The position numbers and the translations under genes were made by a program. A stretch of DNA of 64,000 bases from an uncultured Alphaproteobacteria bacterium (GTDB lineage: Bacteria > Pseudomonadota > Alphaproteobacteria > Caulobacterales > Aquidulcibacteraceae): contig CADEEL010000007.1 of NCBI GenBank assembly GCA_902826335.1, forward strand, positions 40,773-104,772. Direction: 5' to 3'. The notes below the pieces were generated by a model, which saw nothing but the letters and a program-made list of their open reading frames with translations, had not been told where the DNA came from and did not search any database. Position 1 is the first letter of the stretch, and every line of letters starts with the position of its first letter. Below, piece by piece: positions 1-64,000 of the stretch.

Positions 1-107
1 ACCCCCGCGATCACCGCGCGGCCGACGGCCCGGCGCGCGGCCAGCGCGAAGGCCTCGCCCATGAGCGTGGCGGCCTCGCTCATTTGGCTGGTTCTTGTTC
101 TCGACAT
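1..107 (-). CDS. N-terminal fragment of an unidentified protein, cut by the window edge
   Basis: An open frame on the minus strand starts at ATG 107 (an in-frame alternative ATG lies at 83) and runs off the left edge after about 35 codons. The visible residues are rich in Ala and Arg, with MSEAATLMGEAF followed by an Ala/Arg helix-like stretch. No domain can be recognised from so short a piece. No convincing ribosome-binding site is seen for the first ATG. It is divergent from the gene starting near 248, so the roughly 140 bases between them should hold both promoters. Confidence 0.45.
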   Translation of the reverse strand, partial: MSRTRTSQMSEAATLMGEAFALAARRAVGRAVIAG

Positions 108-247
108 GTCCAGTCTTTTAGCCTGCCAGCCCTATCAAATGGTAGCCCGATCCAGGGGAATCCAGCCCGCCAGCCGCCTCCGGGACCGAAGAAACCGGCG
201 CCAGGCGGCGTTGGAAGGGGCTCCCGGGCGTGTTAACGCGAGGTCAG

Positions 248-1849
248 ATGAGCGAGGCCCCGATGAATGTGGCGATCCTGGTGCGCGCGGCGAAGCTGAT
301 CGCCCTGCTCGGTTTTTTCCTGCCCTGGGCGACCGTATCGTGTTCCGGGCAGGACCTCGCCTCGCTCACTGGGATTGATCTGGCCACCGGCAATCTTCAC
401 CTCACCAATCCCATGACGGGGGCGGTTGAAAACCAACGCGCCGACCCGATGCCGCTTGTCATCCTGGCGATCGCCGCCGCAGCCCTGGGCCTTGCTTTGA
501 GCTTTGTCGGCTCGGCGCGCACGGCGGCGATTCTTGTCCTCGTCACCTCGCTTCTTGGCGTGGGCGCGAGCCTCGCCGCTATGAACACGCTGCGCGAATC
601 GCCCGCCCAGGCGTTCGAGCGCCACAACCGGGATAGAGGCGCCGGCGCCTCAAGTTACGAACGGCAAGCGGGCGCTGCGGCCGTCTCCATGCTGCGGGTG
701 CGGCCCGAGGGCGGCTATTGGCTGACGCTTATTGGCTTCGTCGGCGCCGGCACGCTCGCTGGCGCGATCGCCGCAGGACATGGGCGCATTTCGCTGCCGG
801 GCGGCGCCGATCCCGATGTCGCCGCCTGGGACCGCATGGCGAACAAGGACGATCCCGACGCGCTGCGCGAATATCTGTTGCGCTTCCCGGCAGGACGATT
901 TGCCGAACTCGCGCGCGACAAGCTGGCGCGCCAGGGCGTTGCGCCGCTGACGCCGCCAGCGCCAGACGCGGCGCCCGCCGCGCCCGACGCGAATTCGCCC
1001 GCCAACGCGACGCCGCGCACCCCACGCTCACTCGCCTTGCCGCTCATCATCGGCGTCGCAATTCTCGCCGCGCTGCTGGCAATCGGCGCGTTCATGTGGA
1101 TGCAATCGCGCGCCGGCGATACGAGCGCTGGAACGACCGCGCCATCCGCCGCGCCAGCGCCAAGCACGGCAGAAGTTGAGGCCGCGCGCCTCGCCGGGGC
1201 CATCGCGGCGTGTGAGGGCGCGGCGCGCACGCACGATGCGTTTGGCGCGGCGCGCGCCTGCGCGGATATTGTCTGGAGCGCGGACGCGGGCGCGCGCGCA
1301 CGCGCGGAGACGGCGCTTCGCGAGGTCTTGAATGAGACCGTACACGCCCGTGAAGCCTCTGTCCCGCTGGTGACCGTGCCACCGATTTTCGTCGATGACG
1401 GCACATGCACAGGCGAAGGCTGCCAATATGGCGTGTGGCGAGCGGAGTCCGCAGTCGATGTGTTCGAAGCGCCGAACAGGCGCCGCATCGGCGCCTTGGC
1501 GAGCGGCGAGCGCGTCATCGCAATCCGCGGGCATGTGCGCGTAACGCCGCGCCATGGCGTCGTGGCGCGCGCCTCGGGCCCGTATCAGCCAGGCGATGAA
1601 ATCTATCTGCTCACGTCCCTGGGCGAAGGCTTCTTTCGCATCTGGCACAAGGGCGCGATCCGCATGTCCGGCGAAGAGGTCAATCCCGATTGCGGGGGCG
1701 AGCCCTCTTGCCTTGAGCGCCAGATATTCCAGTTCGATCCCGGCGAGGCTCCGCAGGAATGGTGGGCCCAGGTGCGGCGCGAAAACGGCCAGGAGGGTTG
1801 GGTTCTGAATTCCGGCGGCGTCTTCGTCGGCGCGGACGCGTTCGAGTAA
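248..1849 (+). CDS. Multi-pass membrane protein with FPxGRFA-type motif and C-terminal SH3-like region
   Basis: About 533 residues. The N-terminal half has four predicted membrane helices (first near residues 10-28, WAT/FLPW type). A short soluble motif follows, DALREYLLRFPAGRFAELARDKL, of the 'yL..FP.G.fa..Ar..L' kind common in caspase-like and TPR-rich regulatory proteins. A Pro/Ala linker and a fifth helix near residues 270-290 precede a C-terminal domain with a Cys pair (CTGEGCQYG) and a variable SH3-like look. I chose ATG 248 because GAGG lies five bases upstream; ATG 263 is also possible. The stop lies two bases from the convergent mch stop. Function unknown; the layout suggests an envelope sensor or adaptor, which is inference. 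Confidence 0.7.
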   Translation: MSEAPMNVAILVRAAKLIALLGFFLPWATVSCSGQDLASLTGIDLATGNLHLTNPMTGAVENQRADPMPLVILAIAAAALGLALSFVGSARTAAILVLVTSLLGVGASLAAMNTLRESPAQAFERHNRDRGAGASSYERQAGAAAVSMLRVRPEGGYWLTLIGFVGAGTLAGAIAAGHGRISLPGGADPDVAAWDRMANKDDPDALREYLLRFPAGRFAELARDKLARQGVAPLTPPAPDAAPAAPDANSPANATPRTPRSLALPLIIGVAILAALLAIGAFMWMQSRAGDTSAGTTAPSAAPAPSTAEVEAARLAGAIAACEGAARTHDAFGAARACADIVWSADAGARARAETALREVLNETVHAREASVPLVTVPPIFVDDGTCTGEGCQYGVWRAESAVDVFEAPNRRRIGALASGERVIAIRGHVRVTPRHGVVARASGPYQPGDEIYLLTSLGEGFFRIWHKGAIRMSGEEVNPDCGGEPSCLERQIFQFDPGEAPQEWWAQVRRENGQEGWVLNSGGVFVGADAFE

Positions 1850-1851
1850 TC

Positions 1852-2916
1852 TCAGCCGCGCTTGGGCATGGCCGCCCAATAATCGAAATCAAGCACCACG
1901 TCAGGCGCATAGGCGTCTCCCGCACGCAGCGGAAAGTCCGTACAAGGACGATCCTTAACCGCAACGAGCCGCAAGCGCAGCGCGCCGACCTTCGTTGCTC
2001 CGGCTACGGATAGATCGGTTTTGTCCAGAACTTTGGACCACGCATAGAGCGTATCGCCGGCGAACAGCGGGTTCACGTGGCGCCCGCCATTGATCGCCAG
2101 GATGAGCGCCGCGTTTGCAAGCCCGTTGAACGAGAGCGCGCGCGCCAGTGAGATCGAAACGCCGCCATAAATGAGCCGCCTGCCGAACCGGCTGTCCTTC
2201 TGCGCGCGCGCATCGAAATGCACCTTCGCCGTGTTCTGATAAAGCCGCGTGGCGATCTGGTGCTCCGCCTCCTCGACCGTCATGCCGTCAACATGATCGA
2301 TGCGTTCGCCGATCTCATAATCCTCAAACGCATGCGCGGCGCCCGCGAGGGCCCAATCGTAATCACGAAAATGCAGCCCCGCTGGAACGGTCAATTCGGC
2401 TGCCCCTACCGCCTCGGCGAGCTTTGGCGCACGATCGCCCGGCGCCGGCGCGGCCGTGTCACGCTTGTTGACCATCACCCAGCGCACAAAGGAGAGCACG
2501 ATTTCGCCGCGCTGGTTTTCCCCGCGCGTGCGAACATAGACAACGCCCGTCTTGCCGCTCGAATTCTCCTTGATGCCGATCACTTCGCTGGTCGCGCTCA
2601 GCGTATCGCCCGGGAACACCGGCCCCAAAAAACGCCCCTCCGCGTAGCCCAGATTGGCGACGGCGTTGAGCGAAATATCCGGCACGCTCTTTCCAAACAC
2701 GGTGTGAAAAACAAGCATCGGATCGAGCGGCGCGCCTTCCAGCCCACACGCGCGCGCAAACGCGGCCGAGGAGAACAGCGCATGGCGCGCCCCAGTGAGC
2801 GCGATGTTTACGGACGCATCCCCCGCCGTCAGCGTGCGTGGCGTAGCGTGGCGGATGACCTGGCCGACAATGAAATCCTCGAAGAAGTTACCGGGATTGG
2901 ATTTGATCTTGCTCAT
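1852..2916 (-). CDS. mch: Mesaconyl-CoA hydratase (double-hotdog MaoC family)
   Basis: 354 residues, matching the length of bacterial mesaconyl-CoA hydratases (about 345). These enzymes interconvert mesaconyl-CoA and beta-methylmalyl-CoA in the ethylmalonyl-CoA pathway of acetate assimilation. Two MaoC-like hotdog halves are visible, one around residues 15-150 and one around 195-345. Family-like stretches are NPGNFFEDF at the N-terminus, FHTVFGKSVPDISLNA near residue 70, YQNTAKVHFD near 235, and RPCTDFP near 330. The start ATG 2916 gives the typical short N-terminus. The gene stands alone, divergent from a small membrane-protein gene and apaG. Nearby phaA/phaB genes also handle acetyl-CoA-derived acyl-CoAs, but they are 5 kb away. 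Confidence 0.85.
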   Translation of the reverse strand: MSKIKSNPGNFFEDFIVGQVIRHATPRTLTAGDASVNIALTGARHALFSSAAFARACGLEGAPLDPMLVFHTVFGKSVPDISLNAVANLGYAEGRFLGPVFPGDTLSATSEVIGIKENSSGKTGVVYVRTRGENQRGEIVLSFVRWVMVNKRDTAAPAPGDRAPKLAEAVGAAELTVPAGLHFRDYDWALAGAAHAFEDYEIGERIDHVDGMTVEEAEHQIATRLYQNTAKVHFDARAQKDSRFGRRLIYGGVSISLARALSFNGLANAALILAINGGRHVNPLFAGDTLYAWSKVLDKTDLSVAGATKVGALRLRLVAVKDRPCTDFPLRAGDAYAPDVVLDFDYWAAMPKRG

Positions 2917-2987
2917 TATGCGTACCTGAGCGGCGGCTTAGTTTTGGTCAAGCGCCGCCCGCCCCCGGCGGCGCCAAGGAGGTCGCC

Positions 2988-3164
2988 ATGTTCTGGGTTA
3001 TCGCGTTCGGCGCGATCGGGCTGGTTCTTATCGGGGCCGTGCTCGTCGGCCTGCGTCGCCGAGCGGATCGGCGCGCCGCGCGCGCCCGCCCACCTTATTC
3101 GGAACGCGAGGCCATGCATGCGGCCCACTTGGCCGAGGCATTTCCCCACACCAAGGAAAACTAG
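2988..3164 (+). CDS. Small single-pass membrane protein (58 aa)
   Basis: A 58-codon frame opens at ATG 2988 behind a perfect AAGGAGG ribosome-binding site six bases upstream, which is the main reason for calling it. It encodes MFWVIAFGAIGLVLIGAVLV (one hydrophobic helix, residues 2-21), then an Arg-rich segment and a short soluble tail ending HTKEN. The positive charges after the helix suggest the C-terminus stays in the cytoplasm. It lies between divergent mch and apaG, 48 bases before apaG, and may share its transcript. Function unknown. Confidence 0.7.
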   Translation: MFWVIAFGAIGLVLIGAVLVGLRRRADRRAARARPPYSEREAMHAAHLAEAFPHTKEN

Positions 3165-3212
3165 GCATCACGCCTCCTCGTGGGTCCGTTGGACCTGTCC
3201 TCACCGGCCAAC

Positions 3213-3626
3213 ATGCCGTATCGTACATGGATGATATTTGAAGAGACGACCGGCGGGATCGTCGTGCGCGCCATGCCGGCCTATCAGGCTGCACGCTCGG
3301 TTCCGCATGCGGATCATTATTTCTGGACCTATGCGATCGAGATCGAGAACCGATCCGAAGACACCGTGCAATTGCGCGCGCGGCGTTGGCGCATCACGGA
3401 CGCTAACGGGCTTGTTCGCGAGGTCGCCGGGCCGGGCGTCGTGGGCGACACGCCAATTCTGAGCCCAGGCGACACGTACCGCTACACAAGCGGCTGCCCG
3501 CTGGAGACGCCCTCCGGCCTCATGGTGGGAACGTATGAAATGATCGACGTGAAATCCGGCGCGCGTTTTGAGATCGCCATCCCCGCTTTCGCGCTTGATG
3601 GCCCGCGCGCGGCGCGGATGAATTAG
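3213..3626 (+). CDS. apaG: ApaG domain protein
   Basis: 137 residues with the fibronectin-III-like ApaG fold. The family signature is clear: ENRSEDTVQLRARRWRITDANG, GPGVVGDTP, LSPGDTYRYTSGCPL, and PSGLMVGTYEM. The fold is known and ApaG mutants of enterics have cobalt/magnesium phenotypes, but its biochemical role is not settled. ATG 3213 was chosen; an in-frame ATG at 3231 and a GTG at 3180 are alternatives, and no strong ribosome-binding site decides between them. Its stop overlaps the hslO stop on the other strand by four bases, so the two genes converge. Confidence 0.92.
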   Translation: MPYRTWMIFEETTGGIVVRAMPAYQAARSVPHADHYFWTYAIEIENRSEDTVQLRARRWRITDANGLVREVAGPGVVGDTPILSPGDTYRYTSGCPLETPSGLMVGTYEMIDVKSGARFEIAIPAFALDGPRAARMN

Positions 3627-4516
3627 GCGCAGGCGACCTCGCCCGCCTCGATACGGTGCACGCGCGCGCAGAATTGGCAGCGCGCGTGGATGGCGCCGTC
3701 TTCTTCGGCTAAATCCTCAAGCTCGGCGGCCGTGAACCGACTAAGGACCGCCGCGAGGCGCGCGCGATCACAGCCGCACTCGTCGCGCAGGGAGGCGGGC
3801 GCGGCCATGCGCGCGCCCTCTTCGTGGAAGAGCCGATAGAGCACGCGGTCCGATCCTAGTGTGGGATCGACAAGTTCGTCATCGCCGAGAGTCTCGAACA
3901 AAAACCCCGCGCGGGTCCAATCCTCGGCCGTATCGCCGCGCGCGTCGTCGCTCGCCAGGCGCTGAATAAGCAGGCCGCCCGCACGCCAGCCGCGCTCCGC
4001 GCCAAACAACTCGCCCACGGCCAGACGTATGCGCGTGTCGGTCTGTTCGCTGTCCCGGAAATAGCGCTCGGCGCAGGCGGCCAGCGTATCGCCCTCAAGC
4101 GGTACGACGCCTTGGTGCGGCGCGCGCGCCGCGCCCTGATCGAGCGTCATGACCAGCGCGCCAGCGCCAAGGAGCGCGCCCGGCGGCATGCGCCCGGCCC
4201 CAGCGAGACGGTCGGCGGCGCCTTCCGCCAAGCGCGCATAGCCACGCAGCGCGCCATCGGCGCGATGCTCGGCCATCAGCAGGGGCACATCACCATCGCC
4301 CTGCGCCTGCACGACGAGGCGGCCTTCCGCCTTGAGCAGCGATCCGACCAAGGCGGCGAGCGCAACCGCCTCTCCGAGCAGCAGCGCGACAGGGCGCGGA
4401 TAGGCGTGGCGGCTGAGAATAGAATCGATGCTGCCCGCGCCAAGCCGCGCGATCCGCCCCCGCACCGGCGCCCCATCGAGGCTGAAGGGCGCGACGATAT
4501 CGTCGCGCGCGCTCAT
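3623..4516 (-). CDS. hslO: Redox-regulated chaperone Hsp33
   Basis: 297 residues. Hsp33 is a cytosolic holdase switched on by oxidative unfolding. The N-terminal substrate-binding domain carries [25 protein letters not shown]. The C-terminal zinc switch shows the full four-cysteine set: CGCD followed about 30 residues later by CQFC. I start it at ATG 4516, whose ATG overlaps the argF TGA as ATGA, rather than at the longer upstream frame, because that overlap implies translational coupling. It is the last gene of the argD-argF-hslO operon, an order seen in many alphaproteobacteria. Confidence 0.93.
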
Positions 4517-5448
4517 AGCTTGGCGAAACACCAGAGCAGCACGGCTTTCTGCGCATGAATGCGGTTTTCCGCTTCGTCCCAAACACCTGACTGGACGCCG
4601 TCGATCACGTCATCGGTCACTTCCTCGCCGCGATGGGCGGGCAGGCAGTGCAGAAACAGCGCTTCGTCCTTGGCGTGCGCCATCAACCCGCTGTTGACCT
4701 GATAGGGCGGAAAAGCGGCCATGCGCGCATCCTTATCTGCATCGCCCATCGACACCCAGGTGTCGGTGACGACGACATCGGCGCCGGCGACGGCGCGCGC
4801 CGCATCCTCGAATACAACGACGCGCGCGCCTTCCTTCTGGGCCGCGTGAATTTCTTGCGCGCGCGGCGCGTAGGCCTGCGGCGCGCCGATGTTCAGCGCG
4901 AAATCCAGTTTCGCCGCCGCATGCACGAAGCTGGCGCACACATTGTTGCCGTCGCCGAGCCAGGCGATAGTCTTACCCGCGATCGGCCCAGCGCGCTCCT
5001 CGATGGTCATGATGTCGGCCAGGATTTGGCACGGATGGGAAAGATCCGTGAGTCCGTTGATGACCGGGATATCGGCGTGCGCGGCGAACGCCACCACATC
5101 GTCGTGCCGGTTTGCGCGGATCATCACGCCATCGACCATGCGGGAGAGAACACGCGCTGTATCGGCCACCGTCTCTCCCCGACCAATCTGCATATCGGCC
5201 GCGCTCATGACCAGTGTCGAGCCGCCGAGCTGACGCATGGCGATGTCGAATGACACGCGCGTGCGCGTCGAGTTCTTCTGAAAGATCATCGCCAGCACGC
5301 GATCGCGCAGCGGCGCATCTATATCGGCCGCGCCCTTCGGCGCACAGACGCGCAAGCGCTTGCGCCGCGCTGCTTCGTCCAGAAGCGCGCGCAAGTCCGC
5401 ACCTGACAGGGCGAACAAATCCAGAAAATGCCGTGGGCCCGGCTTCAT
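4513..5448 (-). CDS. argF: Ornithine carbamoyltransferase
   Basis: 311 residues. It joins carbamoyl phosphate and ornithine to make citrulline in arginine synthesis. Hallmarks in order: the carbamoyl-phosphate loop STRTR near residue 60, the HPCQ motif near 139, and the ornithine-binding HCLPAHRG near 268. The gene follows argD after 20 bases and overlaps hslO at ATGA, so the three form one minus-strand operon. Length and motifs are complete and nothing looks damaged. Confidence 0.96.
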
Positions 5449-5468
5449 AAGCGCACCTGGCGTGAAGC

Positions 5469-6662
5469 TTACGCCGCCGCTTCGGCGTGGATGGCGTTCA
5501 AGGCCGCGTCCAACACGTCGATCGCTTGTGAGACGTGGCTTTCATCGATGATCAGCGGCGGCGCCAAGCGCAGCACGTTGTCCCCCGCCACACCAACCAG
5601 CAGCTTGCGCGCGCGCGCAGCCGCCTGGATCGGCTTGGGATCGGTCGACAATCTGAGGCCGCGCAGGAGGCCCCTGCCGCGCACATCCACAATCAATTCC
5701 GGGTGGCGATCCTTGAGGCCTTCGAGTGATTGGCCGAGATGGCTGGAAATCGCGCGCACGCGTTCGAGGAAGTCGGGCTTGGAGAGTTCCTCGAACGCAG
5801 CCTCGCCCACGGCCATGGCCAGCGGATTGCCGCCATAGGTCGTGCCGTGCGTGCCGCGCACCATGCCTTTCGCCGCTTCGCGCGTGGCGAGGAACGCGCC
5901 CAGGGGAAACCCGCCGCCCACGCCCTTGGCCACGGCCATGGCGTCCGGCGTCACGCCGATCCATTCGTGCGCCCAAAGCTTGCCTGTGCGCCCCGCGCCG
6001 CACTGCACTTCATCGAAAATGAGCAATGCGCCTGACTCATCGCAGAGCTTCCTCAGGCCACGGATGAACTCATCCGCGCCCGCGCGCACACCGCCCTCAC
6101 CTTGTACGGGCTCGACAATGATCCCCGCCGTGGTCGGCCCCATCAGCGCCTTGACGCTATCGAGATTGTTGAACTCGGCGTGCTTGAAGCCGGGCAGCGG
6201 CGGCCCGAAGCCATCAAGATAAGACGGATTGCCCGCCGCGTTGATGCCGCCATAGGAGCGGCCATGGAAGGCGCCCTTGAAGCCGATGATGTCGATGCGT
6301 TCGGGCGCGCCATTGGCGCTGTGGAATTTGCGCGTGAGCTTTAAGCAGCCTTCGATCGCCTCTGTGCCGCTATTGGTGAAGAAGACGACGTCCGCAAAGG
6401 AGTTGGCGCAGTATTTCTCCGACAAGCGCTCCTGGCCGGCCACGCGGAACATGTTGGAGAGGTGCCAGAGCTTGCCGGCCTGATCGGTCAGCGCGGCCAC
6501 GAGTTTAGGGTGCGCGTGACCGAGGCAATTGACGGCGATGCCGGCGATGAAATCGAGATAGCGTTCGCCCTTGTCCGTCTCCAGCCAGACGCCCTCGCCG
6601 CGCACGAACACCTCCTCCGGCGGCGCATAGACCGGAAGAAGATGGCTGGCGGGCGCTGTCAT
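5469..6662 (-). CDS. argD: Acetylornithine aminotransferase (PLP-dependent, class III)
   Basis: 397 residues. It transaminates N-acetylglutamate semialdehyde to acetylornithine, and often succinyl-DAP as well. Visible motifs: NSGTEAIE for phosphate binding, [14 protein letters not shown] containing the PLP-pyridine Asp, and [12 protein letters not shown] with the Schiff-base Lys. The open frame extends much further upstream, but ATG 6662 ([10 protein letters not shown]) matches the family N-terminus and has GGAAGG upstream. It heads the argD-argF-hslO operon; its upstream region carries a palindromic repeat. Confidence 0.95.
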
Positions 6663-6695
6663 GGAGGGCCTTCCTGGCGATCGTGCATTTTCAAC

Positions 6696-6794
6696 AAAAG
6701 TGGGAACCGGTTTTGTGTCCGAAAATGCGCTCATGCAACAATTTGGACCGCTTTCGGACGGAAAACCGCTGCACACTTTTCCTGAAAGCGGTCC
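6696..6794. repeat. Palindromic intergenic repeat element
   Basis: Two 29-base arms (6696-6724 and 6752-6780) are inverted copies of each other with seven mismatches by eye, each built round CGGTTTT and GTCCGAAA. A second, perfect 11-base inverted repeat, GGACCGCTTTC at 6745-6755 and its complement at 6784-6794, interleaves with it. The sequence resembles the dispersed intergenic mosaic elements known from alphaproteobacteria, and is AT-richer than its surroundings. It sits between divergent argD and an esterase gene, so it may influence either promoter. No second copy was noticed in this window. Confidence 0.7.
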
Positions 6795-6866
6795 AGTGGC
6801 GCGGGAAAGCGGGGGTTTGTGGCCCGATGGGCTTGTCTCGTCAAGCGGCGCACGCCAAGAGCGCGT

Positions 6867-7874
6867 ATGCGCCGCGATCATGCCCTGCCGCAAGGCACGC
6901 TCCACCGCCTTCGTCACAAATCCGTTGTTCTGGAGGGCAATCCACTCGGCGATCCCACGGAACGCGAATTGCCGGTTTGGACTCCGCCGGGCTGGTCCGA
7001 CGCGGAACAGTTGCCGCTCCTTGTCGATCTCACCGGCTATTGGGGCGCGGGGCCAGGCCACACCAATTGGCGCCCGCTGGGCGAGAACGTCCCCGAACGG
7101 CTCGACCGGCTCGCGCACGAAGGCATGGCGCGCGCCATCGTGGCCTTCCCCGATTGCTTCACCAAGCTCTACGGCAATCAGTATCTGAACAGCGCGGGCA
7201 GCGGCCGCTACGCCGATTATGTCTGCGATGAGATTGTTCCGTTCATCGAAGCGAAGTTCAACGGCGGCGAGCCGGGGCGGCGCGGCGTGTTCGGCAAATC
7301 ATCTGGCGGCTATGGCGCGGCCTGGCATGGCCTTCATCGCGCCGATTTCTGGAGCGCGATCGCCATCAATTCCGGCGATATGGGCTTTGACGCGCTCTTC
7401 ATCCCGACGCTCTATGACGACATCGAGTTCTTGCGTCCGCACGGCTACTCGATCGAGCGCTACATCAAGCACCTCGAAGCCCAGCCGAAAATGAAGGACA
7501 AGGACCGGATGTGCCTCATGGATCTGGCCATGAGCGCCTTCTACGATCCGGACCCAACGCAATTTCGAAATATGCGCCTGCCGATCGATCCCTATACCGG
7601 CGAACTTATTCCAGAGCGCTGGGCCAATTGGATGCGGCACGATCCGGTCGTCATGGTCGATGACAAAATGGAAGAGCTACGCAAGCTGAAGCTGATCTAC
7701 ATGGATTGCGGCAATCACGACCAATTCCGCATCCATTTCGGCATGCGACGCTTCCACAAGAAGCTCGAAACGGCGGGCGTGGCGCACACTTATGACGAGT
7801 ATGACGACGACCATTCGGACGTCGATTATCGGATGGACATTTTTCTGCCGCTGCTGGCCAGGGCGCTGAACTAA
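6867..7874 (+). CDS. Alpha/beta-hydrolase, putative esterase (esterase D-like family)
   Basis: About 335 residues. The nucleophile elbow is GKSSGGYGA, in the G-x-S-x-G form, preceded by a GRYADYVCDEIVPFIEAKF stretch typical of PF00756 esterases. Candidate acid and histidine of the triad lie in YMDCGNHDQ and DDDHSDVDYR. There is no signal peptide, so it is probably cytoplasmic. ATG 6867 was chosen over the longer frame because the upstream codons fall within the repeat-bearing spacer. Its stop overlaps the stop of phaB on the other strand by four bases. The substrate cannot be told from sequence; a role with the PHB genes is only possible. Confidence 0.8.
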   Translation: MRRDHALPQGTLHRLRHKSVVLEGNPLGDPTERELPVWTPPGWSDAEQLPLLVDLTGYWGAGPGHTNWRPLGENVPERLDRLAHEGMARAIVAFPDCFTKLYGNQYLNSAGSGRYADYVCDEIVPFIEAKFNGGEPGRRGVFGKSSGGYGAAWHGLHRADFWSAIAINSGDMGFDALFIPTLYDDIEFLRPHGYSIERYIKHLEAQPKMKDKDRMCLMDLAMSAFYDPDPTQFRNMRLPIDPYTGELIPERWANWMRHDPVVMVDDKMEELRKLKLIYMDCGNHDQFRIHFGMRRFHKKLETAGVAHTYDEYDDDHSDVDYRMDIFLPLLARALN

Positions 7875-8596
7875 CCAGAGATATACTGCGCGCCGTTCAT
7901 GGTGAGCGTCGAGCCGGTCATGAAGCCCGACCCTTCCGAGGCCAGGAAGGACACTGCGCTGGCGATCTCCTCGGCCTTGCCGAGGCGACCCACCGGAATG
8001 GTGGCGATGATCTTCTTCAACGCGTCCTCGGGCACCGCCGCCACCATATCCGTATCGATATAGCCCGGCGCCACGCAATTCACGGTGATGCCCTTGTTGG
8101 CGCTTTCCTGCGCGAGCGCCTTGGTGAAACCGATCATGCCGGCCTTGGCGGCGGAGTAATTCACCTGGCCGACCTGGCCTTTCTGCCCGTTGATCGAGGA
8201 AATGTTGATGATGCGGCCCCAGCCGCGCGCGCGCATGCCTTCGATGACTTGGCGGGTCATGTTGAAGCAGGAATCCATGTTGACGCGGATGACCTCGGCC
8301 CATTGCTCATGGCTCATCTTGTGGAAGAAGCCGTCGCGCGTGATGCCGGCGTTGTTGACCAGCACATCGATGGGGCCAAGCTCGGCCTCCACCGCCTTGG
8401 CGGCCTTCACGCAATCATCGAAATTGCCGACATTGCCCTTAAACACCATGACGCCGAGTTCCTTGGCGGTGGCGGCGGCGGCCTCATCATTGCCTGAATA
8501 GCCGGCCGCGACCTTCATTCCATCGGCCTTCAGCCGCGCGGAAATCGCCTTGCCGATGCCCCGTGTTCCGCCCGTTACAAACGCCACGCGCGCCAT
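7871..8596 (-). CDS. phaB: Acetoacetyl-CoA reductase (NADPH, SDR family)
   Basis: 241 residues, the usual length of PhaB. It reduces acetoacetyl-CoA to (R)-3-hydroxybutyryl-CoA for polyhydroxybutyrate. The Rossmann motif TGGTRGIGKAI is at residues 8-18, NNAGITRDGFF near 86, the catalytic Ser in INISSINGQKGQ and the YSAAKAG catalytic Tyr-Lys pair near 148-152. The QKGQ and PGYIDTDM segments fit PhaB better than general FabG. It lies downstream of phaA on the same strand, with one lipoprotein gene between. Confidence 0.92.
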   Translation of the reverse strand: MARVAFVTGGTRGIGKAISARLKADGMKVAAGYSGNDEAAAATAKELGVMVFKGNVGNFDDCVKAAKAVEAELGPIDVLVNNAGITRDGFFHKMSHEQWAEVIRVNMDSCFNMTRQVIEGMRARGWGRIINISSINGQKGQVGQVNYSAAKAGMIGFTKALAQESANKGITVNCVAPGYIDTDMVAAVPEDALKKIIATIPVGRLGKAEEIASAVSFLASEGSGFMTGSTLTMNGAQYISG

Positions 8597-8835
8597 GCTT
8601 CCCTCCCGAGTTCGTCAAACGCGAACTTGGCGCACACACTTGCAGGACTTCACGCGCCGCGCAACACGCGCCGCGCCTACAGCGGAGCGCTATCAATGCG
8701 GGCGCGCCCAACAGCGCCGGATCGCATCCGCGCGAGGTACATGACGCTATAAGCGCGAGCGGCGATCTTGCGGTTCTAAGCTTCGCCGGCGGCCACCAGA
8801 CGCAGCGACGGCGCGTGGCGATGTGGTTGGCGCCC

Positions 8836-9390
8836 TCAGCTGCGACGACGATAGTTGATCACCCAAGAATCCGTCCAGGTCACGCCGCCATCGGTGCTGC
8901 GCTGCCAGCGCCAGGTGAGGCTGTTTGCCTGAATGTTTTCAAAGACCATGCGCAAATGGGGTGAGCGATCATTAAGGCGCGTGTTCGTCAGTACAAATGT
9001 TCCGTCTGGCGCGGGCCCTCCTGTAAGCGCGAAATAACCGCCCTGATTGTCGACCCAGGTCTGGCGCCAAAGGCTGGGGGCGCTGTGAAAGGTCGAGACG
9101 CTGTGGCCGATGAGGCCGCCCGTCGACGGTCCGCCGTCAAACGCCTCTTGCACGACGCAGCCGTCGAGGATCTTGGTGATGCGGTTGACGCCGCCGCCCG
9201 CCGGCGTGCCCGGGCTCGCCTCCCAACTCACATCCCACTCACCGACCCAGAAATCCATTTGCGAAAATTCGGCGGCGGCGCAGGGCGAGGATGGCGTCTG
9301 CGTCGCTTGAGTTGTGGATTGCGCCGACCCGGTCGCCGCGCATCCCGCGAGTAGTCCAAGCGCCACCAGGGCGCTCTGCGCGCGCGACAT
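8836..9390 (-). CDS. Lipoprotein of the DUF1579-like family
   Basis: 184 residues from ATG 9390, chosen because GGAG lies six bases upstream; ATG 9396 is the alternative. A lipobox (GLLAGC, Cys 17) follows a short hydrophobic segment, so it is probably lipidated and exported. The mature part begins with the DFWVGEWDVSW motif typical of small beta-barrel DUF1579-like proteins, followed by GCVVQEAFDGG and a C-terminal DGGVTWTDSW. A related protein is encoded at 58759-59367. It lies between phaA and phaB on the same strand; any link to PHB is unproven. Function unknown. Confidence 0.75.
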   Translation of the reverse strand: MSRAQSALVALGLLAGCAATGSAQSTTQATQTPSSPCAAAEFSQMDFWVGEWDVSWEASPGTPAGGGVNRITKILDGCVVQEAFDGGPSTGGLIGHSVSTFHSAPSLWRQTWVDNQGGYFALTGGPAPDGTFVLTNTRLNDRSPHLRMVFENIQANSLTWRWQRSTDGGVTWTDSWVINYRRRS

Positions 9391-9477
9391 GCTCATCTCC
9401 ACGATTCGAGGGCGATCACTTACCGCGCGAGAGTCCTGGCTATGGCCATTGCGCACCAGGGCTTTTCGACGAACCGC

Positions 9478-10656
9478 CTATCTTTCCACACAGAGCGCAA
9501 TGCCCATGCCGCCGCCGATGCAAAGCGTGGCGAGGCCCTTGGAGGCATTGCGGCGGCGCAGTTCATACAACAGCGTGGTCAAGATGCGGGCCCCCGAGGC
9601 GCCGATCGGATGGCCGATGGCGATGGCGCCGCCATTGACGTTCACTTTCTCCGGGTCCCAGCCCATCTCCTTGTTGACCGCGAGCGCCTGCGCCGCGAAC
9701 GCCTCGTTCGCCTCGACGAGATCGAGATCGGCGACTTTCCAGCCGGCTTTCTCCAGAGCGGCCTTTGATGCGGGGATCGGCCCCGTGCCCATCACCGCCG
9801 GATCGCACCCGCGCGAAGCCCAGGACGCGATACGCGCCAGCGGCTCGATCTTGCGCTTCTTGGCTTCTTCCGCGGTCATCAGCACCAGAGCGGCCGCGCC
9901 GTCATTGATGCCGGAGGCGTTGGCCGCCGTCACCGTGCCGTCCTTCTTGAACGCCGGCTTCAGCTTGGCCGCATCCGCGATCGTGGCGCCGGCGCGGATA
10001 TATTCGTCCCGGTCGACCGTCACATCGCCCTTGCGCCCCTTGATGGTGACGCGCGCGATCTCATCGATGAATTTATCCGCCTTCTGCGCGGCTTCGGCCT
10101 TGTTCTGGGAAGCAGTGGCGAACGCGTCCTGCTCCTCGCGCGTAAGCTGCCATTTCTCGGCGACGTTCTCGGCCGTGACGCCCATGTGATAGCCGTAGAA
10201 GACGTCGGTCAGCCCGTCCTTGATCATGCTGTCAGTGAACTCAAGGCCGCCCATTTTTTGCCCGTTGCGCAGATGCGCGACGTGCGGCGACAGGCTCATG
10301 CTCTCCTGCCCGCCCGCGACGACAATCGAAGCGTCTCCATTCCGGATCTGTTGGAAGCCGGTGACGACCGCGCGCAGCCCCGAGCCGCAGACCTGATTGA
10401 GGCACCAGGCCGGGCTTTCATCCGGCACGCCGGCGGCGCGGCTCGCCTGGCGGGCTGGATTCATGCCCTGATTGGCGGTGAGCACCTGGCCGAGGACGAC
10501 TTCATCCACATCGGCGGCGTCCACCCCCGCGCGCTGCAGCGCGGCCATGATCGCCGTGCGGCCAAGTTCATGGGCCGGCGCGGCGGCCAGCGCCCCATTG
10601 AACGAGCCGACCGGCGTGCGGGCGGCGGCGGCGATCACGATGTCAGTTGCGGCCAT
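9478..10656 (-). CDS. phaA: Acetyl-CoA C-acetyltransferase (biosynthetic thiolase)
   Basis: 392 residues. It condenses two acetyl-CoA into acetoacetyl-CoA, the first step of PHB synthesis. The nucleophilic Cys is in [11 protein letters not shown] near residue 88, GGQESMS follows, the catalytic His is in [27 protein letters not shown], and the C-terminal CIGGGMGIA holds the second Cys. The true start is ATG 10656 behind a GGGAG site; the open frame upstream of it is not coding. It is divergent from the PHB regulator phaR. Confidence 0.95.
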
Positions 10657-10818
10657 CGGCCTCTCCCTTTTGGTGCATTGCGCTTCGGTCATGACCTGTC
10701 GCACGCGAACGCCCAATTTGGAAGCGCTTGCGCGCCTTGCATTGCGGGCGCGAACGCGCGACCTTGGCGAGATTGCTGCGCCGCGACATGAGGCGCTTCG
10801 CAGTGCGGGAGACAGAGT

Positions 10819-11427
10819 GTGGCGAATGCGCAGGCCGGGCCGAACGAAGGCGAAGCAAAGCCGGTCATCATCAAGAAATACGCCAACCGGCGCCTCTATA
10901 ACACCAAGGCCAGCGCCTATGTGACGCTGGACGATCTCTCCGCCATGGTGCGCGAGGGGGAAGACTTCATTGTGCTTGACGCCAAGACCGGCGACGACCT
11001 CACCCGTTCGGTGCTGACGCAGATCATCTTCGAGCAGGAAAGCCAGGGCCAAGCGCTGCTGCCCGTTCAATTCCTGCGCCGCCTCATTCGGTTTTACGGC
11101 GATAGCATGCAGGGCTTTTTGCCCTCTTATCTCGACATGAGCATGGAGCGGTTCACCGCCGGCCAGGAAGCGATGCGCGAACAGATGGCGCGGGCCTTCG
11201 GCGGGCGCACGCCAATGGTCGCGTTCGAGGAGCAGGCGCGCCAGAACATGGCGCTGTTCGAGCAGGCGTTGCGCATGTGGTCCCCGCTGTCGACCGGCCC
11301 GGCCACGGGCGCCCCGCGCGAGGAAGCGCCGGCCGCCGGCAATGACACGATGGCCGAGCTGCGCCGCCAGATGGAGGCGATGCAGAAGCAACTCGATCTG
11401 CTCAGTGGGACGACGCGGAAGCCATAA
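10819..11427 (+). CDS. phaR: Polyhydroxyalkanoate synthesis repressor
   Basis: 202 residues. The N-terminal PHB/PHA accumulation regulator domain is unmistakable: [22 protein letters not shown] near residues 19-40, then [23 protein letters not shown]. PhaR binds both PHB granules and phasin or synthase promoters. A C-terminal coiled coil ([18 protein letters not shown]) is visible. The start is GTG 10819 with GGAG eight bases upstream; no ATG fits. The 162-base region shared with divergent phaA holds several TTGC/TTGCG repeats that could be its operator. Its last 26 bases overlap the next convergent gene. Confidence 0.93.
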
Positions 11428-12391
11428 GCTCAGCCACGAGTTCGAACGATCGCAGGCGCTTCTCGGCATCGAATATTTGCGCGGTGATGATGAGTTCGTC
11501 GGCGCCGGTCAGCGCCGCGAACGCACGCATACGCGTGCGCACAAGATCAGGCCCGCCAACCGCCGCGTAGCGGCGCACTTGTTCGAGCCCCGCGGTTTCG
11601 GCGGCGCTCAAAGTCACATTCCGCGGAGGCGGCAGCGGCGTCGGCGCGCCGCGCCGCAGATTGAGGAAGGCCTGGGTCTGGGAGGTCGCCAGAAAGAGCG
11701 CCTCTTCATCGGTCTCCGCGGCCACGACGGCGAGCGCGGCCATCACTGTCGGCTGCGCGCAGTACGCGGAGGGTTTGAAATTGGCGCGATAGAGGGCCAG
11801 CGCCTCCAGGAGCTGGGCTGGCGCGAAGTGCGATGCGAACGCGAACGGGAGGCCGAACAGCGCCGCGAGCTGCGCGCCGTAGAGGCTTGAGCCGAGAATC
11901 CAGATCGGCACATTCGATCCCGCGCCGGGAATGGCGCGCACGCGTTGGCCGGGCTCGGGCGGGCCGAGCAAGGCCTGCAACTCGAGCACGTCATTGGGAA
12001 AGCGATCGATTTCGCCCACCAAGGTGCGCCGCAATGCATGGGCCGTCGCCTGATCCGTTCCCGGCGCGCGGCCGAGGCCCAAATCGATGCGGCCGGGAAA
12101 CAGCGCTTCGAGCGTGCCGAATTGCTCGGCGATGACGAGTGGGGCGTGGTTGGGCAGCATGATCCCGCCCGCGCCGACACGGATCGTCTTGGTCGCGGCG
12201 GCGATGTGCGCGATCACCACGGCCGTGGCGGCGCTGGCGATCCCCGGCATGTTGTGGTGCTCAGCGACCCAGTAGCGGCGATAGCCGAGCGCCTCGGCGT
12301 GTTGGGCAAGGCGACGCGCTTCGGCAAGCGCGCCCGCGGCGCCGCCGCCTTCAACGATGGGCGCGAGATCGAGGACGGACAGTGGAATCAT
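11402..12391 (-). CDS. Luciferase-like flavin-dependent monooxygenase (YhbW type)
   Basis: 329 residues, TIM-barrel LLM family. It starts with the typical [12 protein letters not shown] and carries [17 protein letters not shown] near residues 45-60, [40 protein letters not shown] near 80-120, and [14 protein letters not shown] at the C-terminus. These are the marks of the YhbW-like MsnO8 subgroup. The flavin and substrate are unknown. ATG 12391 is preferred over ATG 12415 because it matches the family N-terminus. The 3' end overlaps phaR by 26 bases on the opposite strand. Confidence 0.88.
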
Positions 12392-12534
12392 ACCCGCGAC
12401 ATAAGCCTTGCGCATGGCGCCGCCAAACGGGGATTGGCGCGGCCTCCACGCACATTCAAGGCAATTTGAGCCGGCGTCATTGGCGCGACGTTAACCAGTT
12501 CACAGCACAACGCCGCGAACACTTGGGGTTATTC

Positions 12535-14970
12535 ATGCTTGGACGAATTAATTCGCGCCTTTCCATCGGCGCGCGCCTCGCGCTCGTCTCAGGCCTTTTC
12601 GTGACCGCATCGGCGGTGGGCGCGGGGCTATTGGCCCAGCGCGGCATGAATGAAATCGCCTTTTCGGAAAAAGAGCGCAGCGGCAGCGAACAGATCAACC
12701 GCATCTGGCGCGCCATGCAGGAGAACGGGACCGCCGCCATCCCTGGCCACGAGCGCGCCGACGCCTTATTCAACGCCACGACGGCCGCATCCGCTTATTT
12801 TGAAGCCGATACCGCTCTTGAGCGCGACAGCGCGGGCGCAGCCTATATCGTGGCGGTTGCTGACGGATCGAATCTCACGCTCGATCCCGATCTCGATAGT
12901 TTTTACGCGATGGACGCGGCCGTCGTGCGGCTGCCGAGCCTGAGGCTGGAAGCACAAGGCCTTGTCGAGGCGATGGCCCTTCCGCTGGTGCAGGCGGATC
13001 GTCAGGTGCGCATCGCGGTCGCGCTTGACCGCGTTGAGCGCGCCACGCAGGCCGCGCAAGCATCGCTTGACGCCAGCATGGCGAACAACGCCGCCGGCGA
13101 TGTGCGCGGCGCGCTGCAAAACCCAACACAGGCGCTGGCCGCGACGACTCAGGCCCTGATTGCTCGCGGGCGCGCTGCGCTTACCGGACAGGCCGTTGAC
13201 GCCTCTGGCGCGCATCGCGCGTTTGAAGATCAGCTCAACACGACCTGGGTCGCCAGCAATGGCGCACTGGCCCGCCTGCTCGACGCGCGGATCGCGCGCA
13301 TGCAAACTGGCCTCGCGCGCGACATGGCGATTGTGCTGGCCCTGCTTGGCTTCGCGGCGTTTCTCGCCTGGCTGATCGCTCGGGGACTTGGCCAACGATT
13401 CAACGCTCTGGGCGCTACGATGGACCGGCTGACCAATGGCGATAAATCCGTCGACGTGCCTCATCTCGACGATCGCAACGAGACGGGCCGCATCGCCTCC
13501 ACGCTCGGCCTTCTGAAAAACAGCTTGATCGAAGCGGACGCGGCCGAGCGTCAACGTTTGGAACTTCAGCAACAGCGTGAAACCGAGCGCGCGGAAGCCG
13601 AACGCGCGAAGGAAGCGGCGGCGCGTGCGCAGGATCAGGAGCGCGTCGCCGCGGAAGCAGCGCGCAAGGAAGCTGAAGCCGCGGCGCTGGCGCGCGAACA
13701 GGCGCTCGTCGTCAATTCCTTTGGCGAGGGCCTCGCCGCGCTGGCGCAGAATCAGCTTGATTTCCGATTGCGCCAGGATCTGCCGGCCGCGTACCGCAAA
13801 CTGCAATCCGATTTCAATTCCGCGATCGCGGGCTTTGAGCAAAGCCAACGCGACGCGGAGGCGGCCCGCAACGCGCGCGAGCAGGATCGCGAACAAGCGG
13901 AACTGGCGCGCAAACAGGCGGAGGAACAAGCGCTCGCGCGCGAGCAGGCGCTGGTCGTCTCCTCATTTGGACAAGGCTTGGCGGCGCTTGCCAAGCGCAA
14001 CATCGCGTTCCGGCTCGATCATGAACTGCCGCCGGCCTATCGCCAGCTGAAAGCCGATTTTAATGCGGCCATGGCCCAAATCGAAGACGCATTGCGAACA
14101 ATTGACACGCAATCGAACGATATGGCCTCCGGCGCCGGAGACATCAGCCGCGCAGCGGACGACCTCGCCCGCCGCACGGAGCAACAGGCCGCCAGCCTCG
14201 AAGAGACTGCTGCGGCGGTTGACCAAGTCACCGCTACAGTCGCCAAAACCGCCGACAACGCGCGCCAAGCTAATGTCAGCGTCGCGGACGCGCGCCGCGA
14301 GGCCGCGGCAAGCGACGAGATTGTGCGCCAAGCGGTCGACGCCATGCGCGAAATTGACGCCTCGGCGCGCCAGATTTCGCAAATCATCGGCGTGATCGAC
14401 GAAATCGCCTTCCAGACTAACCTTCTAGCGCTCAATGCCGGCGTGGAAGCGGCGCGCGCCGGCGATGCTGGGCGCGGGTTCGCGGTCGTCGCCTCAGAGG
14501 TTCGCGCGCTGGCGCAACGTTCGGCCGACGCGGCGAAGGAGATCAAGGCGCTCATTTCGACAAGCGATGAGCAGGTCAAGGCCGGCGTGCGCCTCGTTGG
14601 GGCGACAGGGGAAGCGCTGTCGCGCATCGTGCAGTGCGTGAGTGAGATGAATGGCCTGGTTGTGGACATAGCCGCCTCCGCCCAGGAGCAGGCGGCCGCG
14701 CTCGGTGAGGTCAACACGGCCGTCAATCAGATGGATCAAACCACACAGCAAAACGCCGCCATGGTTGAGGAGAGCACGGCGGCCAGCCATACGCTTGCTC
14801 AACAGGCGCGCGATCTCTCCGCGCTCGTGGCCCAATTCGCTCTGGGCGGGGTAAAGGCGGGCGGCGGCGCGTCCTCCGAGGGACGGCCTGTTCGTCTCGC
14901 GGCACGCAGGCGCGCCGCCAGCGGCCCCGTTGCGGCCGCGGCCGTACAGCCAGACTGGGAAGAATTCTAG
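12535..14970 (+). CDS. Methyl-accepting chemotaxis protein with duplicated HAMP-like linker
   Basis: 811 residues. A first membrane helix lies near 11-32, then a periplasmic domain, then a second helix near 264-285, HAMP, and a long Glu/Ala/Arg coiled coil. Two tandem related segments follow (about 388-445 and 470-527), both reading EQALVV.SFG.GLAALA and DFNAA. The signalling domain carries EIAFQTNLLALNAGVEAARAG and GFAVVASEVRALAQRS. The protein ends in DWEEF, the tether pentapeptide for CheR/CheB seen in alphaproteobacterial receptors. ATG 12535 was preferred to the longer frame because it gives a normal short N-terminus before the first helix. No che genes are near, so it is an orphan receptor here. 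Confidence 0.93.
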   Translation: MLGRINSRLSIGARLALVSGLFVTASAVGAGLLAQRGMNEIAFSEKERSGSEQINRIWRAMQENGTAAIPGHERADALFNATTAASAYFEADTALERDSAGAAYIVAVADGSNLTLDPDLDSFYAMDAAVVRLPSLRLEAQGLVEAMALPLVQADRQVRIAVALDRVERATQAAQASLDASMANNAAGDVRGALQNPTQALAATTQALIARGRAALTGQAVDASGAHRAFEDQLNTTWVASNGALARLLDARIARMQTGLARDMAIVLALLGFAAFLAWLIARGLGQRFNALGATMDRLTNGDKSVDVPHLDDRNETGRIASTLGLLKNSLIEADAAERQRLELQQQRETERAEAERAKEAAARAQDQERVAAEAARKEAEAAALAREQALVVNSFGEGLAALAQNQLDFRLRQDLPAAYRKLQSDFNSAIAGFEQSQRDAEAARNAREQDREQAELARKQAEEQALAREQALVVSSFGQGLAALAKRNIAFRLDHELPPAYRQLKADFNAAMAQIEDALRTIDTQSNDMASGAGDISRAADDLARRTEQQAASLEETAAAVDQVTATVAKTADNARQANVSVADARREAAASDEIVRQAVDAMREIDASARQISQIIGVIDEIAFQTNLLALNAGVEAARAGDAGRGFAVVASEVRALAQRSADAAKEIKALISTSDEQVKAGVRLVGATGEALSRIVQCVSEMNGLVVDIAASAQEQAAALGEVNTAVNQMDQTTQQNAAMVEESTAASHTLAQQARDLSALVAQFALGGVKAGGGASSEGRPVRLAARRRAASGPVAAAAVQPDWEEF

Positions 14971-15126
14971 CACACCCCGCCCGGTCCATCCGGTTTGCAA
15001 TGCCCAGAGACTGCGCTATAGGCGCGCCAGCTTGCTTGATCGCGCCCTGCGCTCGCTAGCCGTCCCGCTGAACATGGCGCTTAGCCTGGCGACGACGCCC
15101 GGGCGCTTCGTTTTGGAGTGCGCCCA

Positions 15127-15753
15127 ATGTCGAACGTGCTGATGCCGAAGGCGACCGCCGTGTGGCTGATCGAACAAACTTCCCTGGCGTTCGACCAGAT
15201 CGCGGATTTCTGCGGCCTGCATCCGCTTGAAGTGCAAGGCATCGCCAACGAGGACGTCGCCAAGGGCATTCGCGGCGTCGATCCGATCGCCGGGGGCTTT
15301 CTCTCGCGCGACGAAATCGACCGCGCGGAAAAAAATCCCGCTTATCGCATGAAGCCGATGGCGCCCAAGCGCATCGACATTCCCGAGCCGAAGCAGCGCG
15401 GCGCACGTTATACGCCCGTGGCGCGCCGCTCGGACCGGCCAGACGCGATCCAATGGTTCCTGCGCCATCACCCGGAAGTGGCGGATTCCAAGATCGTCAA
15501 GCTGATCGGCACGACCAAGGCGACGATCGAGCAGGTGCGCCAGCGCACGCACTGGAACGCATCGAACCTCAAACCCGTCGATCCGGTGACGCTTGGCCTA
15601 TGCACCCAGATCGAGCTGGACCGCATCGTGGCCGAAGCCGCCGCCGCCAAGACCCGCGCCGAGGCGCGCGCCCGCAAGGCCGAAGGCGCAACGCTCAAGC
15701 CGGCAAGCGAAACCGTCACCGCCGCAGCGGATTCGGACGGGACAGACGCCTAG
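15127..15753 (+). CDS. trcR: DUF1013 protein, TrcR-type cell-cycle transcription regulator
   Basis: 208 residues. The family core is complete: MPKATAVWLIEQTSLAFDQIADFCGLHPLEVQGIADE-like start, GGFLSRDEI, and a second helix-turn-helix-like half with RSDRPDAIQWFLRHHPEV and TKATIEQVRQRTHWN. DUF1013 proteins are restricted to alphaproteobacteria; in Caulobacter the member TrcR associates with RNA polymerase and affects cell-cycle genes. That role is family knowledge, not visible here. ATG 15127 has GGAG about eight bases upstream. The C-terminal 45 residues are a low-complexity Ala-rich tail. Confidence 0.9.
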   Translation: MSNVLMPKATAVWLIEQTSLAFDQIADFCGLHPLEVQGIANEDVAKGIRGVDPIAGGFLSRDEIDRAEKNPAYRMKPMAPKRIDIPEPKQRGARYTPVARRSDRPDAIQWFLRHHPEVADSKIVKLIGTTKATIEQVRQRTHWNASNLKPVDPVTLGLCTQIELDRIVAEAAAAKTRAEARARKAEGATLKPASETVTAAADSDGTDA

Positions 15754-15768
15754 GGCGCTGCCAGGCGC

Positions 15769-15945
15769 TTAGTGCGCCATGCGCACCCTGAGCGATTCGA
15801 TCTCTTCCTTGATCCGCAGTTTTTCTTTCTTCTTTTCAGAAAGATGAAGCGCATCGGCGGCGGGGCGCCTGGCTTCGAGTTCGATTTCTTCGTCTAGCAT
15901 ACGGTGGCGGGCGTCGAGTTCGCGAATCCGCGCGTCTAAAGCCAT
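15769..15945 (-). CDS. YdcH/DUF465 small helical protein
   Basis: 58 residues from ATG 15945 to TAA 15769, too short for routine calling but clearly a DUF465 member: MALDARIRELDARHRMLDEEI, then the LHLSEKKKEKLRIKEEIESL core. The family forms short helical hairpins of unknown role. It converges on trcR with 15 bases between stops and is divergent from a second DUF465 gene at 16124. The start is set by homology to that paralogue and to the usual family length. Confidence 0.85.
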   Translation of the reverse strand: MALDARIRELDARHRMLDEEIELEARRPAADALHLSEKKKEKLRIKEEIESLRVRMAH

Positions 15946-16123
15946 GGGCGACGATTCCTTCTCGCTAAGAATGGCAGTGAAGCACCACTTTGGCCGTCTG
16001 TCCGATCACACTCTGTTACAGCGTAAACGGCAAGTTGCAATGCATTCACGCATGGCTTGAATTGGGACAACGCCTATGGCTTAGGTGCCCCTTTCGGGGT
16101 CCATTCCCTTATCAGGCGAGCCA

Positions 16124-16360
16124 ATGAGCGCGGACGGGGACGGCTTCAGCATCCATGACACAGAAGAGCAACGCGCGCTGAAAACGCGCCTGGCCTCGCT
16201 GCGCGAGGAGCATCGCGCGCTGGACGCCGCCATCGGCGCCCTTCACGATGCGTCGGGCGCAGACGCGCTTCAGGTGGCCCGCCTGAAGAAGCGCAAGCTG
16301 GTGCTGAAGGACCAAATTCAGTGGATCGAAGACAGGCTCACCCCGGACATCATCGCCTGA
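16124..16360 (+). CDS. YdcH/DUF465 small helical protein, second paralogue
   Basis: 78 residues. The DUF465 pattern is present (LKTRLASLREEHRALDAAIGALH, then LKKRKLVLKDQIQWIEDRL) after a short acidic extension MSADGDGFSIHD. ATG 16124 was chosen over the frame start at 16085 because the intervening codons look non-coding and AGGCGAG lies just upstream. It is divergent from the shorter paralogue at 15769-15945, with 178 bases between them. The lpxR-like gene overlaps its 3' end, so the two may be co-transcribed. Confidence 0.87.
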   Translation: MSADGDGFSIHDTEEQRALKTRLASLREEHRALDAAIGALHDASGADALQVARLKKRKLVLKDQIQWIEDRLTPDIIA

Positions 16361-17388
16361 GGCCTTGGGCGTTGGGGCTGGTCGCCGCCGCGCTCGCCGC
16401 GCCGGGCGCCGCGCGCGCTCAGGATGTTGAGGAAGCACGCCAGGAAGGCGTGCTTTCACTGGTCGTGGAGAATGATAGCCTCTCCTCCGGCGCGGACCGG
16501 AATTACACCAGCGGCGTCAGGCTCGCCTATGTGCAGCCGACCGGCGATATCCCCTCCTGGCTGAGCGGCGGGGAGGATTTCATCGCCAATTTCACCGATG
16601 CGCGCCCGGCCTTCTGGGGCGTCTCCATCGGCCAATCGATCTTCACGCCGGAAAACATCGCCGCCAATCCCGCTCCGCCGGACGAGCATCCCTATGCTGG
16701 CTATCTCTATGGTCAGATCCTGCTCGCCACGATCCAGAACCGGCCGGACGGGATGTTTCCACGCTTTTCCGACCTCTACGAATTGGAGTTCGGCATGATC
16801 GGGCCGTCCGCGCTTGGCCAGCAGGCGCAGCAGGGCATCCACGAATTCCTCGGCGCGCCCGACCCGCAAGGCTGGGACAGTCAGCTGCACGACGAATTCG
16901 TGTTCGCGCTGTCCTATGAACGGCGCTGGTCGAGCCTGCGCTATTTTGCCGACATCACGCCCGGCGGGCTCGAAATCGTCGTCTCGCCAAGCCTGGGCGC
17001 GACGCTTGGCACGCTCCGCACCGAAGCGCGCGCCGGCGTCACGGCGCAGATCGGCTATCAAATCCTCAACAATTACGAGATCGGGCCGCCGCGCGTGCGC
17101 CCCGCCCTCTCGGGCGCCGGCTATTTCGAGCATCGCGATTTTTCATGGAGCCTGTTCGCCGGGGTTCAGGCGCGGGCGGTTGCGCGCAACGTTTTTCTCG
17201 ATGGAAACACTTATCGCGACAGCGCGCGCGTCGACCGCATTCCCGGCGTGGTGGATGGGCAGGTCGGCTTCACGCTGCAGATGGGCGATGCGCGCCTCGC
17301 CTACACCTATGTGGTGCGTACGGACGAATTCGAGACGCAAACCGCGGCGCAGGATTTCGGTACGTTGGCGCTGCAGCTGCGGTTCTAA
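16321..17388 (+). CDS. LpxR-like outer-membrane protein (DUF2219)
   Basis: About 355 residues from GTG 16321; the real start is uncertain because no ATG precedes the signal peptide (hydrophobic LGLVAAALAAPGAARA, cleavage before QD). The mature protein opens with SLVVENDSLSSGADRNYTSGVRLAY, the motif of LpxR/DUF2219 lipid A 3'-O-deacylase barrels, with conserved Asn and Asp near the start, and later has HPYAGYLYG. It ends in an aromatic-terminated strand (LALQLRF), as outer-membrane barrels do. LpxR removes the 3' acyl chain of lipid A, but many DUF2219 members are untested. It overlaps the upstream DUF465 gene by 40 bases. Confidence 0.85.
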   Translation: MDRRQAHPGHHRLRPWALGLVAAALAAPGAARAQDVEEARQEGVLSLVVENDSLSSGADRNYTSGVRLAYVQPTGDIPSWLSGGEDFIANFTDARPAFWGVSIGQSIFTPENIAANPAPPDEHPYAGYLYGQILLATIQNRPDGMFPRFSDLYELEFGMIGPSALGQQAQQGIHEFLGAPDPQGWDSQLHDEFVFALSYERRWSSLRYFADITPGGLEIVVSPSLGATLGTLRTEARAGVTAQIGYQILNNYEIGPPRVRPALSGAGYFEHRDFSWSLFAGVQARAVARNVFLDGNTYRDSARVDRIPGVVDGQVGFTLQMGDARLAYTYVVRTDEFETQTAAQDFGTLALQLRF

Positions 17389-17411
17389 AATTCTCTCGAG
17401 GCGCGCCTGCT

Positions 17412-18059
17412 TTAACGCTCGGCGCGCCGCGCACGGGCATGCTTGGCCGCATACATGGCCTCATCGGCGCGCGCGAGCGCGCTTTCCGGATCCTCGACCG
17501 CGCCAAGCGCATGCACGCCGATTGAGGCGCCGATGCGGTGCGTGACGCCCTCATGCACGGCCGGGTGCGCAGCGATCGCCTCGGCCAAAGTCTGCGCCTT
17601 GCGCCGCGCCTCCTCGATCTCGGACCGCGCCAGGATCACGCCGAATTCGTCGCCGCCCAAGCGGCCGACCACATCGCTCTCGCGCACTTGCGCGCGAAGC
17701 ACCTGCGCGACATGGCGCAGCACCGCATCGCCCGCGCCATGGCCGAAACGATCATTGACGGCCTTGAAGGCGTCGAGATCGACATAAAGCACGGCCGCGG
17801 GCGTTTCGTAGCGCTCGGCGTAGCTCATCGCCTGATGCAAAGCGCGCATGAAGGCGCGGCGGTTGAGCGTCGGCGTCAGGCTATCATGATCAGCCAGAAG
17901 CTCCGCCTCGGCGAGGCGGCGGCGCAAATCCGCATTCTCATCATGGAGCGTTTCGAGCGCGACCCGTACCGGCGCCGTAAGGCTTTTGAGCCGCAGGCCA
18001 AAGCGCGCGCCAATCGGCTCGACCGTCTTCGCCTGCTTTTGACGCACCAAGCGCAACAT
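17412..18059 (-). CDS. Diguanylate cyclase (GGDEF domain)
   Basis: 215 residues. A short N-terminal segment with a coiled coil (LHDENADLRRRLAEAELLADHD) leads into a full GGDEF domain: DSLTPTLNRRAF, YVDLDAFKAVNDRFGHGAGD and RLGGDEFGVIL. An RxxD inhibitory site (RESD) sits five residues before GGDEF, so product inhibition by c-di-GMP is expected. There is no membrane or sensory domain. The lead-in 'DSLTPTLNRR' is the usual DxLTGLxNRR with Thr-Pro instead of Thr-Gly. It converges with the lpxR-like gene and is divergent from purE. Confidence 0.9.
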   Translation of the reverse strand: MLRLVRQKQAKTVEPIGARFGLRLKSLTAPVRVALETLHDENADLRRRLAEAELLADHDSLTPTLNRRAFMRALHQAMSYAERYETPAAVLYVDLDAFKAVNDRFGHGAGDAVLRHVAQVLRAQVRESDVVGRLGGDEFGVILARSEIEEARRKAQTLAEAIAAHPAVHEGVTHRIGASIGVHALGAVEDPESALARADEAMYAAKHARARRAER

Positions 18060-18206
18060 GCGCCTTGCGATGCGCGCATGCGGTAAAGGTCACGTTAACA
18101 GTTTTAATTTACCTTGAATCGTCAGGCATTTTTCAACGCTTTACGCCCCCGCGCCGGCGCCTATAGTGCGCGCTCTTTTTCCCAGAATCGTGATTCGAAC
18201 TCCTCC

Positions 18207-18701
18207 TTGGCCGCACCGTCCGCCCCGCTCGTCGGGCTCGTCATGGGCTCCGCATCCGATTGGGAGACGCTCGCGCACGCCGCCGCCGCGCTGGACGATC
18301 TGGCGATCCCCTATGAGGCGAAGATCGTCTCCGCGCATCGCACACCCGATCGGTTGTTCGCCTACGCCAAGTCCGCACGGGATCGCGGCGTTAAGGTGAT
18401 CATTGCTGGCGCCGGGGGGGCTGCGCACCTGCCCGGCATGATCGCCGCGCTGACTCCGCTTCCCGTGCTTGGCGTGCCGGTGAAAAGCGCCGCACTCAGC
18501 GGCATGGATAGCCTCCTCTCTATCGTGCAGATGCCGAAGGGCGTGCCGGTGGGGACGCTGGCGATCGGCGAAGCTGGCGCGGCCAATGCGGCGCTGCTCG
18601 CCGCCGCGATCCTCGCCCTTGGCGATGACGCGCTGGCGACGCGCCTTGACGCCTATCGCGCCGCGCAGACGAGCGCCGTGGGCCACGATCCGCGCCCATG
18701 A
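18207..18701 (+). CDS. purE: N5-carboxyaminoimidazole ribonucleotide mutase
   Basis: 164 residues. It moves the carboxyl group of N5-CAIR to give CAIR in purine synthesis. Class I PurE motifs: [31 protein letters not shown], and VGTLAIG. No ATG lies before the MGSASDW motif, so the start must be non-ATG; TTG 18207 gives the usual N-terminus, though no good ribosome-binding site is seen and TTG 18114 is an alternative. The stop overlaps the purK start as ATGA, so the two are translationally coupled. Confidence 0.94.
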
Positions 18702-19780
18702 CCGCGCTCGCGCCCGGCGCGACCATCGGCATTCTCGGCGGCGGCCAATTGGGACGCATGCTGGCGATGGCCGCCGCGCGCCTGGGTTTCGATGTTCATA
18801 TCTACACGGACGAAACCGACAGCCCCGCCGCGCGCGTGGCGGCGCGTGCGACGATCGCCGCTTATAATGACGCCGCGGCGCTTTGCGCCTTCGCCCGCGC
18901 GGTGAGCGTCGTCACCGCCGAGTTCGAGAACGTTCCCGCCGCGACGGCGGCTGCGCTCGCCGAGGCCGGCGTCGATGTGCGCCCAGACGCACGCGCACTC
19001 GCCATCGCGCAGGATCGGTTTGAGGAGAAGACGTTCTTGAACGCGCTTGGGATCGCCTCCCCGCCCTTCGCGGCGATTGACAGCGAGGCAGATCTCGCCG
19101 CCGCCATCACCCGCATCGGCGCGCCCGCGATCCTAAAAACACGTCGGCTCGGCTATGACGGGCGGGGACAGGTTCGCATCGCCGCCGCAGCGGACGCGCC
19201 CGGCGCCTATACGCGCATCGGGGCGCCAGCCATACTTGAAGGGTTCTGCGCGTTCGAACGCGAGATTTCGATCATCGCGGCGCGCGGCGGCGACGGCGCC
19301 ATCGCGTACTTCGAAGTTTGTGAAAACGAACACAGCGGCGGCATCCTTACGCGCACGCGCATTCCCGCGCGCGTTGCGCCCAGCGTCGAAGCGCAAGCAC
19401 GCGGCGCGGCCCAGGCCGTGCTGGAGCATTTTGATTATGTAGGCGTGCTGACGATCGAGTTCTTCCTGATGCCGGATGGCGCGCTCCTGGCCAACGAGAT
19501 GGCGCCGCGCGTTCATAATTCTGGGCACTGGACAATCGAAGCCGCGCTCACTTCGCAGTTCGAACAACACATCCGCGCCATCGTCGGCTGGCCGCTAGGG
19601 CCCACGGAGCATGTGTGCGACGCCGAGATGATCAACCTGATCGGCGAAGAGGCAGGCGATTGGGCGCGTCTTGCGGCCGATCCATCCGCGCGCCTTCATC
19701 TTTATGGCAAGCGCGACGCGCGCACCGGGCGCAAGATGGGCCATGTGACGCGATTGAGGCTTGGAGACCGAGATGCTTGA
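18698..19780 (+). CDS. purK: N5-carboxyaminoimidazole ribonucleotide synthase
   Basis: 360 residues, ATP-grasp family. It carboxylates AIR to N5-CAIR using ATP and bicarbonate and works with PurE. Motifs in order: [43 protein letters not shown], and [14 protein letters not shown]. The start ATG overlaps the purE TGA. The last eight bases overlap the following GFA-family gene, which suggests a three-gene transcript. Confidence 0.95.
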
Positions 19781-20171
19781 AGGATCATGTCTGTGCGGGG
19801 ATATCAATTACACAGCCGCGGCGCTCACAAGTTCAATCGCGCTTTGCCATTGCAAGACTTGCCAGAAATCGCATGCCAGCGCCTACGCGGCCACGGCGCG
19901 TGTAGCTCGGTCAGGTTTCGCGTGGACCAAGGGCGCCGACAAGGTCGTCGCGTATGAATCCACGCCCGGCAAGCTGCGCTGGTTCTGCCCGCGTTGTGGA
20001 TCGCATCTGATGGCCGAGTGGACGGGTTATCATGAAGTTATCTTGCGCGTCGCCACGATCGACACGCCGCTCGACGAGCGCCCGGAGACGCACATCTGGA
20101 TGTCGCACGCGCGCGATAGCCTCGAAGCGCCGCCTGGTTTGCCAGTATTGCCCGAAGGACGCGCGGGCTAA
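19773..20171 (+). CDS. GFA-family zinc protein (CENP-V/GFA domain)
   Basis: 132 residues. The Cys pattern of the glutathione-dependent formaldehyde-activating family is present: GSCLCGDI, CHCKTCQKSHAS, and CPRCGSH, which together bind two zinc ions. Despite the family name, most such small proteins have no proven activity. ATG 19773 follows GGAGACCGAG and lies inside the end of purK (8-base overlap), so it is probably the third gene of the purEK operon. It converges on a small membrane protein with a four-base stop overlap. Confidence 0.88.
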   Translation: MLEGSCLCGDINYTAAALTSSIALCHCKTCQKSHASAYAATARVARSGFAWTKGADKVVAYESTPGKLRWFCPRCGSHLMAEWTGYHEVILRVATIDTPLDERPETHIWMSHARDSLEAPPGLPVLPEGRAG

Positions 20172-20452
20172 CGTGGAAATTTCTGATCCCGCGCCACGTA
20201 GAGCGCGAAGCCGATGCAGTAGATCACCGGCAGGAACATCAGCAGCACATAAAACCACTGCGCCGGCCCGTTAGCGAACCACAGCCCGGCAATCACAGCC
20301 GCGGCGATCCAGAATCCGACGGCGACGCCCACAATAGGGCTTGTCATCTCCACATAATCATCAGCGGGGTGATCGTTAAAGCGGCCGAGGCTTGGCCAGA
20401 TCGCCAGCGGCCAGAGCGCCGCGAGCAAGATGCGCGTGGATGCGGTTTGCAT
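20168..20452 (-). CDS. Small membrane protein, three or so helices
   Basis: 94 residues from ATG 20452; an in-frame TTG at 20464 is also possible. Hydrophobic segments lie near residues 8-22 (ILLAALWPLAIW), 41-61 (PIVGVAVGFWIAAAVIAGLWF) and 66-86 (WFYVLLMFLPVIYCIGFALY), with a charged C-terminal tail RDQKFPR. No family was recognised. It is divergent from the ChrB-domain gene, 209 bases away. Function unknown. Confidence 0.65.
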   Translation of the reverse strand: MQTASTRILLAALWPLAIWPSLGRFNDHPADDYVEMTSPIVGVAVGFWIAAAVIAGLWFANGPAQWFYVLLMFLPVIYCIGFALYVARDQKFPR

Positions 20453-20661
20453 GAAGTTCCCCAATCCGAGAGGCGGGAAGGCGGCGTGAACTTAACTTGA
20501 GCCCCGCGTGCGATCCAGGTTGACCGCGCGAAAATCGCTTTGCGTGACGCGGATTTCATGCAATAGAACCGCCGTGGGCCCATGCGGGACGCCCACCTTT
20601 AGACGTTATGTCCAAGGCCCCGCTTCGCACGGCGCAATGCGCGCCGGAGACGGAGCCGCTC

Positions 20662-21183
20662 ATGGACGCCGCGAACAAGCACTCCCACAATCAAACCGTT
20701 CTCGATGAACTGTTCGGCGCGCGCCGCCCCACCGCTTGGGTAACGCGCGCGCGGCCGAAGATCGACCGCATCGCCTGCCCCTGGCTTATTTTGCGCTTCA
20801 TCGATCCCAACGCGCGCATCCTTTATGTCCCAACCGAAGAAGTGTTCGCCGTCGCCACGCGCGAGCAGGCGGCGGCGTTCGACATTCCGGGCGCGCCGTT
20901 CAGCCACGATGGAGATTTGTGCAGTTTCGACGCGTTTTTGAAACGATTCGGAATAGCGGATCCGGGGCTGGCCGCGCTCGCGCCCATCGTTCGCGGCGCC
21001 GACACGGACCGCCACGATCTAGCGCCGGAAGCGGCTGGGCTTCACGCGATTTCACTCGGCCTGTGCGCGAATTACGATGACGATGCGGCGCTTCTCGCGC
21101 AGGGGCTTGTTCTCTATGACGCGCTCTATGCCTGGGCGACGCGCGCGCGCGGCGAACGCCATGCCTGGACGCCAACGCCATGA
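20662..21183 (+). CDS. ChrB C-terminal-domain protein (chromate resistance)
   Basis: 173 residues from ATG 20662, preferred because CGGAG lies six bases upstream; ATG 20608 would add 18 residues but has no ribosome-binding site. The ChrB C-terminal domain is visible: AWVTRARPKIDRIACPWLI, RFIDPNARILYV, FSHDGDLCSFDAFL, and GLCANYDDD. The N-terminal regulatory half of full-length ChrB is missing. ChrB-domain proteins accompany chromate transporters. Its TGA overlaps the ATG of the next gene, and a ChrA gene ends the same strand run at 25848, so it is likely the first gene of that operon. Confidence 0.87.
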   Translation: MDAANKHSHNQTVLDELFGARRPTAWVTRARPKIDRIACPWLILRFIDPNARILYVPTEEVFAVATREQAAAFDIPGAPFSHDGDLCSFDAFLKRFGIADPGLAALAPIVRGADTDRHDLAPEAAGLHAISLGLCANYDDDAALLAQGLVLYDALYAWATRARGERHAWTPTP

Positions 21184-22178
21184 CGTCCGCGCTGTTGCTT
21201 TCCCAGGCCGACATCGCCGCGCTGATGACCCCTGCCGATTATCTCGATGCGGTGGAGACGGGCTTTCGGCTCAATAAGCTTGGGCGCGCGCCATCGCCGC
21301 CGCCCATGCACATCCCCGCCCGCGCGGGCGCCTTTCATGCCAAGGGCGCTGCGCTCGACGAAGCGCGGGCTGTGGTCGCGGTTAAACTCAATGGAAACTT
21401 TCCGGAGAACCGCGCGCTTCATGGTTTACCGACAATCCAAGGCGTCATCATTTTGTGCGACGCGGATAACGGCGCGGTCCTCGCGCTCATGGACTCCATC
21501 GAGATCACATTGCGCCGCACCGCCGCAGCGAGTGCGCTTGCGGCGAAGCATTTGGCGCGCGTGGACGCCTCGATTCTCGCGATTTGCGGGTGCGGCGATC
21601 AGTCCTACGCTCATGCGCGCGCGCTGGCGGATGTTGTTGCGATCAGCAAATGCATCGTTTGGGACGCCGACGCCGACAAGGCCGCCGTCTTCGCTGAACG
21701 CGCAGGCGACATGATCGGCGCGCCAATCGCGGTGGCGACATCCGTTGGTGAAGCGACACGCTCCGCAGACATAGTCGTTACATGCACGACCGTACGTGCG
21801 CCGTTCCTCACCGAGGCGGATGTGAAGCCGGGCGCCTTTATAGCCGCCGTCGGCGCCGATAGTCCCGACAAAAGCGAACTGGCGCCGAGCCTCATGAAGA
21901 AGGCGAAGGTCGTGGTCGATGTACTCGATCAGTGCCTCGTCATGGGCGATCTTCATCATGCGGTGAAGGCCGGCGCCATGACAAGCGGAGACGTTTACGC
22001 TGATCTCGGCGCCATTCTGCTCGGTGAAAAGCCGGGGCGCACGCGAGCTGACGATATCATCGTCTTCGATTCGACTGGCGCGGCGTTTCAAGACGTCGCC
22101 AGCGCGGCGGCTGTCTACGCGCGCGCCAGGAATGGCGGCGTTGGGCGGGAGTTTGTGCTCTCCGCGCGCAATCCGTGA
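21180..22178 (+). CDS. Ornithine cyclodeaminase/mu-crystallin family protein
   Basis: 332 residues. The family fold is clear: LSQADIAALMTPADYLDAVE at the start, the substrate-region KLNGNFPEN and GVIILCDADNGAVLALMDS, the Rossmann glycine motif LAICGCGDQSYAHARAL near residue 135, and FIAAVGADSPDKSEL near 220. Members include ornithine cyclodeaminase, alanine dehydrogenase and ketimine reductase, so the substrate is open. It is coupled to the ChrB-domain gene by an ATGA overlap and followed after 33 bases by an aminopeptidase. Confidence 0.88.
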   Translation: MTSALLLSQADIAALMTPADYLDAVETGFRLNKLGRAPSPPPMHIPARAGAFHAKGAALDEARAVVAVKLNGNFPENRALHGLPTIQGVIILCDADNGAVLALMDSIEITLRRTAAASALAAKHLARVDASILAICGCGDQSYAHARALADVVAISKCIVWDADADKAAVFAERAGDMIGAPIAVATSVGEATRSADIVVTCTTVRAPFLTEADVKPGAFIAAVGADSPDKSELAPSLMKKAKVVVDVLDQCLVMGDLHHAVKAGAMTSGDVYADLGAILLGEKPGRTRADDIIVFDSTGAAFQDVASAAAVYARARNGGVGREFVLSARNP

Positions 22179-22211
22179 CGCCCCCTTTTTCTCCAACCAT
22201 CGAGCACACTC

Positions 22212-23588
22212 ATGCAAGACATTTTGGTCGAAGCGACTCCTGACGACATTCCGATTTCAACGACGACGAAAGCGGCGCTGACATCATGGCTTGACGCCAA
22301 TCCGGCGCATCGCGCGTGGATCAGCGCGACAAAGTTCACCGCCGATGCCGGCGCAGTCACGCTGCTGCCGGGCGAGGACGGCGGCTTGCGCCGCGTGCTC
22401 GCCGCGCCGAATGACGGCGGCGATGTCTGGGCGTTCGCTGGCTTGCCGATGGCCCTGCCCGAAGGGCGCTATCGACTTGACGGCGCGTTCGGCGCGGCGG
22501 CGGCGACGAACGCAGCGCTCGGCTGGGCGCTCGGCGCGTACGCATTCAGCCGGTACAAGAAGGCCAAGCGCGGCCCAGCCCGGCTCGCCTGGCCCGAAAA
22601 CGCGGACCGCGATGAAGTTTGCCGGCTTGCGCGCGGCGTCTTTCTCGCGCGCGACCTGATCAATACGCCCGCCGAAGACATGGGGCCCGAGCAATTAGTT
22701 GAAGCCGGCGCGCAGATGGCGCGCGGCCACGGCGCGGAAGTTCGCGTCACCAGCGGCGATGCGTTGTTGAAGGAGAATTATCCCGCGATCCACGCCGTCG
22801 GGCGGGCGAGTACGCGCGCGCCCGCCCTGCTCGATTTTCGCTGGGGCGAAAATTCCGCGCCGCGTGTGACTCTGGTTGGAAAAGGCGTCTGTTTCGACAC
22901 GGGCGGCCTCGACATCAAGGCGGCCGACGGCATGCTGGAGATGAAGAAGGACATGGGCGGCGCTGCGGTTGTGCTGGGCCTCGCGCAGGCGCTCATGGAC
23001 GCCAAGGCGCGCATTCGCCTTCGCGTGCTCATTCCCGCGGTTGAAAACTCGATCTCCGGCAACGCCATGCGCCCTCGCGACATCATCAAGACACGCGCTG
23101 GCCTCACTGTGGAGATCGGAAATACCGACGCCGAGGGCCGATTAATTCTGTGCGACGCGTTGAGCGAAGCGGACAGCGAGGCGCCAGATTTGTTGATCGA
23201 TTGCGCCACGTTAACCGGGGCGGCGCGCGTGGCGCTGGGCGTGGACCTGCAAGCGACCTATTGCGACGACGATGAGGCCGCAGTGGCGCTGTGCAAGTTC
23301 GGCGCGCTGGCGGGCGATCCATTGTGGCGCATGCCGATTTGGCGGCCCTATCGCAAACTGATCGATGGGAAATGCGCGGACCTCAACAATGTCGCATCCG
23401 GCCCGATGGCCGGCTCGATCATAGCGGCGTTGTTTTTGGCGGAGTTTGTAAAGTCCGCCAAAACCTGGGCGCATCTCGACATCATGGCCTCCAACCCGGC
23501 GGCGAAGCCGGGGCGGCCCGAAGGCGGCGAAGCGACCGGCATGCGCGCGCTCTACGCCTACATCGTTTCCCGCTACGGAGTTTCATAA
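22212..23588 (+). CDS. M17-family leucyl aminopeptidase
   Basis: 458 residues. The C-terminal catalytic domain carries both metal-binding motifs: VGKGVCFDTGGLDIKAADGM with its Lys and Asp near residue 220, and NTDAEGRLILCDAL near 300, plus the GxMAGSIIAALFL segment. The N-terminal region is the shorter form seen in many alphaproteobacterial members. It removes N-terminal residues from peptides using two metal ions. The TAA is followed directly by the ATG of the next gene (TAAATG). Its place in a chromate cluster is unusual; glutathione-conjugate or peptide turnover is a guess. Confidence 0.93.
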   Translation: MQDILVEATPDDIPISTTTKAALTSWLDANPAHRAWISATKFTADAGAVTLLPGEDGGLRRVLAAPNDGGDVWAFAGLPMALPEGRYRLDGAFGAAAATNAALGWALGAYAFSRYKKAKRGPARLAWPENADRDEVCRLARGVFLARDLINTPAEDMGPEQLVEAGAQMARGHGAEVRVTSGDALLKENYPAIHAVGRASTRAPALLDFRWGENSAPRVTLVGKGVCFDTGGLDIKAADGMLEMKKDMGGAAVVLGLAQALMDAKARIRLRVLIPAVENSISGNAMRPRDIIKTRAGLTVEIGNTDAEGRLILCDALSEADSEAPDLLIDCATLTGAARVALGVDLQATYCDDDEAAVALCKFGALAGDPLWRMPIWRPYRKLIDGKCADLNNVASGPMAGSIIAALFLAEFVKSAKTWAHLDIMASNPAAKPGRPEGGEATGMRALYAYIVSRYGVS

Positions 23589-24575
23589 ATGCATTATGAA
23601 GTCGCGCCCTTGTTCTGCCGTCCATGGACGCTTAACGGCATCACGCCCAAGCTCATCGAAAGTCATTACGAGAACAATTATGGCGCCTGCGTCGCCCGCC
23701 TCAACGCGATCAGCCACGAACTTCGCGCGCTCGACCGCTCGGCCGCGTCCCCTCAGATTGTCTACCGACTGAAACAAGAGCAGGCGGAGACGCTTAGTTC
23801 AGCCCTGCTGCACGAGCTTTATTTCGCGAGCCTCGGCGGCGATGGACGCAATATACCTGAGGCCATGGCGGCGGTGATCGCGCGCGACTTCGGATCGGTG
23901 GATTCGTGGCGCAACGAGTTCATGTCGATGGCCACGGCGCTGGATGGCCGTTCCGGTTGGGTGTTGCTGGCCTGGGCGCCCAGACTGCGGAGGTTGATCA
24001 ATCTGTGCGTTGGCGACGCCTGCCCGATGGCGCCTGGGTGCATTCCAGTTCTCGTCCTCGACATGTACGAGCACGCCTATCACCTCGACTTTGGCGCCAA
24101 TGCATCGGCCTATATTGCTGCGTTCATGCGCAACATTGATTGGAACGCCGTTGAAGCTCGGTATTTGGACGCCGCAGCCATAAAGCCGCCGCGCGCGCTT
24201 GAGCAGGAAGCATTCGCCGCGCTTCCATCAATCACGGTGGCGGAAGTCAGCACGCTGCAGCGAACGGGCGCCCCGGTTCAGATCATTGACGTTCGCCCCC
24301 AACACTATAGCAGCAAGGCGACAGATATGATGGCGGGCGCGGTTTGGCGCGATCCAGAACGGGTGGACGAATGGATCGGCGCGCTCTCGAAAGACACCCC
24401 GATTGTCACATTCTGTGTTTATGGCTTTCACATCGGCTGTGAGACGACGGCGAAGTTGCGCGAGGCCGGGTTTGACGCGCGCTATATGGCCGGGGGGCAC
24501 TCAGCCTGGAAAGCCAGCCGAGGCGCTGTAAAATTGTTTCGCAGCGACACGCCGCCCGAGACCAGCGATGAGTGA
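23589..24575 (+). CDS. Fe/Mn superoxide dismutase-like domain fused to a rhodanese domain
   Basis: 328 residues. Residues 1-195 are an Fe/Mn SOD fold with all four metal ligands: His26, His75, Asp158 and His162 (DMYEHAYHLD). Second-shell positions differ from classical SodB: His30 is Asn, Tyr34 is Cys, and the active-site Gln region reads SSALLHELYF. Residues about 213-315 form a rhodanese domain with Cys276 in the loop CVYGFHIG and GGHSAW near its end. It starts directly after the aminopeptidase stop and overlaps chrA by eight bases. SOD-like ChrF proteins occur in known chromate operons; the fusion and altered second shell suggest a different chemistry. Confidence 0.9.
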   Translation: MHYEVAPLFCRPWTLNGITPKLIESHYENNYGACVARLNAISHELRALDRSAASPQIVYRLKQEQAETLSSALLHELYFASLGGDGRNIPEAMAAVIARDFGSVDSWRNEFMSMATALDGRSGWVLLAWAPRLRRLINLCVGDACPMAPGCIPVLVLDMYEHAYHLDFGANASAYIAAFMRNIDWNAVEARYLDAAAIKPPRALEQEAFAALPSITVAEVSTLQRTGAPVQIIDVRPQHYSSKATDMMAGAVWRDPERVDEWIGALSKDTPIVTFCVYGFHIGCETTAKLREAGFDARYMAGGHSAWKASRGAVKLFRSDTPPETSDE

Positions 24576-25848
24576 TGCAAAGCCGAACATCGGCGAACTG
24601 ACCCGCGCATCGCTTAAGATCGGCTGTCTCGGTTTCGGCGGACCGGCCGGGCAGATCGCGCTGATGCACCGCATCTTCGTGGATGAGAAAAAGTGGATCG
24701 ACGAAGCGCGCTATCTGCACGCGCTCAATTTCTGCACGCTCCTGCCGGGCCCCGAAGCGCAGCAATTGGCGACTTATGTGGGCTGGCTGTTGCATGGGGT
24801 GCGCGGCGGCGTGGTCGCGGGCCTCCTCTTCGTTCTGCCTGGCGCGCTTGTCGTGCTGGCGCTCTCCTGGCTCTACGCGGCGGCGTATAATGCGCCGCTG
24901 GTTGCGGCAGCGTTTTTCGGGATCAAGGCGGCGGTGCTCGCGCTGGTCGTGGACGCGATGATCCGGATCGCGCGCCGCGCGCTCAAATCGTCAATCTCCT
25001 GGGTCATCGCAGTGACGAGCTTTGCGGCGCTGTTCCTGGCGCAGACGCCATTTCCAATCGTGATCGCGGCGGCGGCGGCGATCGGGCTCTTCATGGCGTC
25101 ACCGGAACAAAAACACCAAGCTCCAATGCCGTCGCCATCGGCGCGTGGATCGCTCGGCGCGGCCGCCCTGTGGAGCCTTGTGTGGCTCGCGCCGCCCGCG
25201 CTGGCGTTCGCGCTGCTTGGGCCTGCGCATGTGCTCACGGAGATCGGCGCGCTCTTTTCCTCGCTCGCGGTTGTTACGTTTGGCGGGGCGTACGCGACTT
25301 TGGCCTATGTACAACAGCAAGCGGTGGACGCCGAAGGCTGGCTTACCGCCGCGCAGATGATCGACGGGCTGGGCCTTGCGGAAACGACGCCCGGACCGCT
25401 GGTGCTCGTCAACCAATTCGTCGGCTTTCTCGCCGGCTGGCGCGAAGGCGGCGCCGGGCTTGCGCTCGCCGGGGCGGCGATGGCGAGTTGGTGCACGTTC
25501 TCGCCCTCCTTCGTGTGGATTTTCGCCGGCGCGCCCTATGCGGAGCGCTTGCGCGCAAGCGCGCGCGCACGCGGCGCGCTTGGCGCCATCAGCGCCGCCG
25601 TGCTGGGCATCATCGCCAATCTGGCCGTGTGGTTCTCGGCCCACGTTCTGTTCGCGAATGTCTCGCGTGCGCCGCTTGGCGGGGGGCTTTCCATCCTCGC
25701 GCCGGATTGGGCGAGCTATAACGCGGCGGCGGGCGTGCTGGCGGTGTGCGCGTTGATCGCGCTGCTGCGCTTTAAGGTGGGGGTCGTCTGGCTTGTCCTC
25801 GCCGCCGCCGCGGGGGGCGTCGCGCTCAGCACGGCCGGCGCGATTTAG
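24568..25848 (+). CDS. chrA: Chromate transporter ChrA
   Basis: 426 residues, the two-domain CHR form. The N-terminal CHR repeat has GCLGFGGPAGQIALMHR, DEARYLHALNFCTLLPGPEAQQ and the C-terminal repeat has VVTFGGAYATLAYVQQ, AAQMIDGLGLAETTPGPLVLVNQFVGF. About ten membrane helices are expected. ChrA pumps chromate out of the cell. ATG 24568 overlaps the SOD-rhodanese gene, so it is the last cistron of the run starting at 20662. Its stop overlaps the convergent coq9 stop by four bases. Confidence 0.95.
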   Translation: MSDAKPNIGELTRASLKIGCLGFGGPAGQIALMHRIFVDEKKWIDEARYLHALNFCTLLPGPEAQQLATYVGWLLHGVRGGVVAGLLFVLPGALVVLALSWLYAAAYNAPLVAAAFFGIKAAVLALVVDAMIRIARRALKSSISWVIAVTSFAALFLAQTPFPIVIAAAAAIGLFMASPEQKHQAPMPSPSARGSLGAAALWSLVWLAPPALAFALLGPAHVLTEIGALFSSLAVVTFGGAYATLAYVQQQAVDAEGWLTAAQMIDGLGLAETTPGPLVLVNQFVGFLAGWREGGAGLALAGAAMASWCTFSPSFVWIFAGAPYAERLRASARARGALGAISAAVLGIIANLAVWFSAHVLFANVSRAPLGGGLSILAPDWASYNAAAGVLAVCALIALLRFKVGVVWLVLAAAAGGVALSTAGAI

Positions 25849-26501
25849 GACGCGCCATAGCGCGCGCGCGCGGCGCGGGCGACGAGGTCCGCCGCCGTAT
25901 CTCCAAGCGGCGCGAGGCGCTTGGCCCTGAAGCGTTCGAACTGCATGATGTTCTCGATGCGCGCATCGAGAAAGGCGCGCGTCGCCTCAATATCGGGGTC
26001 GGCATCGTCAAACCAGCGCGCATAGGTCGCGCCCAACACACCGCCGAGAATTGCGCGCTTCGAATAGAAATTGCCATCGGTCGAGACATCGCCCAGCGCG
26101 CGCCAGATGAGATCGGCGGTGCGCCAAAGGAGACGCGCGGCCTCGCTCGGCCGGCGGGCGAGTGCGCGGCTCATCGCGCGCGCGGCCTCCTTGACCTCGC
26201 CCTGCGCATCAAGCCGCGCCAGCACGGCCGCGCGCACGCGTTCGCGCACTTTCATGGCCGGGAGATCGAGCGCCGCGATGCGCGCCGCCATCAGCGCATC
26301 CGCCCGAGCGGTGAGGGCGTCGGCAAGGTCGATCGCGCCGCGCGGCGCAGCGAGCAGCGCCTCGCCTTCGGAAAGCCCCGCCCGCGTACGCGCCGCCGCC
26401 AGGGCCGCACTCGTCCAGCCCGAGGCGGGGGCCTCCTCGATCATCGCCTCGAGCAGGCGGGCGCGAAAGCGTTCGGAGGGGGGCGGGCTGGGTTCAGTCA
26501 C
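25845..26501 (-). CDS. COQ9 family protein
   Basis: 218 residues. COQ9 proteins assist ubiquinone synthesis. An N-terminal TetR-like helical start (RFRARLLEAMIEEAPASGWT) leads to the diagnostic COQ9 domain: LLWRTADLIWRALGDVSTDGNFYSKRAILGGVLGATYARWFDD. The ATG 26501 start gives the usual length. It is divergent from rpsU with 169 bases between, a pairing common in alphaproteobacteria. Confidence 0.92.
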   Translation of the reverse strand: MTEPSPPPSERFRARLLEAMIEEAPASGWTSAALAAARTRAGLSEGEALLAAPRGAIDLADALTARADALMAARIAALDLPAMKVRERVRAAVLARLDAQGEVKEAARAMSRALARRPSEAARLLWRTADLIWRALGDVSTDGNFYSKRAILGGVLGATYARWFDDADPDIEATRAFLDARIENIMQFERFRAKRLAPLGDTAADLVARAARARYGAS

Positions 26502-26670
26502 CTCATAAAACTAGGCCTGCTCGGCCCGTCCGTCACCACGACACATGACCGCGCGGTGGACTTTGCCGGCCTGCTTTGCTAAGCCCCCGCCTTCGCCAAT
26601 CGCGCGAAAGACTGGACGGGGCCGCGGGCATTGTCCCGGCTTTCGCGCGCGCATTGAGGAGGACGCCCCC

Positions 26671-26907
26671 CTGGTTCAGATTTTCGTTCGCGACAACAAC
26701 GTCGATCAGGCGTTGAAGGCGCTCAAAAAGAAGATGCAGCGGGAAGGCACGTTCCGCGAAATGAAGCGTCGCAATCATTACGAAAAGCCCTCGGAAAAGC
26801 GCGCCCGTGAGCAAGCGGAAGCCGTTCGCCGCGCCCGCAAGCTGGCCCGCAAGCGCGCCCAGCGCGAAGGCCTGCTGCCCGCCGCCAAGCCGCGCGTCGC
26901 GCGCTAA
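26671..26907 (+). CDS. rpsU: Ribosomal protein bS21, apparent CTG start
   Basis: 78 residues. The sequence after the first codon is a textbook bS21: [53 protein letters not shown]. No ATG, GTG or TTG lies where the protein should start; the codon before VQIF is CTG at 26671. A very strong GAGGAGG lies eight bases upstream of it, so I place the start there. The frame is open further upstream, but those codons do not resemble bS21. A hairpin terminator follows at 26928. Confidence 0.93.
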
Positions 26908-26927
26908 ACCGCAGGCCGAGTTGAAGG

Positions 26928-26960
26928 AAGCGCCGCCGGCTGGTCCCGCGCGGCGCTTTT
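26928..26960 (+). terminator. Rho-independent terminator of rpsU
   Basis: A perfect nine-base stem, AAGCGCCGC at 26928-26936 and its complement at 26950-26958, closes a 13-base loop and runs into TTTT. It begins 21 bases after the rpsU stop and precedes the convergent marR stop, so it probably ends the rpsU transcript. Confidence 0.8.
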
Positions 26961-26972
26961 GCTTGTCTGCGT

Positions 26973-27398
26973 CTATTCCAGCGCAAGCATGAGCTCGGCC
27001 GCCGCCGCCAGGGTTTGAAGCTCGCGGGCGCTCAGCGTTCGCAACGACTTCGTCAGCAGCGCGAGGCGCCTCTTTCGCCCCTCCTCCATCAGCGTTCGGC
27101 CCTTGGCCGTGGCCGCGATCGTCACGGCGCGCTTATCGGCGCGATCCACCGTCTTCACCGCCAGCGCCTCGGCCTCCAGATCGGCGACGAGCTTGGACAT
27201 GGTCGGCGGCTTGACCTGCTCGGCCGCCGCGAGCGCCTTGAGGCTCATCGGCCCGGCGAACACCAGCACCGACAAGGCGGAAAGCTTCGGCGCCGAGAGC
27301 GCCGCCTCCGAATCGGCGACGCGCACGCGGCGCAATAATCTGATGGCGCCGGCGTGGAGGCGTTCGGCCACGGCTGCGGGATTGGTTGTTTTCACCAT
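26973..27398 (-). CDS. MarR-family transcription regulator
   Basis: 141 residues. The winged helix has PKLSALSVLVFAGPMSLKALAAAEQVKPPTMSKLVADLEAEAL and the wing KTVDRADKRAVTIAATAKG, typical of MarR. ATG 27398 is preferred; GTG 27419 would also place the start just beside the operator. It is divergent from a VOC-family gene, and a 19-base palindrome lies between them, so it very likely represses that gene and itself. The ligand is unknown. Confidence 0.9.
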   Translation of the reverse strand: MVKTTNPAAVAERLHAGAIRLLRRVRVADSEAALSAPKLSALSVLVFAGPMSLKALAAAEQVKPPTMSKLVADLEAEALAVKTVDRADKRAVTIAATAKGRTLMEEGRKRRLALLTKSLRTLSARELQTLAAAAELMLALE

Positions 27399-27412
27399 GG
27401 TCGCAACATGGC

Positions 27413-27441
27413 TTGACACTATTAGTTAGTCAAACTAACTA
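27413..27441 (+). promoter_or_regulatory. Promoter with MarR-type operator
   Basis: The palindrome TAGTTAGTCAAACTAACTA (27423-27441) has perfect eight-base arms around CAA. A TTGACA at 27413-27418 is followed 17 bases later by TAACTA (27436-27441), so the palindrome fills the space between the -35 and -10 of a plus-strand promoter for the VOC gene. This is where a MarR dimer would block transcription. MarR operators of this AT-rich length are well known. Confidence 0.8.
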
Positions 27442-27462
27442 TATGATCGTCAGGAGGCGGCC

Positions 27463-27846
27463 ATGTTCGAGCAACGCGCGCTAATAACCGGAATCAATCA
27501 GATCGCGCTGGCGAGCATCGATCCGCCCAGGTTGGCGGATTTCTATCGACGCGCACTGGGGCTCACAGTGTTGTTTGAGACGGCGGGCATGATCTTCTTC
27601 GCCACGGGCGCGGCGCGCCTCATGATCGGGCCCAAGCAACGCGATCAGCCGATCGGCGGGGACGCCGTCGTTTATTTCGAGCCCGGCGATTGGAGCGCCG
27701 CCGAGGCGAAGATCGAGGACGCGGGCGTCGCCTTTCTCCATGGCGCCAGCGTGCTGATGCGTGAGCCGGGGCGCGAATTGGCGCTGCGCCCGTTCAAGGA
27801 CCCGGAGGGCCACAATCTCGCGCTGCTCGGCTGGCGCCCTGCCTGA
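27463..27846 (+). CDS. VOC-superfamily protein (glyoxalase/dioxygenase-like)
   Basis: 127 residues, one VOC domain: INQIALASIDPPRLADFYRRALGLTV at the start, FFATGAARLMIGP in the middle, and FKDPEGHNLALLGWRPA at the end, where Glu of DPEGH is a usual metal ligand. A good site, CAGGAGG, lies before ATG 27463. It is controlled by the divergent MarR gene through the operator described above, so it may detoxify whatever that regulator senses. The substrate is not predictable. Confidence 0.88.
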   Translation: MFEQRALITGINQIALASIDPPRLADFYRRALGLTVLFETAGMIFFATGAARLMIGPKQRDQPIGGDAVVYFEPGDWSAAEAKIEDAGVAFLHGASVLMREPGRELALRPFKDPEGHNLALLGWRPA

Positions 27847-27907
27847 CGAGGTCGCGATTGCGGGCGGAAGAATTTCACGCCACCCTTCAAGCTTTCGGGA
27901 GGCGGCG

Positions 27908-28306
27908 ATGCGGCTCATTCTTGGTTTGATCGCGGGGCTTTTGGTGGGCGGGGCAACCGTCGCGCTGGTGGAGACGGCGGGGCACATGATCTTTCCCCCG
28001 CCGCCCGGCGTCGATCTCACCGATCCGGCGCAGCTGCGCACGCTGATGGACCGCGTTCCTATTGGGGCGCTTGTCGCCGTACTGATCGCCTGGGCGGCGG
28101 GCGTCTTCGCCGGCGGCTACGCGGCGGCCCGCATCGCTCGGCGCGGCCCATGGCCGGCTTGGGCGATTGGCGCGGCCCTCTTCGGCGGCGCGGTGTGGAG
28201 CATGATGATGATCCCGCACCCGCCCTGGATGATCGCCGGCGCGGTGGTGCTCACGATCGGTCTTACATGGCTCGCCGGGCGGCTGGGCGCGCGCCGCGCC
28301 GCTTGA
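27908..28306 (+). CDS. Small four-helix membrane protein
   Basis: 132 residues from ATG 27908, which has GGCGGCG just upstream; the longer open frame is discarded. Hydrophobic segments lie near 3-22 (LILGLIAGLLVGGATVALVE), 52-72, 82-100 and 105-122. The second begins VPIGALVAVLIAWAAGVFAGGYAAARIARR. This resembles uncharacterised alphaproteobacterial membrane proteins, but no functional family is recognised. It follows the VOC gene by 61 bases on the same strand. Confidence 0.7.
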   Translation: MRLILGLIAGLLVGGATVALVETAGHMIFPPPPGVDLTDPAQLRTLMDRVPIGALVAVLIAWAAGVFAGGYAAARIARRGPWPAWAIGAALFGGAVWSMMMIPHPPWMIAGAVVLTIGLTWLAGRLGARRAA

Positions 28307-28336
28307 TCGGCGCGCGCGGCGACTGCACAACACGCC

Positions 28337-28756
28337 ATGACGTATTGGCTGGTCAAATCCGAACCGAGCGTTTTTTCGTGGGATGATCTCGTCAAGGTCG
28401 GCGCGAAAGGCGAGCCCTGGACCGGCGTGCGCAACCATCAAGCCAAACTCTATCTCATGGCGATGAAAAAGGGCGAGCGCGCGCTCTTCTATCATTCCAA
28501 TGAGGGCAAGGAGATCGTCGGCGTCGCGGAGGTTGTGAACGAAGCCTATCCCGATCCAACCGCCGAGAGCGGGCCCTGGGTGTGCGTCGATCTAAAGGCA
28601 GTCGTTCCGTTTAAGGCGCACGTGACGCTGGCGCAGGCGAAAACCGATCCCGCGCTCGCCGAGATGATGCTGGTGAAGAATACGCGCTTTTCAGTGCAGA
28701 AAGTGAGCGACGCGGAATGGAAGCGCGTGTGTAAACTGAGCGGCGTGAAAGCTTAG
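28337..28756 (+). CDS. EVE-domain protein
   Basis: 139 residues that are entirely one EVE (PUA-like) domain: MTYWLVKSEPSVFSWDDLV, WTGVRNHQAKLYLMAMKKGERALFYHSNEGKEIVGVAEV, and FSVQKVSDAEW. EVE domains bind modified bases in DNA or RNA. ATG 28337 is the only sensible start. It is 30 bases behind the small membrane protein gene, and a large palindromic repeat follows its stop. Confidence 0.93.
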   Translation: MTYWLVKSEPSVFSWDDLVKVGAKGEPWTGVRNHQAKLYLMAMKKGERALFYHSNEGKEIVGVAEVVNEAYPDPTAESGPWVCVDLKAVVPFKAHVTLAQAKTDPALAEMMLVKNTRFSVQKVSDAEWKRVCKLSGVKA

Positions 28757-28760
28757 AGCC

Positions 28761-28918
28761 AGTTTCATTCAAGTTGAATCGCTTCATCACCCATCCCCGG
28801 ATTGCGCGAAGTGCAATTCCGGGGCCCATAATCGCAGCAGTTAGAGTGTATTGGCCCCGGGCTCGCCGTTGCACGGCGCCCCGGGGATGGGTGATTGTGT
28901 TTCAATTTGAATGGAACT
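28761..28918. repeat. Long palindromic intergenic repeat
   Basis: Two outer arms, 28761-28800 and 28881-28918, are inverted copies over about 38-40 bases: both contain ATCACCCATCCCCGG next to the centre and a TTCAAnTTGAA core outside, with a two-base length difference and few mismatches. A further inner hairpin involves the CCGGGG stretches. The element fills the 170-base gap between the EVE gene and a convergent DUF1801 gene. It looks like a dispersed MITE or REP type element; it could also act as a two-way terminator. Confidence 0.75.
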
Positions 28919-28926
28919 TGCCGTAG

Positions 28927-29346
28927 TCACCCATATTTCTCGCCCATCCAGGCCCAGGATTTTGTGATGAGATCGCGCAGCACAGCCTCATCCACGTCCG
29001 CGAGCTTATTAATGTAGAGACAGCTCTTGCCCGTCTTGTGCTTGCCGAGCTTCTTCAAGAGCGGCGCATAGTCCTTGAAACCCGGCAGGATGTAGAGAAC
29101 GAGGTTGGCCTTGCGCGGCGAAAAGCCGGTGCGGCACATCTCGCCTTCGCGCCCGCTCTCGTATTTGTAGTGATAGCTCCCATACCCGATGATGCTCGGG
29201 CCCCAGAGCGCCGGCTTTTCGCCGGTGATGTCGCGGAAAATCTTATCGAGCTTTTTTGCATCCGCGCGGCGCGCATCATCGGCGACCGCCGCGATGAACG
29301 CGGCGACGGAGGCGCGGGTGGGGGCGGTTTTGTTTGGGGCGGGCAT
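28927..29346 (-). CDS. DUF1801-domain protein
   Basis: 139 residues from ATG 29346 (MPAPNKTAPTRASV). The DUF1801 motifs are visible: RADAKKLDKIFRDITGEKPALWGPSIIGYGSYHYKYESGREGE, then FSPRKANLVLYILPG and the C-terminal KHKTGKSCLYINKLADVDE. The family has a steroid/lipid-carrier-like small fold and no known function. The frame continues upstream to 29493, but those codons overlap the promoter of the divergent DUF4160 gene. Confidence 0.9.
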   Translation of the reverse strand: MPAPNKTAPTRASVAAFIAAVADDARRADAKKLDKIFRDITGEKPALWGPSIIGYGSYHYKYESGREGEMCRTGFSPRKANLVLYILPGFKDYAPLLKKLGKHKTGKSCLYINKLADVDEAVLRDLITKSWAWMGEKYG

Positions 29347-29400
29347 GGCGTCCTCCCGCGCGAACTTGACTTGGTTGGCGCCGCCAAGGAAGGCCGTCCC

Positions 29401-29667
29401 ATGCCGACCATCGCCGCCTTCCACGGGATTGTCATCTACATGTACTGGGCCGAGCACGGCATCGCCCATCTGCACGCCATCAAGGGAGACCACGAAGCGA
29501 CATTCGAGATCGCAACTGGGGCTCTCATGGAAGGCGAAATGCCAAGCCGCGCCAGAAAGATGATCCAGGGCTGGATCGCGCTACGCCGCGATGCGCTTGT
29601 GGAGAATTGGCGGCGCGGACGAAATGGGTTACCCTTCGAGCGCATCGCAGGCCCCGACAATGCATAA
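29401..29667 (+). CDS. DUF4160 protein, possible toxin-like partner
   Basis: 88 residues from ATG 29401. The DUF4160 pattern is present: MPTIAAFHGIVIYMY, the HLHAIKGDHEATFEI centre, and WIALRRDALVENW near the C-terminus. Members are commonly encoded beside DUF2442 proteins in arrangements resembling toxin-antitoxin pairs, but activity is mostly unproven. Here the DUF2442 gene overlaps its end by eight bases. Confidence 0.85.
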   Translation: MPTIAAFHGIVIYMYWAEHGIAHLHAIKGDHEATFEIATGALMEGEMPSRARKMIQGWIALRRDALVENWRRGRNGLPFERIAGPDNA

Positions 29668-29944
29668 AAAGCTACCCAAAATCGTTCGCGTGCGCCCCGC
29701 TGGCGGCCACAAGCTCGACATCGCCTTCGCCGACGGCGCGCGCGGCGTGTTCGACATGAGCTGGATATTCGAGCGCATTGGCCCGATGAACGAGCCGCTC
29801 CAGGACGAAGCCTATTTCGAGCGCGTGTTCATCGAAAACGGCGCGCTGACCTGGCCGAATGGCTACGACCTAAGCCCGTGGAATATCCGGCGGCGGATGG
29901 AGGAAGCGGGCGCTTTGAACGCGGCTGGAGTGGCGGCGGAGTGA
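29660..29944 (+). CDS. DUF2442 protein
   Basis: 94 residues from ATG 29660, which overlaps the DUF4160 stop by eight bases. The DUF2442 pattern is clear: PKIVRVRPAGGHKLDIAFADGARGVFDMSWI, then FERVFIENGALTWPNGYDLSPWNIRRRMEEAG. The fold is a small alpha/beta domain with possible DNA-binding in some members. The upstream DUF4160 gene is the obvious partner. Confidence 0.88.
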   Translation: MHKKLPKIVRVRPAGGHKLDIAFADGARGVFDMSWIFERIGPMNEPLQDEAYFERVFIENGALTWPNGYDLSPWNIRRRMEEAGALNAAGVAAE

Positions 29945-29947
29945 GTG

Positions 29948-30124
29948 TCAGTTGTCGACTCGCACTGTAATTCCACTCTGGTTTCGCGCCGCCATCAGTT
30001 CACGCGCCAATCTGCTAATTTCCCGCTCTCTCTCGCTCGGATCGCTGATCTGATATTGGCCGCCGAGCGCCAAAATGTTATCGAGTTCCGCGCGAACTTC
30101 GGCCTTCGCCTCATCGAGGGTCAT
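29948..30124 (-). CDS. Small helical protein of unknown function (58 aa)
   Basis: A 58-codon frame from ATG 30124 to TGA 29948 on the minus strand, with GGAG six bases upstream (CACGGAGTGACCA). It begins MTLDEAKAEVRAELDNIL and ends GITVRVDN, with helical charged segments and SEREREISRLARELM in the middle. It is too short for routine calling but has a good ribosome-binding site and natural codon use. It converges on the DUF2442 gene, three bases between stops. It could be a third member of that module, but no family is recognised. Confidence 0.6.
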   Translation of the reverse strand: MTLDEAKAEVRAELDNILALGGQYQISDPSEREREISRLARELMAARNQSGITVRVDN

Positions 30125-30218
30125 TGGTCACTCCGTGTTAACCATGCGAGCCAGCACACAGGCTCGCTGTGTTTCAAATAGTGACTGGTGCATTGTGAAC
30201 AAGCGTGAGGGGCACCTG

Positions 30219-31655
30219 TCAAAGCCCCTTCACAATCTCATCCGTCATCTTCTTGGCGTCGCCGAACAGCATCATCGTGTTGTCGCGGAAGAAGAGCTCA
30301 TTCTCCACGCCGGCATAGCCCGACCCCATGCCACGCTTCACAAACAGCACGGTTTTCGCGCGCTCCACGTCCAGGATCGGCATGCCGAAGATCGGAGACT
30401 TTGGATCGGTTTTGGCGCTTGGGTTCGTCACATCATTGGCGCCGATGACATAGGCCACATCGGCCTGCGCGAACTCGTTGTTGATGTCCTCCAATTCGAA
30501 CACTTCATCGTAAGGCACATTCGCTTCCGCGAGCAGCACGTTCATATGCCCGGGCATGCGGCCCGCGACCGGATGGATGGCGTATTTCACCTCGACGCCC
30601 TCTTTCTTCAGCATATCCGCCATTTCACGCACGGCGTGCTGGGCCTGCGCAACCGCCATGCCATAGCCCGGCACGATGATCACCTTGCTGGCGTTCTTCA
30701 TGATGAAGGCCGCGTCGTCCGCGCTGCCCTGCTTGACGGGGCGCGTTTCCTTGGCGCCGGCGACCGCCGCCGCGCCATCGCCGGTGCCGAAGCCGCCGAG
30801 GATCACCGAGATGAAGCTGCGATTCATCCCCTTGCACATGATGTAGGAAAGAATGGCGCCCGATGAGCCCACCAGCGCCCCAGTGATGATGAGCGCGACA
30901 TTCTCCAGCGTGAAGCCGAGCGCCGCGGCCGCCCAGCCCGAATAGGAATTGAGCATCGAGACGACGACCGGCATATCGGCCCCGCCGATCGGCACGATCA
31001 GCAGCACGCCGAAGATGAGCGCGGTGATCGTCAGCACCCAGAACAAATGCCGCGCCTGCCCGCCCGATTGGATGAGCAGCACGACGAGCGCGACCATGGC
31101 GAGCGCCAACGCAATGTTGATGAGGTGGCGCGCGGGCAGAAGGATCGGCGCGCCGCTCATATTGCCATTGAGCTTGGCGAAGGCGATCACGCTGCCGGAA
31201 AATGTCACCGCCCCGATGGCCGTGCCGAGCGAAAGCTCGATGAGGCTCTGCATGCGCACGCCGCCGGCGCCATCGCCGATGTGGAAACTCTCTGGCGCAA
31301 ACAGCGCCGCGGCCGCGACTGCGACGGCCGCAAGGCCCACCAAGGAGTGGAACGCGGCCACCAATTGCGGCATGGCCGTCATCTGGATGCGCCGCGCGAT
31401 CAGCGCACCCGCGCCGCCGCCGAGCGCGACAGCGATCGCGATGAACAAAAGAGTCTGCGCCGCCGGCATGACGAGCCATAAAGTTGTCGCGATGGCGATG
31501 GCCATGCCCAACATGCCGAACTGATTGCCCTGGCGGCTGGTCACCGGGCTGGAGAGCCCGCGTAACGCCAATATGAACAGGACGCCGGAGGCGAGATAGA
31601 GCGCCGCCGCTGCGTTGGGATTAAGGGCGATGAGGCCCGATGCCGTCGATTCCAT
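30219..31655 (-). CDS. pntB: NAD(P) transhydrogenase subunit beta
   Basis: 478 residues. It carries most membrane helices of the proton-pumping transhydrogenase plus the NADP(H)-binding domain III. The C-terminal part shows VPGYGMAVAQAQHAVREMADML, IHPVAGRMPGHMNVLLAEANVPYDEV, VIGANDVTNPSAKTDP and GMPILDVERAKTV. The enzyme couples hydride transfer between NADH and NADP+ to proton flow at the inner membrane. It is the last gene of the minus-strand operon beginning at 34663. Confidence 0.96.
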   Translation of the reverse strand: MESTASGLIALNPNAAAALYLASGVLFILALRGLSSPVTSRQGNQFGMLGMAIAIATTLWLVMPAAQTLLFIAIAVALGGGAGALIARRIQMTAMPQLVAAFHSLVGLAAVAVAAAALFAPESFHIGDGAGGVRMQSLIELSLGTAIGAVTFSGSVIAFAKLNGNMSGAPILLPARHLINIALALAMVALVVLLIQSGGQARHLFWVLTITALIFGVLLIVPIGGADMPVVVSMLNSYSGWAAAALGFTLENVALIITGALVGSSGAILSYIMCKGMNRSFISVILGGFGTGDGAAAVAGAKETRPVKQGSADDAAFIMKNASKVIIVPGYGMAVAQAQHAVREMADMLKKEGVEVKYAIHPVAGRMPGHMNVLLAEANVPYDEVFELEDINNEFAQADVAYVIGANDVTNPSAKTDPKSPIFGMPILDVERAKTVLFVKRGMGSGYAGVENELFFRDNTMMLFGDAKKMTDEIVKGL

Positions 31656-31682
31656 TGCTACGCGCCCCTTACCTCAACACGC

Positions 31683-32291
31683 TCACCGCCGGCGCCATCT
31701 GCGCCAGCCGGATAGAAACGTCGCCGCCGGCGCGGCGAAAAAAACCAGCGCCGCCACCCACCACGGCCAATGCCACACATCGGTCGCGCCGAAAAACGCC
31801 ACGGCGTTGCCGAGGATCGGCACGAACGCGACGAAAAAGCCAAGCATGGCGGCCGGCGCCGTCGACCAGCCGAGCACGCTGCGAATCTGATCGGCCACGG
31901 CGAACCATTGCAGCGCCACCAGCGCCAGCCACACGAAGATGATGAGACAGCCGACGCTGACCACGCGGTTCATGCGAATTTCGAAGCGGCGCATTTCCTC
32001 CCGCGCGCGGGCGCGGTCATAGGTGCGCGTCGGGGCGCCGGCATCCTCGCGCAATTCATTGAGCGCCGCGCGCGCCGCCTGGCGCAGATCGGTTTCGTCG
32101 GCGTCGTATTCCGTGCGGCCGGCTTGCGCGGCGGTGAACGCGGCAACCGCGTGATAGAGCGTTTCGATCGCGGGATGGAGGGGCCCGCGCCGCGCGCGCC
32201 ACGCCTCCATGAAGCGGCGCTCGAACGCTTCCGCGCTCAAACGGCCGTCCAGCAAGGCTTCAATCAAGGCGCGCCAATCGGCCGGGCTCAT
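31683..32291 (-). CDS. Unrecognised membrane protein inside the pnt operon
   Basis: 202 residues from ATG 32291; the longer frame overlaps pntAB and is discarded. The N-terminal half is soluble and helical (DWRALIEALLDGRLSAEAFERRFMEAW), vaguely like colicin-immunity-type helical bundles, though that similarity is weak. The C-terminal half has two or three hydrophobic helices (VVSVGCLIIFVWLALVALQWF, then APAAMLGFFVAFVPILGNAVAFF and WWVAALVFFAAPAATFLSG). It lies between pntAB and pntB with gaps of 19 and 27 bases, so it must be co-transcribed. No function is known. Confidence 0.75.
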   Translation of the reverse strand: MSPADWRALIEALLDGRLSAEAFERRFMEAWRARRGPLHPAIETLYHAVAAFTAAQAGRTEYDADETDLRQAARAALNELREDAGAPTRTYDRARAREEMRRFEIRMNRVVSVGCLIIFVWLALVALQWFAVADQIRSVLGWSTAPAAMLGFFVAFVPILGNAVAFFGATDVWHWPWWVAALVFFAAPAATFLSGWRRWRRR

Positions 32292-32310
32292 CGGCTTTGT
32301 TCGCGCGGGC

Positions 32311-32631
32311 TTAGCTCGCGCGCTCCTTCTTCTTGTACATGGCCAACATGCGCTGTGTGACGAGGAAGCCGCCAAAAATATTCACGGCGGCAAGCGCCAC
32401 GGCGAGCAGCCCCGCGCCGCGCGCGACCAGCCCTTCCGCCCCGGCCTCTTCACCTGGCGCGGCCGCCGCCGCGATCAGCGCGCCGACGATGATGACCGAG
32501 GAGATGGCGTTGGTCACAGCCATCAAGGGCGTGTGCAGAGCCGGCGTCACCGACCAGACGACATAATAGCCGACGAATATCGCCAGCACGAAAATCGCCA
32601 GATAAAAAATGAAGGGATCGACCGTTTCCAT
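32311..32631 (-). CDS. pntAB: NAD(P) transhydrogenase subunit alpha, membrane part
   Basis: 106 residues from ATG 32631 (METVDPFIFYLAIFVLAIFVGYYVVWSVTPALHTPLMAVTNAISS), the usual split alpha-2 subunit of alphaproteobacteria with three or four helices. The HTPLMAVTNAISS motif near residues 30-42 is highly conserved. ATG 32631 gives the family length; the frame beyond is not coding. Confidence 0.95.
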   Translation of the reverse strand: METVDPFIFYLAIFVLAIFVGYYVVWSVTPALHTPLMAVTNAISSVIIVGALIAAAAAPGEEAGAEGLVARGAGLLAVALAAVNIFGGFLVTQRMLAMYKKKERAS

Positions 32632-32686
32632 GGACTGCTCCTGTGGCCGGCTTTCTAACCGCGTTCGCGCCAAGCCGCCACGGGGC

Positions 32687-33052
32687 TCATCGGCGCGGCA
32701 GCTCCGTGGCCTCATAGGCCACATCCGCGCGCACGATGAGGCCTACGCCGTCCAGCTCATGGCTCTCGCTGACCAGGACGCCGGTGTTGAGCCGATAGAT
32801 AAGCGTATGCCCGCGCGCACCGACGCAGAGCGCCACTTGCGCGAAGGAGAGTTCAGGCACGCGCGGCAAGGCCGCCTCGACATAAGCGCGAAACATCGCC
32901 TTGCCGACGATGACGCCATCCGCCGCAAACCCAAGCGCGGTTACGAACGGCGACGAGAACTCGATCTCATCGTGATAAAGCGCCAGGATGGCGTCCACAT
33001 CCCGGGCGTTCCAGGCCGCGTAGTAACGCCGGGCGAGGTCTTCATCACTCAT
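32687..33052 (-). CDS. SnoaL/NTF2-like protein inside the pnt operon
   Basis: 121 residues with an NTF2-like cone fold: LARRYYAAWNARDVDAILALYHDEIEFSSPFVT at the start, GKAMFRAYVEAALPRVPEL in the middle and beta strands ALCVGARGHTLIYRLNTGVLVSE after. No catalytic residues are certain. There is no signal peptide, so it is cytoplasmic. It is inserted between pntAA and pntAB on the same strand, and a palindromic repeat separates it from pntAA, suggesting it arrived later. Confidence 0.82.
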   Translation of the reverse strand: MSDEDLARRYYAAWNARDVDAILALYHDEIEFSSPFVTALGFAADGVIVGKAMFRAYVEAALPRVPELSFAQVALCVGARGHTLIYRLNTGVLVSESHELDGVGLIVRADVAYEATELPRR

Positions 33053-33072
33053 CGCCGCGCCGCGATTCTTCT

Positions 33073-33182
33073 CCTCCCCCGTAAACGGGGGAGGTGTCGA
33101 GCGCGAAGCGCGAGACGGAGGGGGCGCTGCGTCCTCCCCCCTCCGATCGCTTCGCGATCACCTCCCCCGCAAGCGGGGGAGG
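33073..33182. repeat. Composite palindromic (REP-like) repeat
   Basis: Two strong hairpins flank the element: CCTCCCCCGTAAACGGGGGAGG (at 33073-33094, nine-base stem) and a near-identical one at 33161-33182 with loop CAAG. Between them lie inverted CGCGAAGCGCG and CGATCGCTTCGCGATC type palindromes. Such CTCCCCCG-type elements are common dispersed repeats in Caulobacterales-like genomes. It lies between pntAA and the SnoaL-like gene, inside what should be one transcript, where it could affect mRNA processing or termination. Confidence 0.8.
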
Positions 33183-33200
33183 AAAAAATGGGCCACGCGT

Positions 33201-34343
33201 TCACGCCGCCGGGCTCGCGGCGAAAATCGGATGCACGACCGCGCCCGCGCGCGTCAGCATCGCGCCCTTGATGATCTCATCATCCCAGGCAGGGGCGAAG
33301 GCTTTCGTTTCCTTGTCAGTCAGCAGCGGCAGCAGCGCGAGGATATTCTTCGCATAGAGCGCCGAGGAATCCGCCGGCAGGCGCGCGGGCAAATTCGAAA
33401 ACCCGGCCACCCTCACGCCGCCCACGTCCACGATCTCATCGGCTTTCGAAAGCGGGCAATTGCCGCCTTGCGTCACGGCCAAGTCGATCACCACCGAGCC
33501 CGCCTTCATGGCGGTGACCATCGCCTCGCTGACCAGAACCGGCGCCGGGCGCCCGGGAATAAGCGCCGTGGTGATGACGATATCCTGCTTGGCGATGTGC
33601 TCGGCCACCAGCGCGGCCTGCTTCTTCTGATATTCGGCGCTCATCGCCTTGGCGTAGCCGGCGGCGGTTTCGGCCTGTTTGAATTCCTCATCCTCGACAG
33701 CGATGAACTTGGCGCCAAGCGAAGCAACCTGTTCTTTCGCGGCGGGGCGCACATCAGTGGCGGTCACCACCGCGCCGAGGCGGCGCGCCGTGGCGATGGC
33801 CTGCAGGCCCGCAACGCCCGCGCCCATGATGAACACTTTCGCGGCCGCGACCGTGCCCGCCGCCGTCATCATCATCGGAAAGCCGCGCCCAAACAAATGC
33901 GCGGCCTCGATCACGGCGCGGTAGCCGGCGAGATTGGATTGGCTGGAGAGCGCATCCATCGCCTGCGCGCGTGTGATGCGGGGCACAAGCTCCATCGCCA
34001 ACGCCTCCACCTTCGCTTTCGCATAGGATTCGGCGCCCGATTTATCTCCGTGCGGCTCCATGAGCGCGACGACGCCGGCGCCCGCGCGCAAGCGTGCGAT
34101 TTCATCCGGAACCGGACGGCGCACCTTGATCAAAAGATCAGCGCCGGTGAGCGCTTGCGCCGCATCGGCGGCGATCGCCGCGCCGGCGGCCGTGTAAGAT
34201 TCGTCCAGCACGCTCGACGCAAGACCCGCGCCGGCCTCGACCACAACCTCATGGCCGAGCGCGACGATTTTCTTCACCGTCTCCGGGCTTGCGGCAACGC
34301 GCGTTTCGCCGGGCGCACGCTCCTTCAGGACGGCGATGCGCAT
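33201..34343 (-). CDS. pntAA: NAD(P) transhydrogenase subunit alpha, NAD-binding part
   Basis: 380 residues from ATG 34343 (MRIAVLKERAPGETRVAASPETV). Domain I of the transhydrogenase, related to alanine dehydrogenase: SSQSNLAGYRAVIEAAHLFGR, VFIMGAGVAGLQAIATARRLGAVVTATDVRPAAKEQVASLGAKF and the mobile-loop region. It binds NAD(H) in the cytoplasm. Its ATG overlaps the TGA of the oxidase-subunit-like gene by one base (TGATG), so translation is coupled. Confidence 0.96.
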   Translation of the reverse strand: MRIAVLKERAPGETRVAASPETVKKIVALGHEVVVEAGAGLASSVLDESYTAAGAAIAADAAQALTGADLLIKVRRPVPDEIARLRAGAGVVALMEPHGDKSGAESYAKAKVEALAMELVPRITRAQAMDALSSQSNLAGYRAVIEAAHLFGRGFPMMMTAAGTVAAAKVFIMGAGVAGLQAIATARRLGAVVTATDVRPAAKEQVASLGAKFIAVEDEEFKQAETAAGYAKAMSAEYQKKQAALVAEHIAKQDIVITTALIPGRPAPVLVSEAMVTAMKAGSVVIDLAVTQGGNCPLSKADEIVDVGGVRVAGFSNLPARLPADSSALYAKNILALLPLLTDKETKAFAPAWDDEIIKGAMLTRAGAVVHPIFAASPAA

Positions 34344-34663
34344 CAGCCCGCGACCAACGGCGCGACGAGGCCGCCCAGACCCAGCACGATGATCAGCGCC
34401 ACTTGCGTCGCCCACCAGCCGCCGCCGAGCTTGAACACCATGCCGGCCACAATCCCGATCAGGATGAACACGCCAAGGCCCGCCCACCAGCCCGCGCCGA
34501 TGGCGAAGGCGAGCGTCGCGAGCGCGAGGCCCTGCGCCAGCAGGCAGCAGCCCCACACCGTCGCCGCCATGAAGCCGCTGAACGTGTCCCGCTGATCCTT
34601 GATGTCCATGTGACCGTGCGTGTGGTCCCCATGGGTGTGGTTCCCGTGCGACGCCTGCGCCAT
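34343..34663 (-). CDS. aa3-type oxidase subunit IV-like protein with His-rich start and extra helices
   Basis: 106 residues. The segment HMDIKDQRDTFSGFMAATVWG near residues 18-38 matches the short bacterial aa3-type cytochrome oxidase subunit IV family (MDI..Q..TF.GF). Unlike the usual 45-60 residue form, it adds two more hydrophobic helices (ALATLAFAIGAGWWAGLGVFILIGIVAG and WWATQVALIIVLGLGGLVAPLVAG). The N-terminus MAQASHGNHTHGDHTHGH is His-rich and could bind metal. It is the first gene of the pnt operon, TGATG-coupled to pntAA, so it may belong to the transhydrogenase rather than an oxidase. Confidence 0.75.
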   Translation of the reverse strand: MAQASHGNHTHGDHTHGHMDIKDQRDTFSGFMAATVWGCCLLAQGLALATLAFAIGAGWWAGLGVFILIGIVAGMVFKLGGGWWATQVALIIVLGLGGLVAPLVAG

Positions 34664-34728
34664 TCTTTACTCCCAGTGCGAGCCCCGCGTCTTAGACCGC
34701 GCCGGCCGGGCGCGGCAAGCGCGGTGGG

Positions 34729-35193
34729 TCAGCCGCGCCAAGCCTTTTCGCCGGGCCGGGGCGGGCGCGGTTCAAGCGCCTTGAAGAGGCCGGTTCCGCT
34801 CATCAGCGTGCGCTCACCGGCCCAGACGCGGCCGCGAATAGTGAAAAGCCCCTCTTCTCGCGCGAGCACTTCGCCGCCGCCCTCAACCCAATCGCCGAGC
34901 TTGGCCGAGGATAGAAAGTCGCACGTCAAGCGCACCGTGACCCAAAATACGGACATCTCAACCGATACGATCTGACCCCAGGCCATGTCGGCGAAGGTCA
35001 TCAGCATGCCGCCATGGGCGTTCTGCATGCCGTTGGTGTGGTGCTCATCGACATGAAAGCCCATGGTGATGCGGCCATCGACGAGACGCCGATAGAGCGG
35101 GCCGATCTGGCGCCCGAATCCGCGCGTCCAGTTCACGTATTCATAGCCTTCCGGAACCACGAAAGGCGCGCGCTCGGCGACATCATCTGACAT
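34729..35193 (-). CDS. PaaI-type hotdog thioesterase
   Basis: 154 residues. The hotdog core is [30 protein letters not shown] (residues about 44-73), containing the HGG motif and the D/E catalytic region of PaaI-like acyl-CoA thioesterases, followed by [21 protein letters not shown]. The substrate is unknown. It follows btuF by 39 bases and may ride on the B12 operon transcript; 65 bases separate it from the next minus-strand gene. Confidence 0.9.
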
Positions 35194-35232
35194 GACGCGG
35201 TGCTAGACCGGCGATCGCCTCGCTGTGAAGCG

Positions 35233-36045
35233 TTATTCGCGGGCGACAATATCACGCTGCAGCGCTTCCGCCGCATCGAGCGCGGCCCAGGTCGGGCACG
35301 CGGTCCAGGCCGAGGGCCAGGTTGTCGCCGGCGTCGCGCGAACAAGGCGGCGCAACACAGGATGGCGCGCCGCGCTCCAGGCGTTCCGTTGCGCGGCGGG
35401 AAGATCAAAGAACGACAAAACCAAGCGGTCCGGCGCGGCGCGCGCGAGGCGTTCGAGCGGCGCGGGCCGCCAGCCGGCCCCCGACTCGCTGTTCTCCGCG
35501 CCGGCTTCACGCAGGATCGCATCCACAAGCGTGCCGCGCCCGGCCGTGACGCCGCCCGGCGTCACGTAGAGCACGCGCACAGGACGCGCCGGGCGCATAT
35601 GCGTCAGCGCCGCACGGCGCGCCTCGAGCGCGTGTGCAAAGGCCTCGCCTCGCTCAGCCTGGCCGAAGGCGCGCGCGGCGCGGCGCACATCGGCGATGAC
35701 GCCTTCGATCGTCTCGCTCCAGCCAACAGTGAGCACGCGCGCGCCGCGCCGCGCCAACGCGGCTGTTAGCGTTGGGCCGCCGCCGAAGGCGCGCACGACG
35801 AGATCGGGATGCAGCGTGGCGACTTCTTCGAGTGTTGGGCGGACGCGCGCCAGGCCGCGCGCACGCGCGCGTTCGTAGGAATCGATTGCGCCGGCGCCGC
35901 GCGACACGGCGGTGATTTGGTCTCGATCGGCCAAGCGCAACACATATTGATCGGCGCAGAAATCCAGCGAAACGATGCGGCGTGGCTGCGCCTGTGCTTG
36001 CGGCGCCACGCACAGGAGCGCCGCAATCAGGAAAACGCGATGCAC
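35233..36045 (-). CDS. btuF: Cobalamin ABC transporter substrate-binding protein (BtuF-like)
   Basis: 270 residues from GTG 36045, which places a normal signal peptide (HRVFLIAALLCVAPQAQA) at the start and overlaps btuD by 19 bases; no ATG fits. The periplasmic-binding fold follows: RRIVSLDFCADQYVLRLADRDQITAVSRGAG, LEEVATLHPDLVV. BtuF-type proteins deliver B12 to the BtuCD pump. Assignment to B12 rather than haem or siderophore rests on the shared operon with a riboswitch-controlled TonB receptor. Confidence 0.87.
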   Translation of the reverse strand: MHRVFLIAALLCVAPQAQAQPRRIVSLDFCADQYVLRLADRDQITAVSRGAGAIDSYERARARGLARVRPTLEEVATLHPDLVVRAFGGGPTLTAALARRGARVLTVGWSETIEGVIADVRRAARAFGQAERGEAFAHALEARRAALTHMRPARPVRVLYVTPGGVTAGRGTLVDAILREAGAENSESGAGWRPAPLERLARAAPDRLVLSFFDLPAAQRNAWSAARHPVLRRLVRATPATTWPSAWTACPTWAALDAAEALQRDIVARE

Positions 36046-36764
36046 GGCCCTGCCTCCGACTCGGCAAGACGCGCGCCGCGCCCAAAGGCGCACGCCAGCG
36101 TTTCACTCGTCAGCGCCGCGCGCGGCGGCCCATCGGCGATGATGCGCCCCTCCGCCAGAATGAGAACGCGCGTCGCCAACCGGTTGACGAGCGGCAAGTC
36201 ATGGGTGGCGAACATTAACGCCGAAGACGCGCCAGCGAGCACATTGGCAAGCCGCGCGCCCTGCGCCGGATCGAGATTGGCGCTCGGCTCGTCCAGCAAC
36301 AGCAGCGGCGCCGCTTGCGCCAAGGCGCGCGCCAGGTGCGCCCGGGCCTGCTCACCGCCGGACAATGTATCCAGCCGCCGCGTGGCGAAACGCGTCATGT
36401 CTGTCGCTTCGAGGGCCGCGTCGATGGCGGCGCCCTCCCCCTGCGCTGTTCCGTACGAGAAACGCCCGAGCGCAGCGAGCGCGCGGACACTGATCGGCCA
36501 TGCCGCATGCGCGCGCTGCGGCAAATAAGCCGCCATGCGGGCGCGGTTCAGCGGGCTCATTGTATGCGCGTCCGCGCCGCCCAAGCGCACACGGCCCGCT
36601 AGCGGGGTGACAAATCCAAGCGCGGCGCGCAGCAAAGTTGTTTTGCCCGCGCCGTTAGCGCCGATCAGCGCCACGCGCTCTCCAGCGGCGATGGAGAAAG
36701 ACACCCGCACAACGACGCGCCCGCCAAGCGCGATTTCGCAGGCGTCAAATTCAATAAGACTCAT
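36027..36764 (-). CDS. btuD: Cobalamin ABC transporter ATPase (BtuD-like)
   Basis: 245 residues. Complete ABC motifs: Walker A GANGAGKTT near residue 35, Q-loop YLPQRAHA near 80, signature LSGGEQARAHLARAL near 134, Walker B LLLLDEPSANLDP near 153, and the switch His in FATHDLPL. It overlaps both the permease gene (four bases) and btuF (19 bases), which implies coupled translation. Confidence 0.93.
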   Translation of the reverse strand: MSLIEFDACEIALGGRVVVRVSFSIAAGERVALIGANGAGKTTLLRAALGFVTPLAGRVRLGGADAHTMSPLNRARMAAYLPQRAHAAWPISVRALAALGRFSYGTAQGEGAAIDAALEATDMTRFATRRLDTLSGGEQARAHLARALAQAAPLLLLDEPSANLDPAQGARLANVLAGASSALMFATHDLPLVNRLATRVLILAEGRIIADGPPRAALTSETLACAFGRGARLAESEAGPCIAFS

Positions 36765-37762
36765 GGCGCGCGCTCCGCCAGGCGCGCTGCGGCCAGAATA
36801 AAGATTGGCGCACCGATAAAAGCGGCCGCTACGCCCAAAGCCAGCGGCTGATCGAACGGCGCCAAGCGCACCGCGAGATCAGCCACGAGAAGCAAAACGG
36901 CGCCGGTCAGCGCGGCCGGCGCGAGCGTGCGCGCGGGATCGTGACCCACCAGGCCGCGCACAAGGTGCGGCGCGGCGACGCCGACAAAGCCGATGATCCC
37001 AGCCAGCGCCGTCGCCGCGCCGGCGGTCAGCGCGACGCCGATAATAATCCGTACGCGCACGGACGTGACCGCCACGCCGAGGCTGCGCGCGGCCTCATCA
37101 CCCAGCGCCAAGGCCGAGAGCGGGCGCCCCGCCGCCATCAGCAGGGCGCCGCCCACAACAATTGGCGGCGCGGCCAGCGCCAGTTCGTCAAAGCTGCGAT
37201 TGGCGAGCGAGCCAAGCGTCCAATTGACGAGATCCGCCAACGTCATGAGTGCGGGCGCGAGATTGAGCGCCAGCGCAATGCCCGCGCCTGACAGACTCGA
37301 TACGCCGACGCCGATGAGGATGAGCCCGGACACGCCCACCAGCCGCACGCCCAAGGCGCAGACGAGCGCGGCCGCGCCCAGCGCGCACAAAAACGCGCTC
37401 GCCGCCGGCGCCCAGGGCGCGAGCGCGGCCCAGCCGAAAGCGAACGCGATCACCGCGCCAAGCGAAGCGAAGCCTGAGACGCCCAGCACGCCGGCGTCCG
37501 CGAGCGGATTGCGCAACAGGCCCTGGAGCGCGGCGCCGCTCAGCCCAAGCGCGCCGCCCACCAAAGCAGCGGCAAGCGCGCGCGGCGCGCGGATCGACCA
37601 GACGATATCCCGTGCGATTCCATCGCCGCCGCCGGCAAGCGCGGCCAAGGCTTCCGCAAGGCTTAGCCTACCCGGCCCGATGAGCGCATGCGCGGCGACC
37701 AGCGCAATCACCGCGCCCGCGAGCATTGCGTTGAGTGCGCGATCGCGCGCGCCGCTGCTCAC
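36761..37762 (-). CDS. btuC: Cobalamin ABC transporter permease (BtuC-like)
   Basis: 333 residues, FecCD/BtuC family with about ten helices. Family markers: RAPRALAAALVGGALGLSGAALQGLLRNPLADAGVLGVSGFASLGAV near residues 52-98 and GIIGFVGVAAPHLVRGLVGHDPARTLAPAALTGA near 260, the coupling helix that contacts the ATPase. It overlaps btuB and btuD by four bases each. Confidence 0.94.
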   Translation of the reverse strand: MSSGARDRALNAMLAGAVIALVAAHALIGPGRLSLAEALAALAGGGDGIARDIVWSIRAPRALAAALVGGALGLSGAALQGLLRNPLADAGVLGVSGFASLGAVIAFAFGWAALAPWAPAASAFLCALGAAALVCALGVRLVGVSGLILIGVGVSSLSGAGIALALNLAPALMTLADLVNWTLGSLANRSFDELALAAPPIVVGGALLMAAGRPLSALALGDEAARSLGVAVTSVRVRIIIGVALTAGAATALAGIIGFVGVAAPHLVRGLVGHDPARTLAPAALTGAVLLLVADLAVRLAPFDQPLALGVAAAFIGAPIFILAAARLAERAP

Positions 37763-39687
37763 GGCGCCAATCTCACGCCAACTAGAACCGAGCGCGGCGC
37801 GCCCGCGAAGCCATTCGCCGGCTCATAGACTTCACCGATGAGATTGTCGGCGGCGATGAACAGGCGCGCGCCAGTCACCACCTCAAATGAGCTCGACGCC
37901 CGCACGACTTCGTAGGATGGCGTTAGACCGACGCCATCCGAAAAACCATCATCGCCATAGAGCCGGTCCGCCCGCGCGCCGACAGAGCGCCAAGACAATT
38001 CGACATCAAACGGACCTGGGCGCCATTCCACGGAAGCGCGCCAGACATGGCGCGGCCGACGCAGAAGCGCTTCGCCTGTCTCCGCATCGCGTGCGCGAAC
38101 GTTTGTGTAGCTGGCGCTCAGCGTGAGGCTATCGGCGGGGCGAAGCGTCACTTCGCCCTCCGCACTTTGAAGCTCCGCGCGGGCGACATTGGCGTAAGTA
38201 AATAAGTGCCCGAACTCGATCAGATTATCGATGTCGTTCGCGCGCAGGCGCGCGGACATGGTCAGCCCATCGTCTCGGCCGAAAGCGGCGATGCGCGCAT
38301 CCGCGCCGATCTCCCACCCGGCGCCCTCTTCCGCCCGCAGATTTGGATCTCCGAACGAAACAAAGCGCTCATAGAGCGTCGGCGCGCGATAGGACGTTCC
38401 AGCGGCCGCGTAGAGGCGCCCCGCGCCAAGATCGTACGAGGCGCCGAGCCGCCATGTCGCCGCCGCGCCGAACCCGTCATGCTCATCGACGCGCACGGCG
38501 CCTGTCATGGTCACGGCGCGCCAGCGCGCCTGGGCGGAGACAAACGCGCCGACTTCATCCTGCGCCGCCGTCACGAAATTCGAAGGCGGTGGAAAGCCGA
38601 AGGATTCCGCGATCTCGACTTCGTCGCGTATCGCCACAGCGCCGAGCACGAAGGCGATGTTCTCGAACGCGCCGAGCGCGCCGAGGCGCGAATCCACTGT
38701 CAGCTCAAGCGAACGGCGAGTTCCATCATAAAATTCAGTGGCCAGACCGCCATCGGCCTGAACGCGCGCCTGCCCGACCCAGGCGCCGCGCGCGCGCAGC
38801 GTGATGGCGTCGGCGAGGGCCCATGTCGCGCCCAGCGCGACAAGCGAAAGGTCGTTGCGCGCGATCTCAAGGTCTGGATCGTCCGCGCGATATTCTTGAA
38901 TCGTCGCGAAATCGAATGGAAAGGCGTCGAAGTCCGCACGCGCCTCGCGGCGCCGCGCGATGAGATCGATGGAGATGGCGTCGCTCACGGCCAGATCGAA
39001 CACGCCGGTCAGTGTCGAAGATTCAGCGCCGTCCGGATCGCCCGTGTGCGTGGCCATGCGCGCGGGCACAATGTCATAACCGCCCGTCGCGAACCCCTCG
39101 GCGGAGACCGCATAGCGCAGCGCGCCGATCGTTCCGTCCACACCAGCTGCGCCGACAAGCGTATCGAATGACCCGCCCGCCACATCCAGCCGCGCATTGA
39201 GCGCGCCCGCACCTCCATGGCGCGGCAAGAGGTTGATCGCGCCGCCCAACGCATCCGAACCATACAGCGCGCTCATCGGCCCCTCGACAATTTCGATGCG
39301 CGCCAGCGCGCCGGCCATATCCTGGCCCGCATCGAACGCCGAGGCGGGTGATGCGGGATCGTTCAGGCGCAGGCCGTCAAACAGAACGAGCGCGTGTCCC
39401 GAATTGGCGCCGCCAATGAAGAGGCTGGTCTGTTGGCCCAACGGCCCCGCGCGCACGATGTCGAGCCCCGGCGTGTGGGCGAGCGCCGCCTCCAACGTGA
39501 CATCGCCACGCGCAAAGGACTCGCCCGCCTCGATCACCGTGACATCGGCTGGCAGCGCGCGCGCATCCGATGCGTGACGTGTGGCGGTGACGATCACGGT
39601 TTCATCGGCGTCCTCGGCGTAGGCGCCGTGCGCGGCGCCCAGAACAAGCGCGGCTGCGCCAAGCATCAGTCGTTTCATGATTTGCAT
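37759..39687 (-). CDS. btuB: TonB-dependent cobalamin receptor (BtuB-like)
   Basis: 642 residues from ATG 39687, with GAGGA five bases upstream; ATG 39678 is the alternative. Signal peptide [24 protein letters not shown], then a TonB box-like [11 protein letters not shown], a plug domain ([63 protein letters not shown]) and a 22-strand barrel ending in a BtuB-like LVGVRLAP. It imports B12 across the outer membrane using TonB. A cobalamin riboswitch precedes it. Confidence 0.93.
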
Positions 39688-39828
39688 CCGTCCTCGCGGC
39701 CGGCGCCGGGCGCGCGCGGCCATTAACGACATCGCCGGCGCGCGCGGACGCGCGGCCCAGCCGGCCTCGATGTCGTTTGGACGGAAATCCGCCTCCCCCG
39801 GGCCTGGTCCCGGGCCGGGAAACACGAC

Positions 39829-39990
39829 GGCGACGGCAGGTCTCCTGGCTCACGGCTCGGACGCGTTCGCCGCCTTCCCACCCCAATTGGGGCAGTGGCG
39901 ATCATGGCGAACGCTCGCCGCTTACAGTTGCGGGCACAGCCGCGGCCTTGGGCGAACCCGCACCGCGTTCCCTCTTCACGCCCCTCACGA
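39829..39990 (-). promoter_or_regulatory. Cobalamin riboswitch (adenosylcobalamin aptamer)
   Basis: Read on the minus strand, the conserved blocks come in the right order: GGGAA (39972-39968), GGTG, CCCGCAACTGT (39934-39924), GCCACTG (39899-39893), GGGAAGGC (39879-39872) and the B12 box GAGCCAGGAGACCTGCC (39851-39835). It lies about 140 bases before btuB in the leader, so bound B12 should shut down btuB-btuC-btuD-btuF. A GC-rich hairpin (CCCGGG arms, 39797-39814) between aptamer and start may be the expression platform. Aptamer ends are approximate. Confidence 0.95.
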
Positions 39991-40186
39991 GGCGACCGTC
40001 TGGATAGACTCTGCCGCCAACGGGCCGAACGATCAAGCGCCCGGGCAAGCAAGCATGGCAGGAAACGTGCATCGCCTTGACCGGCGCCCTCGCGCCCAGC
40101 CAAATCCTGCGCTAGAGGACCAAAATCCGCTTCGCCGGCGCCGGCGCGCATCGCCGCCCCGTCCGGCCCCTTCACCCGATCTGGAG

Positions 40187-42043
40187 ATGCGCGTGACGCA
40201 GCAGACGATTCCGGGCCTTGCCCCGGCGCCCACGACCCATAAGGGCCTTATCGAATGGGTGGGCGCCATCGCGGCGCTGACCAAGCCAGATCGCGTGCAC
40301 TGGTGCGACGGATCGGATGCTGAGTTCGCGGCGCTGACGGATGATCTCGTGGCGCGCGGCACGCTGAAGCGGCTCAATCCCGCCAAGCGCCCCAATTCCT
40401 TCTACGCCGCATCCGATCCGCGCGACGTGGCGCGCGTGGAGAGCCGCACATTCATTTGCGCTGAAAACGAAATCGACGCGGGCCCCACCAATAATTGGAA
40501 AGCGCCAGATGAGATGCGCGCCACGCTGAACGGCTTGTTCGACGGCGCGATGCGCGGGCGCACGATGTATGTCGTTCCGTTCTCGATGGGCCCGGTCGGC
40601 TCGCCGATCAGCGCCCTCGGCGTCGAGATCACGGACTCCGGCTATGTGGCGGCCTCGATGCGCATCATGACGCGCATGGGCAAGGCCGCGCTCGATGCGC
40701 TGGGTTCGGATGGTTTCTTCGTGCCGGCCGTGCATTCGCTCGGCGCGCCGCTGGCGCCGGGCGCCAAGGATGTTTCCTGGCCGTGCAACGAGACGAAGTA
40801 TATCGTGCATTTCCCCGAGAGCCGGGAAATCTGGTCCTATGGGTCGGGCTATGGCGGCAACGCGCTGCTCGGCAAGAAATGCTACGCGCTGCGCATCGCC
40901 TCCGTCATGGCGCGCGACGAAGGCTGGCTCGCCGAGCACATGCTGATCTTGAAGCTCACTTCGCCGTCGGGCGGCGTGAAATACGTGGCGGCGGCGTTTC
41001 CATCCGCGTGCGGAAAAACCAATCTCGCCATGCTCGAACCGACGCTGCCCGGCTGGAAGGCGGAAACGATCGGCGATGACATCGCCTGGATGCGCTTCGG
41101 CGCGGACGGGCGCCTGCGCGCCATCAATCCGGAAGCCGGCTTTTTCGGCGTCGCGCCCGGCACAGGCTACACCACGAACCGCAACGCGCTCCACTCGATG
41201 GACCGCAACACCATTTTCACGAATGTCGCGCTGACCGGCGATAACGATGTGTGGTGGGAGGGGCTCACGCCAACGCCGCCGCCCGGCCTCACCGATTGGC
41301 AAGGCAATCCCTGGCTCGCCGAGTCCAAATTTCCCGCCGCGCACCCAAATGCGCGGTTCGCCTGCCCGGCCGGGCAATGCCCGATCATCGCGCCCGAATG
41401 GGAAGACCCGGACGGCGTGCCGATCGATGCGATCCTCTTCGGCGGGCGGCGCGCCAGCGCGGTGCCGCTGGTGACGGAAGCGTTCGATTGGCGCCATGGC
41501 GTGTTTCTCGCCTCCAACGTCGCCTCGGAAGGCACGGCGGCGGCGGAAAACAAGGTCGGTGAATTGCGGCGCGATCCGTTCGCGATGCTGCCGTTCTGCG
41601 GCTACAATATGGGCGATTATTTCGCGCACTGGCTGAAGATCGGCGCGCGGGCGGACGCAGGGAATCTCCCGCGCATCTATTTCGTCAATTGGTTCCGGAA
41701 GAACGTCGAGGGAAAATATGTGTGGCCCGGCTTCGGTGAGAATGCGCGCGTGCTGAAATGGATATGCGAACGCCTCGACGGCGCGGCGGAGGCTGTCGAT
41801 ACGCCGATCGGGCGCGTGCCGGCGCGCGGCGCGCTGGATGTGAGCGGGCTTTCTCTTTCAGATGAAGCGCTCGATCTTCTGCTCGGCGTCGATATCGATG
41901 TGTGGCGCGAGGAAGCTGCGCTCATCCCGCCGCACTATGAGAAGTTCGGCGCGCGCTTACCGGCTGAATTGTGGGACGAACAGCGCGCGCTTACGGCGCG
42001 GCTGGAGGGCCAGCCACGCGCCGCGCGTCACGCGGCGGGGTAG
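40187..42043 (+). CDS. pckG: Phosphoenolpyruvate carboxykinase, GTP-dependent
   Basis: 618 residues. GTP-type motifs: [13 protein letters not shown] (P-loop with the reactive Cys) near residue 275, [31 protein letters not shown], and [24 protein letters not shown]. It converts oxaloacetate to PEP for gluconeogenesis. ATG 40187 directly abuts GGAG; GTG 40193 (MTQQTIPGL) has better spacing and may be the true start. Many alphaproteobacteria use the ATP-type enzyme instead. Divergent from btuB; the 3' end overlaps the convergent efflux gene by 53 bases. Confidence 0.95.
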
Positions 42044-43478
42044 CGTTCGACGGCCCGCCGCCAAACGCGCGGTAAACGGCGATGGCGGCGTTGGCCTGCG
42101 CGGCCTCGGCCTCGATCCGCGTCAGGCGCGCATCGATCAGCAATTGATCGCTCCGCAAGCGATCGGCGAGGCTTCTGATCCCCGCTTCCTGCGCCGCGCG
42201 TTGCCCGCGCGCCGCGATCTCCGCCGCCGCCTCCGCGGCGCGCGCGGCCGTGAGGCGCCGTGCGCCCTGATCGAGTGCAGTGAGCGCGTTCGCCGCTTCG
42301 CCGACGGCGCTGTTGACCGTATCGCGATAACGCACCAGCGCCTGCTCGAAGCGCGCGTCGCTTGCGTCGGCGAGCGCCTGGCGCTGGCCCCAAGCGAATA
42401 GAGGAATGGTGATGAAGGGCGTCAGCGAAAGGCCGCCCGTGCGATTGGCGACGGGCATGCCGATCAAATTGTCGACGATGGAAATCTGTCCGGTGAGATT
42501 GAGCTGGGGCAGCAAGTCCCCGCGCGCGAGCCCAACTTGCGCCGCGGCGATCAACGCATTGGCCTCGGCCTGGGCTACATCCGGGCGCAAGCGCACCAGA
42601 TCGGCCGGCGCGGGCGGGGCCGCGGTGATCGCCAAAGTCGGCACAGTAGATACGGCCTGCAGCGCGGCGCTCACATCCGGCGCATCCGCGCCCGGCGCAC
42701 GCCCCCGCAGCACCGCCAGCGCACGCTCGGCGCGCAGCACTTCAATCTCAACATTCGGCAATTGCGCGCGATTGGTTTCGGCCTGCCGGCGCGCGTCAGC
42801 CGCGTCGGATGGCGAGGCGAAGCCGGCCTCGGCGCTGATGGCCAGAATGTTCGCGAGTTGATCGGCGTTGGCCACGGCGTCCCGCAACGCGGCGCGACTC
42901 TGCTGGGCCGCGCGCAGGCCGACATAGGTCTGCGCCGTGTCCGCCGCGAGCGCGACTTGCGCGCCGCGATAATCGGACTGAGCCAACCGCCGGCTGGCGC
43001 GCGTGCCAAGTGCGGTGGCTTCGATGCGCCCAAAGAGCGGCACTTCCCAGGCGATCTGCGGCCCGTAATCGCCGCTCATCTGTTCGGCTTCCGTGCCGAG
43101 CCCATCGGCCGTGCGCAGATCGGGGCCATCTAGCGCCTGATTGTAGCGCCCGCGTCCAAACCCATCGATACGCGGCAACACACTGGCCACTGACGCGCGC
43201 GTCTGCGCCCGCGCCTCGCGCACGCGCAGCGCGGCCAATTGCACCGACCCGCCATTGATGAGCGCGTCGGCGATCAATTCATCGAGCACGGGATCGTTGA
43301 AGCCGCGCCACCAATCGGTAAGAGACGCAGGGTCGGCCGCGCCCGCCGGCGCATCGATCCAGGCGTCAGGCAAGGGGCCGGGCTGGGGCCGCTCGCCGGG
43401 AATGAGCGCGCACGCGGCGAGCGCGCTGGCCATCGCCAAGCTCGCCGTTCCGCGCGCCAGACGCGCCACCCGCCTCAT
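41991..43478 (-). CDS. Outer-membrane efflux lipoprotein (NodT/OprM family)
   Basis: 495 residues from ATG 43478, behind a strong GGGGAGG; ATG 43502 is possible. A lipobox (SALAAC, Cys 23) makes it an outer-membrane-anchored lipoprotein. Two OEP repeats are visible, with [19 protein letters not shown] early and [33 protein letters not shown] in the middle. It forms the TolC-like exit duct of an RND pump; the pump genes lie divergently at 43608-48588 and share the operator at 43542. Confidence 0.92.
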
Positions 43479-43541
43479 CAACGCCTCCCCTTCAGCGCTC
43501 ATAGCATCCTTGACTTCCCCGCGCGCGCTTTCCATTTAGTG

Positions 43542-43555
43542 AGCGAACGTTCGCT
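43542..43555. promoter_or_regulatory. Palindromic operator for the TetR regulator
   Basis: AGCGAACGTTCGCT is a perfect 14-base palindrome and directly abuts an AT-rich TTTATAT that could be a -10 for tetR. It lies in the 129-base gap between divergent efflux genes, the expected place for a TetR-family operator that controls both directions. GAACGTTC-type cores are common for such regulators. Confidence 0.78.
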
Positions 43556-43607
43556 TTATATGCGGCGCCGCAGGACTGGTTCAAGGCCCGGCGCGCCGGG
43601 AGTGTCC

Positions 43608-44210
43608 ATGGCCCGTCTCGCCGATCCCGCCCTCGCTGTGCGCCGCCGGCAGCAAATCCTCGACGCGGCGGAGCTGTGCTTTCGCCGCCGCGGCTTTCAC
43701 CAGGCGACCATGCAGGAAATCTGCGCCGAGGCGCGCATCAGTCCTGGCGCGCTTTACCGCTATTTCGACTCGAAAGCGGACATCATCGCCGCCATCGCCG
43801 AGGACAAACACCGCACCGCCGAATTGGCCACCGAGCGGGCGGCGGGCGAGGGCGGCCTTGTCGAGGCCTTGACCGGCCTGTGCGGCAATTTCCTGACCGA
43901 TTTCGCCCGCTGCGAATTCGCGCCGCTCTACGCCGATATTGTCGGGGAAGCGGCGCGCGATCCGCTACTGCGGCGCAGGCTGGCGGAGATCGATGCGCAC
44001 AGCCGCGCGTGCCTCGCACGGGGCATTGCGGCCGGACAAGCGCGCGGGGAAGTCGATCCCGCGCTCGATCCGAGCGACGCCGCCCAGCTTGTCATGGCGG
44101 CGATCGAGGGGGTCTGCATGCGCGCCGCAATGACACAGTTCGATGGCGGAGAAGATTCGCTGCGTGTCTTTCGCGCCTTCATCGCGCGCTATCTTGCGCC
44201 GGCGCCGTGA
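43608..44210 (+). CDS. TetR-family regulator of the RND efflux genes
   Basis: 200 residues from ATG 43608, with GGGAG seven bases upstream. The N-terminal helix-turn-helix is clear: RRRQQILDAAELCFRRRGFHQATMQEICAEARISPGALYRYFDSKADIIAAIAE. The C-terminal ligand domain carries AAQLVMAAIEGVCMRAAMTQFDGG. It is the first gene of a run with the membrane-fusion and pump genes. It probably represses both divergent units through the palindrome just upstream, with the ligand unknown. Confidence 0.92.
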   Translation: MARLADPALAVRRRQQILDAAELCFRRRGFHQATMQEICAEARISPGALYRYFDSKADIIAAIAEDKHRTAELATERAAGEGGLVEALTGLCGNFLTDFARCEFAPLYADIVGEAARDPLLRRRLAEIDAHSRACLARGIAAGQARGEVDPALDPSDAAQLVMAAIEGVCMRAAMTQFDGGEDSLRVFRAFIARYLAPAP

Positions 44211-44268
44211 CGATGGGTGCCCGCCCCCTTATGTTGACGCCCATGCGCCCGGCGCAGGAGCCCATGGC

Positions 44269-45516
44269 ATGAATGCGCCCATCCAACCCCCGACGCCGCC
44301 ATATGTGACGCACAATCCGCCCGATCAGGTGGATGAGGCCCCAGCGCAAACGCCGGGCGCGCGGCGGCGCTTGATCGCCCTCATCGTCACGGGCGTGGCG
44401 GCGGCGGCGATCACGATTTACGTGCTCACCCATCTCGGCGGCGAAGACGCCGCGAACGCGCCGGTCGATCCGCGCCAGGCCGTCACCGTGGCGCGCGCCG
44501 CGCCGCAAGCGTTCACCCCGATCATCTCGCTCTCGGGCGAGGCGCGCCCCGTGCGTGATATCCAGGTCGTCGCGCCGATGAGCGGGGTGCGCATTCTGCA
44601 ATTGATGGCCGATGAGGGCGATACGGTGCGCGCCGGCCAGGCGCTGGCGCGCCTGGAGACGTCCGTGGCCACGGCGCAGATCAGGGCCGCGCAAGCGATG
44701 GTGGCCGAGGCGCAATCGGGCGCGGTGCGTGCGCGCGGAGAATTCGAACGGGCGGACGCCATTCGCGAATCCGGCGCGCTCTCAACCGAAGCGATCGAGC
44801 AACGCCGGGCCGCGGCGGCGGCGGCCGATGCGCGCCTGGCGGCGGCGCGCGCCCAACTCGCGGAAGTCAATGCGCGCATGCAGGGCGGCTATGTGCGTGC
44901 GCCAGTGGCGGGCCTCGTCATCGATCGGTCGGCGCAATTGGGGCGGCTGGTCGATGGGCAAGTGTTGTTCCGCATCGCGGGCGACAACGATCTTGAAGTT
45001 TCCGCGCAAGTGGCGGAGGGGGACATTCTGGCCTTGCGCGAGGGCCAGGAAGCGACGTTCCGTCTGGTCGATGGCAGCGAAGTGACGGCGCGCCTTCGCC
45101 GCACCGCCGCCTCCATCGATTCACGCACGCGCACGGGCGAGGCCTTGTTCGCCCTGCCGCGCGGCTCGCAGGTGCGCGCCGGCATGTATCTGCGCGGCGA
45201 GGCGCGGCTGGCGCCGCGCCAGGCGCTCTCCGTTCCGCAAACGGCGGTGCTCTATGACGATGGGCGCGCCTATGTGTTCGTGATCGACGCCGAAGATGTC
45301 GCGCGGCGCACGCTGGTTCGCCTTGGCCTTCGTCAGAATAACATGGTCGAGATCGTGAGCGGCGTGCCGGCTGGCGCGCGGGTCGCCGGCGCGGGCGCGG
45401 CGTTCTTGCAAAGCGGCGATGGGGTGCGCCCGATTGAGCCGCAAGCGCCAACGCCGCCGCCGGCCACGGCGCAACAAAATGGCGTCGCGCTGCGCGGCCG
45501 CGCGGGCGGCGAATAA
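44269..45516 (+). CDS. RND membrane-fusion protein (HlyD/AcrA family)
   Basis: 415 residues from ATG 44269. A membrane anchor (LIALIVTGVAAAAITIYVL, about 36-54) is followed by the lipoyl half (ISLSGEARPVRDIQVVAPMSGVRILQLMADEGDTVRAGQALARLE), a coiled hairpin (EFERADAIRESGALSTEAIEQRRAAAAAADARL), the second lipoyl half (GGYVRAPVAGLVIDRSAQLGRLVDGQVLFRIA) and beta-barrel domains. It bridges pump and outer duct. The stop is three bases before the pump gene ATG. Confidence 0.93.
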   Translation: MNAPIQPPTPPYVTHNPPDQVDEAPAQTPGARRRLIALIVTGVAAAAITIYVLTHLGGEDAANAPVDPRQAVTVARAAPQAFTPIISLSGEARPVRDIQVVAPMSGVRILQLMADEGDTVRAGQALARLETSVATAQIRAAQAMVAEAQSGAVRARGEFERADAIRESGALSTEAIEQRRAAAAAADARLAAARAQLAEVNARMQGGYVRAPVAGLVIDRSAQLGRLVDGQVLFRIAGDNDLEVSAQVAEGDILALREGQEATFRLVDGSEVTARLRRTAASIDSRTRTGEALFALPRGSQVRAGMYLRGEARLAPRQALSVPQTAVLYDDGRAYVFVIDAEDVARRTLVRLGLRQNNMVEIVSGVPAGARVAGAGAAFLQSGDGVRPIEPQAPTPPPATAQQNGVALRGRAGGE

Positions 45517-45519
45517 GGC

Positions 45520-48500
45520 ATGGCCTGGAACATCTCAGCCGGCGCGATCCGCAATCCGATCCCGCCCATCCTGCTCATCGTGGCGCTCTTGTTCGCCGGA
45601 TTCACCGCGTATTTCCGCCTGCCCATCAACCAATTGCCCAATATCGAGTTTCCTGAATTCTCCGTCACCGTGGCGCAACCGGGCGCAGCGCCCGCGGAGT
45701 TGGAGACGCAGATCGCTCAGCGCGTCGAGGCCGCGCTCACCAGCGTCGAGGGCGTCAAGCGCGTCACCACGCAAATCTCACCCGGCGTGTCGACCACGAT
45801 CATCGAACTGCAATTGGGCGCAGACATTTCGCGCGCCGTCGAGGATGCGCGCGACGCGCTCTCGCGCATCCGCTCGGAATTGCCGGCCGACATCAACGAG
45901 CCGGTGATCCAGCGCGACGAAGCGGCCGCCGAGCCCATCGCCTATTACGCGCTGCGGGCCGACGCGATGACGGCGCAGGAATTGTCCTGGTTTATCGACA
46001 ACGATCTGTCGCGCGAATTGCTCGCCGTGAACGGCATCAGCCGCATCACGCGGCTGGGCGGCGTCGATCGCGAAGTGCGCGTCGAACTCGATCCGGAGCG
46101 ATTGTCCGCCTACGGCGTCTCGGCGAACGCGGTGAGCACGCAATTGCGGGCGCTCAACGCCGATCTGCCCGGCGGGCAGGCGCAAGTCGGCGGCCAGGCC
46201 CAATCCATTCGCACGCTCGGCGGCGCGCAAAGCGTTTCGGCCCTTGCGGAGGTGCGCGTCAACGGCGCCGACGGGCGCGTGCTGCGCCTCGCCGATCTCG
46301 GGACGGTCACCGACGGGGCGAGCGACGTCAACGCCATTTCGCGCTTCGATGGGCAGGTGGTGGTCGGCTTCCTGGTCGCGCGCGCCAAGGGTTCAAGCGA
46401 AGTGCATGTGTTCGACGCCATGGAGCGTCGCCTTGAAGAAGTGACGCGCGCCAATCCCGGCGTGCGTTTCGAACTCATCGGCACGCCGGTCAATTTCGTG
46501 CGCGGCATGCATGAAGGCTCGATCGAGGCCTTGATCGAAGGCGCGCTGCTGGCTTGTCTTGTGGTCTTTCTGATCTTGCGCGATTGGCGCGCGACGCTGA
46601 TCTCAGCGGCCGCGATTCCGCTCTCTGTAATCCCCACATTCGCGGTGCTGGAGCTGCTCGATTTCACGCTCAACATGATGACGCTGATCGCGCTCGGCCT
46701 CGTCGCGGGCGTGCTGGTCGATGACGCCATCGTCGAGATCGAAAACATCGTGCGCCACATACGCATGGGTAAAACACCTTATGAGGCGGCGCTGGAGGCG
46801 GCGGACGAGATCGGCCTCGCCGTCGTCGCCACGACAGCGACGATCATCGCGGTGTTTGTGCCGGTCTCGTTCATGAGCGGCGTGACGGGGCAATTTTTCA
46901 AGGAATTCGGGCTCACGGTCGCGTTCGCGGCGTTTTTCTCCCTCATCGTCGCGCGGCTCATCACGCCGATGATGGCGGCCTTCTTCCTCAAGGATCGCGG
47001 CCACACCGAGCCCAGGGGCGCGCTCGTTGAAACCTATCGCGGGACGCTGGCCTTCGCGATCCGCCGCCCGGCGGCGACTGTGGCGATGGGTTTTGCGATT
47101 TTCGTCGTCTCCATCCTCGCGGCGACAACCGTGCCATTCACCTTCATCCCGCGCCTCGACAATGGCTCGATCGCGGTCGATGTGGAGATACCGCCAGGCA
47201 CGCCCATTCATGACGCCGATCGCGCCTTGCAGCGCATGGCGCTGGCGATCGGCGCGACGCCGGATGTGGACAATGTGTTCACCACGGTGCGCGGCGTCGA
47301 TGGCGCGGCGACGACCGGCTCGATCAACGCCAATCTGGTTCCCCGCGAAGACCGCGACCGCAGCGCCTACCAAGTGCAGCAGTCGCTGCGCCCGACGCTG
47401 GCGCAATTTCCGGACTTCCGCACGTCGTTCCTCAATTTTCAGGGCGGCGGACGCGGCTCGGACGTGACGGTGCAATTCGTCGGCCAGGATCCCGCGCGCG
47501 TGAACGCCGCCGCCGAAGCGCTCACCGCGCGCATGCGGCGCATGGACATTTTAACAGACGTGCGTTCGTCCTCCGCGCTGCAGAGGCCAGAAATTCAAAT
47601 CCGTCCGCGTCCGGAAGATATTACGCGTCTTGGCGTCACTGCCGCGGACCTCGCGGCCGCGGTGCGCATCGCCACCAGCGGCGACGTGGACCAGAACCTC
47701 GCCCGATTCGATCTCGCCGACCGGCAAATTCCGATCCGCGTGCTCATTCGGCCCGATCAACGCGGCGATCTGGGCGCCATCCGCGCGCTTCCCGTGCGCT
47801 CCACAAACGGCGCGCCCGTGCGGCTCGACGCTGTGGCGGACGTGAGCTTTGCGCTCGGCGAGGCCGCGATCGAGCGGCGGGACCGCGAACGCGCCGTTAC
47901 AGTCTCGGCCAATGTTGTCGGCGCCGAGCCGGGTTCGGCGCAAGCCGCGGTGCTCAATCTGCCGGAGGCGCGTAATCCGCCCGCCGGCGTGCGCCTCGCC
48001 GTTTCAGGCGATACCGAGCAGACGCAGGAGATGTTCGCCTCCTTCACCACGGCGATGATCTGGGGCGTGCTGCTGATCTACGCCGTGCTGGTCCTGCTGT
48101 TTCGTGATTTCTTCCAGCCGATCACCATCATGTTCGCGCTGCCGCTCTCCATTGGCGGCGCGTTCGCCGGCCTGATGATCTCCAACCAGCCGCTCTCGCT
48201 GTTCGCGCTCATTGGCCTGCTCATGCTGATGGGCATCGTGACAAAAAATTCGATCCTTTTGGTCGATTTCGCCATCGAGCAGATTCACAACGGTATGAGC
48301 CGCACCCAGGCGCTCATGGAAGCCGGCATGAAGCGCGCCCGGCCGATCCTGATGACGACATTCGCCATGGCCGCCGGCATGATCCCGGCGGCGGCCGGCT
48401 GGGGCGTGGACGGCACGCTGCGCCAAGGCATGGGTTCGGCCGTGATCGGCGGGTTGATGCTCTCGACGTTGCTTAGTCTTGTGTTCGTGCCAGCCATGTT

Positions 48501-48588
48501 CGTGTTGATCGACAGGCTCGAGAAAATCGTGAAGCCGCTGTTTTCACGCGTCACGACGCGCGCGCCGGCGCGCCGCCCGGCCGAGTAA
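45520..48588 (+). CDS. RND efflux pump inner-membrane transporter (AcrB/MdtB type)
   Basis: 1022 residues, 12 helices and two large periplasmic loops. The proton-relay acids are in GVLVDDAIVEIENIVRH (helix 4) and the matching Lys is in TKNSILLVDFAIEQ (helix 10). The start RNPIPPILLIVALLFAGFTAYFRLPINQLP and FSVTVAQPGAAPAELETQI are typical. It is a proton-driven multidrug exporter (HAE-1-like); substrates cannot be told. It starts three bases after the fusion-protein gene. Confidence 0.96.
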   Translation: MAWNISAGAIRNPIPPILLIVALLFAGFTAYFRLPINQLPNIEFPEFSVTVAQPGAAPAELETQIAQRVEAALTSVEGVKRVTTQISPGVSTTIIELQLGADISRAVEDARDALSRIRSELPADINEPVIQRDEAAAEPIAYYALRADAMTAQELSWFIDNDLSRELLAVNGISRITRLGGVDREVRVELDPERLSAYGVSANAVSTQLRALNADLPGGQAQVGGQAQSIRTLGGAQSVSALAEVRVNGADGRVLRLADLGTVTDGASDVNAISRFDGQVVVGFLVARAKGSSEVHVFDAMERRLEEVTRANPGVRFELIGTPVNFVRGMHEGSIEALIEGALLACLVVFLILRDWRATLISAAAIPLSVIPTFAVLELLDFTLNMMTLIALGLVAGVLVDDAIVEIENIVRHIRMGKTPYEAALEAADEIGLAVVATTATIIAVFVPVSFMSGVTGQFFKEFGLTVAFAAFFSLIVARLITPMMAAFFLKDRGHTEPRGALVETYRGTLAFAIRRPAATVAMGFAIFVVSILAATTVPFTFIPRLDNGSIAVDVEIPPGTPIHDADRALQRMALAIGATPDVDNVFTTVRGVDGAATTGSINANLVPREDRDRSAYQVQQSLRPTLAQFPDFRTSFLNFQGGGRGSDVTVQFVGQDPARVNAAAEALTARMRRMDILTDVRSSSALQRPEIQIRPRPEDITRLGVTAADLAAAVRIATSGDVDQNLARFDLADRQIPIRVLIRPDQRGDLGAIRALPVRSTNGAPVRLDAVADVSFALGEAAIERRDRERAVTVSANVVGAEPGSAQAAVLNLPEARNPPAGVRLAVSGDTEQTQEMFASFTTAMIWGVLLIYAVLVLLFRDFFQPITIMFALPLSIGGAFAGLMISNQPLSLFALIGLLMLMGIVTKNSILLVDFAIEQIHNGMSRTQALMEAGMKRARPILMTTFAMAAGMIPAAAGWGVDGTLRQGMGSAVIGGLMLSTLLSLVFVPAMFVLIDRLEKIVKPLFSRVTTRAPARRPAE

Positions 48589-48609
48589 TACTGGCCGGTT
48601 ATGCGGCGA

Positions 48610-48963
48610 TTACAGCGCGCCCTGATGGGCCCAGATCAGCGCGGCGTTGATCGCAAAGCAGCTGAGCGACACGGCGAACAGCGGCGAGACGCGCCGTCCC
48701 CGATGCGCGCGCCATTCGAGCCAGGCGCCCAGCGCGACCAGCACCGCGGATGCGGCCAGGACCTGCGCCTCGCTGGCATGCAGCATCGCGTGCAGGCCGC
48801 CAACGAAACCGCTCACCATATTGAGGCCCGCCGAAGCGCCCAGCCCCGCCGCCAGGAGAGTCAGAGCGATCGGGCCGCCACAACAGAGCACGTGCGCACC
48901 GACCACGGCGGCGTGCGCGACATGGGCGCGGCCGGCGTCCTGGGTGACGTTATGTTGTAACAT
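48610..48963 (-). CDS. Small membrane protein with vicinal Cys (MerC/MerT-like)
   Basis: 117 residues with three or four helices. Helix 1 carries VVGAHVLCCGGPIALTLLAAGLG, a Cys-Cys-Gly-Gly-Pro motif like that of MerT/MerC-type metal permeases. Later helices read AQVLAASAVLVALGAWLEW and LFAVSLSCFAINAALIW. The ATG 48963 sits inside a palindrome that closely matches the alphaproteobacterial Zur box, so zinc control is likely. It may move or sense a soft metal ion; the name MerC-like is a similarity only. Confidence 0.75.
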   Translation of the reverse strand: MLQHNVTQDAGRAHVAHAAVVGAHVLCCGGPIALTLLAAGLGASAGLNMVSGFVGGLHAMLHASEAQVLAASAVLVALGAWLEWRAHRGRRVSPLFAVSLSCFAINAALIWAHQGAL

Positions 48964-48965
48964 AA
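48950..48965. promoter_or_regulatory. Zur-box-like palindrome over the start of the Cys-Cys membrane protein
   Basis: TTATGTTGTAACATAA has perfect seven-base arms around GT, one base from the known alphaproteobacterial Zur operator core TTATGTTATAACATAA. It covers the start codon of the 48610-48963 gene, in the position where a repressor would block transcript start. Other metalloregulators with similar AT palindromes cannot be excluded. Confidence 0.65.
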
Positions 48966-49062
48966 AGCTCGTTTAATCGCTCGCTTCGCCCGGGTCAAGC
49001 CGGCCCGGCGCGCTTGCTCCCCACGTCAAAGCAGCGCATGAAAACAGCCTTAGAGGTTCGCC

Positions 49063-49209
49063 ATGATCGCCGCCTTCATCCTCATTCGCGACGTGCTGCT
49101 GTCCATCGCGCTGGCATGGATCGGCGTACAGTACGAACCGGCGCCGCGCGTGCATGGCGATGGCTGTGGGTCGCAACGCGAGGCCTGCGACCAGGGCGCG
49201 CCACACTAA
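49063..49209 (+). CDS. Possible small membrane peptide (48 aa)
   Basis: A 48-codon frame from ATG 49063 with GAGG six bases upstream (TTAGAGGTTCGCC). It encodes MIAAFILIRDVLLSIALAWIG, one hydrophobic helix, then a short tail with two Cys (GDGCGSQREACD). It is isolated between a minus-strand gene and the coiled-coil gene. The ribosome-binding site and helix make it plausible, but there is no homology evidence. Confidence 0.45.
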   Translation: MIAAFILIRDVLLSIALAWIGVQYEPAPRVHGDGCGSQREACDQGAPH

Positions 49210-49335
49210 ACTTCGTTAATATTGACGGCGTGAAGCGAATGACCGCGCCTTCAGCGGCGACGCGGCCTTGAATCCGGGCGCACGGCGCGCTTTTGTACGA
49301 CGCCCCTCTTAAGGGGACCGCGCGCAGAGGTGGGT

Positions 49336-51075
49336 ATGGACGGCGCAAATTCTGAAATTGAGCCGCTCCCAGTCGTCTCGGAGCGGGAGACGCCCGGCCA
49401 GTTGATCTGGGTGATGTCCCTCGCCGTGGGCGCTTTGTGGATCGCGGCGGCCGCACTGGCCGCCTATCGCTATATCGGTTTTGACCGGCTTGCGGCGCTC
49501 GATCCGGTGGCGCTGGCGCTTTTGGTCGCGGTGGGCGTCCTGCCCGCGCTCATGGTGTTGCTCGCGGGCGCGGCGGCCCGCGAAGGCGCACGTGCGCGCC
49601 ACGAAGCCAAGCGGCTGGCGGACGCCGCAGCTGGCCTTCTCAACCCCGCCGCGCATTCGGAATCGGCAGCCCGCCGCCTCGCGGTGGCGGTGCGCGGTGA
49701 GATCAGCGCGCTCGACCGGGCGATCGAGCAGACGCTCACCAAACTTCATGAGGTCGAAGCCAGCGTCACCAAACAGACCTACGCGGTCAACCACGTGGCG
49801 GCGGCGGCGAAGCGCGGCGCGGACGCCATGATCTCCGGCATGGAGCATGAGCGCGCGGAGCTGCTGCGCATCGCCGAGGATCTCAATGGCCAGGCCGCGC
49901 TCATCAGCCACCACATCGCCGGCCACACGCAATCGATCGCCGAAGCGGCGCGGTTCGCGGAAGCCGAGGTGCGCGCGGCCGACGAGGCGCTCGATGCGCG
50001 GCTCAATTCGTTCGGCGCGGCCGCGGCCTTGATCACGGACCGCACGCAGGAACTCACGGGCGCGGCCGCCGCCAGCGCGGACAGCGCGCTGCGCCTCGAA
50101 ACGGCGCTGACCAGCGCGTTGGAGACGCTTTCGCGTGCGACGCAATTGACGGATGCGGCGCGCCATTCGGCCGAGGCGGCCGCGCAAGCGGCCAACAGCA
50201 CTGCCGGCGCAATGCGCGACACCACCTCGCGGGCTATTGAAGAGGCCCGCCGCGCGGCCGATCTCATTCGTGGCGAAGCCGCCTCGGTTGAGCGCGAGGC
50301 GAGCCAGGCATTGTCAAATTTGCGCGACGCGGCCGAGCAGGCGCGCGGCGCCGCCCGCGCGGCGCGCAGCGCCGTCGAGCCACCAAGCGAAGCGCCGCGT
50401 CAACCGATGCCATTGGCCGTACCGGCGCCGCCGCGCCGCATGTCCAGCTTCGCGAAGGGCCCCGCCGATGTTCGCGCCCAGGCGCCGGCGCCGCCGGCTC
50501 AAGCGCCGGCCCCCGCGCCCAGCGTTCCCAACACCGGCTTCGGCGAACCGCCGCGCGCGCCAGCCGGCAATGGCGCCGCAGACGGCGCCTGGACGTGGCG
50601 GGAATTGCTCTCCTCCATGGATGACGATGAATCCGCCGCCGCGCCCGCCGCTGGTTCGCCGCCACGTGAGCGCGCCCGCGCCAGGACACGCGATACGATC
50701 CCCGACGATCCAATCGCGCGCCTCACCAAAACCGTCACAGAGCAGCGCGGCCCCCATCCGGTCGCCGCCGTCGCGCTGATCGCCAAGGGCGGCGTCGATC
50801 TCGGCGAAGTGTTCACCGCCTCGACGCTGGACCGCATCGCCCACCGCGCGCGCAATGGCAGTCAGGGCCGGCGCAAGGCCGTGCGCGACGCCGCCGGCCC
50901 AGCGGTCGACCGCGTCAAGGCCCTGCTTTCGCGTGACGCCGCCGCGCGCACGGAAGCCGGCGCGTTTCTACGCAGCGATGGCGCGCGCATCGCCGAGCTT
51001 CTCTCACGCGGGCGCGCCTCGATGAGCGCGGATGCAACCCGCGCCTTCCTCATTCTGGATGCGGCCGAGGGATAA
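49336..51075 (+). CDS. Coiled-coil membrane protein with C-terminal conserved domain
   Basis: 579 residues from ATG 49336 with GAGG upstream. Two helices near residues 26-46 and 55-76 are followed by a long Ala/Glu/Arg coiled coil (about 80-340) resembling chemoreceptor or polar-scaffold helices. A Pro/Ala-rich linker (about 345-430) and a C-terminal domain (WTWRELLSSMDDDE, RIAHRARNGSQGRRKAVRDAAGP, ARIAELLSRGRASMSADATRAFLILDAAEG) complete it. The layout recalls Caulobacterales polarity or envelope proteins, but no named family is recognised. It is followed by arfB, convergent by two bases. Confidence 0.75.
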   Translation: MDGANSEIEPLPVVSERETPGQLIWVMSLAVGALWIAAAALAAYRYIGFDRLAALDPVALALLVAVGVLPALMVLLAGAAAREGARARHEAKRLADAAAGLLNPAAHSESAARRLAVAVRGEISALDRAIEQTLTKLHEVEASVTKQTYAVNHVAAAAKRGADAMISGMEHERAELLRIAEDLNGQAALISHHIAGHTQSIAEAARFAEAEVRAADEALDARLNSFGAAAALITDRTQELTGAAAASADSALRLETALTSALETLSRATQLTDAARHSAEAAAQAANSTAGAMRDTTSRAIEEARRAADLIRGEAASVEREASQALSNLRDAAEQARGAARAARSAVEPPSEAPRQPMPLAVPAPPRRMSSFAKGPADVRAQAPAPPAQAPAPAPSVPNTGFGEPPRAPAGNGAADGAWTWRELLSSMDDDESAAAPAAGSPPRERARARTRDTIPDDPIARLTKTVTEQRGPHPVAAVALIAKGGVDLGEVFTASTLDRIAHRARNGSQGRRKAVRDAAGPAVDRVKALLSRDAAARTEAGAFLRSDGARIAELLSRGRASMSADATRAFLILDAAEG

Positions 51076-51077
51076 GC

Positions 51078-51500
51078 TCAATCCTCCGCGCCCGGCCGGC
51101 CGCGCAGGGATTTGAGTTCGCCGCGCTTGGTTTTGGTGTCGAGGCGTTTGACCTTTGACGAAGCCGTCGGCCGCGTGGCGCGGCGTGGGATCGGCGCCTT
51201 GGCGGCCTGCCTGATCATCTCGCACAGGCGTTCGAGCGCATCAGCGCGGTTGCGCTCCTGGGTGCGGAAGCGCTGGGCCGTCAGCACGATGACGCCCGCC
51301 TCCGTCATCCGCCGCCCGGCGATGCGGGCCAGACGCGCCAGCACATCCGGCGTGAGGGCCGGCGAGTTGCGCGCATCGAAGCGCAGCTGCACGGCGGTGG
51401 AGAGCTTGTTGACATTCTGCCCGCCGGGACCGCCGGCGCGGATGAAGCGCTCCTCGATCTCCCGCTCGTCGATCTCTATGGCCGGCGTCACCGTGATCAT
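51078..51500 (-). CDS. arfB: Peptidyl-tRNA hydrolase/ribosome rescue factor ArfB
   Basis: 140 residues from ATG 51500 (MITVTPAIEID), with GGAGAG upstream. The GGQ loop is in FIRAGGPGGQNVNKLSTAVQLRFD near residues 20-43. The C-terminal basic tail (RRATRPTASSKVKRLDTKTKRGELKSLR) is the part that enters the empty mRNA channel. ArfB frees stalled ribosomes without a stop codon. The extra 14 codons upstream overlap an inverted repeat and are not needed. Confidence 0.94.
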   Translation of the reverse strand: MITVTPAIEIDEREIEERFIRAGGPGGQNVNKLSTAVQLRFDARNSPALTPDVLARLARIAGRRMTEAGVIVLTAQRFRTQERNRADALERLCEMIRQAAKAPIPRRATRPTASSKVKRLDTKTKRGELKSLRGRPGAED

Positions 51501-51536
51501 GTCATCTCTCCGCCGCGAGTCGTATTCAAAGCGTCT

Positions 51537-51590
51537 GGACATAAAGGCGACGCACCGCCTCGGTCACCCGGTCAGGTCGCCTTTATGTCC
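51537..51590. repeat. Perfect 15-base inverted repeat upstream of arfB
   Basis: GGACATAAAGGCGAC at 51537-51551 is repeated inverted at 51576-51590 around a 24-base loop. It lies just upstream of arfB in its probable promoter region. The arms continue imperfectly outward. It may be a mobile-element footprint or a regulator-binding site; a second large inverted repeat starts 28 bases further on. Confidence 0.75.
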
Positions 51591-51618
51591 ATAAAGACGG
51601 TTTGGATTCATGATGTTG

Positions 51619-51694
51619 CTAAAGCGACTTTGGACTTTAAATTCGAGCTTCGTGCGCCACGAAAGTGCGTCGAATTTAAAATCCGTTGCTTTAG
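51619..51694. repeat. Second long inverted repeat in the arfB-lipoprotein gap
   Basis: Outer arms of about 26-28 bases begin CTAAAGC on both sides (51619 onward and 51694 backward) and share GGA(C/T)TTTAAATTCGA before an inner hairpin TTCGTG CGC CACGAA. Mismatches and a two-base bulge make it imperfect. AT-rich TTTAAATTC cores contrast with the surrounding GC. It could form one long hairpin in RNA. It precedes the lipoprotein gene start by 26 bases. Confidence 0.65.
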
Positions 51695-51720
51695 GCTTTG
51701 TTGATGGGCTGGGGGAAACC

Positions 51721-52272
51721 ATGCGACCCTTGATTGCACTGGCGGCGCTGGCGCTGGCGGCGTGTTCGCAAGGCGAGGCGCCGCCGCAAGCCGCCGCGGC
51801 CGGCTGCGCGGCCGAGGCCTCAACGACCTGGGCGGCGGGCGACACGCGCTTTTCCATCGCGGCGCAAACGGCCGGCGCCGATTGCGCGCAGGCGAGCGCC
51901 ACGCTCACCATTCGCGGCGCGGACGGAACCGTCGATTGGACCGAGAGCTTCCCGGCCGCGCAGGTGATGACGCTGGCCGGCGCGCGCGACGCGGCGGCGA
52001 TGCGCGCGGCCCTCACTGATTGGATCGATCCCGCGACGATCGACATGCACACGACGGGCGCCCTGCCCGCCTGGGCGGCCAATGCCGAGACACCCATGCA
52101 GGGCGAGTTCGCCTTCTATCCCGAAGAAGGCATCGCCCGCGCCGAATACGAAGCGCTGCGCGGACGCGATGCGCCGCTCTATTGCTTCGTGCAGGGCATG
52201 GAGAGCGCGGCGTGCCTCGCCTACGAGGACGGGCGGATCGAGAAGATCGGCGTGCAGACGTTTCCGGGTTAG
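51721..52272 (+). CDS. Lipoprotein of unknown family
   Basis: 183 residues from ATG 51721. A lipobox (LALAAC, Cys 15) directs lipidation. The mature part has several Cys (GCAAE, DCAQ, YCFVQGMESAAC) and a TWAAGDTRFSIAAQTAG beginning, ending with EDGRIEKIGVQTFPG. No known family is recognised. The ribosome-binding site is GGGGAA close upstream. It ends with a four-base overlap with the convergent ATPase-like gene. Confidence 0.72.
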   Translation: MRPLIALAALALAACSQGEAPPQAAAAGCAAEASTTWAAGDTRFSIAAQTAGADCAQASATLTIRGADGTVDWTESFPAAQVMTLAGARDAAAMRAALTDWIDPATIDMHTTGALPAWAANAETPMQGEFAFYPEEGIARAEYEALRGRDAPLYCFVQGMESAACLAYEDGRIEKIGVQTFPG

Positions 52273-53702
52273 CCCGCGCCCGGAAGGTGCAACTCGATCC
52301 ATCTCCATAGTCTGCCGACAAGCGTTCGCAACTCGCCAATGGCTGTCAGGCCGCGAATTAATGTCGGTGCCGACGCGATCGCCTGCCAGAATGTCCTTAC
52401 AAACGCGCCGATCGTTATCACGCGCTTTGCCGGAGGAACTGATTCGTTCCCACCCAAGTCCGCCACGGCATCTGCGGCCTTGCCAACGCTTTCATCGAGG
52501 ACTTCACTAAACTCACCTGCCTCGATCCGTTCCACTAGTTCCAAGAATTCTGTCTCCGGAAAATTCGAGACGTTTCTGTAGCGGCTGAGAACTGCTTCAT
52601 ACTCAGCAAAGATCGGAGTTGAGCCACGTATTGCCACGTGATTAGTCGTGATAATTTCCAGCAACTTGACTGCTGCTGGCGGCATAGCGTCCCTCTCACT
52701 TTTTAGTTCCGAGAACATCGCTTCCGCCAGCGCATCCAAATAAACGATATTGGCCCTCTCACCGAGTTCGCATTGATCCGCGAATGCTCTCGTTGCGCGC
52801 TTAGCCGAGTTGGCGATATTCAATGCGTCAAGTTGACCTACGAAATCTCTCGCTAGGGTACCCTGAGCATCCAGCAAATCCTTTCGCGCCGCTTTAGATA
52901 GGTCGCCGGCGTTGTCTGTTCTTGCTGGCTGAGCCTCCAGTTTCTCCTCGCGCCACACAAAAGTGCTTGGCGAAAAGCGCTGGATGTCCACTTCCGTCTC
53001 ATCGTCGACAAGCACGGAGAAGCCAACAAGTCCAGGCACACGCAGCTCCGCCGGGAAAGTTCCGGCCGCTGAAGCAATTACCAATCGAGCGTTCGCGTTT
53101 GCGATCATATGAAATTCAATCTCGAATTTCAGCTTTCCTGCCGTCACTTCCTCGGCGTTCTCGATGTGAATCCAAATAATTCTGGTTCTTCCCGCTCCAA
53201 CCAACGCTTCTCCGAGATCATTGAATGCACGTTGATCAGCCTGAGACATTGATGCTAGAGCCCGGAAACGCAATTCTCTCAGCTGCTCGTTCTTTATGTT
53301 CTTTGAATATAGAGCCAGCTCGTCTAGAATTTCGCCCCTGTCTTGTTTGTCTTCCTCGACCGAATAGTATTTCAACAAAGACCGTACTCTACGCTCTCCG
53401 TAACTCCTAGATGGTTCATGCATATAGGCGCTCCGCGCCTTCCCAAGGCCACCTTCCGCGAACAATGCCTGGACGACTTTCTCCTCAACGACGGTCTGAA
53501 CGTCCCTGTGTCGAAGTCGCTTTTCCTTATCAACAACGAGTACCGATACGTCTTTCAGAGAAGCCACAAGGGCGGCCGCAGCTTCCAGAGCATTCCCTCG
53601 AAAGCCGCTAAGTCCAAGAAAATTTACAGACGGATTGTGAAGACATGCCTCTACGGCCGCCAACAAATTGGTCTGCCTACGAGTCTTCAAGTCTTCCGCC
53701 AT
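52269..53702 (-). CDS. Unrecognised ATPase-like protein with degenerate P-loop, coupled to ivd
   Basis: 477 residues from ATG 53702 (a GTG at 53705 is adjacent), behind GGGGAGGGG. Residues 27-40 (NFLGLSGFRGNALE) sit where a Walker A would be after a hydrophobic strand, but GxGK[S/T] is replaced by GNAL. A Walker-B-like strand RIIWIHIENAEE (174-185) follows, then VDDETEVDIQRFSP. The rest is helical with an amphipathic C-terminus. Its base composition is AT-richer than its neighbours. The ATG overlaps the ivd TGA (TGATG), an odd pairing with a metabolic gene. It may be a STAND- or KAP-like NTPase remnant; function unknown. Confidence 0.7.
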   Translation of the reverse strand: MAEDLKTRRQTNLLAAVEACLHNPSVNFLGLSGFRGNALEAAAALVASLKDVSVLVVDKEKRLRHRDVQTVVEEKVVQALFAEGGLGKARSAYMHEPSRSYGERRVRSLLKYYSVEEDKQDRGEILDELALYSKNIKNEQLRELRFRALASMSQADQRAFNDLGEALVGAGRTRIIWIHIENAEEVTAGKLKFEIEFHMIANANARLVIASAAGTFPAELRVPGLVGFSVLVDDETEVDIQRFSPSTFVWREEKLEAQPARTDNAGDLSKAARKDLLDAQGTLARDFVGQLDALNIANSAKRATRAFADQCELGERANIVYLDALAEAMFSELKSERDAMPPAAVKLLEIITTNHVAIRGSTPIFAEYEAVLSRYRNVSNFPETEFLELVERIEAGEFSEVLDESVGKAADAVADLGGNESVPPAKRVITIGAFVRTFWQAIASAPTLIRGLTAIGELRTLVGRLWRWIELHLPGAG

Positions 53703-54868
53703 CACCCCTCCCCCATCATCTCGCGCCCAATCAAGAACCGCCGCACTTCGTTGGTGCCGGCGCCGATGTCGTAGAGCTTGGCGTCGCGCAGGAGGCGCCC
53801 CGTCGGGTAGTCGTTGATATAGCCATTGCCGCCCAAGGCCTGGATCGCTTCGAGCGCGACCTTCACCGCGTTTTCCGAGGCATAGAGAATGGCGCCGGCC
53901 GCATCCTTGCGCGTGGGCTTGCCCTTATCGGCCGCGCGCGCGACGGCGTAAACATAAGACCGCGCGCTGGAGAGCGCGACATACATATCCGCCAGCTTGG
54001 CCTGCATGAGTTGGAATTCACCGATCGGCCGGCCGAATTGCTTGCGCTCCTTCACATAGGGCACAACCACATCGAGCGCGGCCTGCATAATCCCTAACGG
54101 CCCGGCGGCGAGCACCATGCGCTCATAATCGAGCCCGCTCATCAGCACGCGCACGCCGCCGTTTTCCGGGCCCATCACATTCTCGGCAGGCACCTCGACA
54201 TTGTCGAACACAAGCTCGCCCGTATCGCTGCCGCGCATGCCGACCTTGTCGAGCTTCTGCGACGTCGAAAACCCTTTCATGCCGCGTTCGATCAGGAACG
54301 CCGTGATGCCGCGCGCGCCAGCTTCCGGATCGGTCTTGGCGTACACCACCAACACTTCCGCATGCGGTGCATTGGTGATCCACATCTTGGTTCCATTGAG
54401 GATGTAGCGATCGCCCTTCTTCTCGGCGCGCAGCCGCATGCCGACGACATCGGAGCCCGCGCCGGTTTCGCTCATCGCCAGCGCGCCGACATGTTCGCCG
54501 CTGAGCAACTTTGGCAGATAGCGGCGCTTTTGCTCCGGCCCCGCCCAGCGATGGATCTGGTTGATGCAAAGGTTTGAGTGCGCGCCGTAGGAAAGGCCGA
54601 CGGCGGCCGAGCCGCGCGAAATCTCCTCCATGGCCACGACATGTTCGAGATAGCCGAGGCCCGCGCCGCCCCATTCTTCCGCCACCGTGATTCCATGCAG
54701 GCCCAGTTCGCCAAGGCGCGGCCACAGATCGCGCGGAAACGTGTTGGACTTGTCGATCTCGGCGGCGCGCGGCGCGATCTCGGCATCGGTGAAGCGCCCG
54801 GCGAGGTCGCGGATGGCGTCGGCGTTCTCGCCAAGATCATGATCGAAGTGCGGTGTATTGCGCAGCAT
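53702..54868 (-). CDS. ivd: Isovaleryl-CoA dehydrogenase (acyl-CoA dehydrogenase family)
   Basis: 388 residues from ATG 54868 ([21 protein letters not shown]). Acyl-CoA dehydrogenase motifs: [41 protein letters not shown], and the C-terminal [36 protein letters not shown]. The catalytic Glu in [11 protein letters not shown] near residue 250 is the position used by isovaleryl-CoA dehydrogenases rather than the C-terminal one. It acts in leucine breakdown. No other leucine-degradation genes are in the window. Confidence 0.93.
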
Positions 54869-54942
54869 GGGCGGGATGTATCGCGCGCCCCGAGTCCCCG
54901 CAAATCCGGGCAAAACGCGCCTGTCCGCACGAGAATGGCGCC

Positions 54943-56331
54943 TCAGCTTAGCAGAATCGCCGTCGCCAGGCCCAGGAAGGAGAGAAAGCCGACCACGTCG
55001 GTGATGAAGGTGACGAAGACGGACGAAGACACCGCCGGGTCCGCCCCGATGCGGCGCAAGGTGAGCGGCACGAGAATGCCGGCCAGCGCCGCGCAGGTGA
55101 AATTGATGCAGACCGCGAGCCCGATGGCGATGGCCAGGCCCTCGCTGCGGAACCACAAGCCCGCCGCCAGCGCCAGCAGCAGCGCGAACAGCACGCCATT
55201 GACCATGCCGGTGGCGACTTCGCGGACGATGTGGCGCACGGCGTTGGCGGCGTTCAAATCCCGCGCGGCGAGCGCGCGCACGGCGACGGCGAGGGTTTGC
55301 GTGCCGGCGTTGCCGCCGAGCGAGGCCACGATCGGCATCAGCACGGCGAGCGCCACGAGCTGTTCGATCGAGCCTTGAAAACGCGCGATGACGCTGGATG
55401 CGATCAGCGCCGTGGCCAGATTGACCACCAGCCAGGGCGCGCGCGCGGACACGGAACGCAGCACCGTATCGGTCTGGCTCGCGTCGGCGACGCCCGAAAG
55501 GCGCAGCAAATCCTCTCCGCTCTCTTCCTGGATAACGTCGACGATATCGTCCACCGTCACCATGCCGGTGAGCTTGCCCGCCCTATCCACCACGGGCGCG
55601 GAGGCGAGGTGATATTTCTGGAACGCGAGCGCGACCTCTTCCTGGTCCATCTCCGGGCGGACCAGGAATTTCGGCGCCGTCATGATCGCGGCGATGGGCG
55701 TGTCGCGCGTGGCGCGCAGCAACGTCGAGACGGGCGCGGCGCCGATCGGGTGCATGCGCGCATCGACCACGTAGAGCTCGAAGAATACGTCCGGCAGCTC
55801 GGCGTGATCGGCGCGCATGCGATCGATCACCTGGCCGACGCTCGCGCCCTCCGGCGCGGCGACGTATTCGCGCTGCATCAGCCGCCCGGCGGTCTCCTCG
55901 TCGAACGAGAGCGCCTCCTCGACGGCGTGGCGCACATCGGCGGGCGCGGCGGCCAGGACCGCGTCCAGCTTGTCTTCATCGATGTCGGCGGCGACGGCGG
56001 CGGCGTCGTCCGTATCGAGCTCGGCCAGCGCGCGCGCCACCACCTCATTCGGCAGCAGTTCGAGGACGTTTTCGCGCGCCTCCCAATCGAGATTGGCGAG
56101 CGCCTCGGCGGGCAAGTCCGCGCCGATGAAGCGGATGACATGGCGCAGCGCATCGCCCGGCAGGTGCTGGAGCACGTCTGCTAGGTCGGCCGGATCGAGG
56201 TCCTTCAGGAGGCGCTTGAGCAGCGGCCCATCGCGATCGCCGGCCGCGCCGACGATGCGGGCGATCAGGCGCGGATCCTCGGACGGGGCGTGGCGTTCGG
56301 CCTCGGCTGGCGGCGCTTCGTCCATGGTCAT
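54943..56331 (-). CDS. mgtE: Magnesium transporter MgtE
   Basis: 462 residues from ATG 56331, behind GGAGG. The N-terminal superhelical domain ([23 protein letters not shown]) leads to two CBS domains ([47 protein letters not shown]) that sense Mg2+, then five helices with the pore segment [27 protein letters not shown] and a final Asp-bearing helix ([19 protein letters not shown]). It is the usual length. Confidence 0.95.
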
Positions 56332-56650
56332 GGGCGCCTCCGCGCGAGGGGTTGAGAACGAACCAGCCCAAAGGCCCGCGTCGCGCGTCAGGTCAAGTGT
56401 AAAATGCGAGGCGATCGGAAAAGCCCGCCCTGAAACTAGGGCGTTCTCGGGGCGTACACGCCATAATCGCACTTACCGGATGGCGCGCGCCACTGCATCC
56501 ATGCGGCTGTCCGCTGCATCTGATCGGAATGGTCAGCAGGTTTGCAGGGCGCATATCTTTGCACCGCTTGACCCGTGAGATTTGTGTGTTCCGGCGCACG
56601 CCCTCGGCCGGAGCGATGCGCGACGGGCTTGAACCCAGGGGAAAAGCGGC
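56332..56650. other. Intergenic region between mgtE and the CPBP gene
   Basis: 319 bases without a coding frame of note. It must contain the promoters for the divergent mgtE and CPBP genes. The only structure seen is a six-base stem-loop, CGCCCT/AGGGCG at 56426-56443, in the mgtE leader. It does not match a magnesium riboswitch that I recognise. Confidence 0.6.
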
Positions 56651-57553
56651 ATGACGCAACTTGAATATCCGGGCGGGCGCGGCCGCGTGACAAGTTGGCC
56701 GCTCGTTCGCTTTACGGCTTATGGCGCGGTGGCCTTGGCGACGATCGTCGTCGCCACGATCGCGACGCGTTTGCTTGCGCCGCCCGAACCGTCACCCTGG
56801 CGCGACCTGGCGTTGATCAAGAATTTTGTCCTGCCGATTGCGCTCTTCGCCATCTATGCCGGCCTCGTCCGGGTCATGGAGCGCCGCCGCGCCAGCGAGG
56901 TCGATTTCCGGACGGGATTCTCCACATTGCTTATCGGAATCCTGATCGGGTCGGTGATAATCAGCGCTACATTTCTCATCCTGTGGAACCTTGGGATGGC
57001 GGAGATTTCCAGCGGGACAGGCCTCGCTGGACTTCATCGCGAATTGCTCGCTCTCATGATCACGACCATGGTCGAAGAACTGCTCTTCAGAGTAATCCTG
57101 TTTGCGATCTTGGAAGAAATCACCGGCTCACTCCTCGCGATCGCGATTTCGGCGGCGGCGTTTGGGCTGGCGCACGCGGCAAATCCCGGCGCGACCCCGT
57201 TTGCGATTTTCGCGCTGTCGATGGAATTGGGTGGGATGCTTGCGCTTGCCTACATGTTGACTCGTAATGTTTGGATCGCCGTTGGCGTTCACGCCGGATG
57301 GAATTTCACGCAGAGCTTTATCCTCGGCGCGCAGAATTCCGGCCAGCAACACCCCAACAGCTACTTTCAAACAACGTTCTCAGGGCCGGACTATCTCACC
57401 GGCGGAGTGTTCGGCCTCGAAGGCTCGGTTGTGAGTCTGGGGCTAAGCGTGATTGTGTCCGCAATTTTGCTTGTTTTGGTCCTGCGCAAGCAACGCTGGA
57501 ACGGCCTGCGCTTTCGGCTCGGGAGTCCGCAACGCGAATTCGCGGTGGCGTAG
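56651..57553 (+). CDS. CPBP-family intramembrane protease (Abi-like)
   Basis: 300 residues with about eight helices. The CPBP motifs are intact: EELLFRVILFAILEE (Glu-Glu and Arg), FGLAHAANPGATPF (His), and GVHAGWNFTQSF (His and Asn). CPBP proteins include CAAX-type proteases and bacteriocin-immunity proteins. GGGGAAAAGCGGC precedes ATG 56651. It stands alone, with no bacteriocin genes nearby. Codon use is slightly AT-richer than the neighbours. Confidence 0.9.
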   Translation: MTQLEYPGGRGRVTSWPLVRFTAYGAVALATIVVATIATRLLAPPEPSPWRDLALIKNFVLPIALFAIYAGLVRVMERRRASEVDFRTGFSTLLIGILIGSVIISATFLILWNLGMAEISSGTGLAGLHRELLALMITTMVEELLFRVILFAILEEITGSLLAIAISAAAFGLAHAANPGATPFAIFALSMELGGMLALAYMLTRNVWIAVGVHAGWNFTQSFILGAQNSGQQHPNSYFQTTFSGPDYLTGGVFGLEGSVVSLGLSVIVSAILLVLVLRKQRWNGLRFRLGSPQREFAVA

Positions 57554-57892
57554 CGGGCGCATTAGCTGGAGATTTCGCTGATGTTGAACGTAGCGGCCCA
57601 ATTGGTTTCGGCCGAGTGCTGAACGAAAACCGGGACTAAATCAGAATCTCGAAAAAGGCCTCGTGCGCTCGAAGTAAATAGTACTAAAACCTTCGCCTGA
57701 TTTCCTCACCTTCGCCGATTTGTCTCAAGAGCGCCGACGGCGAACAGTCGGCCTGTCACTTGCACTGCCGGTTGCTCTGTTTTTCCTCAAACGTTCGGAC
57801 TGGGAGTAAGATAGTCGTAAAATACCGCCATCCGTTCGTCCCCGATTTTTTCTGATCGATCTTAAACCTGCCGACAGTCGCCTGGCTCGCCT
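57554..57892. other. Intergenic region after the CPBP gene
   Basis: 339 bases with no supported gene. It is AT-richer than most of the window and lies between the stop of the CPBP gene and the stop of the convergent GNAT gene. Several short frames begin here but none has a ribosome-binding site or family similarity. No clear terminator hairpin was found. Confidence 0.6.
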
Positions 57893-58339
57893 TTATGAAG
57901 GTGGCATGGCCAGCTTGCGAACGATCTGTCCTGATGGTTCGTGCGCCTCCTCAGCGACCAATTCGAAGCCGTAGCGCTCATAGAATGGCCGCCCGATCTC
58001 GTTGTCCCGTAATACATCTACCTTGAGCGGCCCTTTGATGGCGCTAGCGTGGTCCACGAGGGCCTTGCCATATCCCCTGCCGTGCTTCGACGGGTCCACG
58101 AACAAGCCGCCAATTTCGTTTCCTAGGAGCGAAATAAAGCCAACAACTTCCCTGCCCTCTTCGGCCACATAGGTTTCCGCGTTCGGGACATAGAGGTCGC
58201 GAACTTCCCGTTCCACCTGCGCGACATAGGCCACGCTCAGGAACGGATGCGCAACCGCGTTGGCGCGCCGCCAAATACGCATCACTGGTTCAAAGTCCTC
58301 AAGGCGATAATGTCGGATGGAAGGTGTGGCGTTAATCAT
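57893..58339 (-). CDS. GNAT-family N-acetyltransferase
   Basis: 148 residues. GNAT signatures: IRHYRLEDFEPVMRIWRRANAVAHPFLS at the start, VVGFISLLGNEIGGLFVDPSKHGRGYGKALVDHA with the acetyl-CoA P-loop (GRGYGKAL), and VDVLRDNEIGRPFYERYGFELV. The acceptor is unknown. Its ATG overlaps the end of the upstream hypothetical gene by eight bases, so the two are an operon. Confidence 0.93.
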   Translation of the reverse strand: MINATPSIRHYRLEDFEPVMRIWRRANAVAHPFLSVAYVAQVEREVRDLYVPNAETYVAEEGREVVGFISLLGNEIGGLFVDPSKHGRGYGKALVDHASAIKGPLKVDVLRDNEIGRPFYERYGFELVAEEAHEPSGQIVRKLAMPPS

Positions 58340-58706
58340 TGTGCGCAGTCCGTATTAAATCATTCACCTCTTCGAAAACGTTTTGCCCGACCTCCGGACG
58401 CGTGGCCCACTGAAAATTCTCCACCAATTGCAGGCGGCCGTCCGGAAGGCAGTTCAAGGTCCCCGTGGAGGCGCCCGCGTCGATGCGACCGCGGCGATCG
58501 GCCTGCACGTAACGAAACTCCAGCTCTCCGCCCGAGTGCGCTTTGCCGATAAGATAACCATCCACGACCTCTCCGCCTCGATAACGCGCTGAAAACAAGT
58601 CTCCCGTCTGCTCAAATTCAAACAAGGTTTCGGCGGAGACGGCCGCGACCTCGCTGCCGGATACGGCGCGCATACGCACGCCATGAAGACAAAGTGAGGC
58701 GGTCAT
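58332..58706 (-). CDS. Small protein upstream of the GNAT gene
   Basis: 124 residues from ATG 58706 (MTASLCLHGVRMRAVSGSEVAAVSAETLFEFEQTGD). Characteristic segments are FEQTGDLFSARYRGGEVVDGYLIGK, ELEFRYVQAD, and LNCLPDGRLQLVENFQWATRPEVGQNVFEEV. This is a lipocalin-like small domain sometimes annotated as 'N-acetylglutamate synthase' because of its GNAT neighbour; that name is not supported. It overlaps the GNAT gene by eight bases. Confidence 0.8.
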   Translation of the reverse strand: MTASLCLHGVRMRAVSGSEVAAVSAETLFEFEQTGDLFSARYRGGEVVDGYLIGKAHSGGELEFRYVQADRRGRIDAGASTGTLNCLPDGRLQLVENFQWATRPEVGQNVFEEVNDLIRTAHND

Positions 58707-58758
58707 CGTCGACCTCTTAGGCCATGTAGCGGCGGGCCAACTGCGTCGCGACGCATCC

Positions 58759-59367
58759 TTATCGACGCGCGGACACACGCACTTGTGGGCGCCAAGACTG
58801 GCCGCCATCTCCGCTGACTTCCACAAGCCACACCCAGCCGCCCGAGGTAGGCGCGAAACTCATTCTGTTATGATACCGCACGCCGCCAATCGCATAATGG
58901 GTTCCCGGCCCCACATTGCTCACCACCAGCGCGCCCTGCTCATCAAATACGCCTTCGTAGACATCGATCAACCCTGATTGATCGTCGCGCGAGGTGACGC
59001 GGTATTGCTGCTGCGCGGCGTCAAACGAGAACACGATATGGTAAACATACCGGCCTGATCTCGCATTGGTCTCAAGGTAGAGATCGTTCATGGTGGAGAT
59101 GAAACGGAGTTCGCCTTCGCCATTTGACCGCCAATCGCCAGCTTCTATGGGTGTGAATTGCTCAACACGCCAATCGCCGAGGAGAAAATCAAGCCGCGCG
59201 CGCGCCGCGCGGAGCTCAACTGCTTGGGAAGCCGGTTGAACTTGCGCCACAACGCCGCCCGGCGCGAGCGCCGACATCCCGATCACAGCCACGCCAAATG
59301 CAGAAACGACAAACCACTTTCGCACTCGAGCAATTCCTGGATTCCCCATGCCCCGACTCGCCTTCAT
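58759..59367 (-). CDS. Exported DUF1579-like protein
   Basis: 202 residues from ATG 59367, whose ATG overlaps the upstream TGA (ATGA). A signal peptide (ARVRKWFVVSAFGVAVIGMSALAPGGVVAQ) is present. The mature part has LDFLLGDWRVEQF, the same family start as the lipoprotein at 8836 (DFWVGEWDVSW), and ends DGGQSWRPQVRVSARR. It is co-transcribed with the exported NTF2-like gene before it. Function unknown. Confidence 0.78.
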   Translation of the reverse strand: MKASRGMGNPGIARVRKWFVVSAFGVAVIGMSALAPGGVVAQVQPASQAVELRAARARLDFLLGDWRVEQFTPIEAGDWRSNGEGELRFISTMNDLYLETNARSGRYVYHIVFSFDAAQQQYRVTSRDDQSGLIDVYEGVFDEQGALVVSNVGPGTHYAIGGVRYHNRMSFAPTSGGWVWLVEVSGDGGQSWRPQVRVSARR

Positions 59368-59849
59368 GGACTAGTTGCTTGCACCTGCGTGGCGCCCCAA
59401 TAATCCGTGTAGTCGCGATGCTCGGTGACCAATCCGTTCTCGATTGTGACGATTGTCACGATACGAAATCTCCACCGCGAGGATCCGTTCGCGGTCGCGG
59501 CGCCGATGAACACAACGCGCCCGGAGGATTCATAGACCCCCTCAACATCGTAATGAAGTGAAGTCACCGAGTTCTGCATCCAAAAGCGGATGCCGGCCAA
59601 AATTGCATCGCGCCCGCGGAATACGAACGGTGCGCCATTCACGCCAGTGAGGAGAAGCGACGTCGGGTCGTCGAATGTGGCCTCCTCGGCGTAGAGCGCT
59701 TCGAGTCTCGCCAAATCAAACGCCTGGTACGCGTCGAGGTAGGCGGCGGCCGCGGCGATCGTGGCCTCATGGTCTCTTTGAGAGTTTTGGGCGGCGGCTG
59801 GCGCCGCAACCGCGAGGGCGAACCAAAAAATGATCACTGCACGCAACAT
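59364..59849 (-). CDS. Exported SnoaL/NTF2-like protein
   Basis: 161 residues with a signal peptide (LRAVIIFWFALAVAAPAAA, cleavage before QNS). The NTF2-like fold is visible in AAYLDAYQAFDLARLEALYAEEATFDDPTS, GRDAILAGIRFWMQNSVTSLHYDV, and IVTIENGLVTEHRDYTDYW, which closes the cone. It overlaps the DUF1579-like gene and is divergent from the histidine kinase at 60007. Ligand or substrate unknown. Confidence 0.85.
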   Translation of the reverse strand: MLRAVIIFWFALAVAAPAAAQNSQRDHEATIAAAAAYLDAYQAFDLARLEALYAEEATFDDPTSLLLTGVNGAPFVFRGRDAILAGIRFWMQNSVTSLHYDVEGVYESSGRVVFIGAATANGSSRWRFRIVTIVTIENGLVTEHRDYTDYWGATQVQATSP

Positions 59850-60006
59850 TATCTGGCTCCTTACTCAGACGGCGCCCGGCCCACCCTTGCGCATCCTCGC
59901 GGCGCGAGGGAAACTTTGAGACAAAGGCAGGAAATCCACCGACAAAAAAGGACGCGGCAGGCCCACATCCTGCTAGTCTTGGCGGTGAACTCGCCGGACA
60001 GACAAT

Positions 60007-61074
60007 TTGGCTCTAATCTCTCCTCTTGCGCGCGGTCTGATCGGCTTCCGCATCGGCGTGTGGCTTTTTTCGTACGTGCTCTTCTTCACCATGCTCGCCG
60101 CCGGCGGCGCGGTGCGGGAGGACACGCCGCTCTATCTTGTTATGCTGGCGTTCATCGGCATGGCTCTCAGCGGGGCGACGGAGGCGGTCGTCAACCGCAC
60201 GCGCGCCGTGGCGACATTCCCTCGCCTACTCGTTGTCGCGATCGCCGTGCTCGTTGTGACCATTGTGAACGCCGCCATTGACGTGGCGACGCTAGGACGT
60301 TCCTTGTCGCCCCAATCTGCGCACACGGCCAGCTTCCTCCTGCTCAGCGGACTACAGTCCGTCGCGTTTCTTATCTGGATACACGCGTTCTACGCGGCTT
60401 GCGTCTGGCTTGTGGGCGCATCTCAGGAACTGGTGGACAAGGAAAAGCGCCTGGCGGAGGCGCAGACCGAGACGCAGCGCGCCACACTTCAGGCCCTGCG
60501 GTCCCAGGTGAATCCGCACTTTCTCTTCAACGCGCTAAACGCGGCGGCCTCCTTAGTCGCAACGCAGCGCAACAAGCAGGCCGAGGAACTGATTGTCAGG
60601 CTCTCGGAATTCTTCCGCTCCTCCCTCGCCAGCGATCGCCAAGCCATGATCAGTCTGAGTGAGGAGTTCGATACACTGGACGCCTACCTCCAAATCGAAC
60701 TCATCCGCTTCCCCGGTAGGCTCGACGTGACCATGGACTGCCCCGCCGAGCTTGAATACTCGGCTGTGCCAAGCTTTCTATTGCTGCCTCTTGTCGAAAA
60801 CGCCATCAAGCACGCCGTCGCCCATTCCACGTCGCGTGTCCATCTGCGCATCAGCGCCACCGGCGCCAATGAGCGCCTGACCCTTACAGTGGAAGACGAG
60901 ACGGGCAAAAAGGTTGAACCTGTAGCAAGCCAAGGCGAGGGAGTTGGCCTCAGGAACGTGAGCCAACGCTTGCAAGCGATGTTTGGAGCGACGGCGGCGC
61001 TGGAAGCGACGGCGACGAGCCGTGGTTTCCGCGTTCGCATCGATCTCCCGTTAGTTGAGGGACGGGCGCCATGA
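60007..61074 (+). CDS. LytS-type sensor histidine kinase
   Basis: 355 residues. The N-terminal half has about four membrane helices (GFRIGVWLFSYVLFFTML, YLVMLAFIGMALSG, LLVVAIAVLVVTIVNA, ASFLLLSGLQSVAFLIWIHAFY). The His_kinase domain has the phospho-acceptor in NPHFLFNALNAAASL, the N-box PSFLLLPLVENAIKHAV, and the G-box GEGVGLRNVSQRL. TTG 60007 is taken as the start because no ATG precedes the first helix; the ribosome-binding site is weak. Its TGA overlaps the response-regulator ATG. Confidence 0.9.
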   Translation: MALISPLARGLIGFRIGVWLFSYVLFFTMLAAGGAVREDTPLYLVMLAFIGMALSGATEAVVNRTRAVATFPRLLVVAIAVLVVTIVNAAIDVATLGRSLSPQSAHTASFLLLSGLQSVAFLIWIHAFYAACVWLVGASQELVDKEKRLAEAQTETQRATLQALRSQVNPHFLFNALNAAASLVATQRNKQAEELIVRLSEFFRSSLASDRQAMISLSEEFDTLDAYLQIELIRFPGRLDVTMDCPAELEYSAVPSFLLLPLVENAIKHAVAHSTSRVHLRISATGANERLTLTVEDETGKKVEPVASQGEGVGLRNVSQRLQAMFGATAALEATATSRGFRVRIDLPLVEGRAP

Positions 61075-61889
61075 CGCTTCGCGTGCTGATCGTCGATGAC
61101 GAGCCGTTGGCGCTCGATCGCATACGTTTTGCGTTGCGGGCCGCGTCAGACGCCACTGTAGTCGGCGAAGCGCGCTCTGGCGTGGAGGCGCTGAAACAAG
61201 TCGAAGCGTTGATACCGGATATCGTGCTTCTGGATGTGCAAATGCCGGGTGGCGGCGGCATCGACGTCGCGCGCAAGCTGCAAGCCATGCGACCTGGCCC
61301 AGAGGTAATTTTTGCGACCGCCTTCGACTCATACGCTGCTGAAGCATTCGATCTCGACGCCTCCGACTATCTACTGAAACCCATCCGCGACGACCGCCTC
61401 CTTTCCGCGATCGATCGAGCCGTGCGACGCATCGAAGCGCGGCACGCTGGTGAACGCATCGCCGAACTCGAGTTGGTGGTTCAAGCGCTGCAGCAACCGA
61501 GCGGAACGCCGGGCGCCAAATACGATGCCGAACTCTGGGCGCCGCGGCCGGGCGGCGTCTCGCGCTTGCCGATCCAGAACATTATATGGATCGAGGCTGC
61601 GCGGGACTATCTGTTAGTGCACACGCTCCATCGCAGCTTTATCCTCCGCGAAACCATGGGTGGCGTCGGCAAGCGGTTAGATCCTGCACGCATGCTGCGC
61701 GTGCACCGTTCGGCGTTCGTGAACAAGTCCAATATCGAGACAGCGACCCGCTCCGGCCGCGACGGCGTCCGCCTTACATTGACCAACGGTGCGATCGTAC
61801 GTGTCGGCGCCACCTATCGCGACGCCGTGCTTGGTGCGATCGGCGCCGCCATTCCCAATCGCCGCCGTGACCGGGACAGTGGAGGCTAG
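61071..61889 (+). CDS. LytTR-family response regulator
   Basis: 272 residues. The receiver domain has DDEPLALDR, the phospho-acceptor Asp in IVLLDVQMPGGGG, and the Lys in DYLLKPI. The C-terminal LytTR DNA-binding domain has WIEAARDYLLVHTLHRSFILRETMGGV and RVHRSAFVNKSNIETATR. It is coupled to the kinase by an ATGA overlap, so the two are a pair. Likely targets are the neighbouring exported-protein genes; no LytTR direct repeat was confirmed. Confidence 0.93.
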   Translation: MTLRVLIVDDEPLALDRIRFALRAASDATVVGEARSGVEALKQVEALIPDIVLLDVQMPGGGGIDVARKLQAMRPGPEVIFATAFDSYAAEAFDLDASDYLLKPIRDDRLLSAIDRAVRRIEARHAGERIAELELVVQALQQPSGTPGAKYDAELWAPRPGGVSRLPIQNIIWIEAARDYLLVHTLHRSFILRETMGGVGKRLDPARMLRVHRSAFVNKSNIETATRSGRDGVRLTLTNGAIVRVGATYRDAVLGAIGAAIPNRRRDRDSGG

Positions 61890-61890
61890 G

Positions 61891-62466
61891 CTACTGCCTA
61901 ATCGTGATCTGTTGACTGGGCTCGTAGCGCCGTTCGTCGGCGCGCGTCATGATTACCGCAGTTTCGCCGAGTGGCCGATTGAGGATAGTACCACCTCCGA
62001 ATCTCCAACCCTCGTCTGAACGCGCCATTACGCAATACTCAGGTTGCGACGGCTCAGCAGCCTCATAGCGCGTGTCCAATACAGCAACCACATAAGGAAC
62101 GCGCTCCCTAAAGCAGTGTCCCAACTCGGTGCATGGCAGCTGCGCCGACGATACCGGCGCATAGCTCCTAATGGAGTAGGACAACAACGCACCGCTTCGC
62201 CGCCTAGATCGTTCAACGCCGCGCGTCCAGCGCCGACGATCAAACCACCTCCGAATCCGCGGATCCGTAAGCCGCCATTGCGAAGCGTAGTCTTCGCGCT
62301 GATAGGAAGCGATCCACTCATTCATCGCTTCCAGGGCGGCTTGGACATCCGCTTCTTGCGCGCCCACTGGCCACGTATCGTCGTCGGCGAACGCCTCACC
62401 GCCCAGAGCGACTCCGCCCACCATCGCCCACACAAACGAACCGAGCAATTTTCGTCGCAGCCACAT
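61891..62466 (-). CDS. Exported DUF4019-like protein
   Basis: 191 residues with a signal peptide (LRRKLLGSFVWAMVGGVALGGEAFA). The mature region fits the DUF4019 pattern: ALEAMNEWIASYQREDYASQWRLTDPRIRRWFDRRRWTRGVERSRRRSG. The C-terminal YEPSQQITIRQ follows a stretch with two Cys (LPCTELGHCF). It starts three bases from the stop of the upstream NTF2-like gene and converges on the response regulator. Function unknown. Confidence 0.75.
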   Translation of the reverse strand: MWLRRKLLGSFVWAMVGGVALGGEAFADDDTWPVGAQEADVQAALEAMNEWIASYQREDYASQWRLTDPRIRRWFDRRRWTRGVERSRRRSGALLSYSIRSYAPVSSAQLPCTELGHCFRERVPYVVAVLDTRYEAAEPSQPEYCVMARSDEGWRFGGGTILNRPLGETAVIMTRADERRYEPSQQITIRQ

Positions 62467-62469
62467 GAC

Positions 62470-62964
62470 TCATGGCCGCGGCAGGCGGGTGGCGATCGCA
62501 CCCTCATAATTCGCGTAATCCTCGTGGCGAACGACGTGGCGATCATGAATTGTCAGCACGGTCACTTGTTCCCCACGCCACCGATACGCGTACTCGACCC
62601 CCGGAGGCGCCGCGTGGACATTCACGAAGCCGGCGAACACAACGATATCATTGCTCTCGAACACCGTCGGAAATTCGAAGCCCAGTTGGATTACGCCTTG
62701 GTCTCGCCCGAACGTCCGCAGCATCTGCAACGCTGCCTCCCGGCCTCGGTGTTCCGGTTGGAAATCAGGGTCGGGGTTGGTGCGGTCGATCAAAACGTAG
62801 TCGTTCCCCATATAGGGCGACATTCCATCCCAGTTCGCTTCGGAGTAGGCCTGCATGTAGGCTCTCGCGATTTGCTCCACCTCGCTCGGCGCAGGCCCTT
62901 GCGCGAATGCCGCGACAGGAGCGACGAGCAACGCAAGCGCCGCGAACAGCATCCTTCCGCACAT
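62470..62964 (-). CDS. Exported SnoaL/NTF2-like protein, second
   Basis: 164 residues from ATG 62964, preceded by GGAAGG; the longer frame is discarded. A signal peptide (MCGRMLFAALALLVAPVAAFA) precedes QGPAPSEVEQIARAYMQAYSEANWDGMSPYMGNDYVLIDRT, a NTF2-like start, then FGRDQGVIQLGFEFPTVF and VTVLTIHDRHVVRHEDYANYEG, the same closing strand as the protein at 59364. It is three bases from the DUF4019-like gene on the same strand. Confidence 0.85.
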   Translation of the reverse strand: MCGRMLFAALALLVAPVAAFAQGPAPSEVEQIARAYMQAYSEANWDGMSPYMGNDYVLIDRTNPDPDFQPEHRGREAALQMLRTFGRDQGVIQLGFEFPTVFESNDIVVFAGFVNVHAAPPGVEYAYRWRGEQVTVLTIHDRHVVRHEDYANYEGAIATRLPRP

Positions 62965-63182
62965 GCGTGCTTCCTTTCCGTGTTGCACGAACTTGAAAGC
63001 ACGAATCCGCAGCTCTGCGCCCGCGGTTTGAGACGAACCCGGTAAATCCAACGCGCCAAACGCCGCCGCATCCATCAAGCCTCGATGATAACATCCTTCG
63101 CACTTGCGTTGCCGCAGTACAAAAGCGCTGATCTCCCGATTTGGCCTAAGCAACCATATCTACGCCCGCTTACGCGACGATC

Positions 63183-63278
63183 CTAATGATTGCGGCACAG
63201 ATCCGCCGTCGCCACCCCCGCCTCGTGCTCGCGCCGAATCGCAATGATCTGCTCTTCGCTGAACCGCTTCCGCTTCAT
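63183..63278 (-). pseudogene. IS3-family orfA remnant
   Basis: A 31-codon frame from ATG 63278 reads MKRKRFSEEQIIAIRREHEAGVATADLCRNH and then stops. This is the N-terminus of an IS3-family transposase orfA, which normally continues through a helix-turn-helix (G-S-x-A-T-F-Y-x-W). Everything past the first helices is missing, so it is a dead footprint. No terminal inverted repeats or orfB were found beside it. Confidence 0.82.
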
Positions 63279-63345
63279 TTCCGGCTCCCTAAGTGGGCCG
63301 GACTCTAGCTCCAGATGGAGGAGTTCGCGGGGGTCACGTCAACGC

Positions 63346-63582
63346 TTATAACCGCTTCTTCGCGAAGGCTCGGCCTGAGCCCGACTTCAGGTAGCGCTCA
63401 AACGCGAACGCCCGCGCCTCATCATCGAACGCAACGAAAGTTCTAACGCGCCACGGCCCGAATTTCGATGTGTGGGTCACATTTCCAGCATAGTGCGATT
63501 TCACGCGCGCCTGCACGTCCTTAGTGACGCCCACATAGAAATGGTCGCCGTTCTCGCTCTCGAGAATGTATACGTATTTCAT
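63346..63582 (-). CDS. GIY-YIG nuclease-domain protein
   Basis: 78 residues, one GIY-YIG domain: KYVYILESENGDHFYVGVTKDVQARVKSHYAGNVTHTSKFGPWRV with the catalytic Tyr pair and Arg, and AFAFERYLKSGSGRAFAKKRL with the Glu. The motif reads VYI..YVG rather than strict GIY..YIG, as is usual in the short UPF0213 group. Role unknown; possibly DNA repair or mobile. Confidence 0.9.
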   Translation of the reverse strand: MKYVYILESENGDHFYVGVTKDVQARVKSHYAGNVTHTSKFGPWRVRTFVAFDDEARAFAFERYLKSGSGRAFAKKRL

Positions 63583-63725
63583 CGGCCAGTCCCGTCTTCG
63601 CCGGCTGATCCGTGGGAAGAACTGCGGGCTTGCCCAGCCGTAGCTGCGCGCGGGGGCGAAGGTCCGCCTTCGCGCTAAAAATTTTGGAGCTTTGGCCTGC
63701 CAGCCGTAGCGCGAAGCGCGAAGGC

Positions 63726-63810
63726 TGGTGCGCTCGAGAGGACTCGAACCTCCACGATGTTACTCGCTGCCACCTCAAGGCAGTGCGTCTACCAATTCCG
63801 CCACGAGCGC
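63726..63810 (-). tRNA. tRNA-Leu (anticodon GAG)
   Basis: The minus-strand sequence folds as a class II tRNA: acceptor GCGCTCG pairs with CGAGCGC, the D-arm carries TGGCGGAATTGGTAGACGC, the anticodon stem-loop is CTGCC TTGAGGT GGCAG with GAG as anticodon, and the TψC arm has GGTTCGAGTCC. A variable arm (AGTAACATCG region) fits a leucine tRNA. The CCA end is encoded. Confidence 0.95.
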
Positions 63811-63923
63811 ACGTAAGGCCGGCCCGGGTAACAGAAAGGCGCGGGGGGGACAAGCCGGGCCGACGCCGCGCGGCGCACGGCCTTCATACGGCTTGGGATT
63901 CAAAGGCGCCCGGGCCGCGTCCC

Positions 63924-64000
63924 TCACCAGGCGCGCACGCGCCCGACATCGACATGAACGAAGTCCGGGCCCGGGTAATAGCCCACGCCGCCGCGTCCAA
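63924..64000 (-). CDS. C-terminal end of a DUF882/YcbK-type peptidoglycan peptidase
   Basis: The last 25 codons of a gene entering from the right edge, ending at TGA 63924. The visible residues GGVGYYPGPDFVHVDVGRVRAW are the signature end of DUF882 (YcbK/MepK, peptidase M15-like) proteins, with the zinc-ligand His and Asp in FVHVD. These cut peptidoglycan crosslinks. Everything before lies outside the window. Confidence 0.85.
   Translation of the reverse strand, partial: GRGGVGYYPGPDFVHVDVGRVRAW

Follow-up and report, generated by a model that had tools for sequence, protein, structure and literature searches.

A LytS/LytTR gene pair ringed by small, putatively exported proteins in a probably mosaic insert beside a tRNA-Leu gene of an uncultured Caulobacterales bacterium

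LytS/LytTR two-component systems such as AlgZ/AlgR of Pseudomonas, YehU/YehT and LytS/LytR have in common a PF06580 sensor kinase with the motif NPHFLFN, a kinase N-terminus with multiple transmembrane (TM) helices and no large sensor domain, and a LytTR response regulator encoded in the same operon. We analyzed a pair of this kind in a window of 64,000 nucleotides (the whole stretch of DNA studied here) from an uncultured bacterium of the Aquidulcibacteraceae. The kinase matched His_kinase PF06580 (86.7 bits) and HATPase_c (34.7 bits) in Pfam, and the histidine of its H-box NPHFLFN is invariant. It has about four TM segments, with no sizeable loop outside the membrane and no periplasmic sensor domain. 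In size it is similar to AlgZ, whose gene measures 1077 nt (PMC4064291). The regulator is encoded in one operon with the kinase on the plus strand, with a 4-bp overlap of the two reading frames, and its receiver and LytTR domains both score above the Pfam cut-off. Judged by domain content, the pair is an ordinary LytS/LytTR system. Unlike the LytS/LytR-type systems, however, it stands among NTF2-like and calycin-like proteins that look exported, canonical direct repeats were not found adjoining it, and it scores well below the equivalog cut-offs of the LytR/BtsR models. What is unusual here is the exported NTF2-like company together with the mosaic insertion.

For comparison, we used a sample of 398 genomes of the order, draft assemblies of many contigs, which includes G049 from the host's family and G106 (contig CADEDN010000004.1, RBC008) from another family. 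The features of the locus, in window coordinates, are:

56332..63725, no strand: interval from mgtE to tRNA-Leu(GAG) that holds the cluster, 7394 bp, GC mostly 0.55-0.63
57893..58339, minus: GNAT acetyltransferase of the left block common with G049 (domain match and G049 comparison)
58332..58706, minus: hypothetical protein of the left block common with G049 (74% identity, same gene order in G049)
58759..59367, minus: DUF1579-like exported protein (Pfam DUF1579 just below cut-off; modelled as calycin/nitrobindin-type beta barrel)
59364..59849, minus: NTF2a, exported SnoaL_2/NTF2-like protein (Pfam SnoaL_2, E 5e-14)
59850..60006, no strand: divergent intergenic region between NTF2a and kinase, 157 bp, without LytTR-type direct repeat; likely mosaic junction at 59945-60006
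59914..59926, no strand: candidate promoter or operator site ahead of NTF2a, a dyad of 13 bp (CTTTG-N3-CAAAG) that G049 keeps
60007..61074, plus: LytS-type sensor kinase (PF06580 His_kinase, E 1e-24; about four TM helices; H-box NPHFLFN)
61071..61889, plus: LytTR response regulator (Response_reg, E 4e-26; LytTR, E 6e-15)
61891..62466, minus: DUF4019-like exported protein (near-cut-off DUF4019 score; predicted NTF2-like fold; PCTE-x-x-HC cysteine pair)
62470..62964, minus: NTF2b, exported SnoaL_2/NTF2-like protein (Pfam SnoaL_2, E 3e-9)
63181..63279 (approximate), minus: start of a transposase cut short to 31 aa (HTH_Tnp_1), upstream of NTF2b

The initial annotation had described six genes at 58759-62964. 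This observation is real: all six were found intact at the coordinates given, using the ORF list and Pfam. Two tight minus-strand pairs indeed lie around the kinase and regulator, the left one (DUF1579-like and NTF2a) with a 4-bp overlap and the right one (DUF4019-like and NTF2b) with a 3-bp gap. The regulator and the DUF4019-like gene are convergent, tail to tail, and 1 bp apart. The four small proteins look exported, as had been proposed; each carries an N-terminal hydrophobic segment resembling a signal peptide, judged by eye and by Kyte-Doolittle hydropathy and weakest in the DUF4019-like protein. SnoaL_2 gives 14 matches in the host genome (2.91 Mb in 66 contigs), which has only two LytS-type kinases, and the Poisson probability of at least two SnoaL_2 genes in a given stretch of 4-10 kb is 2e-4 to 1e-3. 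By this density of SnoaL_2 genes, and by the recurrence of the arrangement in other genera, the cluster goes beyond chance. On contig C56, the ORF next to the second LytS pair was considered as a DUF1579-like candidate and rejected, as it gave no Pfam match and no similarity.

NTF2a and NTF2b both pass the SnoaL_2 cut-off of 27 bits (53.1 and 37.9 bits, respectively), which places them in the superfamily of SnoaL cyclases, ketosteroid isomerase (KSI) and limonene-epoxide hydrolase. Their profile matches include SnoaL-like 3gzb, KSI and limonene-epoxide hydrolase. They differ from these comparators in their signal-peptide-like N-termini and are too distant in sequence for a reaction to be transferred. 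Among 16 relatives of the NTF2a and NTF2b groups, residues M1, Y40, D60, T62, V109, F110, H147 and D149 (NTF2b numbering) are invariant, and Y40, D60, T62, H147 and D149 suggest an enzyme-like pocket. The DUF4019-like protein scores 26.0 bits against a Pfam gathering cut-off of 26.5 (homologues 20.4 and 16.9) and is, by these profile scores, a DUF4019 relative that we did not file as a member. It was modelled with an NTF2/cystatin-like alpha+beta fold (pLDDT 82); compared with the NTF2-like domain of PBP5 it gives a Z of about 10 across 112 residues, and compared with KSI-like proteins a Z of about 9. While the predicted fold is like that of the NTF2-like domains of PBP2a and PBP5, the protein consists of a single exported domain with a conserved cysteine pair (C112 and C118) in the invariant motif PCTE-x-x-HC. 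Given the SnoaL_2 matches and this predicted fold, three of the four exported proteins would fall into one fold class. The DUF1579-like protein stays below its family cut-off (23.7 versus 25.2 bits); the G049 orthologue passes with 28.9 bits and the G106 orthologue gives no match. Its AlphaFold model, of low confidence (mean pLDDT 64, three sequences), is a calycin-type barrel with a Z of 18.6 to the spirocyclase OlmO and of about 15 to nitrobindin. In topology the model resembles the OlmO, OssO and nitrobindin barrels (Z 17-19 to OlmO/OssO), but the identity is 14-17%. A literature search revealed almost no functional work on the exported NTF2-like, DUF4019-like and DUF1579-like families, and a search for LytTR systems adjoined by NTF2-like or SnoaL proteins returned only an unrelated PSP paper.

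Three cluster loci besides the window were found in the order sample (G106, G049 and G101). In G106 all six genes take equivalent positions around an orthologous kinase, with identities to the window of 68% for the kinase, 73% for the regulator, 61% for NTF2a and 68% for NTF2b. Two extra exported genes, Lumazine_bd_2 and DUF4440, lie there between NTF2a and the kinase; we take both to belong to the NTF2 clan of Pfam. The proposed theme of repeated small exported proteins is thus stronger than originally stated, since three of the four are NTF2-like or predicted to be so and G106 adds two. In G049 the order is kinase, regulator, M61-like peptidase, NTF2b, esterase, NTF2a and DUF1579; the kinase, the regulator, NTF2b, NTF2a and DUF1579 lie inside 6.4 kb and DUF4019 is absent (identities: kinase 55%, regulator 58%, NTF2a 88%, NTF2b 58%). 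In G101 a stretch of about 4 kb holds the regulator, kinase, NTF2a and NTF2b, with TonB-receptor-like genes on its flanks, and in the tree the kinase is a distant relative and no clear orthologue. In all four order-sample genomes that passed the thresholds for both kinase (1e-42) and NTF2b (1e-25), the two genes lie within 5 kb. The initial annotation had named the lack of a conserved neighbourhood as evidence against its own proposal, and on this part of its test the proposal held, the neighbourhood being complete in G106 and partial in G049 and G101.

The exported proteins also occur by themselves. In one family (f4), NTF2a and NTF2b stand side by side without LytTR in six examined genomes, between rbfA and infB in the two with flanks listed. 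In another genome (G307) the companions of NTF2b are Lumazine_bd_2, DUF4440 and a TonB receptor, and DUF4019 and NTF2b are each alone in many genomes of the order. Four families of the order show the NTF2a/NTF2b pairing, and most of the examined NTF2a and NTF2b relatives have no LytTR pair beside them. Consequently, the exported proteins are paired with each other more widely than with the regulator. Searching some 200 genomes from the class at E 1e-45 gave no cluster members outside the order, and PLSDB contained neither an NTF2b relative nor a kinase match covering 80% of the query.

The insert next to tRNA-Leu is probably a patchwork that was horizontally transferred, as comparison of the flanking and internal sequences suggests. 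Within the genus, the distance from mgtE to tRNA-Leu(GAG) is about 120 bp in G011, about 1.1 kb in G010 and about 10.9 kb in G012; none of these three genomes yielded any of the four small proteins, or the kinase at comparable identity. GC in the interval is mostly 0.55-0.63, compared to about 0.66 around it. At the DNA level, the left half from GNAT to NTF2a (57903 to 59944) matches G049 at 79%, whereas a match to G106 at 70% begins at 60007, and the genes from kinase to NTF2b are closest to G106. The trees conflict in the same way: the window joins G049 in the NTF2a tree (0.996) and G106 in the kinase tree (0.997). As the sole control gene, mgtE follows the expected order (75-77% identity within the genus, 67% to G049, 53% to G106). 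Taken together, the conflicting trees, the split DNA matches and the mgtE order speak for a horizontal exchange whose junction lies in the gap between NTF2a and kinase. We also considered an integrative element using the tRNA as its site. No integrase was recognised in the ORFs of the 7394-bp interval, and a search for an att duplication found no exact repeat with the tRNA 3' end above 11 bases and none beyond chance. Since only the tRNA-Leu location fits, this candidate was rejected.

We favor, with a probability of about 0.5, the reading of the locus as a mobile, horizontally exchanged LytS/LytTR cassette, probably responsive to a membrane signal, that controls exported binding or enzymatic proteins. 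The kinase would sense a signal in or at the membrane, as its lack of an extracytoplasmic sensor domain leads us to infer, and would phosphorylate the LytTR regulator. The phosphorylated regulator might then modulate how strongly one flanking pair, or both, and perhaps its own operon are transcribed, and the exported proteins may act within the envelope on small molecules, probably hydrophobic ones, by binding or converting them. The weakest step of this explanation is the control of the exported proteins by the regulator. We see an even chance that the regulator controls at least one flanking pair; such control, like the proposed role in sensing or scavenging, is putative.

Of the regulatory proposal, the conserved neighbourhood stands, while the expected binding sites did not appear and the argument from a shared promoter lost weight. 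LytTR-type direct repeats had been proposed at 59850-60006 and 62965-63182; repeats of this type lie about 11-13 bp apart. Scans of both regions with the consensus and for self-repeats, compared with 100 shuffles, revealed nothing above chance, and sigma-70-type promoters were no more frequent than by chance. In G106 a perfect 9-bp repeat, CGGGTTTGG-N11-CGGGTTTGG, upstream of NTF2b has a geometry that fits LytTR; being one match among ten regions and absent in the window, it serves as a lead only. An AlgR-like sequence, GGGTTCGTC, upstream of NTF2b and in the M61/kinase gap of G049 is two positions off the AlgR site and was not used. Direct repeats are not a constant feature of AlgR sites (PMC4064291), and those of LytTR regulators may diverge from the consensus (PMC6193735), so that the missing repeats are not decisive against control. 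NTF2a and the kinase do diverge from a common 157-bp gap, as noted initially, but the two parts of this gap seem to have different histories: the kinase side is G106-like, and the NTF2a side is kept in G049, where NTF2a does not adjoin the kinase. The dyad at 59914-59926 is part of what G049 keeps, which argues for an own NTF2a promoter and not for dependence on a shared one.

These data also bear on the possible, if somewhat doubtful, explanation that the exported NTF2-like and DUF1579-like genes are independent cargo at a variable site and that the LytS/LytTR pair regulates elsewhere and not its neighbours. It would account for the NTF2a/NTF2b pairs without nearby LytTR in the six genomes of one family, for DUF4019 and NTF2b standing alone in many genomes, for the missing repeats in both regions of the window, for the different histories of the cluster halves and for the NTF2a upstream sequence kept away from the kinase in G049. 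Indeed, as relatives of NTF2a, NTF2b and DUF4019 mostly lack a nearby LytTR pair, physical linkage need not mean regulation. Independent genes, however, would not be expected to surround the kinase with the same partners in G106 (completely) and G049 (partially) despite rearrangement, and NTF2a and NTF2b accompany even the distant LytS/LytTR pair of G101.

It is improbable that the exported NTF2-like and barrel proteins act upstream, as accessory sensors that bind a ligand in the envelope and pass the signal on to the membrane-embedded kinase. A kinase without its own sensor domain outside the membrane and folds typical of ligand binders would suit such a role, but the conserved D and H residues of both NTF2 groups also suit an enzyme, and the exported proteins are mostly found without the kinase. 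Very unlikely, too, is an ordinary vertically inherited neighbourhood that was lost in most relatives without any horizontal exchange: presence in several families could mean an old cluster with losses and the GC is only moderately low, but the kinase is 68% identical to that of another family and 55% to that of its own while mgtE shows the reverse (53% versus 67%), NTF2a is 88% identical to G049, the conflicting trees are strongly supported, and the mgtE-tRNA interval is compact in G011 and of other sizes in G010 and G012.

A more far-reaching version of the cassette reading, in which a mobile LytS/LytTR-controlled envelope system with its exported NTF2-fold and lipocalin-like proteins forms an undescribed periplasmic pathway of small-molecule processing or signaling, is unlikely but conceivable. 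If control by the regulator is true, the cluster would give a first handle on the exported NTF2-like, DUF4019-like and DUF1579-like proteins and a rare lead to the signal of a LytS-type kinase. The most reusable result is the pairing of NTF2a and NTF2b, because it predicts that both proteins act jointly, whatever regulates them.

The interval between mgtE and the tRNA-Leu(GAG) gene is a variable site, its length differing strongly across four same-genus genomes: it spans ~120 bp, 1.1 kb, 7.4 kb or 10.9 kb (window 56332-63725 and loci L131, L132 and L133). A small GIY-YIG nuclease-domain protein (window 63346-63582) adjoins the tRNA-Leu gene. Elsewhere in the window, GC content falls to ~0.51 across a 478-aa ORF with no family assignment (52269-53705), the sequence on both sides being otherwise 0.65-0.70 GC.

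NTF2a and NTF2b also occur away from the cluster. The window's own genome carries a second NTF2b copy, 66% identical (contig C41, L101:8194-8688), which has no LytTR gene close by. In two loci of family f4 relatives (L105 and L106), NTF2a and NTF2b are flanked by rbfA and infB, and L106 holds a third NTF2-like gene in the same interval. Directly upstream of the second LytS/LytTR pair of the window's genome lies a 162-aa exported-looking protein (contig C56, L066:193-681), for which no Pfam match was found.

In G106, a genome of another family with the complete cluster, we observed a perfect direct repeat, CGGGTTTGG-N11-CGGGTTTGG, upstream of NTF2b (locus L051, upstream of 6411), which is a candidate LytTR site. 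Among the DUF4019-like proteins (window 61891-62466, minus strand, and relatives; alignment A1), a PCTE..HC cysteine pair is invariant. Some of them have a twin-arginine-like N-terminus (LRRKLLGS in the window, LRRDFLTA in G106), and for these Tat export is therefore possible.
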